Positions 1 through 64,000 of a stretch of DNA of 64,000 bases are shown in pieces (the first letter of the stretch is position 1; each line of letters opens with the position of its first letter). The DNA lies in contig NZ_LGCI01000011.1 in NCBI RefSeq assembly GCF_001281525.1, forward strand, positions 89,392 through 153,391, written 5' to 3'. The translations under genes were made by a program, and so were the position numbers. The notes beneath the pieces were generated by a model. The model did no database searches and was not told the origin of the DNA. It saw only the letters and a program-made list of their open reading frames with translations. The stretch is from Lysinibacillus macroides. Its GTDB lineage: Bacteria > Bacillota > Bacilli > Bacillales_A > Planococcaceae.

Positions 1-1
1 G

Positions 2-841
2 GAGTCTCCTGTGTTTGGTACACCTGAAGATACTGGTGCATATATAAATCAGCAAGTTTTTACAGCAGATAGTATACGAGCAAAGGATGCTAGCTTTGAG
101 CTAAGCTATATGCATAATTTAGGTGTTATCAAGGACACGTGGCGTATAGATATGAAGTTATCTAAAAAACAATTAAAAAACAGCTCATCTAGGGATGTAT
201 TAAATATTCCTTTAGAGAATGTACCCGGTGGAACAAAAGTCCGCGAAATGAGAGTGACACCTACACAAATCCGTTTATTGCTTACATCTGAGGAAAAATA
301 CACACATATTCCTTACACAAAGTACCAACTAGCTATTGGGGAAAAACTTTTAGATGGGGGTAGATGGGAGGTAGAGAATAATCCGTATCAAACAGAGCTT
401 CGCTTTGAGGTGGCAGGATTGAGCATGGATACGCTAGCAAGTGAGCCGATAACCTTAATCGCCAAACGCCGAGTTGATGTAGTAGATGGTGATGATCAAC
501 CAATTCATCTAACGAATATCTCAGCAAAACCTCAAAGTAAAACATCTACTATTGGCGGCTATCCAATCACATGGACTTATTATACAAAAAATAATAATCT
601 CTATGTAGAATCTTCCAGTCCAGATGCAGAATTTGGGGGTGTGACGCAAACCTATTATCTGCATCAGAAAAAACGCAACTATGGGACACCACTTATTATT
701 AGTCTACTTGGTGATGATAATAATATGCAAATAGATGAGTATGAGAACTTTAAAGACAAAGAGCTTGATATTTATATATGGAAGTATACAACGAATGATC
801 CAAATGCAGAACAACATGTACCGTTAACAATTGGCAAGTAA
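2..841 (+). CDS. DUF4179/DUF5643-type anti-sigma-like protein, 3' part
   Basis: The reading frame is open to the left edge of the window, so this is the C-terminal part of a longer gene. A GTG at 11 is only an internal codon: codons for E-S-P precede it and no ribosome binding site is seen. The roughly 280 visible residues are soluble, beta-rich and lack a membrane segment. They resemble the extracytoplasmic half of DUF4179/DUF5643 proteins, which usually follow an ECF sigma gene and carry an N-terminal cytosolic tail and one membrane helix. That N-terminal half and any sigma gene would lie outside the window. Family assignment is by general resemblance; function as an anti-sigma factor is inferred. 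Confidence 0.6.
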   Translation, partial: ESPVFGTPEDTGAYINQQVFTADSIRAKDASFELSYMHNLGVIKDTWRIDMKLSKKQLKNSSSRDVLNIPLENVPGGTKVREMRVTPTQIRLLLTSEEKYTHIPYTKYQLAIGEKLLDGGRWEVENNPYQTELRFEVAGLSMDTLASEPITLIAKRRVDVVDGDDQPIHLTNISAKPQSKTSTIGGYPITWTYYTKNNNLYVESSSPDAEFGGVTQTYYLHQKKRNYGTPLIISLLGDDNNMQIDEYENFKDKELDIYIWKYTTNDPNAEQHVPLTIGK

Positions 842-848
842 TACTGTG

Positions 849-882
849 AAATCCCATCTGTCTAAAGTAGATGGGATTTTAT
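849..882 (+). terminator. Rho-independent terminator
   Basis: An 11-bp stem (AAATCCCATCT with its complement) closes a short loop and is followed by T residues. It lies directly after the stop codon of the DUF4179-type gene. Confidence 0.8.
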
Positions 883-914
883 TATGTATAATAGGAGCAA
901 TCAGAAAGGAATGA

Positions 915-1157
915 TACAATTTTGATCAAACAGATGGGAGCGGTACGAAAATAGGTGGCTATGCATGTATGGATGCAAATAGCTTTGATGAAAATAATAG
1001 CCATGCTGAGCTGCTATTTCAATTAGATATGGAGAGCAATGCTCAAAAGACATATGCCATGATAGCAGACTCTGGCACATTGCAATTTTTTATAGAGAGA
1101 GATGCTCTGATCGCAAAGGATTTTTCTAGGCTTTATTATTATCTTTATAGCATGTAA
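915..1157 (+). pseudogene. C-terminal remnant of a DUF1963 (YwqG-like) protein
   Basis: The open frame starts just after an in-frame TGA at 912 and has no good start site; the ATG at 969 is internal to the similarity. The translation has the typical end of YwqG/DUF1963 proteins: an IGGY motif, then LLFQLDM, then a D-S-G...FFI stretch and a final DFS...Y segment. The family is normally about 260 residues, so only the last third remains, and the stretch after IGGY looks shortened. Probably a decayed gene. DUF1963 proteins are often found among immunity-type or housekeeping orphan genes; no function is claimed for the remnant. Confidence 0.6.
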
Positions 1158-1159
1158 CA

Positions 1160-1187
1160 AAATCGTATCGAATGTATACGATTTTTT
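1160..1187 (+). terminator. Rho-independent terminator
   Basis: Eight-bp stem (AATCGTAT/ATACGATT) with a 7-nt loop and a T6 run, placed immediately after the DUF1963 remnant stop. Confidence 0.75.
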
Positions 1188-1375
1188 GCTTTCATAAATG
1201 ACATAATGGAAGGGGTAAACAATAAAATTAAACTCATCAAAAGACGCAGATTTAGTTATCAAAATGATACTCATCTGTCCCTTCAATTGCGATAGGAAAC
1301 AGGCTATTTATTTTGTCTTCCCCGTTTTTGGGATTATGAATAAAGCGATTTAATAATCAGAAATGGAGGTATGAC

Positions 1376-1564
1376 ATGGATTTATTGAAATTAAATATGA
1401 AGCAGAGTATTTTTACAAGTATTATAGTCATAATTTCTCTGATCAAAGCTTTAGCAATATTACCCTTTGATGAAAATATAGTATTATACACGTCAATGAT
1501 TTCTGTTATAGTAGCCCTTTATGGAGGACTTTTATCGAAAATCCTTTTTCCTGAATCGAAGTAA
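1376..1564 (+). CDS. Small two-helix membrane protein
   Basis: A 62-residue protein preceded by a good ribosome binding site (TGGAGG, 7 nt before ATG). Two hydrophobic stretches, about residues 12-30 and 36-56, flank a short DEN turn, so it is probably a small hairpin-type membrane protein. No family recognised. It is transcribed towards the ABC exporter genes on the other strand, with a shared terminator between them. Real-gene status rests on the ribosome binding site and the membrane pattern. Confidence 0.55.
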   Translation: MDLLKLNMKQSIFTSIIVIISLIKALAILPFDENIVLYTSMISVIVALYGGLLSKILFPESK

Positions 1565-1604
1565 TAAATATATCCTAAATTGTTAATATTTTATATTATA
1601 AAAT

Positions 1605-1635
1605 AAAACAGCCGGTGGTGGAAACCAGCTGTTTT
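1605..1635 (-). terminator. Terminator between convergent genes
   Basis: AAAACAGC ... GCTGTTTT stem with an imperfect inner part (CGGT/AACC). The stop codon of the ABC permease gene lies in its right arm. A-rich and T-rich flanks could let it work in both directions. Confidence 0.6.
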
Positions 1636-3247
1636 AACGTTTAAAAATAATTTTCCAGAGCAATAGATTGATAATAAGGAGCATAATGCAATACAAGAGA
1701 GAACCAAAAGCAATCTGAGTAATTAAATAGTGAAGGACTACGAACATGCCTATAGGAATGAAGAGCAGCATTACCTTCCACCCTTGTGCATCACCGATTT
1801 CATCATATGGTTTGGTGAAGGGGATTTTATTGCTTATTGTCATATAACAAATCAACGTATACATACAGCTTGTGACGAGTATCGCTAATAAATCTGGGAG
1901 AATGCGAATACCATACATATAGCAAAAAATAATACTAAGTACGCTATATAGTGGCAGATAGAGTTTCACTAAAAAGGCCTTTAAGCTACCTTTCTGTAAA
2001 GCCGTATAATTTTTGAGTGGCAAGGTTTTATAAATCCAAGCCGCCTTATATTTAGCAGAGTGACCCAGCAAAAGTACAGCGGAGGGAATAATCATCATAC
2101 TAAAATAAATATTGAGGTAGCTCATGCTGGAGGCATAATCAATCCCACCTGACCTGCTAAACGTAAAGATAAAAAGAAATGGCATAATAAACGAAAAGCC
2201 TAACGATGGGTAGACCTTTAGCTTAAATTCTCGCTCCTGCTTCATCATAAGCGTAGCGAAGCGGTAAAAGGCACGCTCTTCATGTGTGCTACAGATAAGT
2301 GTTAATAAAAATGCTCGAAGTCTATTGTTTTTCTCTTTTTTCGATTTACTTGTATTGAGCAATTTTTGTAGATTGCGTTCAAAGGTTGGAATCAGCTTAA
2401 TATAAAGTGCTATAGAGATAATCGGTATTATTACAGCAAGGATTGTGTAGATAATGGTGAATAAAGAGCTATTACCATTTAGTAATAATTCATAGGGAGC
2501 GGCGAACCACATTGGAATGAGAAACACATTCCACCAATGAAAAGATACGACTATATCCAAATTAACAAATTCAAAGGAACGAATCAGCACTTGATAGCCA
2601 ATCATCAACACTAAGGACAAACCAATTTGTACATAATTAATAATATCCTTCAGCTTTTCACCATCAAAAAATCGTAGAATGACAATATATAAGATGGCTG
2701 TAAACGCAACAATGAATAAGTTGATTAAAATAATTTCAAAGACTGTTAAAAGGAAAAAAATAATTCCTTGGGTAAACAGGCTAACAACAAGAGGGATTGC
2801 TGTTAAGGCCATCGTTAAATAGGATAAATAAATAAAAATATGCATAAATTTTGCTGCATTAATGGTTTTAGCTGAGATGGGCTTTGTGGAAAGTATACTT
2901 TTATCTCGTACATCTAAGAGTACAGAGGAAAAGTCAGAGATTAAGGATGTCATAATTAAAAAGATGATCATGGCATAGGAGATACTCATTTGAAAAAGAA
3001 AATTTTGCCCAAAGCCCATCAATGGAATAAGTACAAGCCCAAATAATACATAAATCCAGAGCGATTTAATATAGCCATATTTTTGATCGCCCTTCTTTTT
3101 GTTCTGATTAAAGAGTGTGGGTACTTTTCGTTCATCCATCGTCAACTTGATATGGAGGATTTTTCGCATCATGTCATAATCAATGCCTGTTTTTACAAAC
3201 AGCAAGCGGAATTTATCAAGCAATTGTAAAGTTTTAAAATCTGTCAT
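1634..3247 (-). CDS. ABC exporter membrane protein
   Basis: A 537-residue permease with about ten to twelve hydrophobic segments (first ones about residues 65-105) separated by basic cytosolic loops; the middle loop (about 290-330) is rich in lysine. The ribosome binding site AAGGAGG precedes ATG at 3247. The start overlaps the stop of the ATPase gene by 4 nt (ATGA), so the two are translationally coupled and surely form one exporter. The architecture fits large ABC-2-type permeases of Bacillales that work with a single ATPase; substrate unknown. Possible roles are export of a peptide or drug, but nothing in the sequence decides this. Confidence 0.8.
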   Translation of the reverse strand: MTDFKTLQLLDKFRLLFVKTGIDYDMMRKILHIKLTMDERKVPTLFNQNKKKGDQKYGYIKSLWIYVLFGLVLIPLMGFGQNFLFQMSISYAMIIFLIMTSLISDFSSVLLDVRDKSILSTKPISAKTINAAKFMHIFIYLSYLTMALTAIPLVVSLFTQGIIFFLLTVFEIILINLFIVAFTAILYIVILRFFDGEKLKDIINYVQIGLSLVLMIGYQVLIRSFEFVNLDIVVSFHWWNVFLIPMWFAAPYELLLNGNSSLFTIIYTILAVIIPIISIALYIKLIPTFERNLQKLLNTSKSKKEKNNRLRAFLLTLICSTHEERAFYRFATLMMKQEREFKLKVYPSLGFSFIMPFLFIFTFSRSGGIDYASSMSYLNIYFSMMIIPSAVLLLGHSAKYKAAWIYKTLPLKNYTALQKGSLKAFLVKLYLPLYSVLSIIFCYMYGIRILPDLLAILVTSCMYTLICYMTISNKIPFTKPYDEIGDAQGWKVMLLFIPIGMFVVLHYLITQIAFGSLLYCIMLLIINLLLWKIIFKR

Positions 3248-4026
3248 GCTTGTCCTCCTTGAACGATGGACACAAATTTCTCGCCAATTTCCTGATGCTC
3301 ATGGAAGCCTGTTAATTGGTTAAAAATCCTTTCCAATGTACCCTCAGCATTACTGGCTTGTAGCTGTGCAAATGTTCCATCAGCCGCAATTTTTCCGTCA
3401 TAAAGCAAGATAATACGACTACTGATTTTTTCAACCACATCCATAATATGCGAAGAATAGAAGATCGTTTTTCCTTGGGCAGCCAATTGTGTGAGTATTT
3501 CTTTAAAAATCATCACACTGTTGGCATCTAAGCCATTGATTGGCTCATCTAAAAACAGTAGGTCGGGGTTATGTATCAGGCTTGCTATAATCAATAGCTT
3601 TTGTCGCATGCCCTTTGAATAAGAGGAAATGCGAGAATGATAGGCCTCACCAACGCCAAATAAAGCCATTAAGGATTGAGATTTATCAGCAGCCTCCTCT
3701 AGCTCCAGCCCATAAAGTTGCCCGATAAAGGTTAAATACTCGTAGCCTGTTAAATTATCATAGACATCTGCAATTTCTGGCACATAGCCAATTTTTCGCT
3801 TATAGTCAATGGCATTGTGCTTAATATTCTCACCAAAAAGCTTAATTTCTCCGCCATAGTCACCTTCAAGTCCTAAAATAATTTTAACGGTCGTGCTTTT
3901 CCCAGCACCATTGGGTCCAATATAGCCAATAATTTCCCCTCGTGATGCATGGATATCAATGCCTTTTAAGATTTCTTTGCTTCCATAGCTCTTTGTTAAA
4001 TTTGTAATCGTTAAAATTTCTTCCAT
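3244..4026 (-). CDS. ABC exporter ATP-binding protein
   Basis: A 260-residue nucleotide-binding subunit with Walker A GPNGAGKST (37-45), signature YSKGMRQ (136-142) and Walker B LLFLDEP (156-162); an H-loop histidine follows in the SSHIMD motif. The Q-loop position reads YVPE rather than the usual Q, as is common in ABC-2-type drug or lantibiotic exporters. A GAGAGGTG ribosome binding site precedes ATG. It is the first gene of a two-gene operon with the overlapping permease. The substrate cannot be predicted. Confidence 0.88.
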   Translation of the reverse strand: MEEILTITNLTKSYGSKEILKGIDIHASRGEIIGYIGPNGAGKSTTVKIILGLEGDYGGEIKLFGENIKHNAIDYKRKIGYVPEIADVYDNLTGYEYLTFIGQLYGLELEEAADKSQSLMALFGVGEAYHSRISSYSKGMRQKLLIIASLIHNPDLLFLDEPINGLDANSVMIFKEILTQLAAQGKTIFYSSHIMDVVEKISSRIILLYDGKIAADGTFAQLQASNAEGTLERIFNQLTGFHEHQEIGEKFVSIVQGGQA

Positions 4027-4471
4027 ATTGCAGCACCTCTCTTATTGTATCTATTATGAATGCTTCAACTTTAATATTGGAGTAAGAGTTAGATGAACCA
4101 ACTTACCATGTGACCTCCCTCCCTATTTTAATAACAAACAAATAGTGAAGTGGTAAAGCTGTCCCTGTAGATTAAAAACCTTTTTCTGTGGGGCTTTCAC
4201 GTTCAGCTAGTGTATCCTTTGGAATAGGAAAATTATAAAGTTCCTCAGAAGCTGTATGTGTATGATCTCGTTTATCTAAAAGTAGCTAGCAGTTCCGTTC
4301 AAGAGAGCTAACGTGTATACAATTTACTCTTTATTTTGGTGATAAGCCATTTAAACCTAAAATAACCATAAATACACTATAACATATAAAAGAAAGTAGA
4401 ACTTCTTTAGTAAAGTGAAACTAGTTGATTTCCAGCCTTGTCTAACTGTATAAGAGAGGAGGGATGTAGCG
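4027..4471. other. Divergent intergenic region with a short gene-like fragment
   Basis: This 445-nt gap separates the ABC exporter and the sigma-factor operon and should hold both promoters. On the minus strand, 4282-4172 reads as an open stretch of about 36 codons ending in a stop (peptide ...FPIPKDTLAERE...), which looks like the tail of a lost protein, but it has no start and no recognised family. No clear riboswitch or repeat was seen. Confidence 0.35.
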
Positions 4472-4996
4472 TTGACACAGAATGAGAAAGATAGCCTATT
4501 GCAAGCTGCAATGGATCAGCATGGGGATTATATAAAACGATTAATCTATACATATGTAAAGGATTTACCAAAAACAGAAGACCTTGCTCAGGAGGTTTTT
4601 ATTAAATTTTATAAAAGCTTGGATGCCTTTGAGGGGCGTTCCTCCATCAAAACCTATTTATATCGAATAGCTGTGAATGAATGTCAAAATTATTTAAAAA
4701 GCTGGCATTATAAAAAATTCGAAGTCACAGAGAAGGTAAAAAATTGGCTAAAACGAGATTCCTTCGAGGTGGATTTTTTACAGCAGGAGCAAAATCAATC
4801 GATTGGAGCATTAGTCAATTCTTTACCCATTAAATATCGGGAAGTAATATGGCTCTATTACTATGTTGAATTATCCATCACCGATATAGCTGAGGTGTTA
4901 AAATGCTCTCCTAATACAGTGAAAACCAGATTAGCGAGAGGAAGAAAATTAGCAAAAATTACAATAGAGGAGGGAGATTTTGATTATGAGTATTAA
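4472..4996 (+). CDS. ECF-type RNA polymerase sigma factor
   Basis: A 174-residue sigma-70-like protein with region 2 at about residues 15-80 (EDLAQEVFIKFYKSL, then SSIKTYLYRIAVNECQNYL) and region 4 at about 112-165, ending in a helix-turn-helix (ITDIAEVLKCSPNTVKTRL). Start is TTG at 4472, chosen because a strong AGAGGAGGG lies 9 nt upstream and the N-terminus matches the family length. It overlaps the downstream membrane protein gene, the usual arrangement for an ECF sigma factor and its anti-sigma partner. It probably redirects RNA polymerase on release from that partner. Its target promoters are unknown. Confidence 0.9.
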   Translation: MTQNEKDSLLQAAMDQHGDYIKRLIYTYVKDLPKTEDLAQEVFIKFYKSLDAFEGRSSIKTYLYRIAVNECQNYLKSWHYKKFEVTEKVKNWLKRDSFEVDFLQQEQNQSIGALVNSLPIKYREVIWLYYYVELSITDIAEVLKCSPNTVKTRLARGRKLAKITIEEGDFDYEY

Positions 4997-5810
4997 AAAT
5001 GAATTGGAAAAATCCTTGCCGACATTGATCGAACTATCAGAGAATGAAAAAGCAATGATTCAAGCTAAAGTCCAACAAGCTCCTCCATCTCGCTATTATT
5101 GGAAGCCTTTATTGCTATCAATCCTTGCCGTTATGCTGATAGGGATTAGCTTATTATCAATGATGCAAAGTAGCTCTCCTGCCGATTCTGCCGCAGTGAT
5201 CATGGAACCAGAGCCAGAGGAAAAGCCTGTTAGAGCACCATTGCCACCACTAACGGATGAAGTAAAAAAGCAATACTATCAAGAGTATGTAAAAATTATC
5301 GATGAGGCAATGGCATCAAAACCAGGTATGAATATTAGTGTTGTACCAATCGAACAATTTGAGGATGACTTTTGGGTAACACCTGGGGATTTTAGAAAAG
5401 ATATTCAATCATGGGTAGACCACCACTTAGCTACAGAGCGGGAAAAAATCAATGAGATGTTAAGAGGAAATCCAGCACCTGTTATAACGAATGAGAACGG
5501 TCATGTGACTAAAAAAACGTATATGTATTTCTCCGATATATTAATAGCAATTGAGGTGACAGGGAATTTTAAGACTGCCTATCATGCCTCTCGAAATCGT
5601 CAAATATTTTCTTCTGTGCAAGATATCTCTACGAAATTAACAGAAATAACAAGAGGTGCTTGGAAGCAAACATCTTCGAAAGCAACTTTGCTAGATGGTG
5701 GGCGAACAATTGAGATTCAAATCGAAGGAATTTTTGAGTACAATACGATTCGCAATGAAAAAAGGTTTACAATTGAATTTTATTGTGATGAAAATGGAGA
5801 AATACATTAA
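4986..5810 (+). CDS. Membrane-anchored probable anti-sigma factor
   Basis: A 274-residue protein; ATG at 4986 is preferred over an upstream TTG because GGAGGGA sits about 10 nt before it. Layout: cytosolic tail 1-38, one membrane helix about 40-60, a proline-rich linker (EPEPEEKPVRAPLPP, about 74-88), then an extracellular domain of about 180 residues of unknown family. It overlaps the ECF sigma gene by 11 nt. The topology and gene pair indicate an anti-sigma factor or surface sensor, but no zinc-binding HxxxCxxC motif is present, so it is not a ZAS-type anti-sigma factor. Function is inferred from context. Confidence 0.7.
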   Translation: MSIKNELEKSLPTLIELSENEKAMIQAKVQQAPPSRYYWKPLLLSILAVMLIGISLLSMMQSSSPADSAAVIMEPEPEEKPVRAPLPPLTDEVKKQYYQEYVKIIDEAMASKPGMNISVVPIEQFEDDFWVTPGDFRKDIQSWVDHHLATEREKINEMLRGNPAPVITNENGHVTKKTYMYFSDILIAIEVTGNFKTAYHASRNRQIFSSVQDISTKLTEITRGAWKQTSSKATLLDGGRTIEIQIEGIFEYNTIRNEKRFTIEFYCDENGEIH

Positions 5811-5846
5811 ATTAGATATTGAGCTCTTTATAACTATAAAATAAAC

Positions 5847-5881
5847 AGAAGCTATCCAAAGTATTTCTGGATAGCTTCTTA
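5847..5881 (+). terminator. Terminator between convergent operons
   Basis: Ten-bp stem GAAGCTATCC/GGATAGCTTC with an internal loop, A-rich on the left and T-rich on the right, so it may serve the sigma operon and the facing hydrolase operon. Confidence 0.75.
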
Positions 5882-5894
5882 ATAGGGGAAGAGA

Positions 5895-7106
5895 CTATTT
5901 AGAAAGCTCCACGACTGTATCATAAAAGATAGCTGTGGCGATCACAATATCTTCAGCTGAGCTATACTCTAATGGGTTATGGCTAATACCGTCTTTGGAA
6001 CGCACAAATAGCATGGCAATTGGTGCGATTTCAGCGATATTCATGGCATCATGCCCAGCGCCACTTACAAGGAAATAAGGCTGTATTCCTTGTTTTTCAA
6101 TGCTTGTCGCTAATTGTTGCTGTAACACTGCATCAGTTTTTGCTGGCTTCACACGCTGTAAAACCTTAGAAGACAGCATTACATTTCTACGTGTAGCAAT
6201 CTGTTGGAGCTGCTGTAAAATGGTAGCTTCCAATACATTGATCTTGCTTTCATCAATATCTCGCAGGTCAATAGTGAATGTAACTTTACCTGGAATTACA
6301 TTTGTACCATTTGGGGAGACAGTGAGCTTTCCAACAGTTGCTACTGAGCCTGTTGTGTTATTTAATAGCTGTTCAATAGCTAAAATCATTTCACTTGCAG
6401 CCGTAAGCGCATCCTGACGAATTGGCATTGGTGTTGCCCCTGCATGCTCACTAACGCCTGTTACAGTGATCTCTAACCATACTGGAGCTGCGATGCCTGT
6501 GACAACGCCAACAGGTAGTCCCTCATTTTCTAATACTTTTCCTTGCTCAATATGCATTTCTAAATAAGCTTTAATATCATCACGTGGTGGTTGCTCGAAA
6601 GGATACGGCGACAATTGAAATGCCTTCATAGCTTCTTCAATAGAAATACCATTCTTGTCTGTGAACTGTAGTTGCCCCTCTGTTAAAAGACCAGCCATTG
6701 CTCTACTACCAACTAGCCCAAAATCAAATCTTGTGCCTTCTTCATCTTTAAACGCAACAACTTGAATTTTTTTAGATGGGATTAATTGTTGCGCGTGCAT
6801 TGTGTGGACAACCTCAATGGCAGCTAGTACACCTAATGCGCCATCATATTTACCACCTTCTGGTACTGTATCGATATGTGAGCCTAGCATAATCGTTTCG
6901 TTTCCTTCACCATACGTACCAATAAGATTTCCTATAGCATCGATTGTCACAACCATTCCCGCTTCTTCCATATAAGTCATTACTAACTCAATCGCTTGCT
7001 TTTCCTCTGATGTAAAAGAGAAACGGTTAACACCGCCTGTTGCTTCATTGCGGCCAATCTGACTTAAATCTTCAAGATGCTGTAAGAGTCTTTCTCCATT
7101 AATCAT
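5895..7106 (-). CDS. M20-family N-carbamoyl-L-amino acid hydrolase, probably acting on N-carbamoyl-L-cysteine
   Basis: A metal-dependent amidohydrolase of the Zn-peptidase M20 hydantoinase/carbamoylase group. Visible metal ligands are in GSHIDTVPEGGKYDGALG (H and D), FKDEEGTRF (E-E), an MHIEQG motif and SGAGHDAMNIA near the end. Start: ATG at 7106 (MINGERLL, typical family N-terminus) lies just after the stop of the upstream gene; a longer form from 7142 would overlap that gene by 31 nt and is less likely. The upstream partner is an ATC hydrolase, whose product is N-carbamoyl-L-cysteine. In Pseudomonas the pair is AtcB/AtcC and yields L-cysteine, CO2 and ammonia. The specific substrate is inferred from this pairing; allantoate or other carbamoyl amino acids remain possible. 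Confidence 0.85.
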   Translation of the reverse strand: MINGERLLQHLEDLSQIGRNEATGGVNRFSFTSEEKQAIELVMTYMEEAGMVVTIDAIGNLIGTYGEGNETIMLGSHIDTVPEGGKYDGALGVLAAIEVVHTMHAQQLIPSKKIQVVAFKDEEGTRFDFGLVGSRAMAGLLTEGQLQFTDKNGISIEEAMKAFQLSPYPFEQPPRDDIKAYLEMHIEQGKVLENEGLPVGVVTGIAAPVWLEITVTGVSEHAGATPMPIRQDALTAASEMILAIEQLLNNTTGSVATVGKLTVSPNGTNVIPGKVTFTIDLRDIDESKINVLEATILQQLQQIATRRNVMLSSKVLQRVKPAKTDAVLQQQLATSIEKQGIQPYFLVSGAGHDAMNIAEIAPIAMLFVRSKDGISHNPLEYSSAEDIVIATAIFYDTVVELSK

Positions 7107-7111
7107 AGCTA

Positions 7112-7807
7112 TCACTCTTTCATTTGGAATTGGAAGTGGCATTGACCCTCACGTAGGACAAACTCATCATGTACCACCTCAAAGTTTTTATTGTAGCCTT
7201 TTGCAATTGCAGGGTCGATCATTTTACAATACAAAATACCGTATTTACCCATTCCGTCATCCGCCCATTGCTGACCCAGTGGACAATGTGTAAATGTTTG
7301 TTCAACCTCATCTTCTTTATAAACCGTTTCAATTTCAAATAAATCACTGCGCCCCATATCATAGTTTGTTAAATAGTTTTCCAATGAATTTTCTAAGCCA
7401 TTTGTACGCGCACGTTGAGCAATACCTGCACCACGCTTATTGCCAAAGCGTTCTACGGCGCGCATAATCACCTGTTCACCTTCTTCACCGTACGTATCAA
7501 CCACTGGCTTTGCAATATGTGCAAACATTTTTGAGAAGCGAGCAAATGTTGTTAAATCTGTATATTGCTCTTGACCTTCAACAATTTGTGGTAAATATTC
7601 AAAGAATGTATGATTTTCGCCTTCTGCTGTTGCCTTTTTCGCCATTGCTTCAGCATCCTTTAAACCAAATGCCTGCAACCCTTGTTGAATTAATTCACGA
7701 CCATGCTCTCCGTATTGCTCCGTGATGGAGAGATGTAATTCAGTAAACATTTTTGCTGTAATAATATCCATGGATAAAGCTTTCATCATTAATTTTTCCT
7801 CTGCCAT
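7112..7807 (-). CDS. L-2-amino-thiazoline-4-carboxylate (ATC) hydrolase family protein
   Basis: A 231-residue soluble protein with the characteristic C-terminal block of the ATC hydrolase family: CPLGQQWADDGMGKYG, then LYCKMIDPAIAKGYN and a closing GQCHFQF. Family members open the thiazoline ring of ATC to give N-carbamoyl-L-cysteine. GAGGGGG precedes ATG. The next gene, 5 nt downstream, is an M20 carbamoylase, which would complete conversion to L-cysteine. A LysR-type regulator is transcribed divergently. Some relatives act on other small molecules, so the reaction is a family-based prediction. Confidence 0.82.
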   Translation of the reverse strand: MAEEKLMMKALSMDIITAKMFTELHLSITEQYGEHGRELIQQGLQAFGLKDAEAMAKKATAEGENHTFFEYLPQIVEGQEQYTDLTTFARFSKMFAHIAKPVVDTYGEEGEQVIMRAVERFGNKRGAGIAQRARTNGLENSLENYLTNYDMGRSDLFEIETVYKEDEVEQTFTHCPLGQQWADDGMGKYGILYCKMIDPAIAKGYNKNFEVVHDEFVLREGQCHFQFQMKE

Positions 7808-7884
7808 GTTGATGCCCCCTCAGCGTAAACCTTATTGATTTACTTGGATTTTATTTTTATTATAGAGGAGAGGAGTAAAATAAA

Positions 7885-7900
7885 TCAAATGAATATTTGA
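7885..7900 (+). promoter_or_regulatory. Likely LysR operator in the divergent promoter region
   Basis: Perfect dyad TCAAAT-GAAT-ATTTGA, a T-N11-A-like LysR box, between the ATC operon and the LysR gene. A further ATCAAAT copy follows at 7904-7910, as expected for a second half-site. Confidence 0.5.
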
Positions 7901-7944
7901 GCAATCAAATATGAAAAAAAATCATAAAAGGAGTTGGAGTAATA

Positions 7945-8826
7945 ATGGCAACATTAGCGCAATATATGGCTTTTTATACATTGATTGATACGGGTAATTT
8001 TACAGAAACGGGGCTAAAGCTAAATCTTACCCAGTCGTCAATTAGTCATACAATTAGTAATTTAGAGGCAGAATTAGGGCTATCGTTAATTATTCGAAAT
8101 CGCAATAATATTACTTTAACAAGTGAGGGGAAAGTTATTTATGAGCATATTTCAAAAATTTTGCAGCAACAACAACAGCTTGAAACCACTGTGGCTAATT
8201 TAAAAAATCTGATTGGCGGTACATTATCTGTTGGCATTCTTCCGAGTGTTTCGCTAGTTTTATTGCCAAAAGTGCTAGCATATTTTGAGCAGCATCACCC
8301 AGACTTACAAATTCGCTTGATGGAGGGAGATTACGATCAAATTGAGGGTTGGCTTTATAATGGCATAGTAGATATCGGTTTTTTAGTGCAGCCAAATTCT
8401 AAAAACCTTATATTTGATGCTATTTTTGAGGATGAGCTTGTTTGTATTATGGCGAAGGAGCATCCGTTAGCAAAGGAGGACAAGCTTTACCTTGAGCAAT
8501 TACAACATGAACGCTGGATTATGCCAAAGCGTACAATTGATCGTGATGTTTCCAAGCTCTTAGCTAAGCATAAAATTCATCCAAATGTAGTCTATGAATT
8601 ATCAGTGGATCAGGTTATTTTAACAATGGTCAATGAAAATTTGGGTATATCCATTGTGCCAAATTCTCTTTTATTGCATACACCGAATAATCTTGTACGA
8701 AAAAAATTTTATCAGGCATATGTTCGACAGGTTGGAATTGCTCACAAACATAGTATTCACCTTTCCCCAGGTGCTTTAAAGTTTGTAGAAATATCGAAAC
8801 ACTTTGCTTCCCTTTTACAAATTTAG
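7945..8826 (+). CDS. LysR-family transcriptional regulator
   Basis: A 293-residue LTTR: N-terminal winged helix-turn-helix (about 1-60, with LNLTQSSISHTISNLEAELG), a linker helix rich in glutamine (about 62-85) and a substrate-binding domain (about 88-290, beginning GTLSVGILPS). A ribosome binding site, AAAAGGAG, precedes ATG at about 12 nt. It is divergent from the ATC hydrolase/carbamoylase operon with a dyad in the shared promoter region, so it most likely controls that operon in response to ATC, a carbamoyl intermediate or cysteine. Effector unknown. Confidence 0.88.
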   Translation: MATLAQYMAFYTLIDTGNFTETGLKLNLTQSSISHTISNLEAELGLSLIIRNRNNITLTSEGKVIYEHISKILQQQQQLETTVANLKNLIGGTLSVGILPSVSLVLLPKVLAYFEQHHPDLQIRLMEGDYDQIEGWLYNGIVDIGFLVQPNSKNLIFDAIFEDELVCIMAKEHPLAKEDKLYLEQLQHERWIMPKRTIDRDVSKLLAKHKIHPNVVYELSVDQVILTMVNENLGISIVPNSLLLHTPNNLVRKKFYQAYVRQVGIAHKHSIHLSPGALKFVEISKHFASLLQI

Positions 8827-9254
8827 TAATTAGCAATTACTATAAGCAACCATTCTGTCCGCAGTTTCATGACGACTATTCGTGAGGGTATTTTTCATAA
8901 AAGATTCATAGATTTTTCTTGCTTTGTTGTGGTGATGAGTAGGATGATTATTCTAATTAAATTAGGTTCGGTTATTTATAATGGTGTGTCTTTTTGCTCT
9001 TTTTGTGGAAGCGTGTGTCAGGGCTATAGTGTGCTGGTAGGGGGTAGTTTAAATTATGTTAGAATAATTATAAGAGAGAAAAGGAAACATCTGTTTTGAT
9101 AAAATAGTACTCAAAATAGGGTTTCCTTTTTATGCTTATTCCACTATTGAAATAGGGTAGACATAAGAGCAACCACTGTAACAGCAAATTACGGAAGGGG
9201 TGGATCTTTTAGGTGAGCAAAGGCTGTGTAAAAATGAAGCAAGGGGGCTAGGAA
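8827..9254. other. Intergenic region with a nested hairpin
   Basis: No convincing gene. At 9079-9130 the arms AAAAGGAAAC and GTTTCCTTTT enclose a second stem (GTTTTGA/TCAAAAT), ending in T residues; it may terminate LysR transcription. The rest of the region leads to the MocR promoter. A 76-codon open frame (8869-9099) lacks a ribosome binding site and looks non-coding. Confidence 0.45.
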
Positions 9255-10703
9255 ATGTTTAATGATTTTAAGCTTAAGGATGATAGTCCGGTTTATGTGC
9301 AGTTGAAGGATTATATAAAAGACATGATTGTCAATGGGCATCTACTGGCACATCAAAAGCTTCCATCTACCCGTGAGCTTAGTAGGCTGTTAGTGGTCAG
9401 TAGAAATACGGTGCTGAATGCATATGCTGAGTTGGAGCAAGACGGCATGATCTATGCAGTAAAGGGAAAAGGAAACTTTGTAGGAAACGTTACTACATTG
9501 AAAACAGCAGCCATTGAATTTGATTGGAAGACAAAACTGAATAAAGAGACTTTGCTTGCAGATGAGCTTGATTTAATACGTCAAGATTTACATTGGCAAA
9601 GAGGAATGATCTCCTTTACTAGTATTGCGCCAGAAGAAAAGCTTTTTGATGTTGAAAATTTCAAAAGAGCGTTTCTCACAAGGATGTCCATTGAAGGAGA
9701 TATTGTCTTGAATTATGGCTATGCAAAGGGTTATAAACCTTTAATTGACTATCTTCTTCGCTATATGGAAGTAAAAGGTGTGGATATTTCCAATAAAGAC
9801 ATTTTAATTACCAATGGTTTTACGGAGGGGCTAGATATCTTTTTATCCTCCATAGCTAAAAAAACAGGACGTGTGCTATGTGAAAATCCTACACATCATG
9901 CAGCCTTAAAGCTTTTTCGATTACATGGGCTAGATATACATGGTTTCGATATGACGGATCACGGCATTGATATAGATCAAGTGGAGAAAAGTCTAGCAGA
10001 ATTGACGTATGATTTTGCTTATCTTATTCCGTCCTATCATAATCCCACTGGTATTGTCACTTCCTCTGAAAAAAGAAATGCTATTATTCAACTTTTTTCC
10101 AAGCACCAAATCCCTATTGTAGAGGACGGCTTTAATGAGGAATTACGATATTCCAGCGCCCATTTAGCGCCACTGATAGCTTTTAGTGGGGCAGGGAATA
10201 ACGTGGTGTATATTAGCAGCTTTTCAAAAATCCTTTTCCCCGGGCTGCGTGTTGGCTGGATATTAGCGGACAAGGAGCTCATTGCTTGCTTAGAGAGCAT
10301 GAAAAGAGCGCGAACTATTCATACCTCGACATTAGATCAGGCTGTGCTCTATCAATATTTGCAGGATAGCTATTTTGAAAAATATTTAAAAAAGGCAAGA
10401 GCTGTCTATAAGAAAAAATATGAGTTAGCTCGACAGGCTTGTAATCAATACATTCCCTTTAGCAGAATGACAGGAGATGGGGGGCTTCATCTTTTTATAG
10501 AGCTAGAGGAGGGCGTGGATGCACGTAGGTTGTTGAAGAAGTGCTATACCAAGGGTGTTGTATTTTATCCAGGAGATGTTTTTTTCACAAATGGGCTAGG
10601 CAGCAATACACTGCGATTAGGCTTTTCTCGTTTATCAGATGAGGATATTGTGCACGGGATTCAAATGATCGGTGATACATTGAAAAATGACATGGGGAGT
10701 TGA
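9255..10703 (+). CDS. MocR/GabR-type PLP-dependent regulator, probable regulator of ddl
   Basis: A 482-residue fusion: GntR-type winged HTH (about 10-75, LPSTRELSRLLVVSRNTVLNAY) and a class I aminotransferase-like domain (about 110-470). The PLP-binding lysine is in SSFSKILFPG (Lys325); the SYHNPTG and LRVGW motifs are present. The start follows AGGGGGCTAGGAA. It is separated by 4 nt from a D-Ala-D-Ala ligase gene. In Brevibacillus brevis a MocR protein, DdlR, activates ddl, so a similar D-alanine- or PLP-sensing role is likely here. The target is inferred from adjacency. Confidence 0.88.
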   Translation: MFNDFKLKDDSPVYVQLKDYIKDMIVNGHLLAHQKLPSTRELSRLLVVSRNTVLNAYAELEQDGMIYAVKGKGNFVGNVTTLKTAAIEFDWKTKLNKETLLADELDLIRQDLHWQRGMISFTSIAPEEKLFDVENFKRAFLTRMSIEGDIVLNYGYAKGYKPLIDYLLRYMEVKGVDISNKDILITNGFTEGLDIFLSSIAKKTGRVLCENPTHHAALKLFRLHGLDIHGFDMTDHGIDIDQVEKSLAELTYDFAYLIPSYHNPTGIVTSSEKRNAIIQLFSKHQIPIVEDGFNEELRYSSAHLAPLIAFSGAGNNVVYISSFSKILFPGLRVGWILADKELIACLESMKRARTIHTSTLDQAVLYQYLQDSYFEKYLKKARAVYKKKYELARQACNQYIPFSRMTGDGGLHLFIELEEGVDARRLLKKCYTKGVVFYPGDVFFTNGLGSNTLRLGFSRLSDEDIVHGIQMIGDTLKNDMGS

Positions 10704-10707
10704 AAAA

Positions 10708-11616
10708 ATGAAGGTTGGCGTGATTATGGGTGGCACTTCCTCTGAGAAGCAGGTTTCGATGATGACAGGAAAGGAAATGGTTGCCCATTTAGATAAGAAG
10801 AAATATGATGTTGTAGTGATTAAATTAGATCATCATAAAGAGCTAATTGACAAAATCCATGATATTGATGTGGCTTTATTAGCCCTACATGGTAAATTTG
10901 GTGAGGATGGTACGATTCAGGGTGTCCTAGAAACAATAGGCATTCCCTATACAGGAAGTGGTATTCTCGCGAGCAGTCTATGTATGGACAAAAATATAGC
11001 AAAAAAAATGCTACGCTATGAAGGTCTTGCAACACCTGATTGGCTGCATCATGTAAGGGGCGAGGAGCTTCCTTTGCATGAGATAGAAGGCATGGGCTAC
11101 CCACTAGTTGTCAAACCGAATGCTGGTGGCTCTAGTGTAGGTGTCCAAATCGTAGAGGATAAAAAATCCCTATTAGCTGCTATAACGGAGGTACTCAAAT
11201 GGGATACAGAAATTATTATTGAGCAGTACATGGAGGGGGATGAAATTACATGTGCTATATTGAATGGCGAGCTTTTACCAATTCTAGCTATTAAACATAC
11301 GGCAGTATTTTTTGATTATAAGGCGAAATATAACGATGCCTCGACAATAGAAGAGCCTATAGAGCTTCCATCAGCTATTCATCAACGTGTGGCAAAGGCT
11401 GCAATGACGAGTTATAAAACATTGAAGTGTAGCGTATATGCAAGAGTGGATATGTTGATAAAAGATGGCATTCCTTACGTTTTAGAGGTTAATACACTAC
11501 CTGGCATGACCCAAAATAGCTTGCTACCAAAAAGTGCACGTGCTGCAGGCATCAGCTACTCAGAGCTGCTAAATAAAATTATTGAAACCTCCTTGCAGAT
11601 TAGAAGAAATGGATAA
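10708..11616 (+). CDS. ddl: D-alanine--D-alanine ligase
   Basis: A 302-residue ATP-grasp ligase that joins two D-alanines for the peptidoglycan stem peptide. N-terminal GVIMGGTSSEKQVS, the central PLVVKPNAGGSSVGV ATP-binding loop, EQYMEGDEITCAI and the final LEVNTLPGMTQ-S-L-P motifs match the family. ATG at 10708 (MKVGVIMGG) is preferred over the in-frame ATG at 10687, since GGGGAG lies about 8 nt upstream and it avoids overlap with the MocR gene. It is the shorter Ddl form. Cotranscription with the MocR gene is likely. Whether it is the main ligase or a second copy cannot be told from this window. Confidence 0.9.
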   Translation: MKVGVIMGGTSSEKQVSMMTGKEMVAHLDKKKYDVVVIKLDHHKELIDKIHDIDVALLALHGKFGEDGTIQGVLETIGIPYTGSGILASSLCMDKNIAKKMLRYEGLATPDWLHHVRGEELPLHEIEGMGYPLVVKPNAGGSSVGVQIVEDKKSLLAAITEVLKWDTEIIIEQYMEGDEITCAILNGELLPILAIKHTAVFFDYKAKYNDASTIEEPIELPSAIHQRVAKAAMTSYKTLKCSVYARVDMLIKDGIPYVLEVNTLPGMTQNSLLPKSARAAGISYSELLNKIIETSLQIRRNG

Positions 11617-11658
11617 ATAAAAAAACATCTTTTATTTAAATATGATTAAGACCTAAAT

Positions 11659-11705
11659 TAAAGGACATAACATATTTTATATAAGTAATATGTTATGCCC
11701 TTTGT
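11659..11705 (+). terminator. Strong hairpin terminator after ddl
   Basis: CATAACATATT pairs with AATATGTTATG; AAAGG/CCCTTT extend the stem and T residues follow. Confidence 0.75.
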
Positions 11706-11730
11706 TATTTAAATAATGCAACCCATTAGT

Positions 11731-12249
11731 TCAATAAGGTGAAATAGTCAAAGCATAATAAACAAAACTTAACTTCTGACCCTTCATTTCGAATTCTTCA
11801 CTACTAGTAGCTATTCTCTCAAAACCATTTTTCTCTAACACTCTTTGGGAAGCTATATTATTAGTTGTGGTTTTCGCTTTGATCTGTTTTATATCTTCAG
11901 CAGCTACTCTTTCTATTAGTAATTTCAATGCTTTATTAGCAATTCCCTTTCCAGTATATTCCTGTCCTACCCTATAACCGAGATGACCGATTTTATGAAA
12001 TTCATCAATATCCACTAAATTTATTCTTCCTAGAATAGAACTATCTTTATCTTTAATTAAATAGAAACATGAACCTCCTTGACCTTGTTCTTCAAGTAAA
12101 GCTTCGTGTCTTCTTCTAAAAATCTCAGGGTTATAGTAGTCATCTCCACGAGTAGGTACCATTTCTTCAAAAAATGCTCTGTTTTCAAGTTCAAATTTAT
12201 ACAAACCTTCGACATCTGTAACTTGTAATCTTTCAATAGATATATCCAT
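11731..12249 (-). CDS. GNAT-family N-acetyltransferase (RimJ/RimL-like)
   Basis: A 172-residue acetyl-CoA-dependent transferase. The acetyl-CoA-binding motif is seen in GHLGYRVGQEYTGKGIANKAL (about 90-110; R/Q-x-x-G-x-G/A type), followed by a VLEKNGFERIA C-terminal motif typical of RimJ/RimL-type enzymes. The ribosome binding site GGAGGTG precedes ATG. It stands alone between a terminator and the YitT gene. Substrate unknown: ribosomal protein alanine N-terminus, an antibiotic or a small metabolite are possible. Confidence 0.85.
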   Translation of the reverse strand: MDISIERLQVTDVEGLYKFELENRAFFEEMVPTRGDDYYNPEIFRRRHEALLEEQGQGGSCFYLIKDKDSSILGRINLVDIDEFHKIGHLGYRVGQEYTGKGIANKALKLLIERVAAEDIKQIKAKTTTNNIASQRVLEKNGFERIATSSEEFEMKGQKLSFVYYALTISPY

Positions 12250-12448
12250 GTAATATCACCTCCATTATCACCTATTAAACGCTAATGGCACTGCCTTCTC
12301 CAAAAAATAATAGTAACGCTTGCTCTTATAGCTGATTATATCTAGCTATTGGATATGTTTGTCAACTCAGTAAACATACGTTTTTTGTATTTTATATATT
12401 GTACCAATAGTTCGATATGTAATGAATCAATCTGATATGTATGAAAAA

Positions 12449-12488
12449 AGAGGATATATGCCCTTATATTGAACATAATATCCTCTTA
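12449..12488 (-). terminator. Terminator downstream of the YitT gene
   Basis: AAGAGGATAT pairs with ATATCCTCTT around an 18-nt loop, with A-rich and T-rich flanks; it lies just beyond the stop codon of the minus-strand YitT-family gene. Confidence 0.65.
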
Positions 12489-12535
12489 TTAATTTTGTCT
12501 ATTTAAGAAGGAAACAAAAGGCGCTTTTGCTTATC

Positions 12536-13375
12536 TTAAGATTTTGCTAGTTCAATAAAGCCTTCTCCAAAGACATCCCTTACATCATGAATGGCAATAA
12601 AGGCATCTTTATCGATTTCTTTAACAATCTTTTTAAGCTTTACAACCTCTTGCTTACTAATCACAATATACAGGACTTCCTTTTGCTCCTTTGTATAATA
12701 GCCATGACCAGCAAGCACCGTCACACCACGATTCATAAAGGCTGTAACACGTTCAGCAATAGCTTCTGGCTTTTTAGAAATAATGGTAACAGCCTTTTTA
12801 GGATTTACTCCTTCAATAACAAATTCCATGATCTTTGTAGCCACATATAGCATAATAATCGTTAGCATTAATGCTTCTGCACCAATAACGAAATAAGATG
12901 CAAACGCAACAATTAAGTCAAAGAATAGTAGGCCATAGCTAATACTCCAGCCTAAATATTTGTTTGTCATTCTCGCTAAAATTGTGGAGCCTGCTGTTGT
13001 ACCGCCCACTCTAATAATAAGACCAATACCAACACCAGCAAAGACGCCGCCAAAAATCGTATTGACAATAATTTCATTTGAGGAAATTGACCACGATTCT
13101 GTTAAATGTAAGAATAGGGAATGGAAGGAGACCGCAATAATTGTATAAATTGTTGTTTGTCTGCTTAAAAATTTATAACCAGCAACAAGTAATGCTGCAT
13201 TTAAGACAAAGCTGACAATACTAGGTGACCAGCCAAACAGATAGTAAGCAATAATCGTTAAACCTGTTACACCACCTTCACCTAAATCATTTGGAATAAC
13301 AAATAAGTTAACAGCTAGTGCAAAAAGCAACGCTCCAAGCATAATTACTAACATATCAATGACATACTTTTTCAT
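12536..13375 (-). CDS. YitT-family (DUF2179) membrane protein
   Basis: A 279-residue protein with five to six membrane helices in the first 190 residues (starting MKKYVIDMLVIMLGALLFA, then NLFVIPNDLGEGGVTGL, a hallmark of the YitT family), and a soluble DUF2179 domain at about 215-275 (AVTIISKKPEAIAERV...VLYIVISKQEV). Relatives YitT and YpjC of Bacillus are of unknown transport function. The ribosome binding site is weak. Length and both domains are complete, so it is likely functional; the substrate is unknown. Confidence 0.9.
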   Translation of the reverse strand: MKKYVIDMLVIMLGALLFALAVNLFVIPNDLGEGGVTGLTIIAYYLFGWSPSIVSFVLNAALLVAGYKFLSRQTTIYTIIAVSFHSLFLHLTESWSISSNEIIVNTIFGGVFAGVGIGLIIRVGGTTAGSTILARMTNKYLGWSISYGLLFFDLIVAFASYFVIGAEALMLTIIMLYVATKIMEFVIEGVNPKKAVTIISKKPEAIAERVTAFMNRGVTVLAGHGYYTKEQKEVLYIVISKQEVVKLKKIVKEIDKDAFIAIHDVRDVFGEGFIELAKS

Positions 13376-13546
13376 TTATAAAACACCACCATTTCCTATT
13401 TGATTTTTTTCTTAAGTCCATACTATAGCAGGTTTTTCACAATTGATACACCCTTTAAGTCAATATTGAAAGTCAATTTTCTAATCTTGACTTACTGAAA
13501 AAAGTATTTATAATAATTGTAATACTTAAAGGAGGATGATTAAAAA

Positions 13547-13591
13547 ATGACACATTCTATGAAGCTTCGTTTTCCGACTTTGGCCCAATAA
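13547..13591 (+). CDS. ErmD-type macrolide-sensing leader peptide
   Basis: Fourteen codons encode MTHSMKLRFPTLAQ, which differs only at two positions from the ErmD/ErmK leader peptide as I recall it (MTHSMRLRFPTLNQ). An AAAGGAGG ribosome binding site lies 11 nt upstream. In the Erm leader, erythromycin-bound ribosomes stall at the MRLR (+x+) motif; here the equivalent is MKLR, also +x+. The peptide is followed by attenuator-like hairpins and an ABC-F gene rather than a methylase. It therefore most likely senses macrolides or ketolides and induces the ABC-F gene. The function is inferred from the near-identity. Confidence 0.85.
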   Translation: MTHSMKLRFPTLAQ

Positions 13592-13633
13592 CTAAATATG
13601 GTCAAAAGCTCTGTTTGTGAAACTAGAGTAAAC

Positions 13634-13654
13634 GGGATAGGTCTGTCCTTTTTT
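13634..13654 (+). terminator. First (weak) attenuator hairpin in the ABC-F leader
   Basis: GGATA-GGTC-TGTCC stem-loop (one G-U pair) followed by T6. It lies shortly after the ErmD-like leader peptide and overlaps one arm of the long-range pairing. Confidence 0.45.
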
Positions 13655-13722
13655 AATCATCTTCATAAGGCTGTAGAGTCATCTTTTTTGTGAGGATAAA
13701 ATAGTATATCTTTGTTACGTTT

Positions 13723-13752
13723 ATCACAGGCAGATTGTCTGTGATTTTTTTT
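13723..13752 (+). terminator. Second attenuator terminator in the ABC-F leader
   Basis: ATCACAG/CTGTGAT stem with a G-U extension and a T8 run, placed 115 nt before the ABC-F start. It would stop transcription before the resistance gene unless prevented. Confidence 0.7.
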
Positions 13753-13767
13753 AGGAGGAGAAGTGCC

Positions 13768-13791
13768 ATGCATATGTTATTGTTCTTTTGA
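13768..13791 (+). CDS. Second short leader ORF (MHMLLFF)
   Basis: Seven codons with an AGGAGGAG ribosome binding site 7-8 nt upstream, between the terminator and the ABC-F gene. The ORF ends at the left arm of a hairpin (13790-13799). A ribosome stalled near its end would disrupt that hairpin, as in ermC-type translational attenuation. The peptide itself is not one I recognise. That it is translated is inferred from the strong ribosome binding site. Confidence 0.55.
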   Translation: MHMLLFF

Positions 13792-13867
13792 TACGAGCTG
13801 TTAAAAAAGCTCGTATCGATGCTATTGCTATCGATACGAAATCAATTTATTTCGGGAGGTAGCAATA
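13790..13867 (+). promoter_or_regulatory. Mutually exclusive hairpins controlling the ABC-F start
   Basis: Segment 1 (13790-13799, GATACGAGCT) pairs with segment 2 (13808-13817). Segment 2 extended (13811-13820, TCGTATCGAT) pairs instead with segment 3 (13830-13839). The loop of the 2:3 hairpin includes most of TATTGCTA (13823-13830), which is complementary to TAGCAATA (13860-13867), the stretch between the GGGAGG ribosome binding site and the ABC-F ATG. So 1:2 pairing frees TATTGCTA to cover the start, while 2:3 pairing would expose it. Confidence 0.6.
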
Positions 13868-15315
13868 TGGAAAAAGTATGCTTTGAATTAGAACATATAG
13901 AAGTTGTTTATTTAGATAAAGAGGTATTAACAATTGAAAAATTAGCGGTGCATCAATTTGATCGCATTGGAATTGTTGGAAAAAATGGTGTAGGTAAAAG
14001 TACGTTAATGAAGTTGCTTGCGGGTAAGGTTCAGCCAACAAGAGGAAAAGTAAAGCGTTATGTGGACTTTGGCTATTTTGAGCAAATGGACGCACCAACA
14101 TTAGCCGAGGCAGATGCCGCATTATTAGGAAAGCTAGCGGTTCCTAAATCTTCTCCCCAGCTAAGTGGTGGCGAACAAACAAGGTTAAAGCTAGCCCAAT
14201 TGTTTTCTACTTATCAGGAAACTCTTCTTATGGATGAACCAACAACGCATTTAGATCAGGCAGGTATTGCATTTTTACTGGATGAATTACGTTACTATTA
14301 TGGAGCATTGCTAGTTATTAGTCATGATCGAGCTGTACTGGATGAACTGGTTACAACAATTTGGGAAGTAGATGAAGGTAAGGTGCATGTCTATTCTGGC
14401 AATTACAGTGATTATGCTGCACAAAAACAACTACAGCGTGAGCAACAAAGCCAAGCGCATAGCCAGTATATAAAAGAAAAAAATCGACTTGAAAAAGCTG
14501 CGGATGAAAAAATGAAAAAAGCTGAAAAAATTACCCAGGCAGGGAGCATGTCAAAAAGAGAAGCAAATGCACCAGCCAATCGTATGTTTATGACAAAGTC
14601 TAAAGGCACAAGTCAAAAGGCTATGCAGCGTGCAGCGAAGGCCATTGAGCATCGACTGGAAAAGCTTCATGCGGTAGAGGCTGTACAGCAAGAGCAAAAA
14701 ATTGTTTTTCGACAATCCAAAGCATTAGCCATGCATAATAAATTTCCGATTATGGCGGATAGACTAAGTTTACAGGTTCAGGATAAGGTGCTATTGGAGG
14801 AAGCGAGCTTTCAAATACCATTAGGTAAAAAAATAGCGCTTACGGGTAGCAATGGCAGTGGAAAAAGTACATTGCTCCGTTATATTTTTCATAAAGGCGA
14901 AGGGCTAATTATTTCACCAAAGGCAAAAATAGGCTATTTCCAGCAAATGAGTTATCAGTTTACGAGTGAGGAAACGGTCTTGCAGTTTTTAAAAAACCGT
15001 TCAGATTATGAGGAAGGTTTATTGCGTAGTGTTCTCCATGCTATGCAATTTGATGGTACAGATTTACAAAAAAGTGTGATGTCCTTAAGTGGTGGAGAAG
15101 CTATACGTCTTCAGCTCTGCCAGCTATTTCTGGGAGAGTATAATATTTTACTGTTGGATGAACCGACAAATTTTTTAGATATTCTCGCACTTGAAGCACT
15201 CGAGCAATTCATAGCTGCCTATGAGGGAACAATACTTTTTGTCACACATGATAAAAGCTTTATAGAGAATGTAGCTGACTTACAGTTCACGATTTGTGAT
15301 AAAAAAATAAAGTAA
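13867..15315 (+). CDS. ABC-F ribosomal protection protein (Msr/Vga/VmlR-like)
   Basis: A 482-residue tandem ATPase without membrane segments. Domain 1: Walker A GKNGVGKST (38-46), LSGGEQ (99-104), LLMDEPTTHLD (120-130). Domain 2: Walker A GSNGSGKST (about 327-335), LSGGEAIRL (about 405), LLLDEPTNFLD (about 423). The long interdomain linker (about 175-300; charged helix with MFMTKSKGTSQKAMQRAAKAIE) is of the antibiotic-resistance ABC-F type that reaches the peptidyl-transferase centre and dislodges drugs. ATG at 13867 follows GGGAGG; an in-frame ATG at 13819 lies in the leader hairpins. The leader with an ErmD-like peptide argues for induction by macrolides. The exact drug range (macrolide, lincosamide, streptogramin A, pleuromutilin) is not predictable. 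Confidence 0.9.
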   Translation: MEKVCFELEHIEVVYLDKEVLTIEKLAVHQFDRIGIVGKNGVGKSTLMKLLAGKVQPTRGKVKRYVDFGYFEQMDAPTLAEADAALLGKLAVPKSSPQLSGGEQTRLKLAQLFSTYQETLLMDEPTTHLDQAGIAFLLDELRYYYGALLVISHDRAVLDELVTTIWEVDEGKVHVYSGNYSDYAAQKQLQREQQSQAHSQYIKEKNRLEKAADEKMKKAEKITQAGSMSKREANAPANRMFMTKSKGTSQKAMQRAAKAIEHRLEKLHAVEAVQQEQKIVFRQSKALAMHNKFPIMADRLSLQVQDKVLLEEASFQIPLGKKIALTGSNGSGKSTLLRYIFHKGEGLIISPKAKIGYFQQMSYQFTSEETVLQFLKNRSDYEEGLLRSVLHAMQFDGTDLQKSVMSLSGGEAIRLQLCQLFLGEYNILLLDEPTNFLDILALEALEQFIAAYEGTILFVTHDKSFIENVADLQFTICDKKIK

Positions 15316-15317
15316 GC

Positions 15318-15358
15318 AAAAAGGTGCGATTCTATATTTAGGAGAATCGCACCTTTTT
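15318..15358 (+). terminator. Terminator after the ABC-F gene
   Basis: AAAAAGGTGCGATTCT pairs with AGAATCGCACCTTTTT around a short loop: a long, perfect stem with flanking A and T runs. Confidence 0.85.
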
Positions 15359-15437
15359 CTTGAAAATCTATAAACAAGCAGGTGATCGGAAAATATTGGC
15401 GAAAATGTAGGGTAGACAAAATAAAAGGATGATGAAT

Positions 15438-15872
15438 ATGCTTGTGACGACAAAATTAAAAATTAATAAGCCAGCCCATCAAATATTTGAAGCCATTGTT
15501 TCTCCTACAGAAATCGGTAATTTTTGGTTCTCTAGCAGCTCAGAAAGATGGGACACCGGTAAGAGAATTATATTGAAATATAAGGAGTACCATGCAGAGG
15601 GCGTAATAACTGTACTAGAAATAGAGCCCGACAAGAAAATCGTATTTTCATGGGGAGAAGAGCACGATGAGATTACGATGGTAACAATTTCTTTGCAACA
15701 ACAGCAAAGTGAAACGATTATTGAGGTAGTAGAATCAGGATTTGATGCGCATGACCCAGAAATTGTCGCAAAAATGATGGCGCAAAAAGAGGGCTGGGTT
15801 TATACATTAACATGCCTTAAGGGGTATATAGAAAATGGCATTAGCAATTTAAGAGCTTCGTTAATCCATTAA
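15438..15872 (+). CDS. SRPBCC/AHSA1-domain protein
   Basis: About 144 residues of the START-like AHSA1 fold, with the usual opening (INKPAHQIFEAIVSPTEIGNFWF), central GEEHDEITMVTISL and a C-terminal helix (MAQKEGWVYTLTCLKGYIENG). Several ATGs are in frame at 15429-15438; 15438 has the best spacing (9 nt) from AAAGGA. Such proteins bind small hydrophobic ligands, and their individual roles are mostly unknown. The next gene (DUF4303) starts 13 nt downstream, so the two and the small 16461 gene are probably one operon. Confidence 0.85.
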   Translation: MLVTTKLKINKPAHQIFEAIVSPTEIGNFWFSSSSERWDTGKRIILKYKEYHAEGVITVLEIEPDKKIVFSWGEEHDEITMVTISLQQQQSETIIEVVESGFDAHDPEIVAKMMAQKEGWVYTLTCLKGYIENGISNLRASLIH

Positions 15873-15885
15873 GGGGGCAACTGGG

Positions 15886-16446
15886 ATGGCGGAAACACAA
15901 GAAATAGAAGAATTAGCAAATAAAATAGCATGTGCAGCAAGAAAATCATTTTTGGAGCTTTTTAAAAATGGTGAACGGTTTTATTACTGTACATTCTTTA
16001 CCACTGGGGAAGGGCATGCACCGAGCATTTCTGCTTGGTCATGGGAGGCATTGACACGTGAAGCGACTAAACAAGCGATCCACAGTGATAGGCCAGCCCC
16101 TGAAATGGCTGATCTTATTAAGTGGTCGTATGCAGACTCTCCATATTACTGTTTTGGTGAAGAAAATTTTGCTGATGTATATGAATCCTTTGCAAAGCGG
16201 CCACTTATCTGGACACTTGAAAATGGAGAATGGCATAAAGAATTGATGCTACGCTTACAGGCAATGGAGATAGCCCTAAACATGCTTGATGAAGAGGGGC
16301 TATTTTCCTTAAATCAGCCAAGGGATGCTATATGTATTACTGTTGAAATAATGCCTCCAGAAGAAATCAATAGCCAAATGGCGCTACGATTAAATAATCC
16401 GTCATCACCAGCTCTACAGCAATGGTTAGTCGAAGCGGCAGAATGA
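15886..16446 (+). CDS. DUF4303-family protein
   Basis: A 186-residue soluble protein with the DUF4303 signature near the N-terminus (ERFYYCTFFTTGEGHAPSISAWSWEAL, about residues 29-55) and the SPYYCFGEENF segment. A ribosome binding site, AAGGGGGCAACTGGG, precedes ATG. The family is often found near polymorphic-toxin immunity genes, but no toxin is visible here. Likely cotranscribed with the AHSA1 gene upstream and the small membrane protein downstream. No function is known. Confidence 0.8.
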   Translation: MAETQEIEELANKIACAARKSFLELFKNGERFYYCTFFTTGEGHAPSISAWSWEALTREATKQAIHSDRPAPEMADLIKWSYADSPYYCFGEENFADVYESFAKRPLIWTLENGEWHKELMLRLQAMEIALNMLDEEGLFSLNQPRDAICITVEIMPPEEINSQMALRLNNPSSPALQQWLVEAAE

Positions 16447-16460
16447 ATGGGAGGTATTAG

Positions 16461-16640
16461 ATGACAAAATTGTATTGGGTCATTGGTGGAATTTGTATGA
16501 GTGTGGGATTAGCCAGAAGCATTGTTTTTTGGAAGGTACAAAAGGATATGAATAAGGCTGACCCTGCATATATTGTACAATTTATAAAGGGGAATATTGG
16601 GAATGAGGATATTTCTGTAGCGATTCAATATAATCAGTAG
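16461..16640 (+). CDS. Small single-helix membrane protein
   Basis: A 59-residue protein with an ideal ribosome binding site (GGGAGGT, 6 nt before ATG) and one N-terminal hydrophobic helix (about 3-25: LYWVIGGICMSVGLARSIVF), then a polar tail. It lies 14 nt after the DUF4303 gene in the same direction, so it is likely the third gene of that operon. Not recognised. The tail could face the cytosol or the cell surface. Confidence 0.6.
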   Translation: MTKLYWVIGGICMSVGLARSIVFWKVQKDMNKADPAYIVQFIKGNIGNEDISVAIQYNQ

Positions 16641-16893
16641 CCAAGTTTAGACGGTGAATATAAAGAATATCGGTATCATTGATGTCTCGATAAGCTGGCA
16701 GAGATAAAGTAAGAATGTTTCCTCCATTCAGCTGTGCATTGCCATAAAATTTTAGCCATCAGCAATAACAGGGTGATAAGTTAAATCCTAGTTCTGCTTC
16801 AGCCTCTATAATCCAATTTTCTTCAACACCATGTCCAGGAAACCATTTAATGGCTGTCGTACTGGCAAGCTTTTCTGCTAATCTATCATCCAT
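16641..16893 (-). pseudogene. SUKH (SMI1/KNR4) gene with an in-frame stop
   Basis: From ATG at 16893 (GGGAG upstream) the frame gives MDDRLAEKLASTTAIKW..., then EAELGFNLSPCYC, an in-frame TGA, and continues in the same frame as WLKFYGNAQLNGGNILTL...LPAYRDIND. This matches the SMI1/KNR4 pattern E-x-x-LG-F-x-L-P-x-S-Y-x-W-W-L-x-x-Y-G, so the stop replaces a codon (probably TGG) in the conserved core. The 3' end runs into the facing small gene and is shortened. A decayed immunity-type gene. Confidence 0.7.
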
Positions 16894-17038
16894 GGTAACT
16901 ACTCCCAATCTTTTTATCAATAATATCTAATCTATATCTAATGTTCAAAGAGTAACCTTGTACATAAAAGCACAAGAAGTACCTTTTCCCATTCAATTGC
17001 ATAATATGAATTGATCATAGATGAAAGGATTGAGGTAC

Positions 17039-17566
17039 ATGAATCACCCTTATTATGGTAATTACTCAATGTACCAGTATGGTTATCAGCCTACTTATTG
17101 GGCTTATCCAAATCAGATGGAGCAAGGAACTAGACATCATATGCGGCAGGATTATGGAGGTGAGCCATTCGTTATAGATATTGAAGAGGCTACCAAGCGA
17201 AACAATCATTATCGTACAGCACTATGGACAGGGGCAAACTTACAAGTAACAGTGATGAGCCTTGATGTAGGGGAAGATATTGGTTTAGAGGTGCATCCAC
17301 ATGTCGATCAATTTATTTGCATTGAAGAGGGGCGTGGTGTGACTCAAATGGGACCTAGAAGAGATTATTTAAATGTGCAAAAAAATGTTTCAGAAGATAC
17401 AGCGATAATGGTACCCGCAGGAACTTGGCATAACGTGACAAATACAGGAAATAAGCCACTAAAGCTTTACACAATTTATGCACCACCGAATCATCCATTT
17501 GGAACGATTCATAGAACAAAGGCGGATGCAATTGCTGCAGAAGCAGGCTATGGACAGAGAGAATAA
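17039..17566 (+). CDS. Cupin-domain protein
   Basis: About 175 residues. The N-terminus is Tyr/Pro/Asn-rich (MNHPYYGNYSMYQYGYQPTY), like spore-coat-associated proteins. A single cupin barrel follows at about 70-160: motif 1 GLEVHPHVDQFICIEEGRG and motif 2 PAGTWHNVTN supply metal ligands (three His, one Glu). ATG at 17039 is preferred, with AAAGGA 10 nt upstream; ATG at 17021 is in frame but has no site. Possibly a mannose-6-phosphate-isomerase-like cupin used in the spore or cell envelope; the substrate is unknown. Confidence 0.82.
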   Translation: MNHPYYGNYSMYQYGYQPTYWAYPNQMEQGTRHHMRQDYGGEPFVIDIEEATKRNNHYRTALWTGANLQVTVMSLDVGEDIGLEVHPHVDQFICIEEGRGVTQMGPRRDYLNVQKNVSEDTAIMVPAGTWHNVTNTGNKPLKLYTIYAPPNHPFGTIHRTKADAIAAEAGYGQRE

Positions 17567-17575
17567 ATGATCAAA

Positions 17576-17606
17576 GAAAGCGTGTTTTGATACAAACATG
17601 CTTTTT
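17576..17606 (+). terminator. Terminator after the cupin gene
   Basis: AGCGTGTTT/AAACATGCT stem (one mismatch) followed by T5. Confidence 0.65.
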
Positions 17607-17655
17607 CTTGATATATTGTAGAGGATAACGGTCTTTAATAAAGGGTGATAGAGAA

Positions 17656-18075
17656 ATGAAATACTCAAAGGCAACAAACTATGCTTTACATACAATGGTT
17701 ATTTTGGCGCTGACTTCTCAAGAAAAATCAATAAGTGTGGAGTCTTTAGCAGAAATGCAAAGCTTATCGTCAACCTATCTTTCAAAAATTCTTACAAAGC
17801 TTGTGAAGGCAGGCTTAATTGTGTCGAATCCAGGTGTGAATGGCGGCTATCGTATTTCCAAGCATCCTCAGGAAATTTCCTTTTTAGATGTAATCTATGC
17901 GATTGAAGGACAGACCTCATTATTTAGCTGTTCCTCTGAACATAAAGATTCTCTTCATAAGGAAGGCTGTCTGATCGAGCAAGTGATGATAGAGGCTGAG
18001 AATAATATGAAAAAGGAACTTGGTAATAGGTATATTATAGATATAGCTAAGCAAGTTAAAGAAAAAGGGGAGTAG
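17656..18075 (+). CDS. Rrf2-family transcriptional regulator
   Basis: A 139-residue winged-helix regulator. It has MKYSKATNYALHTMVILAL, the Rrf2 helix SVESLAEMQSLSSTYLSKIL and the wing with GVNGGYRISKHP. Two cysteines (SCSSEH... and EGC, about 94 and 106) stand where Fe-S or redox-active Rrf2 proteins have ligands, but the usual third cysteine is absent. It resembles the YwnA/HypR branch, which sense thiol stress, more than IscR. Single gene with its own terminator; targets unknown. Confidence 0.85.
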   Translation: MKYSKATNYALHTMVILALTSQEKSISVESLAEMQSLSSTYLSKILTKLVKAGLIVSNPGVNGGYRISKHPQEISFLDVIYAIEGQTSLFSCSSEHKDSLHKEGCLIEQVMIEAENNMKKELGNRYIIDIAKQVKEKGE

Positions 18076-18139
18076 ACGGATAGAATTCTTAAAGTGATGA
18101 ATAAGGTAGTATGCAAAAATAAGTTCTCCATATATTAGA

Positions 18140-18173
18140 GGGACACCCTTTTTAGATGACTTCAAGGGTGTCT
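18140..18173 (+). terminator. Terminator after the Rrf2 gene
   Basis: GACACCCTT/AAGGGTGTC perfect 9-bp stem with a 13-nt loop and T-rich flanks. Confidence 0.7.
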
Positions 18174-18175
18174 TC

Positions 18176-18803
18176 ATACAGTATATTTCTATTACACAAA
18201 CATAGTATGAATTTATAATTCCTTACAAGCTCACAACCTTTAGGATAGGAGCAGTAAGTGCGACAACAAGCATGAATGTCATATATGGAAGAGGGACTCC
18301 CAAAAAAATCTCTGATTATTTTCAACGTTTAGGAACAACCATATCTCCTACCAAATAAAATACGAGCTTTACAGTATCTTGCATCGCTATATTGACATTT
18401 TCTAAATTTCTTTGCCTATTTTGAGTTTGAATTTCTCATCAAAATAGCATAAAATAACATCTGGTAAATATTCTATATAAATACCATTATAAAAGAACTT
18501 ACAAATTGGATATGCTGGTCTAAAAGGTTATAATAGATTTATAGAATATAGGCTAATACGCTGATAAAGCTTTCACAAGGATAAAAAATTGACTTTTTAA
18601 TTTACTAAAACATACAATTCACTTTACCCCCTTAGTTTTTCTACAAATAATTCTAAAGAAATACGAATGTCGTCTTATCTTATAGATAGATGGCTATACT
18701 GCATAAGAGGAAATTTTTACATAAGAATGATGCGTATTGTTGTAAATCCATTTTGATCGTGTAACCCTAGGCAGCGAGGCCGTTTTATAGAAGGAGTGAA
18801 TCA
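18176..18803. other. Gene-poor region with a possible remnant
   Basis: About 630 nt without a clear gene. On the plus strand, 18209-18358 reads as about 49 codons ending in TAA (...GAVSATTSMNVIYGRG...KISDYFQRLG) with no start or ribosome binding site; it could be the tail of a lost membrane protein but is not identifiable. The last 100 nt should hold the promoter for the AI-2E-type gene. Confidence 0.3.
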
Positions 18804-19853
18804 ATGAGTAAATTCTTTCAAAGTCATGGATTTAAACGTTTTATGCTTTTAGTCGGCATTGCGATTGCATTATATTTAATGCGTAGCATGATTAATATTA
18901 TTCTACTTACGTTTATTATTACCTATTTGATGAATAAGCTTGCAACGAAAACAACAGAGGGTACGAGAAAATACGTACCACTGAATGAAAAAGCGGTGAC
19001 GGTAACCTTGTATTTGTTACTTGCCGGTGCAATTGTAGCAGTGATTTATAAATATTTGCCGATTGTCACGCAGCAAATCACACAGCTTTTTGACCTTATA
19101 GCAAGCTTTAATGTTAATCCAGATGATAATGAGATTGCCAGATACTTAGCCCCAACCTTTGAGAAAATCGAACTTGATAAATATTTAGAGCAGGGTGTAG
19201 ATATAACTCTTAAAAATATTACGAATATTGGTAAAATCATTATGCAAATCTTGATTTCATTAATATTAAGCTTATTTATCCTGTTAGAAAAGAAGCGCAT
19301 TATTGAGTTTACCGCAAAGTTTAAGGATAGTAAGATTGCACCTTTATACGATGAGCTTCATTATTTTTCGAGAGTATTTATCCGTTCATTTGGAAAAGTA
19401 ATTGAGGCACAGTTTATTATCGCTGCGGTTAACTGTGTACTATCAGTTATTATGCTTTATCTGATGGGCTTCCCACATTTAATTGCCCTTGGGATTATGA
19501 TTTTTATTTTAGGTTTAGTGCCAGTTGCAGGTGTTATTATTTCATTAATACCAATGAGTATTATTGCCTATAGTATTGGTGGGCTAATGTATATTGTTTA
19601 TATTTTGGTAATGGTGACAGTATTGCATGCGATTGAAGCCTATTTCTTAAATCCAAAGCTTATGTCTGCAAAGACGGATTTACCGATTTTCTATACATTT
19701 ATGGTCATTATCTTCTCAGAGCATTTCTTTGGTGTATGGGGGTTAATCATTGGTATTCCGTTGTTTATTTTCTTACTGGATGTTCTAGGTGTTACCTCAT
19801 CAGAAACGCCTAAGCAAAAACCTATAAGACGAAGCAAAAAGCAAATAGAATAG
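18804..19853 (+). CDS. AI-2E-family transporter (YueF/YdiK-like)
   Basis: A 349-residue integral membrane protein with about seven to eight helices: two close to the N-terminus (about 13-45), one at about 65-85, a cytosolic or surface loop (about 95-150) and the rest from 150 to 330. The conserved segments include FPHLIALGIMIFILGLVPVAG and VLHAIEAYFLNPKLM, the family hallmark. AGAAGGAG precedes ATG. Members export autoinducer-2, act as Na+/H+ antiporters or have unknown substrates. It is monocistronic with a strong terminator. Confidence 0.9.
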   Translation: MSKFFQSHGFKRFMLLVGIAIALYLMRSMINIILLTFIITYLMNKLATKTTEGTRKYVPLNEKAVTVTLYLLLAGAIVAVIYKYLPIVTQQITQLFDLIASFNVNPDDNEIARYLAPTFEKIELDKYLEQGVDITLKNITNIGKIIMQILISLILSLFILLEKKRIIEFTAKFKDSKIAPLYDELHYFSRVFIRSFGKVIEAQFIIAAVNCVLSVIMLYLMGFPHLIALGIMIFILGLVPVAGVIISLIPMSIIAYSIGGLMYIVYILVMVTVLHAIEAYFLNPKLMSAKTDLPIFYTFMVIIFSEHFFGVWGLIIGIPLFIFLLDVLGVTSSETPKQKPIRRSKKQIE

Positions 19854-19858
19854 CATTA

Positions 19859-19897
19859 TAAAAGGAATCATCTCTTGCTATGCAGATGATTCCTTTT
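19859..19897 (+). terminator. Terminator between convergent genes
   Basis: AAAAGGAATCATCT pairs with AGATGATTCCTTTT around an 11-nt loop, with T residues after it; shared by the facing MATE gene. Confidence 0.85.
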
Positions 19898-19900
19898 ATT

Positions 19901-21250
19901 TTACACCTTCTCTATAGAGGAAGAAGCAATGGTTTGTGGTCTTTTCTTAATGTACGTGTAAATAAGCAAAGCCGTAATACCCTCGACTACAGGGAAGGCC
20001 CACCAAATTGCCTTAGCACCAAATAATTTTGGGAGGATCAGAAGAGTCGGAATAAATAGAATTAAACTACGTAATAGCATAATCATTGTAGCCAGACGAA
20101 TTTTTTCAATGGATTGGAAAAATTCCGCGAACACCATATTGATGCCTAAAAATATATAGCCAATCGCAAAATAAGCAAAGCCCTGTGCTGCCATGCTGCG
20201 AATTGCAAATGTGCTATCACCAAATAGCGCCATTAACTGAGAAGGAACGAGCATCGCAATAATAGATGTGAGTAGTCCTAAAATAAGGGCAGTGGCTAAA
20301 CCGATTTTTAATAAGGCTGTTAATCGCTCCATTAATTTAGCACCATGATGGTAGCTAACTAGTGGTTGAAGCGCCATACCAATCCCAAGGAAAATCATTA
20401 ATAGCACGGTATGAATATAATTGACCATCGCATAAGCTGTGACACCATTTGCACCTAAATAATGCAAAAAGGTTATATTATATAAAATAACAATTACAGC
20501 TACAGAAGCTTCAACGATAAAGCTCGGTAGCCCAATAGCAAAAATTTTCTTGAGGTCTGTTAGATTAAAAAATGAAGTAACAAACTTAAGTTCAGATTGT
20601 GGAAGGAAAAAATGAAGGCAGAGCACAGACATACCAATAATTGTAGCAATGGCTGTTGCTAGGGCACAACCTGTTACACCATAATCGAGCATAAAAATAA
20701 AGACATAGTTTAAGATAATATTTAAGACAGATGTTGTTATTAAGCCAAGCATCGCCAGCTTTGGATTACCATCATTTCGGATAAAAATGCTTAAAAGATT
20801 TTCGATTGTATAAAACACACCAAATAGCAAAATAACATATAAATAGTCTTGCACATATGGATACGTATCATCACTTGCGCCAAATATATAAGAAATATCC
20901 CTTAGATTGAATAACAGCAGCCCGATAATAGTGAGCACAATAACAAGCATTGTTAGAAATGCTAGTGTAAAGAGCTGGTGTGCTCGCTGTTTATTGCCCT
21001 CGCCAAGAGCGATTGAGAAAAGTGTAGCGCCGCCCATACCAATCCACAGGGAGATAGAAAGTAAAATAGAGAAAATGGGAACAGCAATATTAACCCCTGC
21101 TAATGCTGTAGGTCCCACGCCATGACTAACAAAAATACCATCGACTAAAATATTAACGGACATTAAGAGCATACCGACCAGTGCTGGGAATAAATACGAT
21201 AAAAATAATGGTTTCAATGGTCTTGTTTCAATTGGATTAATGGTTGTCAT
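19901..21250 (-). CDS. MATE-family multidrug efflux transporter (MepA-like)
   Basis: A 449-residue transporter with twelve predicted helices and the duplicated six-helix MATE plan. N-terminal PLKPLFLSYLFPALVGMLLMSVNILVDGIFV and SLWIGMGGATLFSIALGEG are typical of the MepA/DinF branch that expels cationic drugs with Na+ or H+. It starts inside the end of the upstream GNAT gene (14-nt overlap, GGAGGTG ribosome binding site), so the two are an operon. A MerR-type promoter lies upstream of that GNAT gene and a BmrR-like regulator is divergent, which suggests drug-induced expression. Confidence 0.9.
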   Translation of the reverse strand: MTTINPIETRPLKPLFLSYLFPALVGMLLMSVNILVDGIFVSHGVGPTALAGVNIAVPIFSILLSISLWIGMGGATLFSIALGEGNKQRAHQLFTLAFLTMLVIVLTIIGLLLFNLRDISYIFGASDDTYPYVQDYLYVILLFGVFYTIENLLSIFIRNDGNPKLAMLGLITTSVLNIILNYVFIFMLDYGVTGCALATAIATIIGMSVLCLHFFLPQSELKFVTSFFNLTDLKKIFAIGLPSFIVEASVAVIVILYNITFLHYLGANGVTAYAMVNYIHTVLLMIFLGIGMALQPLVSYHHGAKLMERLTALLKIGLATALILGLLTSIIAMLVPSQLMALFGDSTFAIRSMAAQGFAYFAIGYIFLGINMVFAEFFQSIEKIRLATMIMLLRSLILFIPTLLILPKLFGAKAIWWAFPVVEGITALLIYTYIKKRPQTIASSSIEKV

Positions 21251-21704
21251 GTCTACACACCTCCAACACCATTACTTTTTCCCCTTTATCATCTCGTTCA
21301 CCATTAAAGGTAAATCCAAATTGCTGATAGAGTCGAATGGCTACAGCGTTGTTATCGTAAACGCTTAAATAGATATGAGCGCAGTTAAACTTTATAGTTA
21401 AATAATGAATAAGCTGCTGTAAAAAATATTTACCTAAACCTTGCTTTTGATAACGTTCATCAATTAAATAGCGATCAAGCCAAATACGCTGACTTTGATC
21501 ATCATGGGGGAATACACCATACATAGCAAAGCCTATAGCGCTATTATCCTTGTACAAGCCTAAGGGTGTGAAATGACGATCCCTCTCTGCCTCTGCTAAG
21601 CATTGGCTAGTTGTTTCAATAAAATGTTGCTGATTGTCAGCAATGCGTAAAGCTAAAATTTCCTGTTTGCTGAAAGCTGTAATGTCACGTATTTCCGTGA
21701 ACAT
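21237..21704 (-). CDS. GNAT-family N-acetyltransferase
   Basis: About 155 residues. The acetyl-CoA motif is YLIDERYQKQGLGKYFLQQLI (about 78-98) and the C-terminal VAIRLYQQFGFTFNGE motif is canonical. ATG at 21704 is chosen over an upstream TTG at 21713. First gene of an operon with the MATE pump, preceded by a 19-bp-spacer promoter. Paired with a drug pump and a BmrR-like regulator it may acetylate a polyamine or drug, much as the Bmr/Blt locus of Bacillus pairs Blt with the spermidine acetylase BltD. That role is inferred. Confidence 0.83.
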   Translation of the reverse strand: MFTEIRDITAFSKQEILALRIADNQQHFIETTSQCLAEAERDRHFTPLGLYKDNSAIGFAMYGVFPHDDQSQRIWLDRYLIDERYQKQGLGKYFLQQLIHYLTIKFNCAHIYLSVYDNNAVAIRLYQQFGFTFNGERDDKGEKVMVLEVCRHDNH

Positions 21705-21743
21705 AAATGTCAAAACCTTTCTATTTTTAATGTGAATAGGTAC

Positions 21744-21774
21744 AATCTAAAGTATATAGTTACTATATAGTCAA
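21744..21774 (-). promoter_or_regulatory. MerR-type promoter of the GNAT-MATE operon
   Basis: Read on the minus strand: -35 TTGACT, then exactly 19 nt, then TAGATT. The over-long spacer contains a dyad, TATATAG-TAA-CTATATA (21753-21769). A 19-bp spacer with a dyad is the signature of MerR-family activation by DNA distortion. The regulator gene starts 16 nt away on the other strand. Confidence 0.7.
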
Positions 21775-21789
21775 GGGAGGAAACTTAAA

Positions 21790-22620
21790 ATGCTTAATAA
21801 AAATGTGAAATTTTTTACAACAGGTGAGTTTGCTAAAATATGTAAAGTTAATAAGCAAACATTAATTTATTATGATCAAATTGGTTTATTGTCGCCTGCT
21901 ATAAAGGACGGTAAAGGTTATCGTTATTATTCCCTTGCACAATATGATTTTTTTAGTGTCATTGAATTATTAAAAGCAGTAGGTATGTCCTTAAAAGACA
22001 TTCAACAGTATATGGCAGAAAAATCACCTGAAAATTTTTTAGAATTAATGCAGCAGCAAAAGGAGATTGTTGCACAGAAGCGCCGAGAGTTAGAAATCAT
22101 TGAAGGCATTATTGATGTCAAAATGAAAACAACAGAGGAAGCATTGCATCTTCACTTTGATGACATCACCATTGAATATTTTCCAGAGGCAACATTATAT
22201 TTAAGTAAAAATATCGAAAATTCTACGGAGGAGCAATTTGTGAAGGCTGTAGCCGACTTTATTGAGGAGCTAGACCGCTCCCAATTAGATACAGGCTATC
22301 CAATAGGGGGCATTACAACAAGAGAGCAAGTGCTAGCGGGTAATTATGATAATTATAGTTACTTATATATAGAACAGCCACATCCACGAGAGGGGCATCC
22401 TTATTTTAAAGCAATAGAGGGGCAGGTTATTATTGGCTATCATATAGGCCCCTCTAAAATGCTTGGCGAAACATATAGCCGATTATTTAAGGTGATGCAT
22501 GAGCAAGGCTATCAATTAGGTCAGTATGTTTATGAGGAGTACATTTATGATGCTGTCATGAAAGATCGTGAAGAAGAGTATGTCACCAAAATTATGATGG
22601 AGGTACAAAAAATTCAATAA
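21790..22620 (+). CDS. MerR-family regulator, BmrR-like with GyrI effector domain
   Basis: A 276-residue regulator: MerR helix-turn-helix with FFTTGEFAKICKVNKQTLIYYDQIGLLSPA (about 8-37), wing with GKGYRYYSLAQYDFF, a coiled-coil dimer helix (about 80-118) and a C-terminal GyrI/AraC-E-type ligand-binding domain (about 120-276). It matches BmrR/BltR in plan and length. Its target is almost certainly the divergent GNAT-MATE operon, whose promoter has a MerR-type 19-bp spacer. The ligand is probably a cationic hydrophobic drug, by family analogy. Confidence 0.88.
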   Translation: MLNKNVKFFTTGEFAKICKVNKQTLIYYDQIGLLSPAIKDGKGYRYYSLAQYDFFSVIELLKAVGMSLKDIQQYMAEKSPENFLELMQQQKEIVAQKRRELEIIEGIIDVKMKTTEEALHLHFDDITIEYFPEATLYLSKNIENSTEEQFVKAVADFIEELDRSQLDTGYPIGGITTREQVLAGNYDNYSYLYIEQPHPREGHPYFKAIEGQVIIGYHIGPSKMLGETYSRLFKVMHEQGYQLGQYVYEEYIYDAVMKDREEEYVTKIMMEVQKIQ

Positions 22621-22764
22621 GCTATAAGGAATGCTTATAGGTGAGCCCTTTATCGTATGTTGTCTTTTAGATATCAGTAAAATCTTCATATTTTTCTATT
22701 TCCTCTAATTAGGAAGGCGTTTTTTGACGATATAGAAGTAAATTTATAAGGGGGGTGAAGTTTT

Positions 22765-24036
22765 ATGTGGATGGAGCGTTGGCATAGCTTAATCGAACAG
22801 TTAAAGCAGCAAGGAGCCTCTGTGCATCCTATTGATATTCAGCCTGTAGCGACGGAGCAGGAGCTACAGCAAGCTGAGGAGCAGCTTGGCATCCCAATTC
22901 CTACTGAGTTTCGTCAAATATTACAAAATTATGCTCAGCAAGTGAATCTCTATTGGTCTCTACCAGATACAGCGATTCTTCCAGAACAATTGACAGATAG
23001 ACCTTCAGGTGATTTTGGATGGAGCTTGGTGGATTTATTTTTTCCTGACTTTGGTGGTGAGGAGGAGCTAGATAAGCAGCAATACCTACAATTTTACACA
23101 GCGCATAATGGAGATGCTGTTCTGATGAAGTTGGCAGATGAATCGATTTGGTATTGGAGCCATGAGGAGGATGAGTTTGATTTCCTTGCATCTAGCTTCC
23201 AGGCTTACGTTGATCATGTAACAGCTTTAGGCTGTATTGGGGTAGATTGCGGGCAGCATCGTCAGTTCTGTGATGCAGCTGGCTTAAATCCTTATTCAGC
23301 TAGCTCGCAAATTTGGCTACAGTGGTTTGAACAATATAGAACATCAGACTTACAGCAAGCTAAATCCAGCTTAGAGTCCTTGCTTTTCTATGTTTCTATG
23401 CATGGTATGAAAAATACTGAGGTGCAGGGGTTATTTTCATTATTCAATAAAGAACAAGTATATCAAGCATTGCGTCAGAAGATTGAGCAAGATTCATCCT
23501 TATGGCATCAACAAGTATGGAGCGATGTGCTAGTAAAGATATGTGCAGATAAGGCTGAGCAGTGGGTGAGAGGGCTATGGCAAGAGACTAACGAAATAGC
23601 AGAGACCTTGCGTGATTATTTAACAGCCTATTGCTTACCAATGGAAGAGGGACTGACTTTAGTTCTTCAGGATATTGAAAAGGATAGGATTACTAGTTAT
23701 ACAGCCTTACATCGTCTGCGCCATTTCCATCATCCAAGTGTTATCCATTGGATGAAGGACTATCTTGCCTTTCCAATCGATGGATGGGCTACACTGTTAG
23801 CGCAATCACAGCCAAGTGCAGCGCTATTATTTGAATGGTTAAACGGTCATGAAGTAGAGAGGCTTACTGCCATCCGAGCCATTGATTATATGATGCGTCA
23901 GGGAATTGCGCCCACCACCGTTGTAGAAACGGAAAAGTGGCAGCCATTATTAATATTTTGGGCAGAGCATGAGGTATTACGAAAAAATAAACAACTCTTT
24001 AGCCATGCTTTAAATAGTTTGGATAGTTGGGTATGA
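22765..24036 (+). CDS. SUKH (SMI1/KNR4) domain protein with helical C-terminal extension
   Basis: A 423-residue protein. The N-terminal SMI1/KNR4 domain spans about residues 28-155 (ATEQELQQAEEQLGIPIPTEFRQILQNYA ... FYTAHNGDAVLMKLADESIWYW). The remaining 260 residues are mostly alpha-helical and Trp/Leu-rich, like a HEAT-type or other alpha-solenoid array, and I do not recognise a family. GGGGGGTGAAG precedes ATG. A DUF4272 gene follows 20 nt downstream. SUKH proteins act as immunity proteins in toxin systems and also as scaffolds; no toxin is adjacent, so the role is open. Confidence 0.75.
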   Translation: MWMERWHSLIEQLKQQGASVHPIDIQPVATEQELQQAEEQLGIPIPTEFRQILQNYAQQVNLYWSLPDTAILPEQLTDRPSGDFGWSLVDLFFPDFGGEEELDKQQYLQFYTAHNGDAVLMKLADESIWYWSHEEDEFDFLASSFQAYVDHVTALGCIGVDCGQHRQFCDAAGLNPYSASSQIWLQWFEQYRTSDLQQAKSSLESLLFYVSMHGMKNTEVQGLFSLFNKEQVYQALRQKIEQDSSLWHQQVWSDVLVKICADKAEQWVRGLWQETNEIAETLRDYLTAYCLPMEEGLTLVLQDIEKDRITSYTALHRLRHFHHPSVIHWMKDYLAFPIDGWATLLAQSQPSAALLFEWLNGHEVERLTAIRAIDYMMRQGIAPTTVVETEKWQPLLIFWAEHEVLRKNKQLFSHALNSLDSWV

Positions 24037-24056
24037 AAGCCATAGGAGGAGATAGC

Positions 24057-25247
24057 TTGAATCACTTTACAATATGCGCTTCTAAGAACGATACACATGA
24101 TATTGAAGAGGGAATTTTAGATACATTGGCACAGGGCTTTGTAGTTGAAAAAAATGATAGTAGCTATTTATTGAAATCGAAGGGGCTGTTTAAAAGGCAT
24201 CAAGGGGCTATTCATGTGATTGCTGATAATACAGACCCTGATTATTTTGCCAAAAATATGCCTGGAATGATGAGTTTTTACCATAATATTCCTTTTGAAG
24301 ATGAACAACTAAAGGAACTTGTCATGATTCAAATATCTGTTTTCAACACAGTGATTGCAGTTGAGATGGACAAAGAAATAACGGACGAGCAAATGCAGCT
24401 ATTAATAAAATTATTATCAAGTATAGGTGGTGTTGGCTTTTTACCAGATGGTACTTTGCTTGATCAACAAGGCTTGGTTATTGTTTATCCGAATGGAGAA
24501 TCAGGACCATCGAACTTTAGACCTCATGCCTGTACAAAAATGATCAATGTCCAAGAGGCAACATCAGCACAAGGGGAAGCACGTAAAAATAACACGATTG
24601 CATTCTTAGTAGAGAAAGGAATACCTTATGTAGCATCATTGCCACAGCTGCCGTCGGTAGAGGACTGTGCTTTTAAAAGGCAGGAGGATATTGCGAAAAG
24701 AGCAGTAGCTTTATTAATTGCTATTCAATTTGCCTGTGATGTAGCACAAAGCGGAAATATTGAGGATTCAAGGGAGTTCTTTCTAAATATGCTGCATAAG
24801 TATAATGTACAGCAATTTTTAACGGACAATGAAAAGAGCTTTCTTCAGGCACAATATCCAGATGCACAATATCCAGATGCACAAGAGGCAGTGAGCATTG
24901 CCTGGCAATATGAAGCATACTGGACGCTGATTTGGGCATTGGGTTTTGTGGAAACATTAGAGTTTCCAGATGATGTATGTGATTGTGACTATGCGATTCA
25001 GGTAGTCTCTAGCTGTGAAACATTTGAGCAATTTTATGCCCAAATAGCCATGCGTAGTAAGGAAGAAATTTTGGATGAGGCTGATAAAATTTATCGATTG
25101 CATTGGGCTTGTGTAAATAGTCGTATCAATGGGCAAGCCGCGCCATTAGCATTAAATGAAAGCGTTGTAATGGAAAGACGTAGAGCCCTATTTTGGATGA
25201 TTGGTTACCGCAATGAACAATGGGATACAATGTCAATGGATACATAG
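24057..25247 (+). CDS. DUF4272-domain protein
   Basis: About 396 residues starting at TTG (AGGAGGAG 5-6 nt upstream; the longer frame from 24027 runs into the preceding gene). The N-terminal half (about 1-165) is an alpha/beta domain of its own; the second half carries the DUF4272 pattern (RQEDIAKRAVALLIAIQFACDVAQ..., then EAYWTLIWALGFVETLEFP, ending in a WACVNSRINGQAAP...ERRRALFWMIGY block). An in-frame 15-bp duplication gives a repeated YPDAQ. DUF4272 genes occur near immunity-type loci. It forms an operon with the SUKH gene. Confidence 0.78.
   Translation: MNHFTICASKNDTHDIEEGILDTLAQGFVVEKNDSSYLLKSKGLFKRHQGAIHVIADNTDPDYFAKNMPGMMSFYHNIPFEDEQLKELVMIQISVFNTVIAVEMDKEITDEQMQLLIKLLSSIGGVGFLPDGTLLDQQGLVIVYPNGESGPSNFRPHACTKMINVQEATSAQGEARKNNTIAFLVEKGIPYVASLPQLPSVEDCAFKRQEDIAKRAVALLIAIQFACDVAQSGNIEDSREFFLNMLHKYNVQQFLTDNEKSFLQAQYPDAQYPDAQEAVSIAWQYEAYWTLIWALGFVETLEFPDDVCDCDYAIQVVSSCETFEQFYAQIAMRSKEEILDEADKIYRLHWACVNSRINGQAAPLALNESVVMERRRALFWMIGYRNEQWDTMSMDT
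24851..24880 (+). repeat. In-frame tandem 15-bp duplication
   Basis: ACAATATCCAGATGC occurs twice in a row and is followed by ACAA, giving a repeated QYPDA unit in the DUF4272 protein. The two copies are identical, which suggests a recent slippage event. Confidence 0.9.
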
Positions 25248-25252
25248 ATAGA

Positions 25253-25289
25253 AAAGCATCTCCATTCTATACAACTGGAGATGCTCTTC
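25253..25289 (+). terminator. Terminator between convergent genes
   Basis: AGCATCTCC/GGAGATGCT perfect stem, A-rich on the left and T/C-rich on the right. Confidence 0.7.
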
Positions 25290-25291
25290 CA

Positions 25292-25642
25292 TTATTTATA
25301 ATGATAGGTGTTTGCTCTAGTGTTGCGTTGAATTTGATTGAACCATGCACGATCTTTTTCTTCCTGCTGCAATGTTCCAGTAATGGAGGAGGAACAGCTC
25401 ACACAAATTTTTGCTTGCGTTAACTGCCCACATCTTTCACACGGAGCACCTAAATTAGGAAATATAGATTTCTTTAATTTTCCGGTTTTCACCCATTTAT
25501 AAAGTAGCTCAGATGATATGCCTGTTAAGGCGACAACCTCATCATTTGTTAAGTAGCGATTATTTTTTCTTAGTAAAAAATGATGTAACTCTGAAAATAT
25601 ATCCTCTTCTCTGACATCAATTCTTTTTTGAAATAGCAACAT
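25292..25642 (-). CDS. YvyF-like zinc-finger and helix-turn-helix protein
   Basis: A 116-residue protein. The start at 25642 (MLLFQKRIDVRE) has a GAGAGAGG site upstream and overlaps the DUF2225 gene by 26 nt. Residues about 8-50 form a helical region with a degenerate helix-turn-helix (NRYLTNDEVVALTGISSELLYKWVKTGKL), followed by FPNLGAPCERCGQLTQAKICVSC, a four-cysteine zinc site. This is the pattern of the YvyF flagellar-operon protein family, but the usual N-terminal zinc knuckle is missing and the gene is not in a flagellar operon. It is translationally coupled to the DUF2225 gene. Confidence 0.65.
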   Translation of the reverse strand: MLLFQKRIDVREEDIFSELHHFLLRKNNRYLTNDEVVALTGISSELLYKWVKTGKLKKSIFPNLGAPCERCGQLTQAKICVSCSSSITGTLQQEEKDRAWFNQIQRNTRANTYHYK

Positions 25643-26336
25643 AATCAGTCCTCTCTCCCTCACATTCATTAACTGTTGTAGACTGTTCATCATATCTGTA
25701 ATTTTCCCAACGCGTACGTGCAAGCTTTCGATATTTTGGCGATACATGTTTATCAGCAATTAAACGTGAGAACCCTCTTTTGGCTTCAGTAATATCACCG
25801 AGGCGGAGGCTTAGTTCTGCGTGTAAAAACTGAATTCTTTCCCCACCCTCCTGATTGGATGCAAAGGATTTACTATAAAAGTCTCTAGCTGCAAAAAGAT
25901 AACGCTTTTCGGATTCCTGCTCATTTTTCAAACGATAGAGCCAGGCAATTTTTAAGGCGAAATTAGCCATTAACAGCGATTCCTCCATAGCTGCACGGGC
26001 TACTAAATAGGCGAGCTTAAAGCTAGTGATAGCATCGTCAATAGTGCGTTCCTGACAGATGTTCATTGGTTTTTGAAGCTCTTTAATATATAATTCCTCA
26101 ATTAGCAACATAAAGGGCCCATATGTTCGAGACATTGATTTGTGGTAGGCATAGCCGCAATGTGGACATACAGCGACCTCGTACAGCAAAGGATTTAGGC
26201 CTTCATAAACAGGCATAAAATCAGATTGCTCCTCGATAATTTTATATCGATTAGGGCGTACTTTATATGTTGTAAAATGCTTTTTGCAACATTTACACTC
26301 CACATTACTTTCATAGTAGTAAATATTAAATGCCAT
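25617..26336 (-). CDS. DUF2225-family protein
   Basis: A 239-residue protein with two N-terminal CxxC pairs (VECKCCKKHF and CPHCGYAYH), a probable zinc ribbon, followed by an all-helical TPR-like region (about 90-215: AITSFKLAYLVARAAMEES, AWLYRLKNEQESEKRYLFAARDFY, LRLGDITEAKRGFSRLI). This is the DUF2225 plan. The start at 26336 has AGAAGGAG 9-10 nt upstream; the in-frame ATG at 26357 is too close to that site. Overlaps the YvyF-like gene downstream. Function unknown; probably a protein-protein adaptor. Confidence 0.82.
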   Translation of the reverse strand: MAFNIYYYESNVECKCCKKHFTTYKVRPNRYKIIEEQSDFMPVYEGLNPLLYEVAVCPHCGYAYHKSMSRTYGPFMLLIEELYIKELQKPMNICQERTIDDAITSFKLAYLVARAAMEESLLMANFALKIAWLYRLKNEQESEKRYLFAARDFYSKSFASNQEGGERIQFLHAELSLRLGDITEAKRGFSRLIADKHVSPKYRKLARTRWENYRYDEQSTTVNECEGERTDYVAISKKN

Positions 26337-26892
26337 AAGAATCAACTCCTTCTGCATGCCTTAGGATTTTATTTCTTTTGTTCTATTTATACGAATAAAA
26401 TTATCGTTCAATGTATTTAATTTCTTATCTTTTATTTTAACAATTCTATGTGCTTTGGTATACTCCTTTAGAATTATTAAAATAAAAATAATGTTTATTT
26501 TATTAGTTAAATATCATTAAAAATACGGTTATAACAGTGTTTATCATTGTAATTAACATACGTTATATCGTCTGTAAAAAGTTTGTCGAAATACGTACAA
26601 AAATTTTATTATTAATTTTTAAGGGATGTATATTTTATGGTACAAAAGTATGTCTCCGGAGATGATTTAAGATGTAGAATAAAATAGTATTTTTTGAGGT
26701 AGATGGGATGCTTATTAATTAGCCCAGTGGTGAAATGTCAACCATAAAAAACATCAAAATTGGAAATTCCTAAGTGCGAAAGCTTATTCATCGCCACTTT
26801 AAGGCGCACTCAAATAAACCTCACGTTTTCCAACTTAAAAAGTTAAAAAATGGAAGTTGCAAATTAACTAAAGAAAAGCGAGAAAGTGTTCG
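26337..26892. other. AT-rich region before the IS110 element
   Basis: About 555 nt, very AT-rich, holding the DUF2225 promoter and then the downstream flank of the transposase. No gene is supported. Open frames here lack ribosome binding sites. The right end of the insertion element must lie in the last part of this stretch, but no repeat marks it. Confidence 0.4.
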
Positions 26893-28131
26893 TTATTCTC
26901 TCCTTTCTTCTTTGGGCGTGTACAGCTGTTTCGTGCGTAGTAGCGAATGCACGAGCCGTACAAGTTTTCTAGCGGTTAAGACGAGAGCGCGTTTGTGTTG
27001 ATGCTTGGTTACTTCTTGATATTTCTTTTGATAAAAGGCTTTATATTCGGTGTCATGTTTTCGTATGGCGTCTGAAGCTTGTACAAGATAATAGCGTAAA
27101 TACTTATTGCCGGTTCGCATCCGACTGGTGTTTTCAGACTCATATTCACCTGATTGATGCTGTGTCCATACGAAACCTGCGTATTTCGCTAAAGCGTGGT
27201 GATCATCAAAACGATGGATATCGCCAATCTCTGCGATTAAGCCCGCTGCGTACACGGGACCGATGCCTTTTACTGATGTTAATGTTTGCGGAATACCTTT
27301 CATCATGCGTTCGATTTCTTTATCTAAACGCTTTACTTGGGTTTCCATGTGCTGAATCGTGCTCAGAATGACTGATAAAGAAAGATTGACGGGATCCGCC
27401 ATCACTTTATCTAAACGATAGGAATTGCGAGCGAGCTGCTTGAGATATTTCGCCATCTCCTCTGGCGCCACAAAACGATTTTTGCCTTTCTCTTGTAGGA
27501 ACTCTACGAGCTCCTCTAAAGGCATATCGGCAATGATACCTGGATCTAGTTCTTCTATCACCGCGACACTTGTCGCACCGAATGTATCGGAGAACGGATT
27601 ATCTTGGCGTAAGCCACTAAATTTTAAGTACAGTTGATTTAACATGTATGTTTTATTACGGGCAATTTCATGGACTAAATGGAAGCGCGTGCGTGTTAAT
27701 CGACGAAGTGCATCGTAAATTAAGGTTTCTTGCATTTCATGTGGCAATCGTCCAAAGCGTAGATGATCCGCAATAACCCAGGCGTCTATTTTGTCGTTTT
27801 TCGGTAACATATCATAGCCCTTCTTAAAACGGGAAACTTTACGTGCGTTGAGCATATAAATCGCTGTTTGAAGATGTGGTACTACTTTCTTACATTGTGC
27901 TTTTAAGTAATGGGCAAGGTGCCAACTATATTGATCCGTGGCTTCCATCCCAATTTTTAATTGATCTGTTTGATTTTTTTCCGCTGTTCGTATAATTTTT
28001 TGAATCAAGGTGTCCGCACCTTCTACATCATTTCGAACAGAAAAATCAGCGAGTGTGTGACCCTCTCCATGCATGAAATGGACATGATGGGAGCGCAAAC
28101 TCACGTCAATACCGACTAGCATTTGTGACAT
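26893..28131 (-). CDS. IS110-family transposase (bridge-RNA-guided recombinase)
   Basis: A 412-residue recombinase. The N-terminal RuvC-like DEDD domain is visible: GIDVS (Asp), GMEATDQYSW (Glu), NDKIDAWVIADHLR (two Asp). The C-terminal domain has SVKGIGPVYAAGLIAEIGD, then a serine-containing segment (NTSRMRTGNKYLRYYLVQASD) as in the Tnp-Ser domain. ATG at 28131 has AGGAGGTG 6 nt upstream. The frame is complete with no internal stops, so the element may be active. Confidence 0.92.
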   Translation of the reverse strand: MSQMLVGIDVSLRSHHVHFMHGEGHTLADFSVRNDVEGADTLIQKIIRTAEKNQTDQLKIGMEATDQYSWHLAHYLKAQCKKVVPHLQTAIYMLNARKVSRFKKGYDMLPKNDKIDAWVIADHLRFGRLPHEMQETLIYDALRRLTRTRFHLVHEIARNKTYMLNQLYLKFSGLRQDNPFSDTFGATSVAVIEELDPGIIADMPLEELVEFLQEKGKNRFVAPEEMAKYLKQLARNSYRLDKVMADPVNLSLSVILSTIQHMETQVKRLDKEIERMMKGIPQTLTSVKGIGPVYAAGLIAEIGDIHRFDDHHALAKYAGFVWTQHQSGEYESENTSRMRTGNKYLRYYLVQASDAIRKHDTEYKAFYQKKYQEVTKHQHKRALVLTARKLVRLVHSLLRTKQLYTPKEERRE

Positions 28132-28140
28132 GCCAATCAC

Positions 28141-28400
28141 CTCCTAAAGGGGGAATTAATCAAGATACACGCAGACCTGGGTGCCCAGTCGAATCATCGA
28201 TGTCTGCCTCGTGATGAGCAATCGCATGGAGAAGACCATAATTGAGCGCTACACTCTCTTCAATCATTGCGTCGCAGCCAGTGGTTAGACCTTCCATAAT
28301 GAACGATGGGTAGCAGGCTTATGAAGCAGTACACATGCGTGTCCGCAAGGAGGAAAAGCTATTTCCTGCGAATACCTTGTCCGTTCCATTGTCTCATGGG
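28141..28400 (-). ncRNA. Candidate bridge RNA region of the IS110 element
   Basis: The non-coding flank upstream of the transposase on the minus strand holds several hairpins. At 28171-28207, GCAGAC/GTCTGC closes an inner CTGGG-TG-CCCAG stem plus a 12-nt single-stranded loop. At 28344-28370, CGCAGGAAA/TTTCC..TGCG forms a second. IS110-group elements encode a bridge RNA with target- and donor-binding loops between their left end and the transposase. The position and loops fit, but no guide sequence was matched to the flanks. Confidence 0.4.
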
Positions 28401-28582
28401 CACAGTCTGAGTGAAATAAAAGTTGTCATAAAAAAGGACGAAGTACTGAAATGGAGCCTCCTCCATCCTTCGCCCTTGTGCTATAAAATTGGGTTAAAAA
28501 AGTGTATGACAAATAAACAGGCAAGCACCTGTGAGCAATACTTTAAGAAAAGATGATAAATAATGAAAATAGTGATTTCCTT

Positions 28583-28645
28583 TTGGCTCCCTCGGTCAAA
28601 CCAGGGGCAAACAGGTAAAACATAAAACAGGAGTGAGGGAGCCAA
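28583..28645. repeat. Eleven-bp perfect inverted repeat
   Basis: TTGGCTCCCTC at 28583-28593 and GAGGGAGCCAA at 28635-28645, 41 nt apart, in the gap between the IS110 element and a decayed HAD gene. Origin unknown; it could be a terminator of a lost gene or part of another mobile element. Confidence 0.6.
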
Positions 28646-28734
28646 TTGGCGACCACTTCCTATAGGAAATCCAACAGATCCTCCAGCTGTCCGGATCAAC
28701 TGGAAATTCTATCGGAAAGAGCTCTTACTACTAA

Positions 28735-29346
28735 TATACGAGGAGGATAGCTATGTAGCAGAAAGCATGAAGTATGCAAATATTATAAAAACAAGGATTT
28801 TAGCTTCTAGCTACTACAGGAAGACCTTTGTCCATAGGTCATAAGTTAAAAAACCCCTTATTACAGCAAATGGATCATTTGTAAAGCGTCAAGATCGTGT
28901 TACCCATAACTGTTCAAAATGTACAAGCTATTGTACAGAAACAATAGCATAACCTCGCATGTCGATGAATAGTGTACAAAGCCCAATAGATCTATATGCG
29001 ATGTGGGAAATATTATCTTCTGATTATGAATAAAAGTATTGTGGATGAAGGGGTGTTTCTTATGTGCCTATTTGGGACAGGTAGGCTGAAAAAGATATGC
29101 CGCTCAATTTCTGAATATATATAACAGCGATGACATCCTTATATTGCGAAGTATGACAGCAGGATGTTTCCAGGGCAATAGCTGTTAAGGTTGTACTGGA
29201 TTACTTTAATATGAACGCAGAGGATGCAATAAGCCTTTAGTGATGGTAATAATGATATACTGGAGCAGGTAGGATTAGGGACGAAGATGGGGCACGATAG
29301 CTTACTTAAAAAAAATACTACAAAATTTGTTACCAAGGTAGTATAG
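28735..29346 (+). pseudogene. Decayed Cof-type HAD hydrolase
   Basis: Pieces of a HAD-IIB phosphatase can be read in different frames: ATTGRPLSIGHKL (the TGRP motif) near 28810; LITANGSFVKRQD (the NG-motif region) near 28860; VVLDYFNMNAEDAIS near 29195; and DGNNDILEQVGLGTKMGHDSLLKK...FVTKVV (catalytic GDGxND motif and C-terminus) at about 29245-29346. Frameshifts and stops separate the pieces and the N-terminal DxDGT motif is not found. The IS110 element just upstream may have removed the 5' part. Clearly non-functional. Confidence 0.65.
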
Positions 29347-29450
29347 AGTTTACCCTGTGTCAGCTTTGAATTATTTAAAGTAGTAGATATTTCAAATTAT
29401 AATGAAACCTATTGATCATTTGTTTAAAAATTTTTAGGTGGGATAGATTT

Positions 29451-30047
29451 ATGGTGCATCATATACAATCTCTAATTGAACATTATGGGTATTTGGGTAT
29501 TATCGTGATACTAATTGGCGGTATTGTCGGACTGCCGCTTCCAGATGAGGTATTTTTGACATATATAGGCTATAGTGTTTATCGAGAAAATCTTGCACAT
29601 ATTCCTGCATTAATCAGTGCCATGATTGGTGCAGTTGGAGGCATTACCTTAAGCTACTATATCGGTTATCGCTTTGGCTTACCATTATTGCAGAAATATG
29701 GTCCTAAGGTTTATATTACTGAACAAAAAATAGCTTTTACTAAAAAAATGTTTGTCAAAATTGGCCCTCTCTTATTAGTAATAGGCTATTTTATTCCAGG
29801 TGTCCGCCACCTAACGGCTTATATTGCAGCTATTAATAATTATCCCTATAAAAAGTTTGCACTTTTCGCTTATATAGGGGCATTTATCTGGACTTTCACA
29901 TTTATATCGTTAGGAAAGACGCTTGGAGAGAAGTGGCGATTTGTTGGATACTATTTATCCCATTATAGTATCTATCTCATCCTATTGTTTATTGTGGGGA
30001 TGCTCATTGCTTATTATCTATTCAAAAAAAGAAATGTACAAAAATAA
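29451..30047 (+). CDS. DedA-family membrane protein
   Basis: A 198-residue protein with four to five helices and the DedA core: GLPLPDEVFLTYIGY near residue 25, SAMIGAVGGITLSYYIGYRFG, then the conserved RHLTAYIAAINNYPYKKFALFAYIGAFIWT. ATG at 29451 follows AGGTGGGA; an upstream in-frame TTG has none. DedA proteins act as lipid scramblases or flippases (for example undecaprenyl-phosphate or phosphatidylethanolamine recycling) driven by ion gradients. The lipid handled by this one is not predictable. Monocistronic. Confidence 0.9.
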   Translation: MVHHIQSLIEHYGYLGIIVILIGGIVGLPLPDEVFLTYIGYSVYRENLAHIPALISAMIGAVGGITLSYYIGYRFGLPLLQKYGPKVYITEQKIAFTKKMFVKIGPLLLVIGYFIPGVRHLTAYIAAINNYPYKKFALFAYIGAFIWTFTFISLGKTLGEKWRFVGYYLSHYSIYLILLFIVGMLIAYYLFKKRNVQK

Positions 30048-30075
30048 AAGTCGGTATACGCTATACCGACTTTTA
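30046..30075 (+). terminator. Terminator between convergent genes
   Basis: AAAAGTCGGTATA-CGC-TATACCGACTTTT: a perfect 13-bp stem with a 3-nt loop; bidirectional. Confidence 0.9.
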
Positions 30076-30077
30076 TA

Positions 30078-30815
30078 TTATGGTAAAATAGCAAATGACC
30101 GCACAGGGAAGCCTGATGCTTTTTCTGGCTTAGGTACAATATTGAAGATGATAGCGCCCTTCGTAGGCAGCTTGTCCAAATTAGTCATTAACTCAATCTG
30201 ATAGGTGTCTTGCTCAAGCACGAAATATTCACCATTTAACTTACCATTTTTACGAAAATCTGCAGCAGAATCGGTATCGAAGGTTTCATGTCCAATCGCA
30301 CTGATTTTGCGTTCCTTGAATAAAAACTGCAGGGCCTCTAAGCCCCAGCCTGGAATATGATTATGTCCAAGCTCATCTGTATTATTGAAGGCCTCCTTAT
30401 CTGGCCAACGTTTACTCCAATCTGTACGAAGTGCTACAAAGGTACCTGCTTCAATCTCTCCATGCTGGGTTTCAAAATCGAGAATATCCTGAACCGTTAG
30501 CGTAAAATCATGATTGCTCGCTGCCTCCTGTGATTTATCAATGACGATAAGAGGAAGAACAAGTTCTTTTAGCTCTAATTCTTCTAGGTAACGTCTGTCT
30601 CGCACAAAATGAATGGGTGGATCGATATGTGTACCATATTGACCTGAGAACGTGAATTGTTGGGCAAAGAAGCCATCATCATGAGAGAATAATGTTTCAA
30701 ATTTTGCATCTTCAAACATAAAAAAATGTGGTGAGTTAGGGCCGAATGTATGTGTTAAATCAACCCATTGTTTTGATTTTAATAATTGCAATGCTTGTAA
30801 AAGTTCGTTTGCCAT
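30078..30815 (-). CDS. Cyclase-family metal-dependent hydrolase under SAM riboswitch control
   Basis: A 245-residue protein of the cyclase/kynurenine-formamidase fold. The metal-binding signature GTHIDPPIHF is at about residues 60-69, with VDLTHTFGPNSP near the start and GHETFDTD near 170. AGGGAG precedes ATG. The only gene behind a complete SAM-I riboswitch, so it is repressed when S-adenosylmethionine is high. That points to sulfur or methionine metabolism rather than tryptophan breakdown, but the substrate is unknown. A role in hydrolysing an amide or lactone of a sulfur amino acid is a guess only. Confidence 0.85.
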   Translation of the reverse strand: MANELLQALQLLKSKQWVDLTHTFGPNSPHFFMFEDAKFETLFSHDDGFFAQQFTFSGQYGTHIDPPIHFVRDRRYLEELELKELVLPLIVIDKSQEAASNHDFTLTVQDILDFETQHGEIEAGTFVALRTDWSKRWPDKEAFNNTDELGHNHIPGWGLEALQFLFKERKISAIGHETFDTDSAADFRKNGKLNGEYFVLEQDTYQIELMTNLDKLPTKGAIIFNIVPKPEKASGFPVRSFAILP

Positions 30816-30849
30816 TTAGCTCCCTGCTTTCTGTTGATAGTAGTAAATA

Positions 30850-31011
30850 AAAAGGAATCCCCTTATGTAGAAGAGGACTCCTGTATAAAACAATAGAAGT
30901 TCGTCTTCTCATCTGTAAGGACAAAATCTTGCCCTTTGGAATTAGCACCATACTGTTAAGCTGGTTGCTGAGACTTCATCGGGCCACTCTCTCTGTCTCT
31001 CTCGATAAGAA
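30850..31011 (-). promoter_or_regulatory. SAM-I (S-box) riboswitch with terminator
   Basis: Minus strand, aptamer 31011-30906: P1 TTCTTATC pairs with GATGAGAA, then the S-box core GAGAGAGACAGAGAGAGTGG, CCGATGAAGTCTCAGCAACC and TGGTGCTAATTCC with AAGGGCAAG all match the conserved S-box consensus. The expression platform at 30882-30853 is a GGAGTCCTCTT/AAGGGGATTCC terminator hairpin followed by T5. The start of the regulated gene is 35 nt further on. Transcription is expected to stop when SAM is bound. Confidence 0.92.
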
Positions 31012-31105
31012 AAAATATAAGAATATTCAAAAATAATAATTATTACTACTCTACCATACATTTTTATTGTTTACAACTTCAATAGGAATACAAGGTTAAT
31101 GTTTT

Positions 31106-31483
31106 TCACCAATTCATATTCAAGGTGATACCACAACAGCCACTATCAATAAGACGTATTTGGAAACCATCTGGCGTATAGTTTGTTTCGAATTTCATGG
31201 TGATACCAGCAGATGAAATTAATTGCTCAACTTGTGTTTTGTTTGAAAGCTGCGCTGCATTCATTAAATCATGGGCAAATTGCTGGGAGCTATCAATTTT
31301 ATCCGTTAGTAATTGTGCTTGCCGTATCATCGTCTTGATCCGTGTAGCTGAGGCTTTGAATTTATGTGTATCGATGGGTGGAAAGGGGCCATTATTGGTT
31401 GGCATTGCCAAAGGTCTAATGGCAAGCTGCTGGGGTGGATACTGGTAGGGATGAATAAAATATGGATAAGGATTGTAATACAA
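31106..31483 (-). CDS. Putative spore-coat-like protein, Tyr/Pro-rich N-terminus
   Basis: A 125-residue protein with an N-terminal MYYNPYPYFIHPYQYPPQQ tract, typical of spore-coat or outer-layer proteins, followed by a helical segment (about 40-90) and a beta-rich end (ISSAGITMKFETNYTPDGFQIRLIDSGCCGITL). TAGGAGGAATT precedes ATG. A decayed second copy lies about 1.1 kb away at 32413-32625, which shows the gene was duplicated with its neighbour. Family not recognised. Confidence 0.65.
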   Translation of the reverse strand: MYYNPYPYFIHPYQYPPQQLAIRPLAMPTNNGPFPPIDTHKFKASATRIKTMIRQAQLLTDKIDSSQQFAHDLMNAAQLSNKTQVEQLISSAGITMKFETNYTPDGFQIRLIDSGCCGITLNMNW

Positions 31484-31563
31484 TGTAATTCCTCCTATCC
31501 TATAACTGATATCTTATCTTATGTATGACAAGAGTTTTAGGTGTTATTTTCAAAGGAGGAGAG
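31244..31563. repeat. Duplicated segment, copy 1
   Basis: The sequence from the middle of the coat-like gene, through the divergent promoter region, to the ribosome binding site of the opposite gene (TTTAGGTGTTATT, CAAAGGAGGA) reappears at 32413-32680 with substitutions and deletions, in the same orientation. Copy 1 keeps the coat-like gene intact and has lost the SUKH gene. Confidence 0.8.
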
Positions 31564-31575
31564 CTGGCTGAAATA

Positions 31576-31724
31576 ATGGTAACAGATATTGGTTCTGTTT
31601 AGAAATAGATGTCCTTTCACATGACGAGGTAAGTATTCCAGAGCTGGAAGAAGCGTTTGGTGTGATCTGTCCACCAGCTTTTTCCTCATTATCAATAAAA
31701 GCATCCTATAAGATATTTTTTTAA
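31576..31724 (+). pseudogene. SUKH (SMI1/KNR4) remnant of duplicated copy 1
   Basis: After the ribosome binding site and ATG (31576) the frame stops at once. A shifted frame reads DVLSHDEVSIPELEEAFGVICPPAF, the SMI1/KNR4 opening (E-x-L-E-x-x-F-G-x-x-x-P-P), and ends after 40 codons. It is the decayed counterpart of the gene at 32658. Confidence 0.6.
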
Positions 31725-31742
31725 GTGTCTATCTTATAGGAT
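31703..31742 (-). terminator. Hairpin downstream of the DUF2000 gene
   Basis: ATCCTATAAGATA pairs with TATCTTATAGGAT, 13 bp, around a T-rich loop. It lies about 25 nt past the DUF2000 stop codon and overlaps the end of the SUKH remnant. Confidence 0.55.
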
Positions 31743-31765
31743 ACAGTTTCGCCCTTTAAGATAAT

Positions 31766-32176
31766 TTATTTTAATAAACTGAATTTTTTTGTTAACCTTC
31801 TGATTTCTTCGTCCTCACCAGCCACTATTACGCCAACAGGCTCTGTTTCTTCTATACTACTATTAGAAATTTTTTCTTTATATACCTCAAATTCGTTGTT
31901 TAAGGTTTGCCCTGTTTTAGAAAAAACGACACATTCAACTGAGCTTTTATCACTTAAAAGACTTTTACTAAAGTTTATTATTTGATTTTTACCCCCTTTA
32001 AGGATAAGCGTACTATATTTAATACCAGCATGTTGTACATTGTCCGTATCTACAACAGGTTGGTCAGAATAAAGGCTAGGGTTATTGATAACTAGCTGTC
32101 CCATTAGTAAAGCTGTTACGTTTGCGGCCGCTCCGATTTCCAAGTTTTTATCTACAATAATAGCTACTCTTTTCAT
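31766..32176 (-). CDS. DUF2000-family protein
   Basis: A 136-residue protein with the DUF2000 pattern: KRVAIIVDKNLEIGAAANVTALLMGQL at the start (an alpha/beta fold related to peptidyl-tRNA hydrolase 2), and VGVIVAGEDEEIRRLTKKFSLLK at the end. It sits between the two copies of the duplicated segment. Ribosome binding site GAGGGGTAAAGATAAG. The family has no firm function; a ligand-binding or tRNA-related role is conceivable. Complete length. Confidence 0.8.
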   Translation of the reverse strand: MKRVAIIVDKNLEIGAAANVTALLMGQLVINNPSLYSDQPVVDTDNVQHAGIKYSTLILKGGKNQIINFSKSLLSDKSSVECVVFSKTGQTLNNEFEVYKEKISNSSIEETEPVGVIVAGEDEEIRRLTKKFSLLK

Positions 32177-32412
32177 CTTATCTTTACCCCTCTAATTCTT
32201 TTTTTGTGAAACAAACCCAAGGCATATCAATACCTTTTCTTAAAAAGTAATTTTCATTGCCTGTCATATCTACATAATTACTATTTTGAAAAATTGCTAA
32301 AAATTTATATATTATGATATTGTTACAAGATGGTATTGTCAATACGTTCCTATGAGTACTTACAAATAAATAGAATTTCTAAATGTTTAGTATATAGGAA
32401 TGAAGGAATTTT

Positions 32413-32625
32413 ATGAAAGCTGTATTTTTTAGAATCTGATTCTTACGTTCATTAAATCATGGGTAAATTGTTGGGAGCTATCAATTTTATCTGGCAGTAA
32501 TTGTGCTAGCTGGATTAATGTCTTGATCCGTGTAGCTGAGGTTTTGAATATGGCCATTGCTACAGCTTTAATGGCAAGCTGATGGGGGATAAGGAGGGTA
32601 ATACAATATAATTCCTTCTATTTAT
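32413..32625 (-). pseudogene. Decayed second copy of the coat-like gene
   Basis: Minus-strand counterpart of the gene at 31106: the helical middle part is still recognisable, but the 3' half is gone, the Tyr/Pro-rich 5' part is largely deleted, and no start remains. Confidence 0.7.
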
Positions 32626-32680
32626 AATGGATAACTTATATATCATAAGGGCTTTAGGTGTTATTACCAAAGGAGGAGGG
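32413..32680. repeat. Duplicated segment, copy 2
   Basis: Diverged copy of 31244-31563. Shared tracts include TTCATTAAATCATGGG, GAGCTATCAATTTTAT, GTCTTGATCCGTGTAGCTGAG and AGGTGTTATT. It has two or more internal deletions in the coat-like part. Copy 2 keeps an intact SUKH reading frame. Confidence 0.8.
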
Positions 32681-33236
32681 CAATATAATAAATATTCGTC
32701 TATATATTGAAAATGGCTTTCGAGCTTATTATGACCGCTATTATCACATTTCTGATGAAGGCTTTTGTAGATGGATGCGTCCAGATGTTCCTGATGAAAT
32801 GAAGGTAATGGATATTGATGAGGAATGGTCTGTTTGGAAATTGATCCCCTCTCAAGTGACCGAGCAAGATATTCAAGGCTTAGAAAAAGAATTTGGCTTG
32901 AAATTTCCACAATGGTATAAAGTATTTATTTCAACATACGCTCATTATTTTGATCATATCCCTGAACAAGATTTACATAATCCTTTAGACAATATTCGAG
33001 ATATGTACAATCCTTCCCTATGCCATTTAGGCTACCTACCATTTTGTTGGGACGCAGAGTATGGTCATATTTTTTGTATAGATGTCAACCATTTAGAGGA
33101 TGAAGAAAGCTGTGCCATTTATGCTATTGATCACGATATTTTATTTAATGAGGGGGTGGATATCCAAGCATCGTTAGAATATCTTTATCCTAATTTTAAT
33201 GCTTATTTTGACCATACCTTTTTAGAAATTGAGTAG
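32658..33236 (+). CDS. SUKH (SMI1/KNR4) family protein with unclear start
   Basis: Up to 192 residues: N-terminal segment (RLYIENGFRAYYDRYYHIS) then an SMI1/KNR4 domain at about 60-185 (PSQVTEQDIQGLEKEFGLKFPQWYKVFISTY). The start is odd. The strong ribosome binding site AAAGGAGGAGGG (32669-32680) is followed at the right distance only by ATA/ATT codons; the frame can otherwise open at GTG 32658, with a weak AAGG upstream. An ancestral ATG may have mutated. The gene is the surviving partner of a duplicated pair (see copy 1). Immunity-type function is possible; no toxin nearby. Confidence 0.7.
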   Translation: MLLPKEEGNIINIRLYIENGFRAYYDRYYHISDEGFCRWMRPDVPDEMKVMDIDEEWSVWKLIPSQVTEQDIQGLEKEFGLKFPQWYKVFISTYAHYFDHIPEQDLHNPLDNIRDMYNPSLCHLGYLPFCWDAEYGHIFCIDVNHLEDEESCAIYAIDHDILFNEGVDIQASLEYLYPNFNAYFDHTFLEIE

Positions 33237-33269
33237 AGGGAAAATAAGTTAATTTATTTTTCCTCTACT
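33232..33269 (+). terminator. Terminator between convergent genes
   Basis: GTAGAGG-GAAAATAA ... TTATTTTTCCTCTAC forms a long stem just after the SUKH stop and just before the stop of the facing regulator gene. Confidence 0.75.
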
Positions 33270-33273
33270 TGAT

Positions 33274-34845
33274 TTAGCCAAGAACATTCAAGACATCATC
33301 AATTTTTTTACTATGTGATAGAATGCCATAATTCATCCATGTTAAAAAGTCTACTTCATAGACACAGTTGGTTTTAACTGCGGCTAGGTTTTTCCAAGTG
33401 GAAGTTTTTAGAATAGCACGTTCCTCATTTTCATAAATAGAATGTTGTTTATCAAAGGTAATAAACAAGTGATCTGCGTCTAATTGCAGCAATTGATCAA
33501 ATGTTAATGGTGCTTTACGCTGATTGTGCGGAATACTCCATACTAGTGGATGTGGCATTAAACCTAAGTCCCGATATAAAATGGGGCCGGTATAGCCACA
33601 TTCGGGACCCGCGTATAGTGTAATGCCAATGGCTGAAATACGGAGAAATGCCACACTTTGCCCATAAACGGATTTGCTTAGAATTTCTCTAGCTTGCTGT
33701 ACCTTATCCTCATATTGTAGGATCACGTCTTGCATCAAGGAGGTTTTTCCTGTTAAATCAGCAATTTTAAATAAAGTAGATTGCCAATTCTCGCCAGGGT
33801 GTGAGAGATGGCAGACGGGGGCTACTTCATTTAAATGATGAAAGGATTCCCAACGATCTACACCAGAATCTAGCATAATTAAGGTTGGTTTATAGTGGAG
33901 AAGGCGATCCATTTCTCTATTTTGTACATCAATATCTGGCACTTCTTGTAGACCTAAATAATCTTGTTTTCCCCATTTTGAATGACTGAATTGAGCAATT
34001 GGCGTAATCCCAAGGGCAACAAAGAAATCTTCTAAGAATGGTGCAAATACACGTAGATGGCTGCTTTGATTTCTTCGATATTGCCCTGGAGAGATACCGA
34101 CATGCTCTTTAAAACGACGATTGAAATAATACTCATTATTAAATCCGACAGACTGACTAATTTCAAATACTCGATCATTTGTCGTCATTAATAATTGCTT
34201 GGCTTTTTCAATACGAATGTTATTTAAATAATGAAGAGGGATTTGTCCCGTAATATTTTTAAAAATGCGCGTATAATTCCACCTTGGCACATCGGCTAAC
34301 TCTGCCAACTGCTCGACAGTCCACTCTTTTTCAAAATGTTTATGTAAATAGTTAATGGACTGCTCAACAGATTGGCGATCATTTTTTTGCACTAGCTTAG
34401 GTATGGGTTGATGTAAGAGCAATAGTATTAGCTCTTGAAAGTGAACATGCTGCTCAAAAATCGTGTGTTCATCCACCGCCAGACGATTCTGATAAATGGC
34501 TTCTAGCAGTCTACGATATTGCGAAAAGGGGAGGAGACGTTGTTCTTTGATATGTGTAAAATGGCTATAAGTAGTCTGTTTATTACTGAGATGGACAATG
34601 TTGAATTGTAATTGATAAAAGCAAAGGTGCTTGTTTTGGATGTGTATACTAATCGTGTTATTGGGCGGTACCAATATGCACTTTTCTTCACTAAGATGAA
34701 TGGTGTTATGATCTATTTCTAGCTTTCCGCTGCCACTCATCACGATGAAAAGTGTATAGAAATCACTACTAAACTGCTGCTTTTTGGATGATTGAAGCGC
34801 ATAAGAAATATTTTGTAACGTATAGACGTGTGTTAGGTTACCCAT
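33274..34845 (-). CDS. Btr-like AraC regulator with siderophore-binding domain
   Basis: A 523-residue protein in the Btr plan of Bacillus subtilis. N-terminal cupin-like segment (about 1-150), double AraC helix-turn-helix (about 165-260; WTVEQLAELADVPRWNYTRIFKN and VFEISQSVGFNNEYYFNRRFKEHVG), then a periplasmic-binding-protein-like domain (about 265-520) resembling FeuA. Btr binds ferric bacillibactin and activates the feu uptake genes. The gene follows a siderophore-binding lipoprotein gene on the same strand, under a Fur box. A terminator-like stem lies between them. Expected to activate siderophore uptake genes here and perhaps at 59.7 kb. Confidence 0.9.
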   Translation of the reverse strand: MGNLTHVYTLQNISYALQSSKKQQFSSDFYTLFIVMSGSGKLEIDHNTIHLSEEKCILVPPNNTISIHIQNKHLCFYQLQFNIVHLSNKQTTYSHFTHIKEQRLLPFSQYRRLLEAIYQNRLAVDEHTIFEQHVHFQELILLLLHQPIPKLVQKNDRQSVEQSINYLHKHFEKEWTVEQLAELADVPRWNYTRIFKNITGQIPLHYLNNIRIEKAKQLLMTTNDRVFEISQSVGFNNEYYFNRRFKEHVGISPGQYRRNQSSHLRVFAPFLEDFFVALGITPIAQFSHSKWGKQDYLGLQEVPDIDVQNREMDRLLHYKPTLIMLDSGVDRWESFHHLNEVAPVCHLSHPGENWQSTLFKIADLTGKTSLMQDVILQYEDKVQQAREILSKSVYGQSVAFLRISAIGITLYAGPECGYTGPILYRDLGLMPHPLVWSIPHNQRKAPLTFDQLLQLDADHLFITFDKQHSIYENEERAILKTSTWKNLAAVKTNCVYEVDFLTWMNYGILSHSKKIDDVLNVLG

Positions 34846-34891
34846 TGATAATTCACCCCTTTGGCATGTTTGAATTTGGAGAACAACACAA

Positions 34892-34917
34892 AGAAAGCCC
34901 CCTTAAGAGCCTTCTTT
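34892..34917 (-). terminator. Hairpin between binding-protein and Btr-like genes
   Basis: Minus strand GAAGGCTC/GGGGCTTTC with two G-U pairs, followed by TTT. Probably a partial terminator that lowers regulator expression. Confidence 0.5.
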
Positions 34918-34923
34918 TGAAAA

Positions 34924-35874
34924 TTATTTCACGAACCATTTCTCAAGATCATCATATTTCAGCAAGTTAGCTGTGATTGCGCCTGATTGCCAATATGTTC
35001 GATCGGCAATATAGACTTGTCCATTTTTTACAGCAGGTAGTGTTTTCCATAGTGTACTATCTAACCATTTAATGGATTCTTGGTTTTCTTCAGACTCCCA
35101 AGTGCCGTTTGAAGGGAAAAGAATGATATGATCCGCATCTAACTCTGGAATAGCCTCTTCTGATAAGACCTCATGAAACTCTGTCATATCACGGGCCCAT
35201 GGATGTGGTGTTAAGCCTGTCTCTGTGTAAATATAGCCAGAGTAGCGATTTTTAACGCCAAATAATGCTAATGTATTATCTGTAACATTTAGTCGTACAA
35301 CAGCAACTGTTTCATCTCCGACAGATTCATCTAATTTTGCCTTTAAATTGGAAACACGTTGCTCATATTGATCAACGATTTCGTTTGCTTTCTCAGGAAT
35401 ATTTAAAACATTAGCTATTGTTTTCACAATCTCACGTGGATCTTGTAGAATATCTTCTTTTAAGCGGTAAGTAGGGGCTACCTTTGAGTATTCCTCATAC
35501 TTTGCCTTATCTGCGCCACCATCTAAAATGATTAAGTCAGGCTTAGCTTGTAATAATGACTCCATACTACCAGTAATATCAAAATTAGGAACATCTAATC
35601 CTAAATAGTCTTGTTTACCCCAAGAAGGGTGATACCATTGCACAACAGGCTTTACCTCTAAGGCAGTTAAATAATCTTCCAAATAGATGGCAGCTACACG
35701 CTGTGGATTTGTAGGGATTTCTACTTTTCCAAACTCATCTTCTACAATTCTTGTATCTTCATTTGATTGTTCCTCTTTCACTGTATCTTCTTGTGCTTCT
35801 TTTGAGCTACAAGCACTTAATACGAACATTAGTACAAGTAAAAGTACAAATGAAAAATATCGGCCTATACGCAT
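34924..35874 (-). CDS. Ferric siderophore-binding lipoprotein (FeuA-like)
   Basis: A 316-residue substrate-binding protein. Signal peptide with lipobox LSAC (Cys22), acidic linker, then a class III binding protein fold: VEIPTNPQRVAAIYLEDYLTALEVKP at the start, KPDLIILDGGADKAKYEEYSKVAPTY in the middle and AVKNGQVYIADRTYW near the end. Its sequence closely follows the binding domain of the adjacent Btr-like regulator (both contain WGKQDYLGL), so both probably bind the same ferric catecholate. It has no permease genes next to it; those at 59.7-62.6 kb lack a binding protein and are candidates. Fur box upstream. Confidence 0.9.
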   Translation of the reverse strand: MRIGRYFSFVLLLVLMFVLSACSSKEAQEDTVKEEQSNEDTRIVEDEFGKVEIPTNPQRVAAIYLEDYLTALEVKPVVQWYHPSWGKQDYLGLDVPNFDITGSMESLLQAKPDLIILDGGADKAKYEEYSKVAPTYRLKEDILQDPREIVKTIANVLNIPEKANEIVDQYEQRVSNLKAKLDESVGDETVAVVRLNVTDNTLALFGVKNRYSGYIYTETGLTPHPWARDMTEFHEVLSEEAIPELDADHIILFPSNGTWESEENQESIKWLDSTLWKTLPAVKNGQVYIADRTYWQSGAITANLLKYDDLEKWFVK

Positions 35875-35925
35875 TACAATTCACTCCTATATTTTTACTA
35901 GAACAGTAAGAATGGCACCTTAATT

Positions 35926-35944
35926 CATAATGATAATCATTCTC
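35926..35944. promoter_or_regulatory. Fur box upstream of the siderophore-binding gene
   Basis: CATAATGATAATCATTCTC agrees with the Fur consensus GATAATGATAATCATTATC at 17 of 19 positions and sits about 55-70 nt upstream of the lipoprotein start. Confidence 0.85.
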
Positions 35945-35960
35945 GTTTGATTCAAGTAAA

Positions 35961-36231
35961 TTATAGGATACAATATATCAATAAACAATACACATTCTCT
36001 ACTTCTTTTTTATACAAAACGAAATTCAGAGAATTATTATTATCGAAAAGCAACCATAAAAGTGTAACAATTGCCACTAGCATAACCATTAAGAATCCAT
36101 ACAAAGGAGTATGTGCTAACGATTGATGGCGAATAAGAAAGCCTCCGATAGAAAATGCCAATGTTGAACGTGGCAATCTCTGCTGTGGCATTGTTTCCTA
36201 CTTGAAAAACGCTTAACTTCATACTAGACAT
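35961..36231 (-). pseudogene. MFS transporter C-terminal remnant, frameshifted
   Basis: One frame reads MKLSVFQVGNNATAEIATFNIGI, and a second frame continues with SIGGFLIRHQSLAHTPLYGFLMVMLVAIVTLLWLLF. Together they match the last three helices of DHA1-type major facilitator transporters (xxQVGN-A-EIATFNxGI...GGFLI). The 5' two thirds of the gene are absent and a frameshift joins the pieces. Confidence 0.6.
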
Positions 36232-36473
36232 TTGCAGGTCATGATTTAATGTATTTATTTCTTATATATGTGTAATTACTTGATTGCTTTTTTATAATAC
36301 ATGCCATAATTAAGCAAAAAAATACGCACTTTTTTCGTGTTATAGAAACGTCAAGATAGCTTTTGTGTATTATCAATGATTAGCATACAAAATCTTTGCA
36401 TATAAGGGAAAGGGTTTTTTGAGTTGGAAGCGAATGTTAGCGTAGTAATACTTTATAAAGGGGAGTAGAAAAT

Positions 36474-36862
36474 GAATCGTTTAAATTTGATTACAGAGAG
36501 GGGCTTGGCTTTGATGTTGTTGTATATAGCGAGGACACAAATCCAGATGTCATATTTTTTAATAATAAAGGGACTAAGATTTCCTTATTTCCTATTGAAC
36601 GTTTAGTAAAGGATATCGATGAAGCGAATCCTCCAGAAATTTATACAGGCTTTGGAGGGATTACACTTGCTTATAATGGCAAATCAAAAGTCAGGTGTTT
36701 GAGCTTGCTGAAAAAGCTGGTGCAAAGATTGTCAAAGCACCAGAAATTGTATTTTGGGGAGGTTATAGTGGCTATTTCCAAGACCTAAGTGGATATTAAT
36801 GGGAAGTAGCATATGTTGAGATGTGGCAGTTTGATGAAAACGATATGCTAATTATTAAATAA
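36474..36862 (+). pseudogene. Decayed VOC-family (glyoxalase-like) gene
   Basis: It starts with AAAGGGGAG and ATG at 36472-36474. Pieces read RLNLIT, then (after a deletion of the FYxxLG helix and a frameshift) GLGFDVVVYSEDTNPDVIFFNNKGTKISLFPIERL, AYNGKSK, then shifted VFELAEKAGAKIVKAPEIVFWGGYSGYFQDLSGY, a TAA, and WEVAY. This is a VOC superfamily protein with at least three disabling changes. Confidence 0.7.
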
Positions 36863-36948
36863 AGGTTTGATCTATGTAAGCTAAATTTAGCAATCGCCAT
36901 CAAATAATCTAATTTCTCCTCCGTTATGATAAAGATGAGGTGAGTGAT

Positions 36949-37833
36949 ATGGAGTATAGTCAAGCAACACAGCGAACTATTGCCTATATTGAGGAGCAAT
37001 TATTGGAGGAAATTTCATTTGACTGTCTGCCAAGCAATGCGGGCTATTCAAAGTACCATCTAAGTCGTATTTTTAAGCAAGAAACGGGGCTGACAATTGG
37101 TGAATATATTCGAATACGCCGACTTGCTATGGCTGCAAGTTATTTATTGTACTCCAATGCATCAATCATAACGATCGCTGTTACACTTCAATTTCAATCA
37201 CAAGAGGCATTTACAAGAGCTTTTAAAGAGGTATATGCTTTGCCACCAGGAAAGTATCGAAAATTGATGCAATCATTAAATATGATGGAGGAGGAACAGT
37301 TTATGGAATCAAGTGAACAGGTTAAGGGTTGGATGTTGAGTGGTGCGAATCCAGAGTTATATCAATTCCATACAGATGATCAAGTATTTCATTCAGGGAA
37401 GCGTTCAGGTGTGTTATATTCCACAACGGCAAATGCAAATAACGGGCAATTTGCTACGATGATGCAAGGCTTTCTTGCAGCGGGTTATAAAGGAAAGCGA
37501 CTGAAAATGTCTTGCTACTTAAAGACAGAAGAGGCAGCTAAATGTGGCGCATGGATGCGGATTGATAACAGTATGGGGGATACGATTCAATTTGATAATA
37601 TGGATCAACGTGCGATTACAGGGACCAGTGACTGGAATCATTATTCAATCGTATTAGATGTGCCTGAAGAAAGTGACTCCATTTATTTTGGCGTGCTGTT
37701 AATTGGCTCTGGGAAAGTATGGGCAGATGGCTTCCGTTTGGAGGAAGTTGACGATAAAGTACCATCCACAAATATGTTGACACAAACATCTTTGCCGAAA
37801 CACCCAGCTAATTTAGATTTTCAGATGGAATAA
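36949..37833 (+). CDS. AraC-family regulator with C-terminal jelly-roll-like domain
   Basis: About 294 residues. The double helix-turn-helix is N-terminal (about 5-105: ISFDCLPSNAGYSKYHLSRIFKQETG and IITIAVTLQFQSQEAFTRAFKEVYALPPGKYR), unlike most AraC proteins. The second half (about 120-285) is beta-rich with NPELYQFHTDDQVFHSGKRSG..., resembling carbohydrate-binding-like sandwich domains. ATG at 36949 is preferred, with GATGAGG 8 nt upstream. Ligand and targets unknown; the domain order recalls Rob/SoxS-like proteins with an added sensor. Confidence 0.8.
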   Translation: MEYSQATQRTIAYIEEQLLEEISFDCLPSNAGYSKYHLSRIFKQETGLTIGEYIRIRRLAMAASYLLYSNASIITIAVTLQFQSQEAFTRAFKEVYALPPGKYRKLMQSLNMMEEEQFMESSEQVKGWMLSGANPELYQFHTDDQVFHSGKRSGVLYSTTANANNGQFATMMQGFLAAGYKGKRLKMSCYLKTEEAAKCGAWMRIDNSMGDTIQFDNMDQRAITGTSDWNHYSIVLDVPEESDSIYFGVLLIGSGKVWADGFRLEEVDDKVPSTNMLTQTSLPKHPANLDFQME

Positions 37834-38127
37834 AGTCTTGTTGTTGATAGCATCGTAAAGAATGAATAATAATATCCAATATTTTTTACTTTTATCTAAT
37901 ATTTCTTCACCAATATAATACAATTCCAATTTTTATACCAACACATCACCCTAACGATTTTTATGATAAATAAAACAGGAAATACAAATTGAATTACCTC
38001 TAGCTGTTCTACTATCTTACTAGGTTCAACACTAAAGTTTGTGCTTGCCATTTGATAGCCTGTATTGGCGACCCTAGTGGCTGTTTTTATAACAGACACT
38101 TGAAAACTATTTATAGAGGGAGGTGGG

Positions 38128-38358
38128 ATGAGTATTTCTATAACTGTTAAACGAATATTCGTTTCTGCTATTTCCGCAATCATCATTTCGATGTTTACAG
38201 TTGGAGGAAGTGCTATAGCAACTTTTTTGTTCTATAAATTAGATCTGAAGTCATTTGGGGAGGTCATCTCACTATCGCGAATAATATGGTTTTTAATGAT
38301 ATTTATCGTATCTTTTTTCTTTATATTTTATGAACTGGATAAGGAAAATCGATCATAA
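38128..38358 (+). CDS. Small two-helix membrane protein
   Basis: A 76-residue protein with an excellent ribosome binding site (GAGGGAGGTGGG) before ATG. Two hydrophobic helices at about 10-32 and 47-67 with a short polar loop. No family recognised. The 290-nt upstream stretch (37834-38127) has a minus-strand open frame (37896-38186) that partly overlaps this gene; its hydrophobic tail may be a remnant, but it lacks a start of its own. Confidence 0.6.
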   Translation: MSISITVKRIFVSAISAIIISMFTVGGSAIATFLFYKLDLKSFGEVISLSRIIWFLMIFIVSFFFIFYELDKENRS

Positions 38359-38524
38359 TTGCAGAATGGATGTTTATAAAATACATGCTTTTCCATCGAA
38401 AAAGCGTTACAAATAGAAGTAAAGTATTTATCCTTACTAGGAAGTATTCGTAAATCAAAAGAACAGATAGAACGTATTGATTGCCGCTAATTTGTTAAAG
38501 CTAACAAAGAGGAGGTGTGAAACG

Positions 38525-38683
38525 ATGACACAAAAAATTCTTTGTGAGGTCAATAACTGCACATTTTGGGATGCTGGGAATAAATGTACAGCAGAAAAAA
38601 TTTATGTTGTTAGCCAAAAGGGAAAACAAGCTTCCAACAGTGAGGAAACAGACTGTAAAACATTTGAACCTGAAACGCATTAA
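38525..38683 (+). CDS. DUF1540-family small cysteine-rich protein
   Basis: A 52-residue protein with the DUF1540 pattern: ILCEVNNCTFWDAGNKCTAEKIYV then a final cysteine (DCKTFEP), four cysteines in all that could bind a metal. Start at ATG 38525, with AGAGGAGGTG upstream. Common in spore formers, function unknown. Ends at a clear terminator. Confidence 0.88.
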   Translation: MTQKILCEVNNCTFWDAGNKCTAEKIYVVSQKGKQASNSEETDCKTFEPETH

Positions 38684-38688
38684 TGCAT

Positions 38689-38722
38689 AAAAGGGTAGCC
38701 AATTATAGGGTTACCCTTTTTC
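38689..38722 (+). terminator. Terminator between convergent small genes
   Basis: AAAAGGGTA.CC/GG.TTACCCTTTT stem followed by T residues. Confidence 0.75.
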
Positions 38723-38729
38723 CTTGTTC

Positions 38730-38975
38730 CTATGAATAAATATCTACCTTTTCTTTACTAAATAAAAGTACATGAGCATTTTTCACTTTTTCCTCTACAT
38801 AATCTAATGAGTATTGTCCAGTAGAATCTGTTAAATCGCCAATGGCTCGGGCTAAATTATCAATGATTGGAATAAATTTGTGCAATTCCAGTTGATTTTT
38901 TTCTTTGTGCATCTCATCCATAATTTCATACGCAAGACGCTGAATTTTTCTTAGCCGCAATTTTTCAGATTGCAT
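38730..38975 (-). CDS. Small charged helical protein
   Basis: An 81-residue, all-helical, highly charged protein starting MQSEKLRLRKIQRLAYEIMDEMHKE. ATG at 38975 has AAGGAGG at 7 nt; a GTG 18 nt upstream is inside that site. Looks cytosolic. No family recognised; the size and charge fit small sporulation or regulatory proteins, but that is only a guess. Confidence 0.6.
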   Translation of the reverse strand: MQSEKLRLRKIQRLAYEIMDEMHKEKNQLELHKFIPIIDNLARAIGDLTDSTGQYSLDYVEEKVKNAHVLLFSKEKVDIYS

Positions 38976-39111
38976 TAAATCCTCCTTATTCACTCAATTT
39001 ATGATGTCTTACTATATGCATTGCAATATAGTTTCATGAATGCTAATTTTGAAAATGGCTAGTTAAACGGAGTGGTGTTAGTATCGTTAAAGGGTAAAAG
39101 GAGGATTTAGA

Positions 39112-39759
39112 ATGGAAATGATTGTACAGGAAATCCTAAAGTGGATCAAGTTAACGGATAACAGAATCATTATGGGTATTTCAGGACATGGAGCTGCCGG
39201 AAAAACAACGTTTGCTGATAAGCTTATAAATAGTTTGAATCGAGATAAAGTGAATTATATAAACACTGATCCGTATATTGTTAGCTCGGATATACGTAAA
39301 CAGACTTTCATCGATTATACATATCAAAGTGAAGAGCATCATTATAAAATGACGGCTTGCCATCCATCTGCACATCATCTGCCGTCATTGGAACGGGATG
39401 TGCAGATGGTAAGAGCAGGGATGGATTTAGTAACAATCGATACACATTATATGAAAAGTGCTGTTATTTCTTCCAAAAAACAGCTTACGATTGTAGAAGG
39501 TATGAGTGTAGCATTTATTGATCCGCTGTTATTTGATTTAAAAGTTTATTTTTATACGGACGGGGCTACGGAACTAAAGAGAAGATCCAGTCGTGATGTA
39601 AGGGAAAGAGGAATAGCTATCGATTATTTAAGGCAGTCCCATAATGAACGGCGTATTCAATATGAATTGTTTATGCATCCATATTGCAAGCATTTTGATA
39701 TCGTTATAAAGACAGAGGATGATAAAATTTATATTGAAAAAAATACACTGATAAAATAG
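39112..39759 (+). CDS. P-loop uridine-kinase-like phosphotransferase
   Basis: A 215-residue protein. Walker A is GHGAAGKTT (25-33); INTDPYIV supplies the Walker B-like Asp; the arginine-rich lid (RRSSRDVRERG) is at about 163-173. It resembles uridine kinase/phosphoribulokinase-type small kinases found in Bacillales in addition to Udk. AAAAGGAGG precedes ATG. The phosphate acceptor is not predictable. Confidence 0.8.
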   Translation: MEMIVQEILKWIKLTDNRIIMGISGHGAAGKTTFADKLINSLNRDKVNYINTDPYIVSSDIRKQTFIDYTYQSEEHHYKMTACHPSAHHLPSLERDVQMVRAGMDLVTIDTHYMKSAVISSKKQLTIVEGMSVAFIDPLLFDLKVYFYTDGATELKRRSSRDVRERGIAIDYLRQSHNERRIQYELFMHPYCKHFDIVIKTEDDKIYIEKNTLIK

Positions 39760-39763
39760 TGGT

Positions 39764-39791
39764 AAAAGCCTTCTGCGAATGGAAGGCCCTT
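39764..39791 (+). terminator. Terminator between convergent genes
   Basis: AAGCCTTC/GAAGGCCTT-like stem with a short loop, just after the kinase stop and before the SIMPL gene stop. Confidence 0.55.
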
Positions 39792-39795
39792 ATCT

Positions 39796-40440
39796 TTAGT
39801 ATTGAAATTTTACGCGAACAGTAGCATGAATAGTGATTTGTCCCTGCTCTATAGGGGTAGCTCCTGAGAAATCAGCCATAGAGCGATAAAGGACAGGCGT
39901 ATTAGCTGGCTCCTCTATAATTTCAATGGGAAGTGGTGGCAATGCTATACGCATCGTTTCCGCAATGGTTGTCGCTTTTCTTTGTGCATTATGAAGAGCT
40001 AAGCTTAATGCCTGCTGGTAGTAATCATCTGTATGGTCCACATTAAACTGGATATTGGTAATTCGGTTGGCTCCATTTTCTATTGCAGTATCAATAATTA
40101 ATCCAATATTATCGATATTTGTGATATTGACAATAATTGCATTGTTCACCTCGTAGCCATTAAATACTTGTTTATCATTCTCAAAATTATACAATGGTGT
40201 AATGGTATAGGTAGCTGTTTGGATTTTTTCTTTTGGTATATCGAGAGCCATGAGTGCCTGAATAACTTGATTCATTATTACGGCATTGTCCTGTTGAGGG
40301 ATTTGAACATTTTTTCCTTGAGTTTGGACTTCAATTTGTAACTGAGCAGAAGTTGGAACAGCCATTACATGTCCATTACCAGTGACAGTAATCGTACGTG
40401 ATGGCTGGTGTGCTTGCTGATGAACCTGTGCATAGTACAT
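39796..40440 (-). CDS. SIMPL-domain (DUF541) protein
   Basis: A 214-residue protein of the SIMPL/DUF541 family: SRTITVTGNGHVMAVPTSAQLQIEVQTQG at the start, ALDIPKEKIQTATYTITPLY, NANRITNIQF-type segment and a C-terminal QITIHATVRVKFQY strand. Unlike many members it has no signal peptide, so it appears cytosolic or spore-located (Tyr/Gln/His-rich first 15 residues). Ribosome binding site AAGGAGG. Function unknown. Confidence 0.85.
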   Translation of the reverse strand: MYYAQVHQQAHQPSRTITVTGNGHVMAVPTSAQLQIEVQTQGKNVQIPQQDNAVIMNQVIQALMALDIPKEKIQTATYTITPLYNFENDKQVFNGYEVNNAIIVNITNIDNIGLIIDTAIENGANRITNIQFNVDHTDDYYQQALSLALHNAQRKATTIAETMRIALPPLPIEIIEEPANTPVLYRSMADFSGATPIEQGQITIHATVRVKFQY

Positions 40441-40493
40441 ATAATTCCTCCTTACGTAAGATTTATATTACTAATGCTATGCAAAAAAGATTT

Positions 40494-41105
40494 TTAGTTG
40501 TGCAGCCTTTTCAATAATTTATCATGGAGCTTTGTCAATAAAAGCAAAGCAAGAACTGTGCCAAGCAAGGCTAAAAACATGTCCCATTGTGCATCCCAAC
40601 GATCTCCCTGCATGCCTAAAAAATCCTTTGCTCCTTTACTGCCTTTTGAAATTCTTGTGCTTAACCATTCGATAATTTCATAAAAAGCAGCAATAGCGAG
40701 CATAATACTGATTGTTATCCCTGTTAACCAGGCTCCTTTTGTAAGAGGGGTCTTACGAATTACTATTTCCCTTATGACAATGGCTAATAAACCTTTTAAA
40801 AAATGACCAAAGCGATCATAATGATTGCGCTGTAAATGAAATTCGTCTTTTATCCAATTAAAAAGAGGAACTTCCGAATACGTATAATGCCCGCCTATAA
40901 AAGTAAGAATGGCTAATAAAGCAATAATAAAATAAGAAAGTGTTGTGAAGCGGAATTTACGATAGAGGGCGGTAACTACAAGAATAGCAACAATTCCAGG
41001 ACTAACTTCAGCAAGCCAATCGAGGTAGGAGGATGGTTTAATAACAGACCAGACAAAGACTATTGAAACGATAACAAGTAGAGTTACATGTATTTTCGAC
41101 TGCAT
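40494..41105 (-). CDS. DUF2238 (YjdF-like) membrane protein
   Basis: A 203-residue protein with five to six helices and the DUF2238 core: GGHYTYSEVPLFNWIKDEFHLQRNHYDRFGHFLKG, AFYEIIEWLSTRISKGSKGAKDFLGMQGDRWDAQWDM. The conserved acidic and histidine residues in these loops could bind a metal. Ribosome binding site AGGGAG. The family is of unknown function. Monocistronic. Confidence 0.88.
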   Translation of the reverse strand: MQSKIHVTLLVIVSIVFVWSVIKPSSYLDWLAEVSPGIVAILVVTALYRKFRFTTLSYFIIALLAILTFIGGHYTYSEVPLFNWIKDEFHLQRNHYDRFGHFLKGLLAIVIREIVIRKTPLTKGAWLTGITISIMLAIAAFYEIIEWLSTRISKGSKGAKDFLGMQGDRWDAQWDMFLALLGTVLALLLLTKLHDKLLKRLHN

Positions 41106-41169
41106 TATGACACGCTCCCTTTACACCTCAGTATGGGAAATGGGCAAAAGACTTATTCAGTAACGAAAA

Positions 41170-41200
41170 GAAAAGCGTCTAGTTTATACTGACGCTTTTG
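41170..41200 (-). terminator. Hairpin upstream of the DUF2238 gene, ends the facing region
   Basis: AAAAGCGTC/GACGCTTTT 9-bp stem; lies between the YunC-like gene and the DUF2238 gene. As both are on the minus strand, it terminates YunC transcription. Confidence 0.65.
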
Positions 41201-41212
41201 TTATCATTCCTT

Positions 41213-41515
41213 TTAAATCATTTTTAACAATGCCTCTACACCAGTCATCCCTTCTGTAATGCCAAGCTGCTCTGCTTCGTAAGTAACCGACTCTAATGGG
41301 GCTGTTAATAGCTCATCAATCGTTTTCACACCTACTGCACGACCAGCCACAATTTTTCGATCTGCTAAATGGCTATTTAATAGACCAACATCAAGGGCTC
41401 CACACATAATGTAGCCTGTATTATTGGAAACGGTTAGTAATGTTGTTTTAGGTAATTGAACGACTACTGCCGTGAAAAAATGACCTTTAATCATAATCGG
41501 TTCAATAATCACCAT
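41213..41515 (-). CDS. YunC-like DUF1805 protein
   Basis: A 100-residue protein, the same length as B. subtilis YunC, starting MVIIEPIMIKGHFFTAVVVQLPKT, with the DUF1805 motif GYIMCGALDVGLLN and KIVAGRAVGVKTIDELL. ATG at 41515 has GGAAAGGATG upstream; the longer frame from 41572 is unlikely. A small trimeric-type fold, function unknown. Confidence 0.88.
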   Translation of the reverse strand: MVIIEPIMIKGHFFTAVVVQLPKTTLLTVSNNTGYIMCGALDVGLLNSHLADRKIVAGRAVGVKTIDELLTAPLESVTYEAEQLGITEGMTGVEALLKMI

Positions 41516-41591
41516 TGAAATCACATCCTTTCCCTCTATACATATGGCAGTGATAGGAAAGGTGTTCAACATTTTCTTGAAAATTAAATGG

Positions 41592-42059
41592 TTACCTTAC
41601 ACGATACCGAATGAATCTCCATATATAAGCGATGCCGCTCGCTGTAAATAGTAGCGCAAGCAATGTCCAGCCATTGAAAAAAATAGCATTTGAAAAGGCG
41701 TGTAGCAGTGGGATTTCAGCAATCTCCGTAACAGAATGATTATTTTGGAAAATAAATAACCGTAATACTTGTGCTTCTTGAAGCATGAGCCAATAAATCA
41801 TACTTGAAAAAATCATCATTAGATAAAATTGCTTAGTCTTTAACATTCTTCTGGCTAACATAGTAGCAAGCTTAAAGGTTCCTATTGTTGAGATTATCAA
41901 AGCGGGTGTTAAAAATATAAGAGGGAAAAGCCCTGGCTAACCATTGCTAACGTAAGAACGTTCTAATAAAGCAGATTCTGGGAAAGCATTGATTAACACA
42001 AAAATCATAACGATTATGATAAGGCTAATGGAATAAAAAAATACTAATAATTTACTCAC
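41592..42059 (-). pseudogene. Membrane protein gene interrupted by an in-frame TAG
   Basis: From GTG 42059 (AAAGGGAATGAC upstream) the frame reads a signal-anchor-like helix (SKLLVFFYSISLIIIVMIFVLI), then NAFPESALLERSYVSNG, a TAG at about 41938, and continues in the same frame as PGLFPLIFLTPALIISTIG... to a stop at 41592. The whole would be about 155 residues with four helices. The TAG probably replaces TGG or CAG. Downstream codons remain open for about 115 residues, so the change is recent. The family was not recognised. Confidence 0.65.
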
Positions 42060-42184
42060 GTCATTCCCTTTCCAAAATCATTATACAATAGCAAGGCGAC
42101 CAAACCTTCACAAGTATAATTCACTACAATTCGTAAATAGTAAGTTGACGGAGTTCTGTGAACTTGAACTTGGGAGGTGATGCT

Positions 42185-42922
42185 ATGACACGTTTATATG
42201 TATTGGTGTTGACGGTTTGCTTGTTAATCATCTCGGGAATTTTTGTAGAGCAAAAAGGTCATGCTGATAAGGGTCGCCGTTATTATGAGGAAACAGGCGA
42301 GGTAGTGTGGGATATCCACACACAGGATAAAATTGTTGCACTTACCTTTGATGATGGACCACATCCTGAATATACTGCGGCAGTGCTGGATTTACTGGAA
42401 AAATATGATGCAAAAGCGACCTTTTTTATAATCGGCAAAAATGCAGAAAAATATCCAGATCTTGTTTTACGTTCTTATACAGAGGGGCACGAATTAGCAA
42501 ATCATACGTATACACACCCATTTAAGGTTTCCATCAAGGCATTGCGTGAAGAGCTTCGACAAACAAATAACACGATTTATAGTATTACTGGCTTTTCCCC
42601 AGTTTTATTTCGTCCCGTTGGTGGAAATTATACGGATGCAATGATTAATGCTGCTGTAAAGGATGGCTATCAGGTTGTTATGTGGTCTTGGCATCAAGAT
42701 ACACAGGATTGGAAGCAGCCAGGCGTTAAAAAAATTATCCAAAAGGTGATGAAGGGCACAAAGCCTGGGGATGTTATTTTATTTCATGATGGTGGTGGAA
42801 ATCGTACACAAACGATTAAGGCACTTGAGGAAATAATCCCTGCTTTAAAAAAGCAAGGCTATACATTTGTCACAGTCTCCGAGCTGATTGAGCGTAAACA
42901 GCAACAAGAGCAAGTCCAGTAA
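42185..42922 (+). CDS. Polysaccharide deacetylase (PdaB/CDA-like)
   Basis: A 245-residue NodB-domain enzyme. Signal-anchor helix at 3-21, then the catalytic block: TFDDGPHP (54-61), HELANHTYTHP with the metal-binding histidines (about 102-112), FRPVGGNYT and WSWHQDTQDWKQPG, and a LFHDGGGNRTQTI end. It removes N- or O-acetyl groups from cell wall or spore peptidoglycan or chitin-like polymers at the outer surface. GGGAGGTG precedes ATG at 42185; an upstream in-frame TTG is less likely. A terminator follows. Confidence 0.9.
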   Translation: MTRLYVLVLTVCLLIISGIFVEQKGHADKGRRYYEETGEVVWDIHTQDKIVALTFDDGPHPEYTAAVLDLLEKYDAKATFFIIGKNAEKYPDLVLRSYTEGHELANHTYTHPFKVSIKALREELRQTNNTIYSITGFSPVLFRPVGGNYTDAMINAAVKDGYQVVMWSWHQDTQDWKQPGVKKIIQKVMKGTKPGDVILFHDGGGNRTQTIKALEEIIPALKKQGYTFVTVSELIERKQQQEQVQ

Positions 42923-42925
42923 GTG

Positions 42926-42966
42926 AAAGGGCGTGTCTGATCAATTATTTTTAGACACGCCCTTTC
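42926..42966 (+). terminator. Terminator after the deacetylase gene
   Basis: AAAGGGCGTGTCT pairs with AGACACGCCCTTT: 13-bp perfect stem. Confidence 0.88.
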
Positions 42967-42987
42967 ATATGAATAGCATTGGCTATA

Positions 42988-43239
42988 TTAGAAGAAGATA
43001 ATGGGTGCAAGGGCAATACCTAAAATAGCTCCTAGTGCAATGCCATAGCCAAAGCCTGATCCTCCGAATCCCCAAAAACCTAAGCCGTAACCACGATATC
43101 TTCTATCCGGTAGAATCCATACCTGTCTTCTATCTACTCTTGTAATTTCTCCAACATGTACTTGACCAGATGAATCCGTAATTTTAACACGCTTTCCATG
43201 ATATTGACAGCAAAGATTATAAGCATCAGCTGGACTCAC
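42988..43239 (-). CDS. Small protein with Sm-like strand region and glycine-rich membrane tail
   Basis: An 83-residue protein starting at GTG with an AAAGGAGGGATT site. First half: CCQYHGKRVKITDSSGQVHVGEITRVDRRQVWILP, which looks like a small Sm-type beta-barrel. Second half: GFWGFGGSGFGYGIALGAILGIALAPIIFF, a Gly/Phe-rich hydrophobic tail. Such proteins occur in Bacillales spores. No function known. Confidence 0.7.
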   Translation of the reverse strand: MSPADAYNLCCQYHGKRVKITDSSGQVHVGEITRVDRRQVWILPDRRYRGYGLGFWGFGGSGFGYGIALGAILGIALAPIIFF

Positions 43240-43346
43240 AATAATCCCTCCTTTCTACACTGTTACAAGCTAATATATGCAAATTAATGCATTTATCATT
43301 AGCCGATTGTCTAATAAGGCATAAGCTATAAAGGGGAGGAAAGAAA

Positions 43347-44138
43347 ATGACTGTTCAACCAACAGAGGTATGGCTACATAACTTTGTCATACAACAACAG
43401 GCAAACGATTTGGCTAATGGAGAAGTGTTACAGCGCACCATACTTTGTCGTCATTTACTAGAATTTTTTAATAATAGCTCATTAGAGGAAATACAATTTG
43501 AGTTATTACAGCAGGGATTATTCCATCCTGATGAAAAAATTGATATACGGAGCTTACAGGAACAAAATAGTTGGGAAGTTGTGCAAAAGGAGTATATCAA
43601 ATTAAAAGAAAGATGGAGCGGGCCAAGTATACCTATTTATATTTTTCCTTTAACAGCAAAGCAAGTCATAACAAATAAAAACGGCATTGCTTATCCAAAT
43701 GTCCTATTTTTATTGATTGCTAAGCTTGAAAGGGAGGAGCTTCAGGCATTATTTGCACATGAATATCATCATGTTTGCCGTATGCACTATTTGAATAAAT
43801 CTTTACAACACATGACGTTATTAGATTCACTTATTTTGGAGGGTTTAGCAGAGAGTGCGTTGCAGGAGCTATATGGTGATAAATGGCTAGCACCTTGGTT
43901 AAATCATTATGCATTTGATCATATGCTTGCTCTATGGAAGAAAGATTTTTTAGCGAATATTCATCTTGAGGGGCTAGAAAATCATATTGAATTTTTGTAT
44001 GGTGGCAGGCTTCCTCCATGGATTGGTTATTGTATTGGCTATGCCATTGTTCAATCGTATATCAAAAATCATTCCTCACAAAATCTTTTAATCACGCCTT
44101 CACAAAGTATACTTGTAGGCTCAGATTTTCCATTATAA
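43347..44138 (+). CDS. DUF2268 putative metalloprotease (YjaZ-like)
   Basis: A 263-residue soluble protein with a zinc-protease motif HEYHH (138-142) and the downstream glutamate in EGLAESALQELYG (about 164-176), as in gluzincins of the DUF2268 family, similar in length to B. subtilis YjaZ. AAAGGGGAGG precedes ATG. No signal peptide, so probably cytosolic. The substrate is unknown. Confidence 0.88.
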   Translation: MTVQPTEVWLHNFVIQQQANDLANGEVLQRTILCRHLLEFFNNSSLEEIQFELLQQGLFHPDEKIDIRSLQEQNSWEVVQKEYIKLKERWSGPSIPIYIFPLTAKQVITNKNGIAYPNVLFLLIAKLEREELQALFAHEYHHVCRMHYLNKSLQHMTLLDSLILEGLAESALQELYGDKWLAPWLNHYAFDHMLALWKKDFLANIHLEGLENHIEFLYGGRLPPWIGYCIGYAIVQSYIKNHSSQNLLITPSQSILVGSDFPL

Positions 44139-44173
44139 AACCCAGCTATCATCATGACAGCTGGGTTTTTATC
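44137..44173 (+). terminator. Terminator between convergent genes
   Basis: AAAACCCAGCT-ATCATCATGAC-AGCTGGGTTTTT: 11-bp stem and T5. Confidence 0.88.
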
Positions 44174-44178
44174 CATTA

Positions 44179-45501
44179 TTAGATAGCAATAATGCCTAGT
44201 GCTACAGCAGTGAATAATAGGACAATACTTAATCCCCACATCCAGAAGAAGGAGTATTTTAAGTGTTTTCCCATTTCCAAGCCAGATAAACCTAATGCTA
44301 GCCATACTGCTGGTGCAAGTGGTGATACAAATGTCCCAACAATATTACCAATAATCATGGCATAGCCAGTGGAAAGAGAATCAATATCAAACGATAATCC
44401 GATTTGTTCAACTACCGGGAATAATGCAAAGTAATAAGCATCTGTACTTAATAGCAAGTCAAACGGTACACCAAGTACGCCAATAATAATATGCAAATAG
44501 GATGATAAAAACGCTGGCAAAATATTGACAGCATCATTAGCAATAGCTACTAACATACCTGTACCATTTAGTATTCCTAAAAACAGCCCTGCTGAAATAA
44601 TAATAGATGCCATTGTTAAAGCACTTGGAGCATGTGCTTGTACACGTGCCATTTGCTCTTTAGGTGTACGATAGTTAATTGGTAGCACAATGGCTACACC
44701 AAGTAAAAAGGCTAGTCCTGCTGGTAAAATACCCGCCACTAAAATGCCAACAACAACAATGGCAATAATAGCATTAACCCATAGTAATTTTGGACGTTGT
44801 AAGCTTGTATCTACCTCTGATGTAATCATACCTTGACCTTCTACTTGGTCATCAGCAGCGATTTCAAGTGTGCCATATTGCTTAAGAATACGCCTTTTCT
44901 CCCTAATGCCGAGGGAGATAGCTAAAATTAGCATTAAAACAATACCAATCACTTGAATAATAATTAATGGATACCATAGCTCAGTAACATCTGTTTCTAA
45001 TACAGATGCCACACGACCTAATGGGCCACCCCAAGGAACCATATTAACCACCGCAGCAGACCCTGCAATTAATAGCAACAATAAATATGGATTCATACGT
45101 AATCGTAAATATAAAGGTAATAATGCTGGAATTGTAATTAAAAACGTAGAAGCCCCAGACCCATCAAGCTGTGCAACAACAGCAATAAGCACTGTAATAA
45201 CTGCAACAACGATAATATTTCCTCTTGAAAGCGCAATCATTTTATTGATTAATGGTTCAAATAAACCTGTATCCTGCATAATGCCGAAGAAAATAATTGC
45301 AAAGATAAACATCACTGCAACACTCATAACAGAATTTAATCCAGAAGTAAAGAATTCCCCTAAGTCATTGAAACTAAAGCCAGCGATTAATGCCGCAATA
45401 ATAGGCGGAATAACCATCGCAACAAGTGGTGATACACGACCGCTAATAAGTAGCGCAACAATAAGAACAATGGTTAAAAAACCAATTATACTTAAACTCA
45501 A
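44179..45501 (-). CDS. CitMHS-family citrate transporter
   Basis: A 440-residue carrier with eleven to twelve helices. The CitMHS motifs are present: LDGSGASTFLITIPALLPLY, NMVPWGGPLGRVASVLETD, and FDLLLSTDAYYFALFPVVEQIG, ending TFVSPLAPAVWLALGLSG. The family takes up citrate complexed with Mg2+ or Ca2+ with protons (CitM, CitH). Starts at TTG 45501 with GGGAGGAG upstream. It lies 100 nt downstream of a CitT-like regulator gene on the same strand, which in B. subtilis controls citM. Confidence 0.9.
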   Translation of the reverse strand: MSLSIIGFLTIVLIVALLISGRVSPLVAMVIPPIIAALIAGFSFNDLGEFFTSGLNSVMSVAVMFIFAIIFFGIMQDTGLFEPLINKMIALSRGNIIVVAVITVLIAVVAQLDGSGASTFLITIPALLPLYLRLRMNPYLLLLLIAGSAAVVNMVPWGGPLGRVASVLETDVTELWYPLIIIQVIGIVLMLILAISLGIREKRRILKQYGTLEIAADDQVEGQGMITSEVDTSLQRPKLLWVNAIIAIVVVGILVAGILPAGLAFLLGVAIVLPINYRTPKEQMARVQAHAPSALTMASIIISAGLFLGILNGTGMLVAIANDAVNILPAFLSSYLHIIIGVLGVPFDLLLSTDAYYFALFPVVEQIGLSFDIDSLSTGYAMIIGNIVGTFVSPLAPAVWLALGLSGLEMGKHLKYSFFWMWGLSIVLLFTAVALGIIAI

Positions 45502-45608
45502 AATAACTCCTCCCTTTGATCACAATCAATTCAGATTATTTTAAAAAAATAACATAGTGTAAAAGAGAGGAGAATAATATAATCATATGTTAAATAAAGA
45601 ACATATAA

Positions 45609-46322
45609 TTAATTTTGTTCATAAGTTTCACGGTATACATACTTTCGTTCAGGTCTTCCAACAGAACCATAAAGCAATTTTGTCTGTAAAAACTGCTCAC
45701 TCACTAAATATTCTAAGTAGCGGCGAGCTGTTGAACGACTAGAGCCGATCAGCTCGCTTAATTGTGAGGCTGTCAGCTCCTGTGTTTTGGATTCTTCAAA
45801 AATGCTTTTGACAGCCTGTAATGTATGCAAATCAATCCCTTTCACAAATGTATCTTCAGGTTCTAATTTAGTTGTTGATTCATGATAAAAGAGCGCATCA
45901 AGGTCATTTTGCGTAACATTTGTGCTTTTTTGAAATAAATAAAGCTCCTGCAAATATTTATTGAATGCCTGTTGAAACCGCTGTTGTTCAAAGGGTTTGA
46001 TTAAATAATCTAAAATGCCTAAATCAATCACCTCTCTGGTCAGCTTTATTTCGGTTGCTGCTGATATAACGATAATTTTAATTGAGGGATAGAGATGACG
46101 TATATGGGCGATTAATGAGCTGCCTTCAACATCAGGAATATATAAATCGGTTAATATAATTGCTGGTAGGTGAGAAGTAATCTTTAACTTATCAATGGTT
46201 TCTTGACCTGTACGTAAATTCTCAGTAACGCTAAATCCTTTGATAGCGTGGACATAGTCTGCATGAATTTTAGCAACTCTAAAATCATCCTCAACAATCC
46301 ATACATGTTGTAACGATGTCAT
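45609..46322 (-). CDS. CitT/DcuR-type response regulator
   Basis: A 237-residue regulator: receiver domain (about 5-120) with WIVEDDFRVAKIH, phosphoacceptor Asp59 in ILTDLYIPD, LIKPF lysine; then a linker and a C-terminal helix-turn-helix (ELTASQLSELIGSSRSTARRYLEYL), as in CitB/CitT. Start at 46322 (AAAGGAGG 8 nt upstream). Overlaps the kinase gene. Expected to activate the downstream citrate transporter. Confidence 0.9.
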   Translation of the reverse strand: MTSLQHVWIVEDDFRVAKIHADYVHAIKGFSVTENLRTGQETIDKLKITSHLPAIILTDLYIPDVEGSSLIAHIRHLYPSIKIIVISAATEIKLTREVIDLGILDYLIKPFEQQRFQQAFNKYLQELYLFQKSTNVTQNDLDALFYHESTTKLEPEDTFVKGIDLHTLQAVKSIFEESKTQELTASQLSELIGSSRSTARRYLEYLVSEQFLQTKLLYGSVGRPERKYVYRETYEQN

Positions 46323-47910
46323 GCTCATTGCCTCCTTTCGGCATGAAAATTAAAAAGCAGGCTCCAGGTAAATCACCTGTATCTAATACAATATCCCCGT
46401 CGATTTCTTGTAGGGCTTGTTTACTAATAGCTAGTCCATGTCCACGATCCATTCCCTTTTTCGTAGAAGCCCCTTTTATAAAGATTTGAGCGTAAATATC
46501 ATTGTCAATACCTGGTCCATTATCTTGAATTTCAAATAAGTAATGATTTTTATAATCATTGATAGATAGCTGAATGCATTTCTCAGGAAGTGTGACATTT
46601 TTTAAAGCTTCAATCGCATTTTGTAGCACATTGCCAAGTGCCGTTAAGAGAGCGTTTTCTTGTTGCTTCGATAATTGAATTGTTGAAGGAATATCCTGAA
46701 GCTCCAATTTAATGCCAAGTTCAGTGGCCTCTGCCATTTTTCCTTGTATTAAAGCCAATAAAAGTGGCGATGTAATATTACTATTTAAAAAGGCTTGATT
46801 TTTAAGCTGAATATTTTGTTCTTCTTTGATAAATTCAATCGCTTCATTGTAATGCTTATGAACAAGCAAGCCTAAAATAATATGCAGCTTATTGGCAAAT
46901 TCATGTGTATATGCTCGTTGCACATTTGCGTATTGCTTAATTTGCTTTAATTCATCAATAATTTTTTGTATATCTACTTTTTTTCTAAAGGTATATAATG
47001 AACCAATTTTCCTTTTTTTATCAACTAATGGAGCTTTATTTAAAATAATAATATGCTGATCGAGAGGGAGCTCTAAATTATGAATCACTTCCTCTTCAAC
47101 AATTTTGGGTGTAAAAATATGCTCAATTTTTGTACCCATCCACTCAGGTAATGATTTATGATGTGTTGAATCAAGTATCTCGTAGGCACTTTTATTAATC
47201 GTTGTAATTTGATGCCATGGATCAACAGCAATTATTCCTTCTTCGGTTGTTTCTAATATTACCTTGTTTTGCTGATATAATTTGGCGATTTGATTAGGCT
47301 CCATATTAAATAATAGCCTTCGAATATAAACGGATATCGTAATAGCACCAAATATACCTACTAAAAAGATGATGATAATATATTTTATCCATTGATCCAT
47401 ATAGTTATCAATGGTTATGCTAATATTGTCTGTTAAAAAACCGACAGACACAACACCGATCACTTGGTTATTTTGAATAATCGGAGCTTTCCCTCTAATC
47501 GATTCACCTAATGATCCTATTGTTTTTGATACATATGCCTGTTTATCAATGAATACAGCATCATTATCGCCACCAACCATTGTACTGCCAATTTTATTTG
47601 CGATAGGATGGGAATAACGAATGCCCTCAGCATTGCCTACAACAATAAAAGCTGCATCAATATCAGTTCGAATAGCTTCTGCAAGTGGTTGAATCGTTTC
47701 ACTTGGGTTCTCTTTATCAAAAGCTGCCATGATTTCCTCCATAGAAGCAATTGTTTTAGCAATATGTAAAGCTTCCATACCCATCTGCTCTTCTGTTGTA
47801 TCACGGATATGTTCCTGTAAAAGATAGATAAATATTCCACATATGAAAAGAATCAGACCACTTATTAAAAAAATCATTTTAGCTGTAAGAGATTGGAGCC
47901 AATTTCTCAT
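46291..47910 (-). CDS. CitS/DcuS-type sensor histidine kinase
   Basis: A 539-residue kinase: TM1 about 12-31, extracytoplasmic PAS-like sensor 35-170 with RYSHPIANKIGSTMVGGD (the citrate/C4-dicarboxylate-binding signature), TM2 about 175-196, cytosolic PAS about 215-310, phospho-accepting His336 in AYTHEFANKLH, and ATPase motifs (NALLTALGNVLQNAIEAL, DNGPGI, GRGHGLAISK-like MDRGHGL). It belongs to the CitA/DcuS family and forms a two-component pair with the overlapping response regulator. Ligand most likely citrate, given the transporter gene. Confidence 0.9.
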   Translation of the reverse strand: MRNWLQSLTAKMIFLISGLILFICGIFIYLLQEHIRDTTEEQMGMEALHIAKTIASMEEIMAAFDKENPSETIQPLAEAIRTDIDAAFIVVGNAEGIRYSHPIANKIGSTMVGGDNDAVFIDKQAYVSKTIGSLGESIRGKAPIIQNNQVIGVVSVGFLTDNISITIDNYMDQWIKYIIIIFLVGIFGAITISVYIRRLLFNMEPNQIAKLYQQNKVILETTEEGIIAVDPWHQITTINKSAYEILDSTHHKSLPEWMGTKIEHIFTPKIVEEEVIHNLELPLDQHIIILNKAPLVDKKRKIGSLYTFRKKVDIQKIIDELKQIKQYANVQRAYTHEFANKLHIILGLLVHKHYNEAIEFIKEEQNIQLKNQAFLNSNITSPLLLALIQGKMAEATELGIKLELQDIPSTIQLSKQQENALLTALGNVLQNAIEALKNVTLPEKCIQLSINDYKNHYLFEIQDNGPGIDNDIYAQIFIKGASTKKGMDRGHGLAISKQALQEIDGDIVLDTGDLPGACFLIFMPKGGNEHDIVTTCMDC

Positions 47911-48480
47911 ATATCACCTCTGTAAATAAAATATGGCGGAAGTACCCATAATGTAATTAAGCGAGCCATGTATGAATAATAATCTATCCAATATGGTGAG
48001 ATTTTATCATATCATTTAATTATAGTTTTTTCTTTATTAGAGATAGTAGGGCAAATAGAAAATGCGCCTTCAATCATCGAGGGTTTCGCATATTCCTTAC
48101 TGATCGGCACAAGCTAAGAACAGTTATTAATACACATAAGGAGTTGCTGTACTTACATCCACTACCGTATACAGGAAGAAAGGAGCGTACTGTTGCAAAG
48201 CTACTATGATATCTGAACGTTCCAACTCTAAGGCAAAGCTACTTTAAACAGACCAAATTATGCAAGAGTCAGTAATGGATGACTGCTGTCTTTTAAGTGA
48301 ATTGTCTGTCCTTGAAAAATCTTATGTCATAGCGGGTAATAAAGAAAATAGAAGGGAATTAAAAACGTGGCATAAACGAGCACTGGAGAGAATTTCTACC
48401 GGTATCCCTTTTATATTGTCTAGTCATTATTTAACAATAATATAGCAAATATATGGCAAGTAGATTTTAGTTAGAAAGAT
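47911..48480. other. Intergenic region with no supported gene
   Basis: About 570 nt holding the promoter of the CitS-type kinase gene and, further on, gene-like but broken stretches (48080-48450). One 61-codon open frame (48260-48445) lacks a ribosome binding site and contains helical, charged sequence (LSELSVLEKSYVIAGNKEN); with broken upstream codons it may be part of a degraded phage-type regulator, but I cannot identify it. Confidence 0.35.
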
Positions 48481-48483
48481 TGA

Positions 48484-48539
48484 GACAAAATATCCTGAAA
48501 ACTTCACGAACAGTGAAATTTTCAGGATGCTATGTCTTT
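48484..48539 (-). terminator. Long hairpin, probable terminator of the second siderophore-binding gene
   Basis: ATCCTGAAAACTTCAC pairs with GTGAAATTTTCAGGAT (15 of 16), and an outer AGACA/TGTCT stem extends it after 4-nt bulges. It lies about 90 nt downstream of the minus-strand gene, with TTTTG after the inner stem on that strand. Confidence 0.55.
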
Positions 48540-48626
48540 AGTTACTACCAAAAGATACAACTATATTAAAAGTCTTAAGCCTAAGTTGTTTAAAATAGAT
48601 GATCTAGTTAATAGTTAAGTGCTTCA

Positions 48627-49619
48627 CTATTCTTTTTGTTCTAAGCTTTCAGTAATGGTTTTGGCTGCTAATTCAATAGCTAATGGACTACCTGTATTTA
48701 AGGATATATCTAAAAAATAAATATTTCCATTTTTCACCGCGTTTATATTTTGCCATACAGTATCATTTTTCACGTTCTCAATAGCTTTGTCTACAGCTTC
48801 TTTATTATCTTGGAAGAAAATATAATCGGGGTTTAAGCTAACTAATCCCTCTAAAGAGATATTAGCCCATTCTGTTGGATACTCTTCTGGTGTCTTCAAT
48901 CCAAAGCCATTTTCATGGTAATGACCAAACGCTTTAGATCCTACAATACCAAAATCGCCCTTAGAGCTTGGGCGTAAAAATACAAATGTCTGATCGCTAT
49001 ATTTGGCTAAAGCTTTATTTGTATCTTGAATAATTTGCTCTGTTTTTTGAATATATTCTTCAGCCTTTGCTTCTTCTCCTAAGATATCCCCATAGTATGT
49101 AATTGTATCTTGCCAGCTCATAGTTGGATCATTACCACGTTTATCAATAATCACAGGAGCAATCTTTCTTAGACCTTCCAATATATCGCTGTGAAAAGAG
49201 CCTGCAATAATTAAATCAGGCTTAAGCTCAACTAATTTTTCCAAGCTAGGAGAACTAGTTTCACCTAAATCCTCCATCTGATTGAAATCACTTTGAAAAG
49301 GTTGCAATGTTGCAAAAGTGTGCGCAATATCTTTATTAGTTGTAGCAATTGGTGTAATACCAAGAGCTAATAAATACTCTGAATACCCAAAATGTAACAC
49401 AGCTATTTTTTTGGGTTTTTTCTCTAATACAACGGTTGTCCCATCATCATTTTGTATAGAACGTGGCCAAGAGCCTGTTGATTCTTCTGCTTCTTCTTTG
49501 GGGGTAGTCGCCTCCTCATTTTTACTATCAGTAGAGTTACAACCTGTAACTACTAATAATAAAATCGTCATTAAAAATAAGGCCATTCCCTGTCCTAAGA
49601 TTTTTTTATGTAGCTGCAT
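48627..49619 (-). CDS. Iron-siderophore-binding lipoprotein
   Basis: A 330-residue class III binding protein: lipobox VTGC (Cys27), acidic linker, KIAVLHFGYSEYLLALGITPIAT, KPDLIIAGSFHSDILEGLRKIAPVI and INAVKNGNIYFLDISLN. ATG at 49619 has AAGGAGGAG upstream; the longer frame runs through the Fur box and is not used. The upstream dyad is an almost ideal Fur box, so iron represses it. No permease gene is adjacent; it must share permeases encoded elsewhere. The siderophore type (hydroxamate or citrate-like) is unknown. Confidence 0.9.
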   Translation of the reverse strand: MQLHKKILGQGMALFLMTILLLVVTGCNSTDSKNEEATTPKEEAEESTGSWPRSIQNDDGTTVVLEKKPKKIAVLHFGYSEYLLALGITPIATTNKDIAHTFATLQPFQSDFNQMEDLGETSSPSLEKLVELKPDLIIAGSFHSDILEGLRKIAPVIIDKRGNDPTMSWQDTITYYGDILGEEAKAEEYIQKTEQIIQDTNKALAKYSDQTFVFLRPSSKGDFGIVGSKAFGHYHENGFGLKTPEEYPTEWANISLEGLVSLNPDYIFFQDNKEAVDKAIENVKNDTVWQNINAVKNGNIYFLDISLNTGSPLAIELAAKTITESLEQKE

Positions 49620-49642
49620 AATAAACTCCTCCTTATAATCAA

Positions 49643-49663
49643 TGATAATGATTTTCATTATCA
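49643..49663. promoter_or_regulatory. Fur box of the second siderophore-binding gene
   Basis: TGATAATGA-TTT-TCATTATCA is a perfect 9-3-9 dyad, matching Fur boxes, starting 24 nt upstream of the start codon. Confidence 0.9.
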
Positions 49664-49877
49664 TTTGGATTATAGCAAAATGCCTAATAGATTATCAACA
49701 AACTTTTTAACCTTGTAACAGTCTGAAAACTAGAGTCATGTTAAATAACCTTGAAAAAGGACTATCTTTCACAGATAGGATATATTTAACTACATTACGT
49801 TAAAAAATTATAATAAAGCTTAAAAATGGTGAGCATCAAAGTATTTATCTACAATAAAAGAGGAAGAGGTGAGGGTG

Positions 49878-50390
49878 ATGTCACAAGCAATAAAAAATGT
49901 CTTATTGCCAGTTGTCGATGCATCGACAAAGGTATTAATTGTTGGCTCAATGCCTGGAAAGCAATCATTGGAAAAACAGCAATACTACGGTAATCCACGC
50001 AATCACTTTTGGCCTATCATGGGTGAACTATTAGAGACAGCTATTCCTGAGGAGTATGATAAGAGAATCGCATTATTAAAAAACAATGCGATTGGACTTT
50101 GGGATACTATTGAAACGTGTGAGCGGAAAGGAAGCTTAGATGCGGCGATTCGTAATGAAAAGCCAAATGATTTTCAAACGCTTTTTAAAAATTATCCCAA
50201 TATTCAATTGGTGCTTTTTAATGGAGCAAAAGCATTTGAGGTTTTTAAAAAGCATCTTGGCTTAGAGCTTTTAGAGGGAAGAGCCTATCAAAAAATGCCA
50301 TCAACGAGTCCGATACCAGGGAAAAATATTAAATCTTTTGCTGAGAAATTAGAGGATTGGCGAATTATCCAATCCTATCTATCTGACTAA
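49878..50390 (+). CDS. DNA-deoxyinosine glycosylase (uracil-DNA glycosylase superfamily)
   Basis: A 170-residue enzyme of the hypoxanthine-DNA glycosylase group: VLIVGSMPGKQSL and QYYGNPRNHFWPI form the active-site region, and STSPIPGKNIKSF is the second conserved motif (SPSP-type in relatives). It removes deaminated adenine (hypoxanthine) from DNA for base excision repair. GTG at 49869 is in frame, but ATG 49878 has the better GAGGTGAGGG spacing. The 3' end overlaps the facing CtaG gene by 4 nt. Confidence 0.87.
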   Translation: MSQAIKNVLLPVVDASTKVLIVGSMPGKQSLEKQQYYGNPRNHFWPIMGELLETAIPEEYDKRIALLKNNAIGLWDTIETCERKGSLDAAIRNEKPNDFQTLFKNYPNIQLVLFNGAKAFEVFKKHLGLELLEGRAYQKMPSTSPIPGKNIKSFAEKLEDWRIIQSYLSD

Positions 50391-51181
50391 ACAGGAATGC
50401 GGTTTAGTCGGATAGATTTTCTTGTGCTTTTAAACCATTGATAAAAGAGAAGGAAAACAAGTATGATTTCAATGGCGTCACCACCGTAATACATAATCAT
50501 GGCACCTAGCTCTGCCTGTTCAACTGGTACATGTTGAGGGGGAAATGCATAAATATATTTTGATAAGATAGAATGGGCTGCTAATGCTATTAATAATATA
50601 AGTGAACGAAAAATATATGAGTCTGGATGTGGAGTTGGATCAATATAAATAAAGGCAATCGTAAACACATAGCCAGCTAGAAAAATATGAATATGAATCA
50701 ATACATATAAAAGTAGGTTGTTATGCATGATGTCAAAGAGTGGTGTTGTATAGAGCAACCATAAGCCACCCACATTTAATATTGATGCAATGATAGGGTT
50801 ACGCACAAAACGAAAATAAGGATTTTTCAATATATGAGAAAGTGTACGTGCCATATTTACTGGTACAGTCCTTAATAGGAGGGTGATGGGCGCTGCTAGT
50901 GCCATAAGAAGGGGTGCAAGCATACCAAACAGTAGATGCCCTATCATATGTGCTACAAAATGATGATGCATCAGCGAGGCTAATGGACCAATAACAGTGA
51001 TCATGGCGCATAAATTGCCGAAAATCCAGCATATGGTACGAAAATAAGACCATTGTTTTTTATGTCGATTGGAAAGAATAACAGCTACAATATAGGCAAT
51101 AAGGGTAATAAGAAATGGCACAGCCAATAGAAGCTGCATAATAATAGGAAAATTTTGAGTGTGGGCATCATGAGAATGCAT
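50387..51181 (-). CDS. ctaG: CtaG-family cytochrome c oxidase assembly protein
   Basis: A 264-residue membrane protein with seven helices and the caa3_CtaG pattern: HHHFVAHMIGHLLFGMLAPLLMALAAPITLLLR, GLWLLYTTPLFD, and YYGGDAIEIILVF. Its histidine-rich N-terminus (MHSHDAHTQ) could bind copper. In Bacillus CtaG helps assemble caa3 oxidase CuA/CuB sites. ATG 51181 follows AGGAGGT at 8 nt. It is in an operon with the DUF2243 gene, a combination also found near oxidase genes; no oxidase genes lie in this window. Confidence 0.9.
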   Translation of the reverse strand: MHSHDAHTQNFPIIMQLLLAVPFLITLIAYIVAVILSNRHKKQWSYFRTICWIFGNLCAMITVIGPLASLMHHHFVAHMIGHLLFGMLAPLLMALAAPITLLLRTVPVNMARTLSHILKNPYFRFVRNPIIASILNVGGLWLLYTTPLFDIMHNNLLLYVLIHIHIFLAGYVFTIAFIYIDPTPHPDSYIFRSLILLIALAAHSILSKYIYAFPPQHVPVEQAELGAMIMYYGGDAIEIILVFLLFYQWFKSTRKSIRLNRIPV

Positions 51182-51194
51182 GAGCAATTACCTC

Positions 51195-51683
51195 CTAATG
51201 TCCTTTTTGATTAGTTTGGACTAATAAAATAATACCGATAACGATTAAAATGGCTGCTACTACATTCCAAACGACATCATAGGGAAGGATATTGACATTG
51301 TAGCGAATTTGATGAAGCCTCATCAGCTTATGCTGAATAATCCCGTCATATAGCTGAAATACACCAGCCCCCAGAAAAATCCCCCCAAGCCACCTTTTCA
51401 GCCAAAATCCGTGCTTCCGATGAAGATCCGCCAGTAAAAAGGCTGAGCCAATCGTAGCAAAAAAGCTAAATACATGAAATAAACCATCTGATACTAAGCC
51501 CATATTTGTTGTAGATTTATCATAGAAATGATGCCAATGCAATAATTGATGAAAAAGAGCTTCATCGATAAAAGCTACTACGCCAAGTCCAAATAATATG
51601 CCTGTCCACATATTGCGTTGCTTGTAGTGAGTGCGGTTTTTATAATAATCATTTTTTTCTTCAACTACTTTTGATACGGTCAA
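51195..51683 (-). CDS. DUF2243 membrane protein
   Basis: A 162-residue protein with four helices and the DUF2243 pattern: GVVAFIDEALFHQLLHWHHFYD and GAGVFQLYDGIIQHKLMRLHQIRY, two histidine-rich loops that look like metal sites. Starts at TTG 51683 (GAGGTGATT upstream) rather than the far upstream codon at 51749. Thirteen nt before ctaG, so probably cotranscribed; likely linked to copper or haem-copper oxidase assembly, by association. Confidence 0.83.
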   Translation of the reverse strand: MTVSKVVEEKNDYYKNRTHYKQRNMWTGILFGLGVVAFIDEALFHQLLHWHHFYDKSTTNMGLVSDGLFHVFSFFATIGSAFLLADLHRKHGFWLKRWLGGIFLGAGVFQLYDGIIQHKLMRLHQIRYNVNILPYDVVWNVVAAILIVIGIILLVQTNQKGH

Positions 51684-51854
51684 GCTAATCACCTCAAATA
51701 AAATTTCTTCTAGTCTACCCATGAGGTAAGGTTGGATATTCAATGTCAAAACACCTTTAAGCTAGGATAAAATCCCCCGAATAGGTATTTAGGCAATAGC
51801 TCAACGGTTAAGCGCCCTTTTACATATATTGAGTAATGTAAAAGGAGGGTTTGT

Positions 51855-52217
51855 GTGTATAATAATCCATTTAGAGAGGGTAATTTTATAAGACCTAGCT
51901 GGGATGATTATGATGACTTTGAAACAACATCCTTTGGACCATCGCATTTTGGATCACCGCCAGCAGGACAAATGCCGATGGGTACACCGCCAGGCTTTTC
52001 GCCGCCAATTCCTGCATGGCGAGTAGGATCAAGTGGAATCCGAGCCTGTTTATTTAGAAATACGTATATTTGGATGAATAATGGTAGAAGCTTTTGGTTT
52101 TATCCAACTGCTATAGGTAGAGAGTTTATAGTAGGGTTCCGTTGGAGTCGCAGATATGGCTGGCATTTCCGTACAATTGTAAGAAATCAAATTCGTTCCT
52201 ATGAATGTTTCCAATAA
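51855..52217 (+). CDS. Putative spore-surface protein of unknown family
   Basis: A 120-residue protein that starts at GTG with AAAGGAGGGT upstream. First half: Asn/Pro/Gly-rich and acidic (FREGNFIRPSWDDYDDFETTS, then PPAGQMPMGTPPGFSPPIP). Second half: compact beta-rich block with CLFRNTYIWMNNGRSFWFYPTAIGREFIVGFRWSRRYGWHFR. A similar plan is common in coat-associated proteins of spore formers. Not identified. Confidence 0.65.
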   Translation: MYNNPFREGNFIRPSWDDYDDFETTSFGPSHFGSPPAGQMPMGTPPGFSPPIPAWRVGSSGIRACLFRNTYIWMNNGRSFWFYPTAIGREFIVGFRWSRRYGWHFRTIVRNQIRSYECFQ

Positions 52218-52227
52218 AGTGCTAGCA

Positions 52228-52255
52228 TTGATTTTTCAAAAAATGGTGTTATAAT
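52228..52255 (+). promoter_or_regulatory. Sigma-A promoter for the second ABC-F gene
   Basis: -35 TTGATT, 16-nt spacer, -10 TATAAT. The start of transcription would be near 52262, giving a leader of about 285 nt. Confidence 0.6.
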
Positions 52256-52546
52256 GACGGTAACAAAAGATGAAGGGACGATGGGTGGCTAATGGATAAC
52301 TAATCTTATTTTTTGCACATGAAATTTTATATTTCACGAACAACAAAAATAGGATTAGTCCGCCCATTTTCTATATATAGCAGCTTCAATACTCAATATC
52401 TGTCGGTTTTCTCTTTGATATGCAAAGCAGAAAGCACAGTATTTTTTGTATTGGAGTTATAAATGACGTATGATATTGTTGCGACTAATCCTTCCAAAAT
52501 ACTTGGAGGGATTTTTTTGTTCCTCCAGTTTGAGAGGATGGATACG
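52256..52546 (+). promoter_or_regulatory. Structured leader with attenuator before the second ABC-F gene
   Basis: The left arm 52281-52315 (ATGGGTGG ... ACTAATCTTATTTTTTG) pairs with 52346-52367 (CAAAAATAGGATTAGT ... CCGCCCAT), with a smaller TGAAAT/ATTTCA stem inside. Two tiny overlapping ORFs, MGG and MDN (52281-52303, TAATG junction), lie in the left arm behind GAAGGGA. At 52488-52518, a 10-bp stem with loop and T7 forms an intrinsic terminator about 30 nt before the gene. This is the form of an antibiotic-controlled attenuator. Confidence 0.6.
52488..52518 (+). terminator. Attenuator terminator
   Basis: ATCCTTCCAA pairs with TTGGAGGGAT (one G-U) and T7 follows. It ends about 30 nt before the ABC-F start codon, inside an open frame continuous with the gene. 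Confidence 0.75.
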
Positions 52547-54181
52547 ATGAAAGAGCTTTTAAAATTACAGAATGTTCGTTATGACGTAAAGGATACATTA
52601 TTATTTGAGCATGTGACAGGCACTGTGAAGCAAGGAGAGGTTATTGGCATTATTGGTAGAAATGGTGCTGGGAAATCTACATTATTGCAGTTGATGCAAG
52701 GAGCATTATTGCCAACAGCAGGAGAAATTCAAGGGCTGAAAACGGCAAAAATTGCATATGTTGAGCAGGAGCTAGCTTATTTTGATAGGCAGAATATTTC
52801 AGCAGAGGAGGCGGATTTGCTCGCGAAATGGCAGGTTCCAAATCTATCATTTTCAGCATTGAGTGGTGGAGAAAAGCTGAAAATGCGCCTTGCAGAAGGT
52901 TTTTCACAGAATGCTCAACTGCTATTGCTAGATGAACCAACGAACCATTTAGATGAACACAGTACCGCTTTTCTGATTGAACAAATACAGCACTATAAGG
53001 GAACGATCATTCTTGTGTCACATGATCGCTATTTTTTAGATAAGATTGCTACAAAAATTTGGTCGATTGAGGATAAAACGCTAATTGAGCATAGTGGTAA
53101 CTATACAAGCTATATGACGGAACGGGAGCATCGACGATTAACACAGCAGCGTGCCTACGATAAGCAACAGAAAAATATTGCACGCATTGAGGCACAAATG
53201 CAGGAGCTAACAGCTTGGGCTCAAAAGGGTCATGCACAATCAACAAAGCTAGAAGGCTTTAAAGAATATCATCGTGTGAAGGCGAAGCGCCTTGACTCAC
53301 AGGTGAAATCAAAGAAGAAACGCTTGGAGGCAGAGCTTGCAAAGGCCAAGGTTGAAGCCATAGCACCTGAAGCAGAGGTTCGCTTTTCTTTGGGTACTAC
53401 TCAGCGTGTTGGCAAGCGCCTATTGGAAACAAAGCATCTGTCTTTGAGCTTTGGTGAACGCACACTATTTAAAAATGTTACTATTACAGCTCAACATGGT
53501 GATAAAGTTGCGATTACAGGTAAGAATGGCAGTGGAAAAACAAGCTTTTTAAAGGTTATTTTAGGTCAACTAGAAGCTAATGGCGAAATATGGTTTTCTC
53601 CTGCTGCAAAGATTGGCTATTTGACACAGGAGGTCTTTGATTTACCACTTGACCAAACACCAGCGCAATATTTCTATAAAGAAACATTTGAGGAGCAGGG
53701 TAAGGTTCGGACCCTTATGAAAAATCTAGGATTTACAGCTACGCATTGGACATCTGCTATTGGTGATATGAGTATGGGAGAGCGTATAAAATGTAAACTA
53801 ATGGCTTATATTTTAGAAGATAAAAATGTTCTTATTTTAGATGAGCCAACTAATCATCTTGACCTCCCATCACGTGAACAGTTAGAGCATACACTTGCTC
53901 AATATAATGGAACCTTGCTTGTCGTCTCACATGATCGTTATTTTTTAGAGAAAGTAACGAATAGCATATGGGAGCTTCATAATCAACGAATCGAGAAGAA
54001 ATGGAGAGACAATGCTCCACCAAAGCAAGTTGATGATCAAGAGGCTCTACGTTTAAAACTTGAAACAGAACGACAAGAAATACTTGGTAAATTAAGCTTT
54101 TTGACAGTAAAGGATAAGGATTATGCGATGCTTGATCAAAAGTTTAATGAACTAACGAAGCAAATCAATACACTAAAATAG
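52547..54181 (+). CDS. ABC-F ribosomal protection protein (second copy, VmlR-like length)
   Basis: A 544-residue tandem ATPase, near the 547 of VmlR. Domain 1: GRNGAGKST (37-45), LSGGEKLKM, LLLLDEPTNHLDE. A long charged linker (AQMQELTAWAQKGHAQSTKLEGFKEYHRVKAKRLDSQVKSKKKRLE). Domain 2: GKNGSGKTS, a variant signature MSMGERIKC in place of LSGGE, LILDEPTNHLD. A C-terminal extension with a coiled helix. ATG 52547 is preferred, with GAGAGG 9 nt before it; the frame from 52463 passes through the attenuator. Probably confers lincosamide/streptogramin/pleuromutilin-type resistance; drug range unknown. Confidence 0.88.
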   Translation: MKELLKLQNVRYDVKDTLLFEHVTGTVKQGEVIGIIGRNGAGKSTLLQLMQGALLPTAGEIQGLKTAKIAYVEQELAYFDRQNISAEEADLLAKWQVPNLSFSALSGGEKLKMRLAEGFSQNAQLLLLDEPTNHLDEHSTAFLIEQIQHYKGTIILVSHDRYFLDKIATKIWSIEDKTLIEHSGNYTSYMTEREHRRLTQQRAYDKQQKNIARIEAQMQELTAWAQKGHAQSTKLEGFKEYHRVKAKRLDSQVKSKKKRLEAELAKAKVEAIAPEAEVRFSLGTTQRVGKRLLETKHLSLSFGERTLFKNVTITAQHGDKVAITGKNGSGKTSFLKVILGQLEANGEIWFSPAAKIGYLTQEVFDLPLDQTPAQYFYKETFEEQGKVRTLMKNLGFTATHWTSAIGDMSMGERIKCKLMAYILEDKNVLILDEPTNHLDLPSREQLEHTLAQYNGTLLVVSHDRYFLEKVTNSIWELHNQRIEKKWRDNAPPKQVDDQEALRLKLETERQEILGKLSFLTVKDKDYAMLDQKFNELTKQINTLK

Positions 54182-54243
54182 CCTAACGTTTAAGTTAACC
54201 TTCGCTAGGGGAAAATGCTAAGAAGAGGGCGGAGGTTAACATA

Positions 54244-54981
54244 ATGAAAAGAACAATAGTGATCATGTTCCTATTAAGTATGAGTATTATAGGCGCTTGT
54301 TCAGATAATGGGAAAAATCAGGATCATATATCTGTGGCACAATCTAGTAAGGAAAATAATGTAGCATCTATTGAAGCGCTTCAACATATAAAGGATGAGT
54401 TAAATACGGCTATCCCTATTAAAATGCCCACAATGTTACCAGTTGCAGAGGATGCATTTTTAACAGCAACCACAAGGGCTGAGGAAAATCAGATTGAAAT
54501 TATTTTTTATGAAAGCAAAGAGGATTTACCCATTAATGATCTTCGATTAAAAGATTCAGCAACGGTAATTGGACGGTTGTTAGTCAAGCAATATCAAAGT
54601 GCAGAAGGTGCTAGTGCCCAGATAGCTTATAATGATTTTAGTCAAAACGGTGGGCAAGAAGTAGACCTTGGCTATAGTATAAAAGGTTATCAAGATGCAG
54701 GAGCCGGAGCATTATGGACAGGCTGGAACGAGGGACGCTGGGCACTTGCTACGCATACGCGGACAGATAACCCAGAGGCAGGGGTACAGCTTGCAAAGCA
54801 GGTAGTCGAATATTTAGAAAGTCATATGCTTCCTATTCCCAAGCAATATGGTATGGCACAGCTAGATGTTTATCAATCAGGCAATTTAATTGTTTGGCAG
54901 GATGAAAGGCTTGTTTATACACTTGATAGCATTCAAGATCCTTTACAAGCATTGGAAATAGCTATGGCGTTTTATCAATAA
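54244..54981 (+). CDS. Putative lipoprotein of unknown function
   Basis: A 245-residue protein with a signal peptide and lipobox IGAC (Cys19), then a secreted domain of about 220 residues with VEYLESHMLPIPKQYGMAQLDVYQSGNLIVWQDERLVYTL near its end. Similar proteins occur in Bacillales as uncharacterised lipoproteins. GAGGGCGGAGG precedes ATG. Likely anchored on the outer face of the membrane. Monocistronic. Confidence 0.75.
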   Translation: MKRTIVIMFLLSMSIIGACSDNGKNQDHISVAQSSKENNVASIEALQHIKDELNTAIPIKMPTMLPVAEDAFLTATTRAEENQIEIIFYESKEDLPINDLRLKDSATVIGRLLVKQYQSAEGASAQIAYNDFSQNGGQEVDLGYSIKGYQDAGAGALWTGWNEGRWALATHTRTDNPEAGVQLAKQVVEYLESHMLPIPKQYGMAQLDVYQSGNLIVWQDERLVYTLDSIQDPLQALEIAMAFYQ

Positions 54982-55018
54982 TAAAATCCTAGAGTGACGA
55001 AGCTCTAGGATTTTATTA
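54982..55018 (+). terminator. Terminator after the lipoprotein gene
   Basis: AAAATCCTAGAG-TGACGAAG-CTCTAGGATTTTA; 12-bp perfect stem. Confidence 0.88.
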
Positions 55019-55073
55019 TGAACATCTGCGACGTGCGTACAGGACCGCTTCCTTACACTTTTATGGTACTGAC

Positions 55074-55568
55074 TTAAGAGAATTTTTCCACTGCCCCTAT
55101 CCGTTTTTGGTATTCGTTGAAGCACTGTTGCCAATTCTCCATTGGGAAATTTGTATGTTCGATGCCGTTCAATAAATCGATCAATAGGTCAAGACATATG
55201 TGCCAGCCTGCCAGATCCTTTGGTGTATGCACTGTTAGCTCGTGTATTGTCTCCACTAATAGTAATATTGAGCCATTTTCTGTAGAAGACAGCTCGAATC
55301 TTACTGTATCTACACCCCACTCAAATTCTAGGACCCTTTGTTCAGCATAATCTGTAATAGCTATTTCCTCATAGGCGTCTGTCCCATCATTCATATTAAA
55401 ATGAATTTTTCCATCTTTCCGCAGATCTATAATTTCTAAATTGCCCATCCATTTTTGAAGATTTTCATTTTGAGTAATAGCTGTCCAAACCGTGTCAACT
55501 GAATGAGGGAATGGACGTTTAAATTTTGCGATATGATGATTGGATTGCTTTTCAATAATAGCGAACAT
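55074..55568 (-). CDS. SRPBCC/AHSA1-domain protein
   Basis: A 164-residue START-like protein: FKRPFPHSVDTVWTAITQNENLQKWMGNLEIIDLRKDGKIHFNM and a C-terminal WHICLDLLIDLLNG...WQQCFNEYQKRI helix. AGGAGGGT precedes ATG, 12 nt after the MocR gene stop, so the two are cotranscribed. The ligand is unknown. Distinct from the AHSA1 gene at 15.4 kb. Confidence 0.83.
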   Translation of the reverse strand: MFAIIEKQSNHHIAKFKRPFPHSVDTVWTAITQNENLQKWMGNLEIIDLRKDGKIHFNMNDGTDAYEEIAITDYAEQRVLEFEWGVDTVRFELSSTENGSILLLVETIHELTVHTPKDLAGWHICLDLLIDLLNGIEHTNFPMENWQQCFNEYQKRIGAVEKFS

Positions 55569-55579
55569 ACTGTACCCTC

Positions 55580-56971
55580 CTAGTTATTAATTGCTTGAAA
55601 TAGTCTAGTCACACCCTGCTCAATTTCATTCCTTTTTAAATGACCATAGCCAATAATCAATCTGTTATTATACTTCCCTTTCTCGATTGTATGATCCTCC
55701 ACTGGGTACACCTTTACACCAAATTGTTCAATTTTGAGTAGGAGCTCTTGTGTAAAATTGATGTGCTCAAATTCTGCAATTAAATGCATACCTGTCGAGT
55801 AGCCAAATACTTTTACTTTATGTGAAAAGGTTGACTGTAAACAGTGCATAAGAAGGTTACGTTGGCTTTTATAGAACTTCTTCATCTTGGTAATATGTCT
55901 TTCCATGTAGCCGTTCTGGATAAAACGAGCAAGAGTAAGTTGATCCAAGGAAGGCGTGTGTAAGTCTGTAAACCATTTCAATTGGCGACATTTCTCAATA
56001 AGCTGTGTTGGAAGAACAATATAACCTATGCGCAGTGCAGGGGAGAGTATTTTGCTAAAAGAACCAATATAGAGAACAAGTTCTGGATCTAAGCCTTGTA
56101 AAGAGCTAACAGGCGGTCCCTCATAGCGAAACTCACTATCATAATCATCTTCCAGTAAAAAGCATTGCTTCCTTCTAGCATACTGAATTAATTGAATTCT
56201 ACGTTGAATGGGCAATATGCCACCTAAGGGAAATTGATGGGAAGGTGTGAGAAAGACAAATTTAGGGCATAAATTGTCTGGTAATAGATTTGCCTTTATT
56301 CCCAATTCATCTACCGGTATAGGATAGATTGTAGCACCAGAAGCTTTGAAAATGGTTTGAATATCATTGGTAATAGGATCTTCCATAATAGCTATATCAT
56401 CTGATGTTAACAGTAATCTCGATATCAATGTCATTGCTTGTGTAGCCCCTGATGTAATGATAATTTGCTCTGGATGACATTCAACACCTCTTGTTTTTAA
56501 TAAGTAATGTGCTAATGCTTGCCTTAATTCTATACGTCCCTCGGGAGCACCATAGCCTAAAATAGTGGATTCACTATCATGCCAAAGCTGTTGAGCGATC
56601 CTCACCCATGTTTTGCGAGGAAACAAATGGAGTGCGGGAATACCTGAGCGAAAATTTATTATGTTTTCTTCAGCCATTTGTCTGTCTATGTTATCAAAAA
56701 TAAAAGGTTTGGCTGGCTGGGCTAAAAATGCCCCATCAGCAACAAAAGTACCTGAGCCTCTTCGTGCAATTAAAAAACCTTCTGCTAGCAACTGATCGTA
56801 AGCCTCTAATATAACATTCCTCGATACTTTTAGTTCGTCAGAAAGTTCACGAGTTGATGCTAGTTTTTCTCCTGCTTGAAGCTGCCCCTGTAAAATTTTT
56901 TTACGTATTTGCTGATAGACTTGGCGATTTAAAGGAATATTTAATGCTCGATCAATAGGTAGCCATAACAT
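55580..56971 (-). CDS. MocR/GabR-type PLP-dependent regulator
   Basis: A 463-residue fusion: GntR winged HTH (about 10-75; LASTRELSDELKVSRNVILEAYDQLLAEGFLIARRGSGTFV) and aminotransferase-like domain (about 100-455), PLP lysine in GSFSKILSPALRIGY, SHQFPLGG in the usual SHQxPTG position, and EDDYDSEFRY. It is divergent from a proline dehydrogenase gene, with about 113 nt between the starts, and may sense an amino acid and control that operon. Confidence 0.88.
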   Translation of the reverse strand: MLWLPIDRALNIPLNRQVYQQIRKKILQGQLQAGEKLASTRELSDELKVSRNVILEAYDQLLAEGFLIARRGSGTFVADGAFLAQPAKPFIFDNIDRQMAEENIINFRSGIPALHLFPRKTWVRIAQQLWHDSESTILGYGAPEGRIELRQALAHYLLKTRGVECHPEQIIITSGATQAMTLISRLLLTSDDIAIMEDPITNDIQTIFKASGATIYPIPVDELGIKANLLPDNLCPKFVFLTPSHQFPLGGILPIQRRIQLIQYARRKQCFLLEDDYDSEFRYEGPPVSSLQGLDPELVLYIGSFSKILSPALRIGYIVLPTQLIEKCRQLKWFTDLHTPSLDQLTLARFIQNGYMERHITKMKKFYKSQRNLLMHCLQSTFSHKVKVFGYSTGMHLIAEFEHINFTQELLLKIEQFGVKVYPVEDHTIEKGKYNNRLIIGYGHLKRNEIEQGVTRLFQAINN

Positions 56972-57084
56972 GTTTCATACCTCCGATTTGAAAGTGGTAC
57001 CCTTAAAATCATTATAAAGTGGTTCTACAGTTACCAATTTTAACATGATAAAGTACTTACCAATAGCGAATAGGAGGAATAAAC

Positions 57085-58044
57085 ATGAAAAAAGTAGAGG
57101 AATTAGCAACGCAATCCTTAAAAATGGCAGCGAGAAATGAGCAGATGAAACATGTAGTTCAACGGTCGACTGAGCTCTATCCTTTATTATGGAGAGCAGC
57201 AAAACGATATGTAACAGGAGAAAGGAGACAGGATGCAATTGCAGCAGCACATACATGGCTCAGCGAAAATTATCAAATCTCTATAGAATTTATTGGAGAA
57301 AATACAACCAATTTTTTTGAATGTCAAAGGGCAAAAGATGAATTTTTGCAGCTAATTGGGGAAATGGGAGAATTGGCATTGGAGCAAACCATTTCGTTTG
57401 ACTTGTCCCATATTGGCCTTTCTATTAGTGCTGAACTTGCTTATAAGCATCTCGAAGAGCTTGCACAAAAAGCTCAGATGTATGGAATAACTTTGATGAT
57501 CAGCATGGAGGAATCCACAAAAACCGATGCTATTCTTACGCTTTATAAAAAAATAGCCCCCCATTATCCAAATGTAGGAATAACAATTCAGGTGCATCTT
57601 TATCGCTCAGAGGTAGATTTACAAGAGCTTATTCAATACCCAGGAAAAATAAGACTTGTCAAAGGAGCTTTTCAGGAACCTAAGTATATAGCAATGGCAA
57701 GATCAAAGGAGCTTAATCATCGTTATCTTCAATATGTTGAACAACTGGTGAATGCGAATCATCCGATAGCCATTGCTACACATGATAATTTTCTTATAAA
57801 TGAGCTAGAACAGCGTCAATATCTTTATAAATCAAATGTGGAAGTGGAGATGCTTGATGGCGTACAATCAGAGCTACTAAAGCAATTAAAGACGAAGAAT
57901 TATTGTTGTAGAGTCTATTTAACATATGGGCGTGAGTGGTATTTATATTTATGTCATCGTATTGCAGAACACCCTGAAAATGTCTACTTGGCACTCACTG
58001 ATATGCTACAATCCTCTATTTTAGGGAGAAGTGAAAGTGATTGA
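57085..58044 (+). CDS. Proline dehydrogenase family protein
   Basis: A 319-residue flavoprotein of the PRODH family, beta-alpha barrel. Visible motifs include LSHIGLSISAE, IQVHLYRSEVDLQELIQYPGKIRLVKGAFQEP (strand 5-6 region binding FAD), ATHDNFLI and VEVEMLDGVQSELL. PRODH oxidises proline to pyrroline-5-carboxylate. Sequence is divergent from the classical enzyme: LLKGAFQEP and MLDGVQ replace the usual L-V-K-G-A-Y and MLxGM, and the final YxYRRL helix reads YLYLCHRIAEHP. The substrate may therefore differ. Overlaps the EamA gene by 4 nt. AGGAGGAAT precedes ATG. Confidence 0.75.
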   Translation: MKKVEELATQSLKMAARNEQMKHVVQRSTELYPLLWRAAKRYVTGERRQDAIAAAHTWLSENYQISIEFIGENTTNFFECQRAKDEFLQLIGEMGELALEQTISFDLSHIGLSISAELAYKHLEELAQKAQMYGITLMISMEESTKTDAILTLYKKIAPHYPNVGITIQVHLYRSEVDLQELIQYPGKIRLVKGAFQEPKYIAMARSKELNHRYLQYVEQLVNANHPIAIATHDNFLINELEQRQYLYKSNVEVEMLDGVQSELLKQLKTKNYCCRVYLTYGREWYLYLCHRIAEHPENVYLALTDMLQSSILGRSESD

Positions 58045-58934
58045 ATAGGCAGATATGGGCTAGTGGAAAAGTGATGATAGCAATGAGTATCGTTGGTAGT
58101 TCAGTAGTAGCTGGAAAATTCATTGTTCAAAGCTTTCCTATTTTTCTAGCTAATGAACTAAGGTTTGCTGTGGCCACAGTTGTTTTGATGCCTTTATGGT
58201 TAAAGGTTGAGGGATTTTCTACATGTAATAAAAAAGAGTTAGTAGTGATTTTTTTCCAGACCCTATTAGGAGTGTTCTTATTTAATGTTTTGATGCTACA
58301 TGGGCTTTCCAAAACAGGGGCAATAGAGGCGGGCATCATTACTGGCACTTTACCAGCCTGTACAGCTATTTTAGCCTATTTTATATTGAAGGAGAAGTTT
58401 ACGAGATATACAGGGACCGGCGTTCTCTGTGCTGTAATAGGAACTATTTTTATGAATATTACAAGTCTCTCTGCTACTATACATCTTTCCACTTCCTTTG
58501 TAGGGAATCTGTTTATTGTAGGAGCAGTATGTTGTGAAGCGTTGTTTATCATCTTTGGTAAATCATTGTCACATCGTATGAGCGCTCTTACAGTTTCAAC
58601 GATGGTTAGCTGCTTTGGGGCTCTCTTATTTCTCCCATTTGCTGTGATGGAAAGTCAATCATTTGCCTTTGAAGAAGTTTCAGCTACTGAGTGGGGATTA
58701 ATAGTGTATTTTGGTATTGTTGTTACAGTCCTAGGCTTTTTGCTTATGCAGTCGGGCCTTCAGGTAATTTCAGCATCTTGGGCAGGTATATTAACTAGCT
58801 TTCTGCCCGTCACTAGTATAATTTTATCCACCTTTCTATTAGCTGAAAAAATTACCTTTTTGCAAGGCTGTGGTTTTGTTTTTATTATAGGAGCCTTCTA
58901 TTTACTATCAAAGCAACAGGCCACACCGCAATAG
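58041..58934 (+). CDS. EamA/DMT-family transporter
   Basis: A 297-residue protein of ten helices in two EamA repeats. The N-terminal GSSVVAGKFIVQSFPIFLANELRFA and central LGVFLFNVLMLHGLSKTGAIEAGIITGTLPACTAILAYFILKE are typical. Start is TTG at 58041, overlapping the stop of the proline dehydrogenase gene by 4 nt (TTGA). It probably exports or imports an amino acid or related metabolite linked to that enzyme and the divergent MocR regulator. Confidence 0.85.
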   Translation: MNRQIWASGKVMIAMSIVGSSVVAGKFIVQSFPIFLANELRFAVATVVLMPLWLKVEGFSTCNKKELVVIFFQTLLGVFLFNVLMLHGLSKTGAIEAGIITGTLPACTAILAYFILKEKFTRYTGTGVLCAVIGTIFMNITSLSATIHLSTSFVGNLFIVGAVCCEALFIIFGKSLSHRMSALTVSTMVSCFGALLFLPFAVMESQSFAFEEVSATEWGLIVYFGIVVTVLGFLLMQSGLQVISASWAGILTSFLPVTSIILSTFLLAEKITFLQGCGFVFIIGAFYLLSKQQATPQ

Positions 58935-58958
58935 TCATTTCTAAAAGGAAGGGTGTTT

Positions 58959-59212
58959 ATGTTGTATCACCAAGCAATAGAACATTATATACATGCAACC
59001 AATACACATGATTTTCCGCAAGTAAAGGGAATGCTACATCCATAGTGGATTTATTTTCCTCAAAAATACTGGCATGTAAAATGGTCAAGGTTTGAAATTA
59101 ATTTTCAGTAAAAAGATACCCTTTGCAACGAGATGAAACCTACGTTATTGACTACTATAAAGCTATATAGGTCACCTTTCGCCTAGCAAAAGATAAAATT
59201 GAAGGAAGTTAA
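58959..59212 (+). pseudogene. Decayed SnoaL/NTF2-like gene
   Basis: AAAAGGAAGGG and ATG 58959 open MLYHQAIEHYIHATNTHDFPQVKGMLHP, which fits the start of NTF2/SnoaL-type polyketide-cyclase-fold proteins, then TAG. Further pieces in other frames (YVIDYYKAI, then VTFRLAKDKIEGS at the end) read as later parts of the family. At least two stops and a frameshift; not functional. Confidence 0.55.
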
Positions 59213-59226
59213 ATATGTCTAAAAGG

Positions 59227-59256
59227 CTGTTTCTTATAAAAAAGAAGCAGTTTTTT
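59227..59256 (+). terminator. Rho-independent terminator
   Basis: CTGTTTCTT/AAGAAGCAG stem (one G-U) with T6 after it; it separates the decayed gene from the Fur-box promoter. Confidence 0.65.
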
Positions 59257-59330
59257 ATGATGAAAATCTATATTAATTTAAAAACGTCCAGTCGCAATCT
59301 TGGTCTTTTTATAAGAGTAGTATTTACAAA

Positions 59331-59389
59331 TGATAATGAATATCAATTATATATTGACATATATATACGAAAATGATTATCATTATCAA
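59331..59389 (+). promoter_or_regulatory. Fur-box promoter with two operators
   Basis: First Fur-like site TGATAATGAATATCAAT (59331-59347). Then -35 TTGACA (59354-59359), 18-nt spacer and -10 TATCAT (59378-59383). The second Fur site AAATGATTATCATTATCAA (59371-59389) covers the -10. Iron-bound Fur would block this promoter. The next complete gene is 340 nt downstream. Confidence 0.8.
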
Positions 59390-59732
59390 TATAAGTATAA
59401 CTCTCTCCGGGAGAATATCTATGAATAAATAGTTGAGAATGTATGCCCTTAGTTTAAAAGTAGCACAAAATAATCAGGTTTTTGCCAATATGATGGAGCC
59501 ATTAGTACAAGACGATGCTGCTTAATCTAAGATGTGGTTTTAGATGTTGTAGCTGAAGAATTACTTGAATAGTGTAAACAGGCTGGTAATAGATTTGGTG
59601 ATATCACCGGGCTATTACCAGCCTTTTGTAAGTTTCATACAAAGTTTGAAGGCAGTGTTTTCAAAGCGTGTAAAAGCAGCTAAGGGATCACATGCCGTGC
59701 CCCGAAATTACTAAAGAAAAAAGGTGTGAAAG
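59390..59732 (+). other. Fur-controlled leader with short or decayed ORFs
   Basis: Right after the Fur promoter come ATG AAT AAA TAG (59420-59431, with CGGGAGAA upstream), then a TTG-started stretch of about 30 codons (LRMYALSLKVAQNNQ...EPLVQDDAA, TAA), and the later piece VVAEELLE before a strong hairpin. Beyond the hairpin, an open tail ends PKLLKKKGVKVEKIK just at the permease start. This may be a decayed small gene or a short Fur-regulated transcript; I cannot say which. Confidence 0.4.
59579..59627 (+). terminator. Nested perfect hairpin before the siderophore permease operon
   Basis: GGCTGGTAATAG/CTATTACCAGCC 12-bp perfect stem enclosing the self-complementary GGTGATATCACC, followed by TTTT. 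Positioned between the Fur promoter and the first permease gene, it should terminate a short Fur-regulated transcript or attenuate the operon. Confidence 0.8.
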
Positions 59733-60740
59733 TTGAAAAAATCAAATAGGGTGTCATTTTCAATATTAGCCTTATCGCCTGTTTTGATAGCGCTTGTGGC
59801 TCTTGTTTCCATTCTGTACGGGACAAAGGATATTGATGCTATCACGGTGTGGCAGGCAATAACAGCGTTTGATGCTTCCAATGTTGACCACCAAATTATA
59901 CGGACAGGTCGCATTCCTAGAGTAGCCGCAGTCTTGTTAGTCGGAGCATTTTTAGCAGTAGCTGGTGCAGTGATGCAGGGGATTACCCGAAATTATTTAG
60001 CATCCCCTTCCTTAATGGGTGTTAATGATGGCTCGGCTTTTGTCATTACATTGGCAATTGTATTCTTCCCAGATCTACCAAATTATCAAATGATTTTATT
60101 ATCGATGCTAGGTTCGGCATTAGGAGCTGGGATTGTGTTTGGCTTTGGCTCATTAATTCGCAATGGCTTATCACCAGTAAGGCTAGCTATTATTGGAACG
60201 GTTATTGGTACATTTTTAAGTAGTATTGCTACTGCGATTGCGATGTATTTTCAGGTATCGCAAACAGTAAGTGCTTGGTATAACACAAAGGTACATATGG
60301 TGGATATGGATATGCTTATACTATCTATTCCATTTGGATTAGTAGGTTTAATATTGGCCTTATTATCCGCAAGAGCTATTACCATTACTTCACTAGGTGA
60401 GGATATTGCTACAGGGCTTGGTCAGAAAACAAAAGCTGTAAGAATCGTGAGTATGCTGGCAGTAGTATGTTTAACAGGTACAGCTGTAGCACTTGTTGGG
60501 AAGATCGCCTTTGTCGGCTTGGTTATCCCACATATTACACGTTTCCTTGTAGGTGTGGATTATCGTTCTATTATCCCTTGTGCAGCTGTGATTGGGGCTT
60601 TTTTCTTAGCACTTTGTGATGTTCTTAGTCGCTATGTTAATTATCCGTTTGAAACGCCAATTGGTGTTTTAACAGCATTGGTCGGTGTACCGTTCTTCTT
60701 ATATTTAGTTCGTAAGCACGGAGGTGAAAAACGTGCATAA
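59733..60740 (+). CDS. Ferric siderophore ABC permease (FeuB/FecD-like)
   Basis: A 335-residue FecCD permease with nine to ten helices: VLLVGAFLAVAGAVMQGITRNYLASPSLMGVNDGSAFVI, then VAGKIAFVGLVIPHITRFLVG and a GVLTALVGVPFFLYLVRK end. TTG at 59733 after AAAGGTGTG. It overlaps the next permease gene. With that gene it forms the transmembrane channel of a siderophore importer; no binding protein gene is in the operon. Most similar in style to FeuB. Confidence 0.9.
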   Translation: MKKSNRVSFSILALSPVLIALVALVSILYGTKDIDAITVWQAITAFDASNVDHQIIRTGRIPRVAAVLLVGAFLAVAGAVMQGITRNYLASPSLMGVNDGSAFVITLAIVFFPDLPNYQMILLSMLGSALGAGIVFGFGSLIRNGLSPVRLAIIGTVIGTFLSSIATAIAMYFQVSQTVSAWYNTKVHMVDMDMLILSIPFGLVGLILALLSARAITITSLGEDIATGLGQKTKAVRIVSMLAVVCLTGTAVALVGKIAFVGLVIPHITRFLVGVDYRSIIPCAAVIGAFFLALCDVLSRYVNYPFETPIGVLTALVGVPFFLYLVRKHGGEKRA

Positions 60741-61764
60741 AAAAGCCTCAAATGTATTTCTAATGACGATGCTAATGCTTCTATTATTGATTTTAGGTGC
60801 GAGCTATCTTCATATTACAAATGGTGTTTTTGATATGTCTGTGACGGATATTATCAAAACCTTATTGCGTCTTGAGACAAATTCAAACTTTGATCTTGTT
60901 ATCTTTGAATTTCGCTTGCCTCGTATTGTGATAGCTGCTCTTGTTGGTATTGGTTTGGGTATGGCAGGGGTTGTCTTGCAAGGAATTACACGTAATGGAC
61001 TTGCAGACCCAGGTATTTTAGGAATTAATGCTGGAGCTGGAGCAGCCGTTGTTATATTTATGTTTTTCTTTCAATTACGACTGATGACAGCAGATATGAG
61101 TAGCTGGATGTCTATTTTAATGATGCCGTTGTTCGGCTTTATCGGTGGAACAATTGCAGCAATATTGATTTTTTCATTTGCTATGAAAAATGGTCATTTA
61201 GATATGCAGCGCTTAATTTTAACAGGAATTGCGATTAATAGTGGCTTTGGCGCATTGTCTTTGTTCCTATCTTTAAAAATGAGTGCACAGGATTTTGAAT
61301 CCGCGGCTATTTGGATGGCAGGCTCTATTTATAATGCCAATTGGATTTTTGCACTGACAATGTTACCTTGGCTTTTAATCTTAGGAATTTATGTATATAG
61401 AAAATCGTATTTACTTGATTATTTTCAACTTGAAGAGGATAGCATTACAAGCTTAGGAATTGCGGTTGAAAAAGAGAAAATGAAGCTACTATTAGCTAGC
61501 GTGGGTCTTGTCAGTGCCTGTGTATCTGTATCAGGGAGTATTGGCTTTATCGGTTTAATGGCACCACATATTGCGAAACAGCTTGTTGGTATTCAACATC
61601 GTTATGTGATGCCAGTAAGTGCATTGATAGGTGCTGGCTTATTAATTTTGGCCGACTTTATTGGTAAAACCGTATTTGCACCCTCTGAATTGGCTGTTGG
61701 AATTGTTGTTTCGATTATTGGAATTCCGTATTTCTTATATTTACTAGTGAAATCTAAAGCATAG
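60733..61764 (+). CDS. Ferric siderophore ABC permease (FeuC-like)
   Basis: A 343-residue FecCD permease: RLPRIVIAALVGIGLGMAGVVLQGITRNGLADPGILGINAGAG and GSIGFIGLMAPHIAKQLVG, ending SIIGIPYFLYLLVKSKA. GTG 60733 is preferred, with GGAGGTG 6 nt upstream; an in-frame GTG at 60724 is inside that site. The stop of the first permease lies just after the start (8-nt overlap). Partner of the previous permease. Confidence 0.9.
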   Translation: MHKKASNVFLMTMLMLLLLILGASYLHITNGVFDMSVTDIIKTLLRLETNSNFDLVIFEFRLPRIVIAALVGIGLGMAGVVLQGITRNGLADPGILGINAGAGAAVVIFMFFFQLRLMTADMSSWMSILMMPLFGFIGGTIAAILIFSFAMKNGHLDMQRLILTGIAINSGFGALSLFLSLKMSAQDFESAAIWMAGSIYNANWIFALTMLPWLLILGIYVYRKSYLLDYFQLEEDSITSLGIAVEKEKMKLLLASVGLVSACVSVSGSIGFIGLMAPHIAKQLVGIQHRYVMPVSALIGAGLLILADFIGKTVFAPSELAVGIVVSIIGIPYFLYLLVKSKA

Positions 61765-61775
61765 GAGGAAATAGT

Positions 61776-62576
61776 GTGCAAACTGCATTTAGAATGGAAA
61801 ATTTAGCGTCGGGCTATGAGCAGGTTCGTGTCTTTGAAGGTTTAAATTTAACCATAGAGGAGGGCAAGGTCACAACAATTATTGGACCAAATGGCTGTGG
61901 TAAGTCAACGCTTTTGAAAACAATTGGACGTATTTTAAAAAAGCAACAGGGCACTGTTTATTTACAGGAGCAAAATATGCAAAACTTATCGACAAAAGAT
62001 ATTGCCAAAAAACTAGCAATATTATCACAAACACCTGTTGCACCTGGTCAATTAAAGGTAGAAGAGTTGATTGCCTATGGTCGTTATCCACATCGTAATA
62101 ATGTTAATCGTTTAACAAATAAGGATGAGGAAATGATTGAGTGGGCTTTAACCGTGACAAATACAATAGAATATAGGAACCGTGAGCTTGCACAGCTTTC
62201 TGGAGGTCAACGTCAGCGTGTGTGGTTAGCCATGGCCTTAGCACAAGAAACAAATATTTTATTGCTAGATGAACCAACTACTTATTTAGATATGGCCCAT
62301 CAGTTAGAAGTTTTAGATATTGTAAAAAGCTTAAATGAACAGCATGCTTGTACAATTGTAATGGTTTTGCATGATATTAACCATGCTGCTAGATATTCCG
62401 ATCATCTCATCGCAATGCGTAAGGGGGTTGTTATGCAGACAGGTACACCCCAGGAAATTTTATGTGCAGAGGTGATGCGTAGAGTATTTCATATTGATGC
62501 ACGTATTATGGAAGATCCTGTAACAAATACCCCTGTCTGTTACAGCTATGATATTTTAAAGGAGACTATTAAATGA
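61776..62576 (+). CDS. Ferric siderophore ABC transporter ATP-binding protein (FecE/YusV-like)
   Basis: A 266-residue ATPase with Walker A GPNGCGKST (about 37-45), LSGGQRQRVWLAMALAQ signature, LLLDEPTTYLDM Walker B and VLHDINHAARYSDH H-loop. GTG start after AGGAGGAAATAG. It powers the two FecCD permeases upstream. In B. subtilis the FeuBC ATPase YusV is encoded elsewhere, whereas here it is in the operon. Substrate: most likely ferric catecholate, in view of the downstream esterase. Confidence 0.9.
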   Translation: MQTAFRMENLASGYEQVRVFEGLNLTIEEGKVTTIIGPNGCGKSTLLKTIGRILKKQQGTVYLQEQNMQNLSTKDIAKKLAILSQTPVAPGQLKVEELIAYGRYPHRNNVNRLTNKDEEMIEWALTVTNTIEYRNRELAQLSGGQRQRVWLAMALAQETNILLLDEPTTYLDMAHQLEVLDIVKSLNEQHACTIVMVLHDINHAARYSDHLIAMRKGVVMQTGTPQEILCAEVMRRVFHIDARIMEDPVTNTPVCYSYDILKETIK

Positions 62577-63343
62577 GCCCAGAACAAAAGGATTATACAA
62601 CACAACAAATGACCTCCAAATTTACGGATTATACGTATACAATTAATATTTACGTGCCAAGCAATGAGGTACCAAAAGAAGGATTTCCGATCCTGTATGT
62701 GCTAGATGGCTCCTCTTATTTTGAACTTGTAAAGGAGGCAGTGCGCCTACAAAGCGGGAATGCGCCAAAAACAAATGTTGTCCCATCGATTGTGGTTGGC
62801 ATTGGGCATGGTGCAGATATGCGAGAAAGACGATTCTATGATTTTACAGCTCCTGCTGAAACGTATGTTTACCCGGAAAGATTTAAAGGCAAGGGACATG
62901 ACAAGCTTGGAGGAGCCGCTCACTTTAGTCAATTTTTAGAGAAAGAGCTTAAGCCAGTTATTGAAGCGCAATTTCCTATAAATAGAGAGCAGCAGGCATT
63001 ATTCGGACACTCCCTTGCAGGGTATTTTACGCTTTGGCAATTATTTCACCATCAATCGAGCTTTCAACGCTATTTGGCTATTAGTCCCTCTATTTGGTGG
63101 AATGAGCAGGAATTATTCCACTGTGCGTCCGTATTTTTGAATGAGCATCAGGAAATGAGGGAAGCGTTGTTTATGAGTGCGGGAGAGCTTGAAAATACGA
63201 TGGTGGATGATGCACGACAAATGATGAGTATGTTAGAAAAAATAATGGATGTTGCTTTTTACGAGGCTTTAGATGAAAATCATGCCTCTGTTGTGCCCAC
63301 TGTCATGAGCAGAGCTATACGTTTTATGCATCAATCAATATAA
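62573..63343 (+). CDS. Siderophore trilactone esterase-like alpha/beta hydrolase (BesA/YbbA/IroE-like)
   Basis: A 256-residue alpha/beta hydrolase of the esterase-D/Fes type, without signal peptide. Nucleophile serine in FGHSLAGYF, an oxyanion region VVGIGHGADMRERRFYDFTAP, and a C-terminal histidine in ENHASV. Cytosolic trilactone hydrolases of this kind linearise ferric bacillibactin or enterobactin after import so that iron can be released. Overlaps the ATPase gene by 4 nt (ATGA). It implies that the operon handles a tricatecholate trilactone, probably bacillibactin or a xenosiderophore. Confidence 0.87.
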   Translation: MSPEQKDYTTQQMTSKFTDYTYTINIYVPSNEVPKEGFPILYVLDGSSYFELVKEAVRLQSGNAPKTNVVPSIVVGIGHGADMRERRFYDFTAPAETYVYPERFKGKGHDKLGGAAHFSQFLEKELKPVIEAQFPINREQQALFGHSLAGYFTLWQLFHHQSSFQRYLAISPSIWWNEQELFHCASVFLNEHQEMREALFMSAGELENTMVDDARQMMSMLEKIMDVAFYEALDENHASVVPTVMSRAIRFMHQSI

Positions 63344-63352
63344 TAATATGAA

Positions 63353-63395
63353 GGGACTGTTGGAAAGGAACTATCTTGTCTAACAGTCCTAATTT
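63353..63395 (+). terminator. Terminator of the siderophore operon
   Basis: GGACTGTT/AACAGTCC stem with a 20-nt interior and T-rich flank. Confidence 0.65.
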
Positions 63396-63544
63396 TATAG
63401 TAAATATTTCTTTATGTATAAATATTACTTCTGTGGTGGTCATCGTGTTAGTATTCTCTGTTGTGCCGTACATAAATTACACAAATACACACATAATAAA
63501 GGAAATTTGGTAATTGCTATGTCTGGAATTAACGGAGGCGCTGT

Positions 63545-64000
63545 ATGCATAATAAAATTTTAAAAAATCCAGTATTTATTATTGCTAGTGGGATTATTTT
63601 ACTGTTGGTGGTTATTGGAGCCATTCTGCCAGAACAATTTAAGAATGTAGCAAACAGCGTATATCATATGACGACTGACTATTTTAGTTGGTTTTATTTA
63701 TTAGCCGTATTCAGTATTGTTATTTTTTTATTTGGTCTAGCTATTAGCAAATACGGTACGATTCGTTTAGGATCACAGGAAGGTCGTCCTGAATTTAGTT
63801 TCCTAACATGGATCTCCATGCTTTTCTCAGCTGGGCTTGGTGTCGGGCTAGTCTTTTGGGGTGTGGCAGAGCCAATGAGCCATTATTTTTCATCGCCTTT
63901 TAGTAGCACAGAATCTTTAACAGCCGACGCGGCAAGACTGGCAATGGGTTACGCATTCTTTCATTGGGGCCTCAGCCAGTGGTCTGTCTATGCCATACTT
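63545..64000 (+). CDS. BCCT-family transporter, 5' part
   Basis: The first 152 residues of a betaine/carnitine/choline-type secondary transporter; the gene runs past the window edge. GGAGG precedes ATG. The first helices (FIIASGIILLLVVIGAILPEQF), the segment KYGTIRLGSQEGRPEFSFLTWISMLFSAGLGVGLVFWGVAEPMSHYF and the following GYAFFHWGLSQWSVYAI match the BCCT signature (GxGxxxxFWG...EP and FHWGxxxW). It probably takes up glycine betaine or a related osmolyte, coupled to Na+. Confidence 0.9.
   Translation, partial: MHNKILKNPVFIIASGIILLLVVIGAILPEQFKNVANSVYHMTTDYFSWFYLLAVFSIVIFLFGLAISKYGTIRLGSQEGRPEFSFLTWISMLFSAGLGVGLVFWGVAEPMSHYFSSPFSSTESLTADAARLAMGYAFFHWGLSQWSVYAIL

Follow-up and report, generated by a model that had tools for sequence, protein, structure and literature searches.

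The Msr-family gene P0001 of the soil bacterium Lysinibacillus macroides is preceded by a leader with two short ORFs, which raises the question of whether macrolides control this gene and, if so, at which level and through how many sensors. The gene lies in a stretch of 64,000 nucleotides of contig NZ_LGCI01000011.1, here called the window. We consider it likely that the leader is a macrolide-inducible switch that acts at two levels, with two different sensor peptides, before a chromosomal msr gene.

The msr locus and its relatives

P0001 encodes a protein of 482 amino acids that scores 762.4 bits in a profile search against NCBIfam NF000168.2, above the curated cut-off of 680, in agreement with the ABC-F target named in a preliminary description of this DNA. 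The closest solved chain is the "Macrolide efflux protein" on the ribosome (5zlu). From 13487 to 13867, the elements follow each other in the order promoter-like site, uORF1, terminator T2, uORF2 and msr gene, and the two ends of this arrangement are:

13487..13514, + strand: sigma-70-type promoter-like site, TTGACT-16-TATAAT, with 11 of 12 consensus matches
13867..15315, + strand: Msr-family ABC-F ribosome-protection gene P0001, assigned by NF000168.2

The promoter-like site is weak evidence by itself, since one such site was found and 2.7 were expected in shuffles. The fold of the 369-nt leader is more stable than that of all 100 dinucleotide shuffles (z -5.86). No Rfam family matches the leader, and a search of a phage collection with the leader gave no match. 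The two Rfam matches elsewhere in the window are an ncr1575 sRNA (52260-52518, + strand) and a SAM riboswitch (30906-31011, - strand).

Relatives of P0001 were gathered from a first genome set (28 loci) and from further genomes of the genus (16 of 32), the family (70 of 261) and a draw from the class (47 of 398). The upstream region is identical in L036, from a genome of the same genus, and L006 (L. capsici). In total, 136 upstream pieces were collected, of which 120 were distinct. The uORF1 alignment is restricted to the 37 loci with a long ErmDL-type leader and excludes shorter types, for example MFSIRLR. The uORF2 set contains 82 distinct sequences from 98 of the 129 usable upstream pieces, with some genomes fetched twice, and the alignment of the gate before msr contains 59 loci.

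An ErmDL-type leader and a proposed transcriptional switch

The 14-codon leader ORF with a strong ribosome binding site (RBS) that had been described is present at the following positions:

13530..13535, + strand: Shine-Dalgarno sequence of uORF1, AGGAGG, within strand A, read from the sequence
13547..13591, + strand: uORF1, MTHSMKLRFPTLAQ, an ErmDL-type macrolide-stall peptide (K6-L7-R8), from 37 aligned relatives

Like the ErmDL/ErmKL-type leaders, uORF1 combines an MTH[S/A]M[R/K]LR peptide with a good RBS, and it has a lysine in place of Arg6. Arrest of ErmDL is macrolide-dependent and occurs with Leu7 in the P site, and at position 4 the erythromycin arrest is reported to tolerate only Ser, Ala or Gly (PMC8298421). 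In 29 leaders of the MT type, this position is occupied by Ser in 19, Ala in nine and Leu in one. A +x+ leader before an msr gene is of a kind already published and not new, as such leaders are tabulated before msr(A), msr(C) and mef/msr(D) in PMC4335068 (Table 3). The name ErmD-type, used in the preliminary description, is borne out by both the peptide and the RNA scaffold; it fits the whole RNA, not the peptide alone, because an erm(D)-annotated gene of Bacillus licheniformis has the same scaffold in front of it. In eight Sporosarcina-like msr loci (L050, L053, L061, L062, L064, L067, L068 and L008), no ErmDL-type uORF1 was found within 700 nt; they have an RBS-preceded short ORF, MAFLQLY or MGFVQLY, at about -275 to -305 of msr.

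The RNA around uORF1 contains the following elements:

13532..13547, + strand: strand A, RBS and start of uORF1, 5' arm of the anti-antiterminator, pairing with 13649-13664
13579..13606, + strand: hairpin H1 round the uORF1 stop codon, from the fold and conserved in the 37-locus alignment
13611..13638, + strand: strand b, 5' strand of the antiterminator (CTGTTTGTG ... GTAAACGGGA), pairing with the 5' flank of T2
13634..13654, + strand: T1, a weak hairpin followed by T6, not conserved as a terminator
13649..13664, + strand: strand D, 3' arm of the anti-antiterminator, complementary to the uORF1 RBS and start
13718..13733, + strand: 3' strand of the antiterminator, overlapping the 5' arm of T2 (CGTTTA / TCACAGGCAG)
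13723..13752, + strand: T2 (Tb in the relatives), an intrinsic terminator

The pairing of the uORF1 start with a downstream strand, claimed to span 13 nt, is longer than that: 13532-13547 and 13649-13664 form 16 contiguous pairs, one of them G-U, and none of 200 shuffles contained a pairing as long. The A:D duplex has z < -2 in 34 of the 37 relatives, and a number of loci, among them L082, L083, L089, L097, L110 and L141, have changes in one strand that are matched in the other. The RNA blocks conserved beyond the peptide in the 37 loci are the start GGAGGATTATTAAAAAATG, the stop-codon hairpin, CTCTG...CAGAGTAAACGGGA and AGTCTGTCCTTTTTTAATAATCTTC. On the 5' side of the last terminator, the relatives contain CCCTTTACTC..ATCACAGGCAG, which is complementary to CTGTTTGTG..GAGTAAA.GGGA, and the antiterminator duplex has z < -2 in 31 of 32 relatives (median -21.5 kcal/mol). 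The A:D pairing and the antiterminator pairing are mutually exclusive. T2, at -12.2 kcal/mol, is the sole terminator reported by the consensus scan.

These pairings suggest that the first level would be transcriptional and gated by uORF1 in an ermK-like manner. In a ribosome-free leader, the RBS and start of uORF1 would be held by 13649-13664 in the anti-antiterminator, which would keep strand b off the T2 flank and allow T2 to form. A macrolide-held ribosome at K6-L7-R8 would open the anti-antiterminator at a time when the RNA polymerase is still upstream of T2, and the freed strand b would then pair with the 5' flank of T2, so that the polymerase reads through.

In folding models of RNAs that end at 13734-13742, the antiterminator is at 0.00-0.04 and the anti-antiterminator at 0.95-0.99 without a ribosome, and the antiterminator rises to 0.95-1.00 with a ribosome anywhere on uORF1. 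There is no switch in the model if A:D is allowed to form across the ribosome. Once T2 is complete (RNA ends 13746-13752), the antiterminator is at 0.12-0.20 with the ribosome at codon 9 and at most at 0.39 with it anywhere tested; the equilibrium favours T2, and the antiterminator dominates only from an RNA end of about 13754 on. Among the relatives, the terminator falls below 0.6 with a ribosome on uORF1 in only eight of 36 in the equilibrium model, and in a ninth, L009, it is low throughout the scan. The first-level switch must therefore be kinetic, and on these models the kinetic requirement would be its weakest step. The equilibrium footprint scans gave mixed results and were set aside as proof of a transcriptional switch. 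Since any ribosome on uORF1 switches the model before T2 is made, even one at the stop codon, the drug dependence must come from the dwell time. The stall codons might themselves pair with AAACGGGATTAGTCT (R:R'), but this was rejected as weak (11 of 37). An antiterminator acting against the first terminator of the relatives, Ta, through the GTCTGTCC strand is a possibility judged by complementarity, with z < -2 in only nine of 21.

uORF2 and a proposed translational gate

The second ORF of the preliminary description, MHMLLFF, is present downstream of T2:

13753..13758, + strand: Shine-Dalgarno sequence of uORF2, AGGAGG, read from the sequence
13768..13791, + strand: uORF2, MHMLLFF, an MsrDL-like peptide

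That description missed that uORF2 is a conserved MsrDL-like peptide and probably a second macrolide sensor, as suggested by its sequence in the relatives. Of 113 distinct upstream sequences, 81 contain a uORF2 motif at -112 to -90 of msr, compared with a mean of 0.10 and a maximum of 2 over 50 rounds of dinucleotide shuffling. When the motif was restricted to M..LLF[FY], the count was 68 in these 113 sequences and 0 in the shuffles. In the set of 82, the RBS-preceded uORF2 of 6-8 codons is placed at -93 to -108 in 81 sequences and at -77 in one. The residue before the last (N-1) is Phe in all 82; N-2 is Leu in 76, Ile in four and Phe in two, and N-3 is Leu in 79, Pro in two and Ile in one, in a collection whose search motif allowed several residues at each place. 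All six leucine codons (TTA, TTG, CTA, CTT, CTC and CTG) are in use, as expected under selection on the peptide. uORF2 is also kept in loci for which no uORF1 was detected within 700 nt (for example, L044, L045, L046 and L113).

MsrDL (MYLIFM) arrests the ribosome at its stop codon with erythromycin and cladinose macrolides; contact with the drug or its sensing is assigned to Leu3 and Ile4, and a block of the release factors to Phe5 (PMC10314930; the residue roles are restated in PMC12121999). It is located at -99 of msrD and ends in L-I-F-M-stop, and uORF2 ends in L-L-F-[F/Y] in the same order and at the same distance. Thus, uORF2 has the 6-8 codons, the L-[I/L]-F-X-stop ending and the position about 100 nt before msr of an MsrDL-type leader; the intrinsic terminator that follows such a leader before msr is absent here. 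MYLIFM itself is present in four of the 82 distinct sequences, and MWLLFM, MWLLFL and MYLLFY bridge the other variants to it. Within uORF2, the TTCTTT at 13782-13787 conforms to TTNTTT, a NusG pause motif reported inside msrDL (PMC10314930).

Downstream of uORF2, there are four segments with alternative pairings:

13790..13799, + strand: segment 1, which begins inside the uORF2 stop codon
13808..13820, + strand: segment 2, pairing with 1 or 3
13825..13842, + strand: segment 3, pairing with 2 or 4
13849..13865, + strand: segment 4, which encloses the msr Shine-Dalgarno sequence GGGAGG at 13854-13859

The presence of the three alternative hairpins noted upstream of the ABC-F start is confirmed, and they are conserved among the relatives. 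As in an erm-type attenuator, the conserved 1:2 and 3:4 pairings and the conserved 2:3 pairing are mutually exclusive, and the Shine-Dalgarno sequence lies in 3:4. In the 59 aligned loci, 93.8% of the cells are paired in helix 1:2, and 86.5% and 76.5% in the two parts of 3:4, which are partly lost to alignment shifts. Eight pairs in these helices were changed on both sides, more than in any of 500 shuffles. For helix 2:3, 100% of the cells are paired, compared with 4.5-34.7% in slid controls, and it is the only helix that RNAalifold recovers from alignment A1. The covariation that the preliminary description would have looked for in related genomes is seen as matched changes in A:D and in 1:2/3:4 but is thin for 2:3, since the 2:3 sequence varies little.

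The second level would be translational and gated by uORF2 as an MsrDL-like sensor. In the read-through RNA, the msr RBS would be closed by 3:4. A ribosome held at the uORF2 stop codon covers segment 1, since segment 1 starts inside this codon, and a macrolide-bound ribosome at the stop of MHMLLFF would therefore leave 2:3 to pair and the msr RBS to open. In a model with the P site at the last codon of uORF2, 70 of the 82 sequences (66 of 78 without the msrD types) show an opening of the msr RBS that is increased 10-fold or more. In the window, it rises from 0.0003 to 0.05; over the 82 sequences, the median rise is 453-fold, with an absolute median of 0.010 and values above 0.5 in six. No U run was seen by eye after the 1:2 or 3:4 hairpins in the 59 aligned sequences, which indicates a translational gate, unlike that of MsrDL.

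The gate was also cast as a covariance model, R1, and a search of the 398 genomes of the class (Bacilli) gave 24 matches in 23 genomes. Of these matches, 22 were located just before msr homologs already collected from these class genomes, one before a mef-like gene (G109), and one weak match was found in G408 (L201). At about 1500-1590 in L201, the 3' half of the gate stands alone and is followed by a short ORF with an Msr-like start that soon stops, and thus represents a remnant.

Alternative explanations

The two levels of control put forward in the preliminary description are supported by the conserved transcriptional and translational pairings; stalling at both peptides, the drug specificity and the order of events we infer from relatives that have been characterized. 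That description also had two consecutive terminators, T1 (13654) and T2, both used for attenuation. Its T2 is a good terminator. T1 has a hairpin of -5.2 kcal/mol and six T in the window, and the relatives contain serial terminators, Ta and Tb, as reported for erm(K) (PMC4335068). However, their Ta (AGAAAGGCAGA..TCTGCCTTTCT) lies further downstream than T1, with no clear Ta in the window, and the T1 hairpin is weak in the family, with a median of -2.2 in the 37 relatives, one of which is at or below -5 and 30 above -3, so that T1 is rejected as a terminator at the family level. The T-run at 13649-13654 pairs with the A-run before the AUG of uORF1, and T1 fits the 3' arm of the anti-antiterminator better than a terminator; possibly, it also serves as a pause site. 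We regard attenuation at both T1 and T2 as improbable.

The role of uORF2 may also be explained differently. If uORF1 were the single sensor and acted at transcription like a copy of ermK, for which transcriptional attenuation by one leader is described (PMC4335068), uORF2 would be a translated spacer that opens the gate constitutively, and the modelled opening of the RBS with a ribosome on uORF2 is indeed modest in absolute terms. A spacer, however, needs neither the Leu at N-3 (79/82) and Leu or Ile at N-2 (80/82) nor the invariant Phe at N-1, all kept through synonymous change, and this explanation is further at odds with the start of segment 1 inside the stop codon and with the presence of uORF2 in loci without a detected uORF1; it seems quite unlikely. 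It is also unlikely, if somewhat easier to imagine, that uORF2 senses drugs other than erythromycin-type macrolides, such as lincosamides, streptogramins or 16-membered macrolides, and that the two peptides widen the range of inducers. For short uORFs of other ABC-F genes (MIN, MRI and MKL/Q), responses to lincosamides and pleuromutilins are indeed described (PMC9226507, PMC10201436), but uORF2 matches MsrDL, which responds to cladinose macrolides (PMC10314930), and the protected genes msr, mef and mph are macrolide genes.

If the preferred reading of two macrolide sensors at two levels is true, two independent drug readings would be required before a costly ribosome-protection factor is made, and the second would rely on the one mode of arrest that has been reported for MsrDL to date. 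The natural variants of uORF2, of which there are more than 70 (MWLLFM, MYLLFY, MQFLLFF, MGMLLFY and others), would provide a ready sequence-function series for arrest at the stop codon.

Leader parts before other genes

A plasmid BLASTN search with the leader of L018 as the query returned 25 records, of which 12 were inspected. The scaffold precedes an ErmD-annotated gene in one of these 12 (L172), mef(F)-msr(G) in L169, L170 and L173, a split mef followed by msr in L171, a macrolide 2'-phosphotransferase gene in L174, L175 and L176, and a putative RNA methyltransferase gene followed by msr in L167 and L168. In the latter two, an rlmA-II-like gene is placed directly 5' of msr without uORF2, and the uORF1 scaffold stands in front. 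Partial scaffold matches precede an SDR oxidoreductase gene in L177, a Latilactobacillus curvatus plasmid, and L178 (2440-2853), an Acinetobacter variabilis plasmid. The uORF at the scaffold position in L178 is MIDILTLNR, which lacks the +x+ motif, and this SDR enzyme may therefore be part of a different drug response.

On chromosomes, the order uORF1-mph-uORF2-msr is found in four Planococcus loci (L011-L014) and in L164, and six of seven loci have uORF1-rlmA-II-like-msr without uORF2 (L015, L018, L019, L024, L086 and L087); no leader was found in the seventh, L088, in which the rlmA-II-like gene also directly precedes msr. All 12 mef-msr loci (L155-L162, L169-L171 and L173) contain the gate before msr, 11 contain uORF1 before mef, and seven contain a second, weaker gate before mef (37-52 bits). 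The neighboring genes are named by resemblance, since their scores are below the NCBIfam cut-offs (299.8 of 675 for Mef(A), 564.6 of 612 for MphL and 163 of 303 for PRK11088). In the 398 genomes, the leader pattern was matched in 10, always before msr or mph-msr; for one of these, G612, the gene was recognized by visual inspection of the initial part of its ORF. In a plasmid collection, CP031730.1 and CP065518.1, labelled Stenotrophomonas rhizophila, contain a leader and an msr close to those of Lysinibacillus and are possibly mislabelled or mixed assemblies. If the switch operates as proposed, macrolide-response genes could be recognized from their leader, since one scaffold is reused in front of erm, msr, mef, mph and rlmA-II-like genes.

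Comparison with known systems

The erm(D)/erm(K) leader of B. licheniformis has the same peptide type and surrounding scaffold as the window, including the start complement, the antiterminator and the terminator, but serves a methyltransferase gene rather than msr. L172 (NZ_CP021671.1) contains the RBS/start complement, CAGAGTAAACGGGA, two terminators and CCCTTTACTC-CACAGGCAG; of the two terminators in series that mark ErmDL/ErmKL leaders, the window has a clear Tb/T2 and the weak T1, with nothing that clearly resembles Ta. Downstream of Tb, L172 showed neither a uORF2 nor a hairpin gate, and R1 had no match there.

The vmlR leader of Bacillus subtilis, as described in PMC9226507, also contains a uORF-bearing anti-antiterminator, an antiterminator, a terminator and a hairpin that sequesters the Shine-Dalgarno sequence, but it has one tripeptide uORF with lincomycin-type inducers, whereas the window has two uORFs. 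The tlrB (yxjB) leader of the same species combines attenuation of transcription and translation with a +x+ arrest peptide, as here. Unlike the window, it has one leader peptide, is tylosin-specific and uses a single hairpin for both levels, and its sequestering fold also shuts the RBS of the leader itself (PMC6851288). Two leader peptides are described for ermB (PMC8274638). In a literature search that covered few subscription papers, we found no paper on a second uORF before the msr genes of Bacillales, and no tandem of an ErmDL-type transcriptional gate and an MsrDL-like translational gate before one msr.

A further close parallel is mef(A)-msr(D) of Mega/Tn1207, in which two macrolide leader peptides, MefAL and MsrDL, act on one msr as proposed here, although they are separated by mefA and the leaders in the window are not separated by a gene. 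R1 gave no match at E <= 0.1 in three such loci (L137, L138 and L143), and one chance-level match elsewhere in L138 (E 0.12). In a tree of 73 msr proteins, 44 rows including the window form one supported clade, the msrD rows join msr(E), which is without uORF2, and the uORF2 label requires three changes, with placements made unsure by long branches. The likeness of uORF2 to MsrDL may reflect shared descent, transfer or convergence, and need not imply common descent. The double control of msrD by two leaders is reported as transcriptional at both (PMC10314930), whereas the second level appears translational here. Tentatively, one might see in these systems a modular cascade of sensors, in which a +x+ elongation arrest acts on transcription and a termination arrest at the stop codon then acts on translation, with uORF1 serving each operon and uORF2 each gene, and the streptococcal mefA-msrD could be a version of it in which the second level has turned transcriptional.
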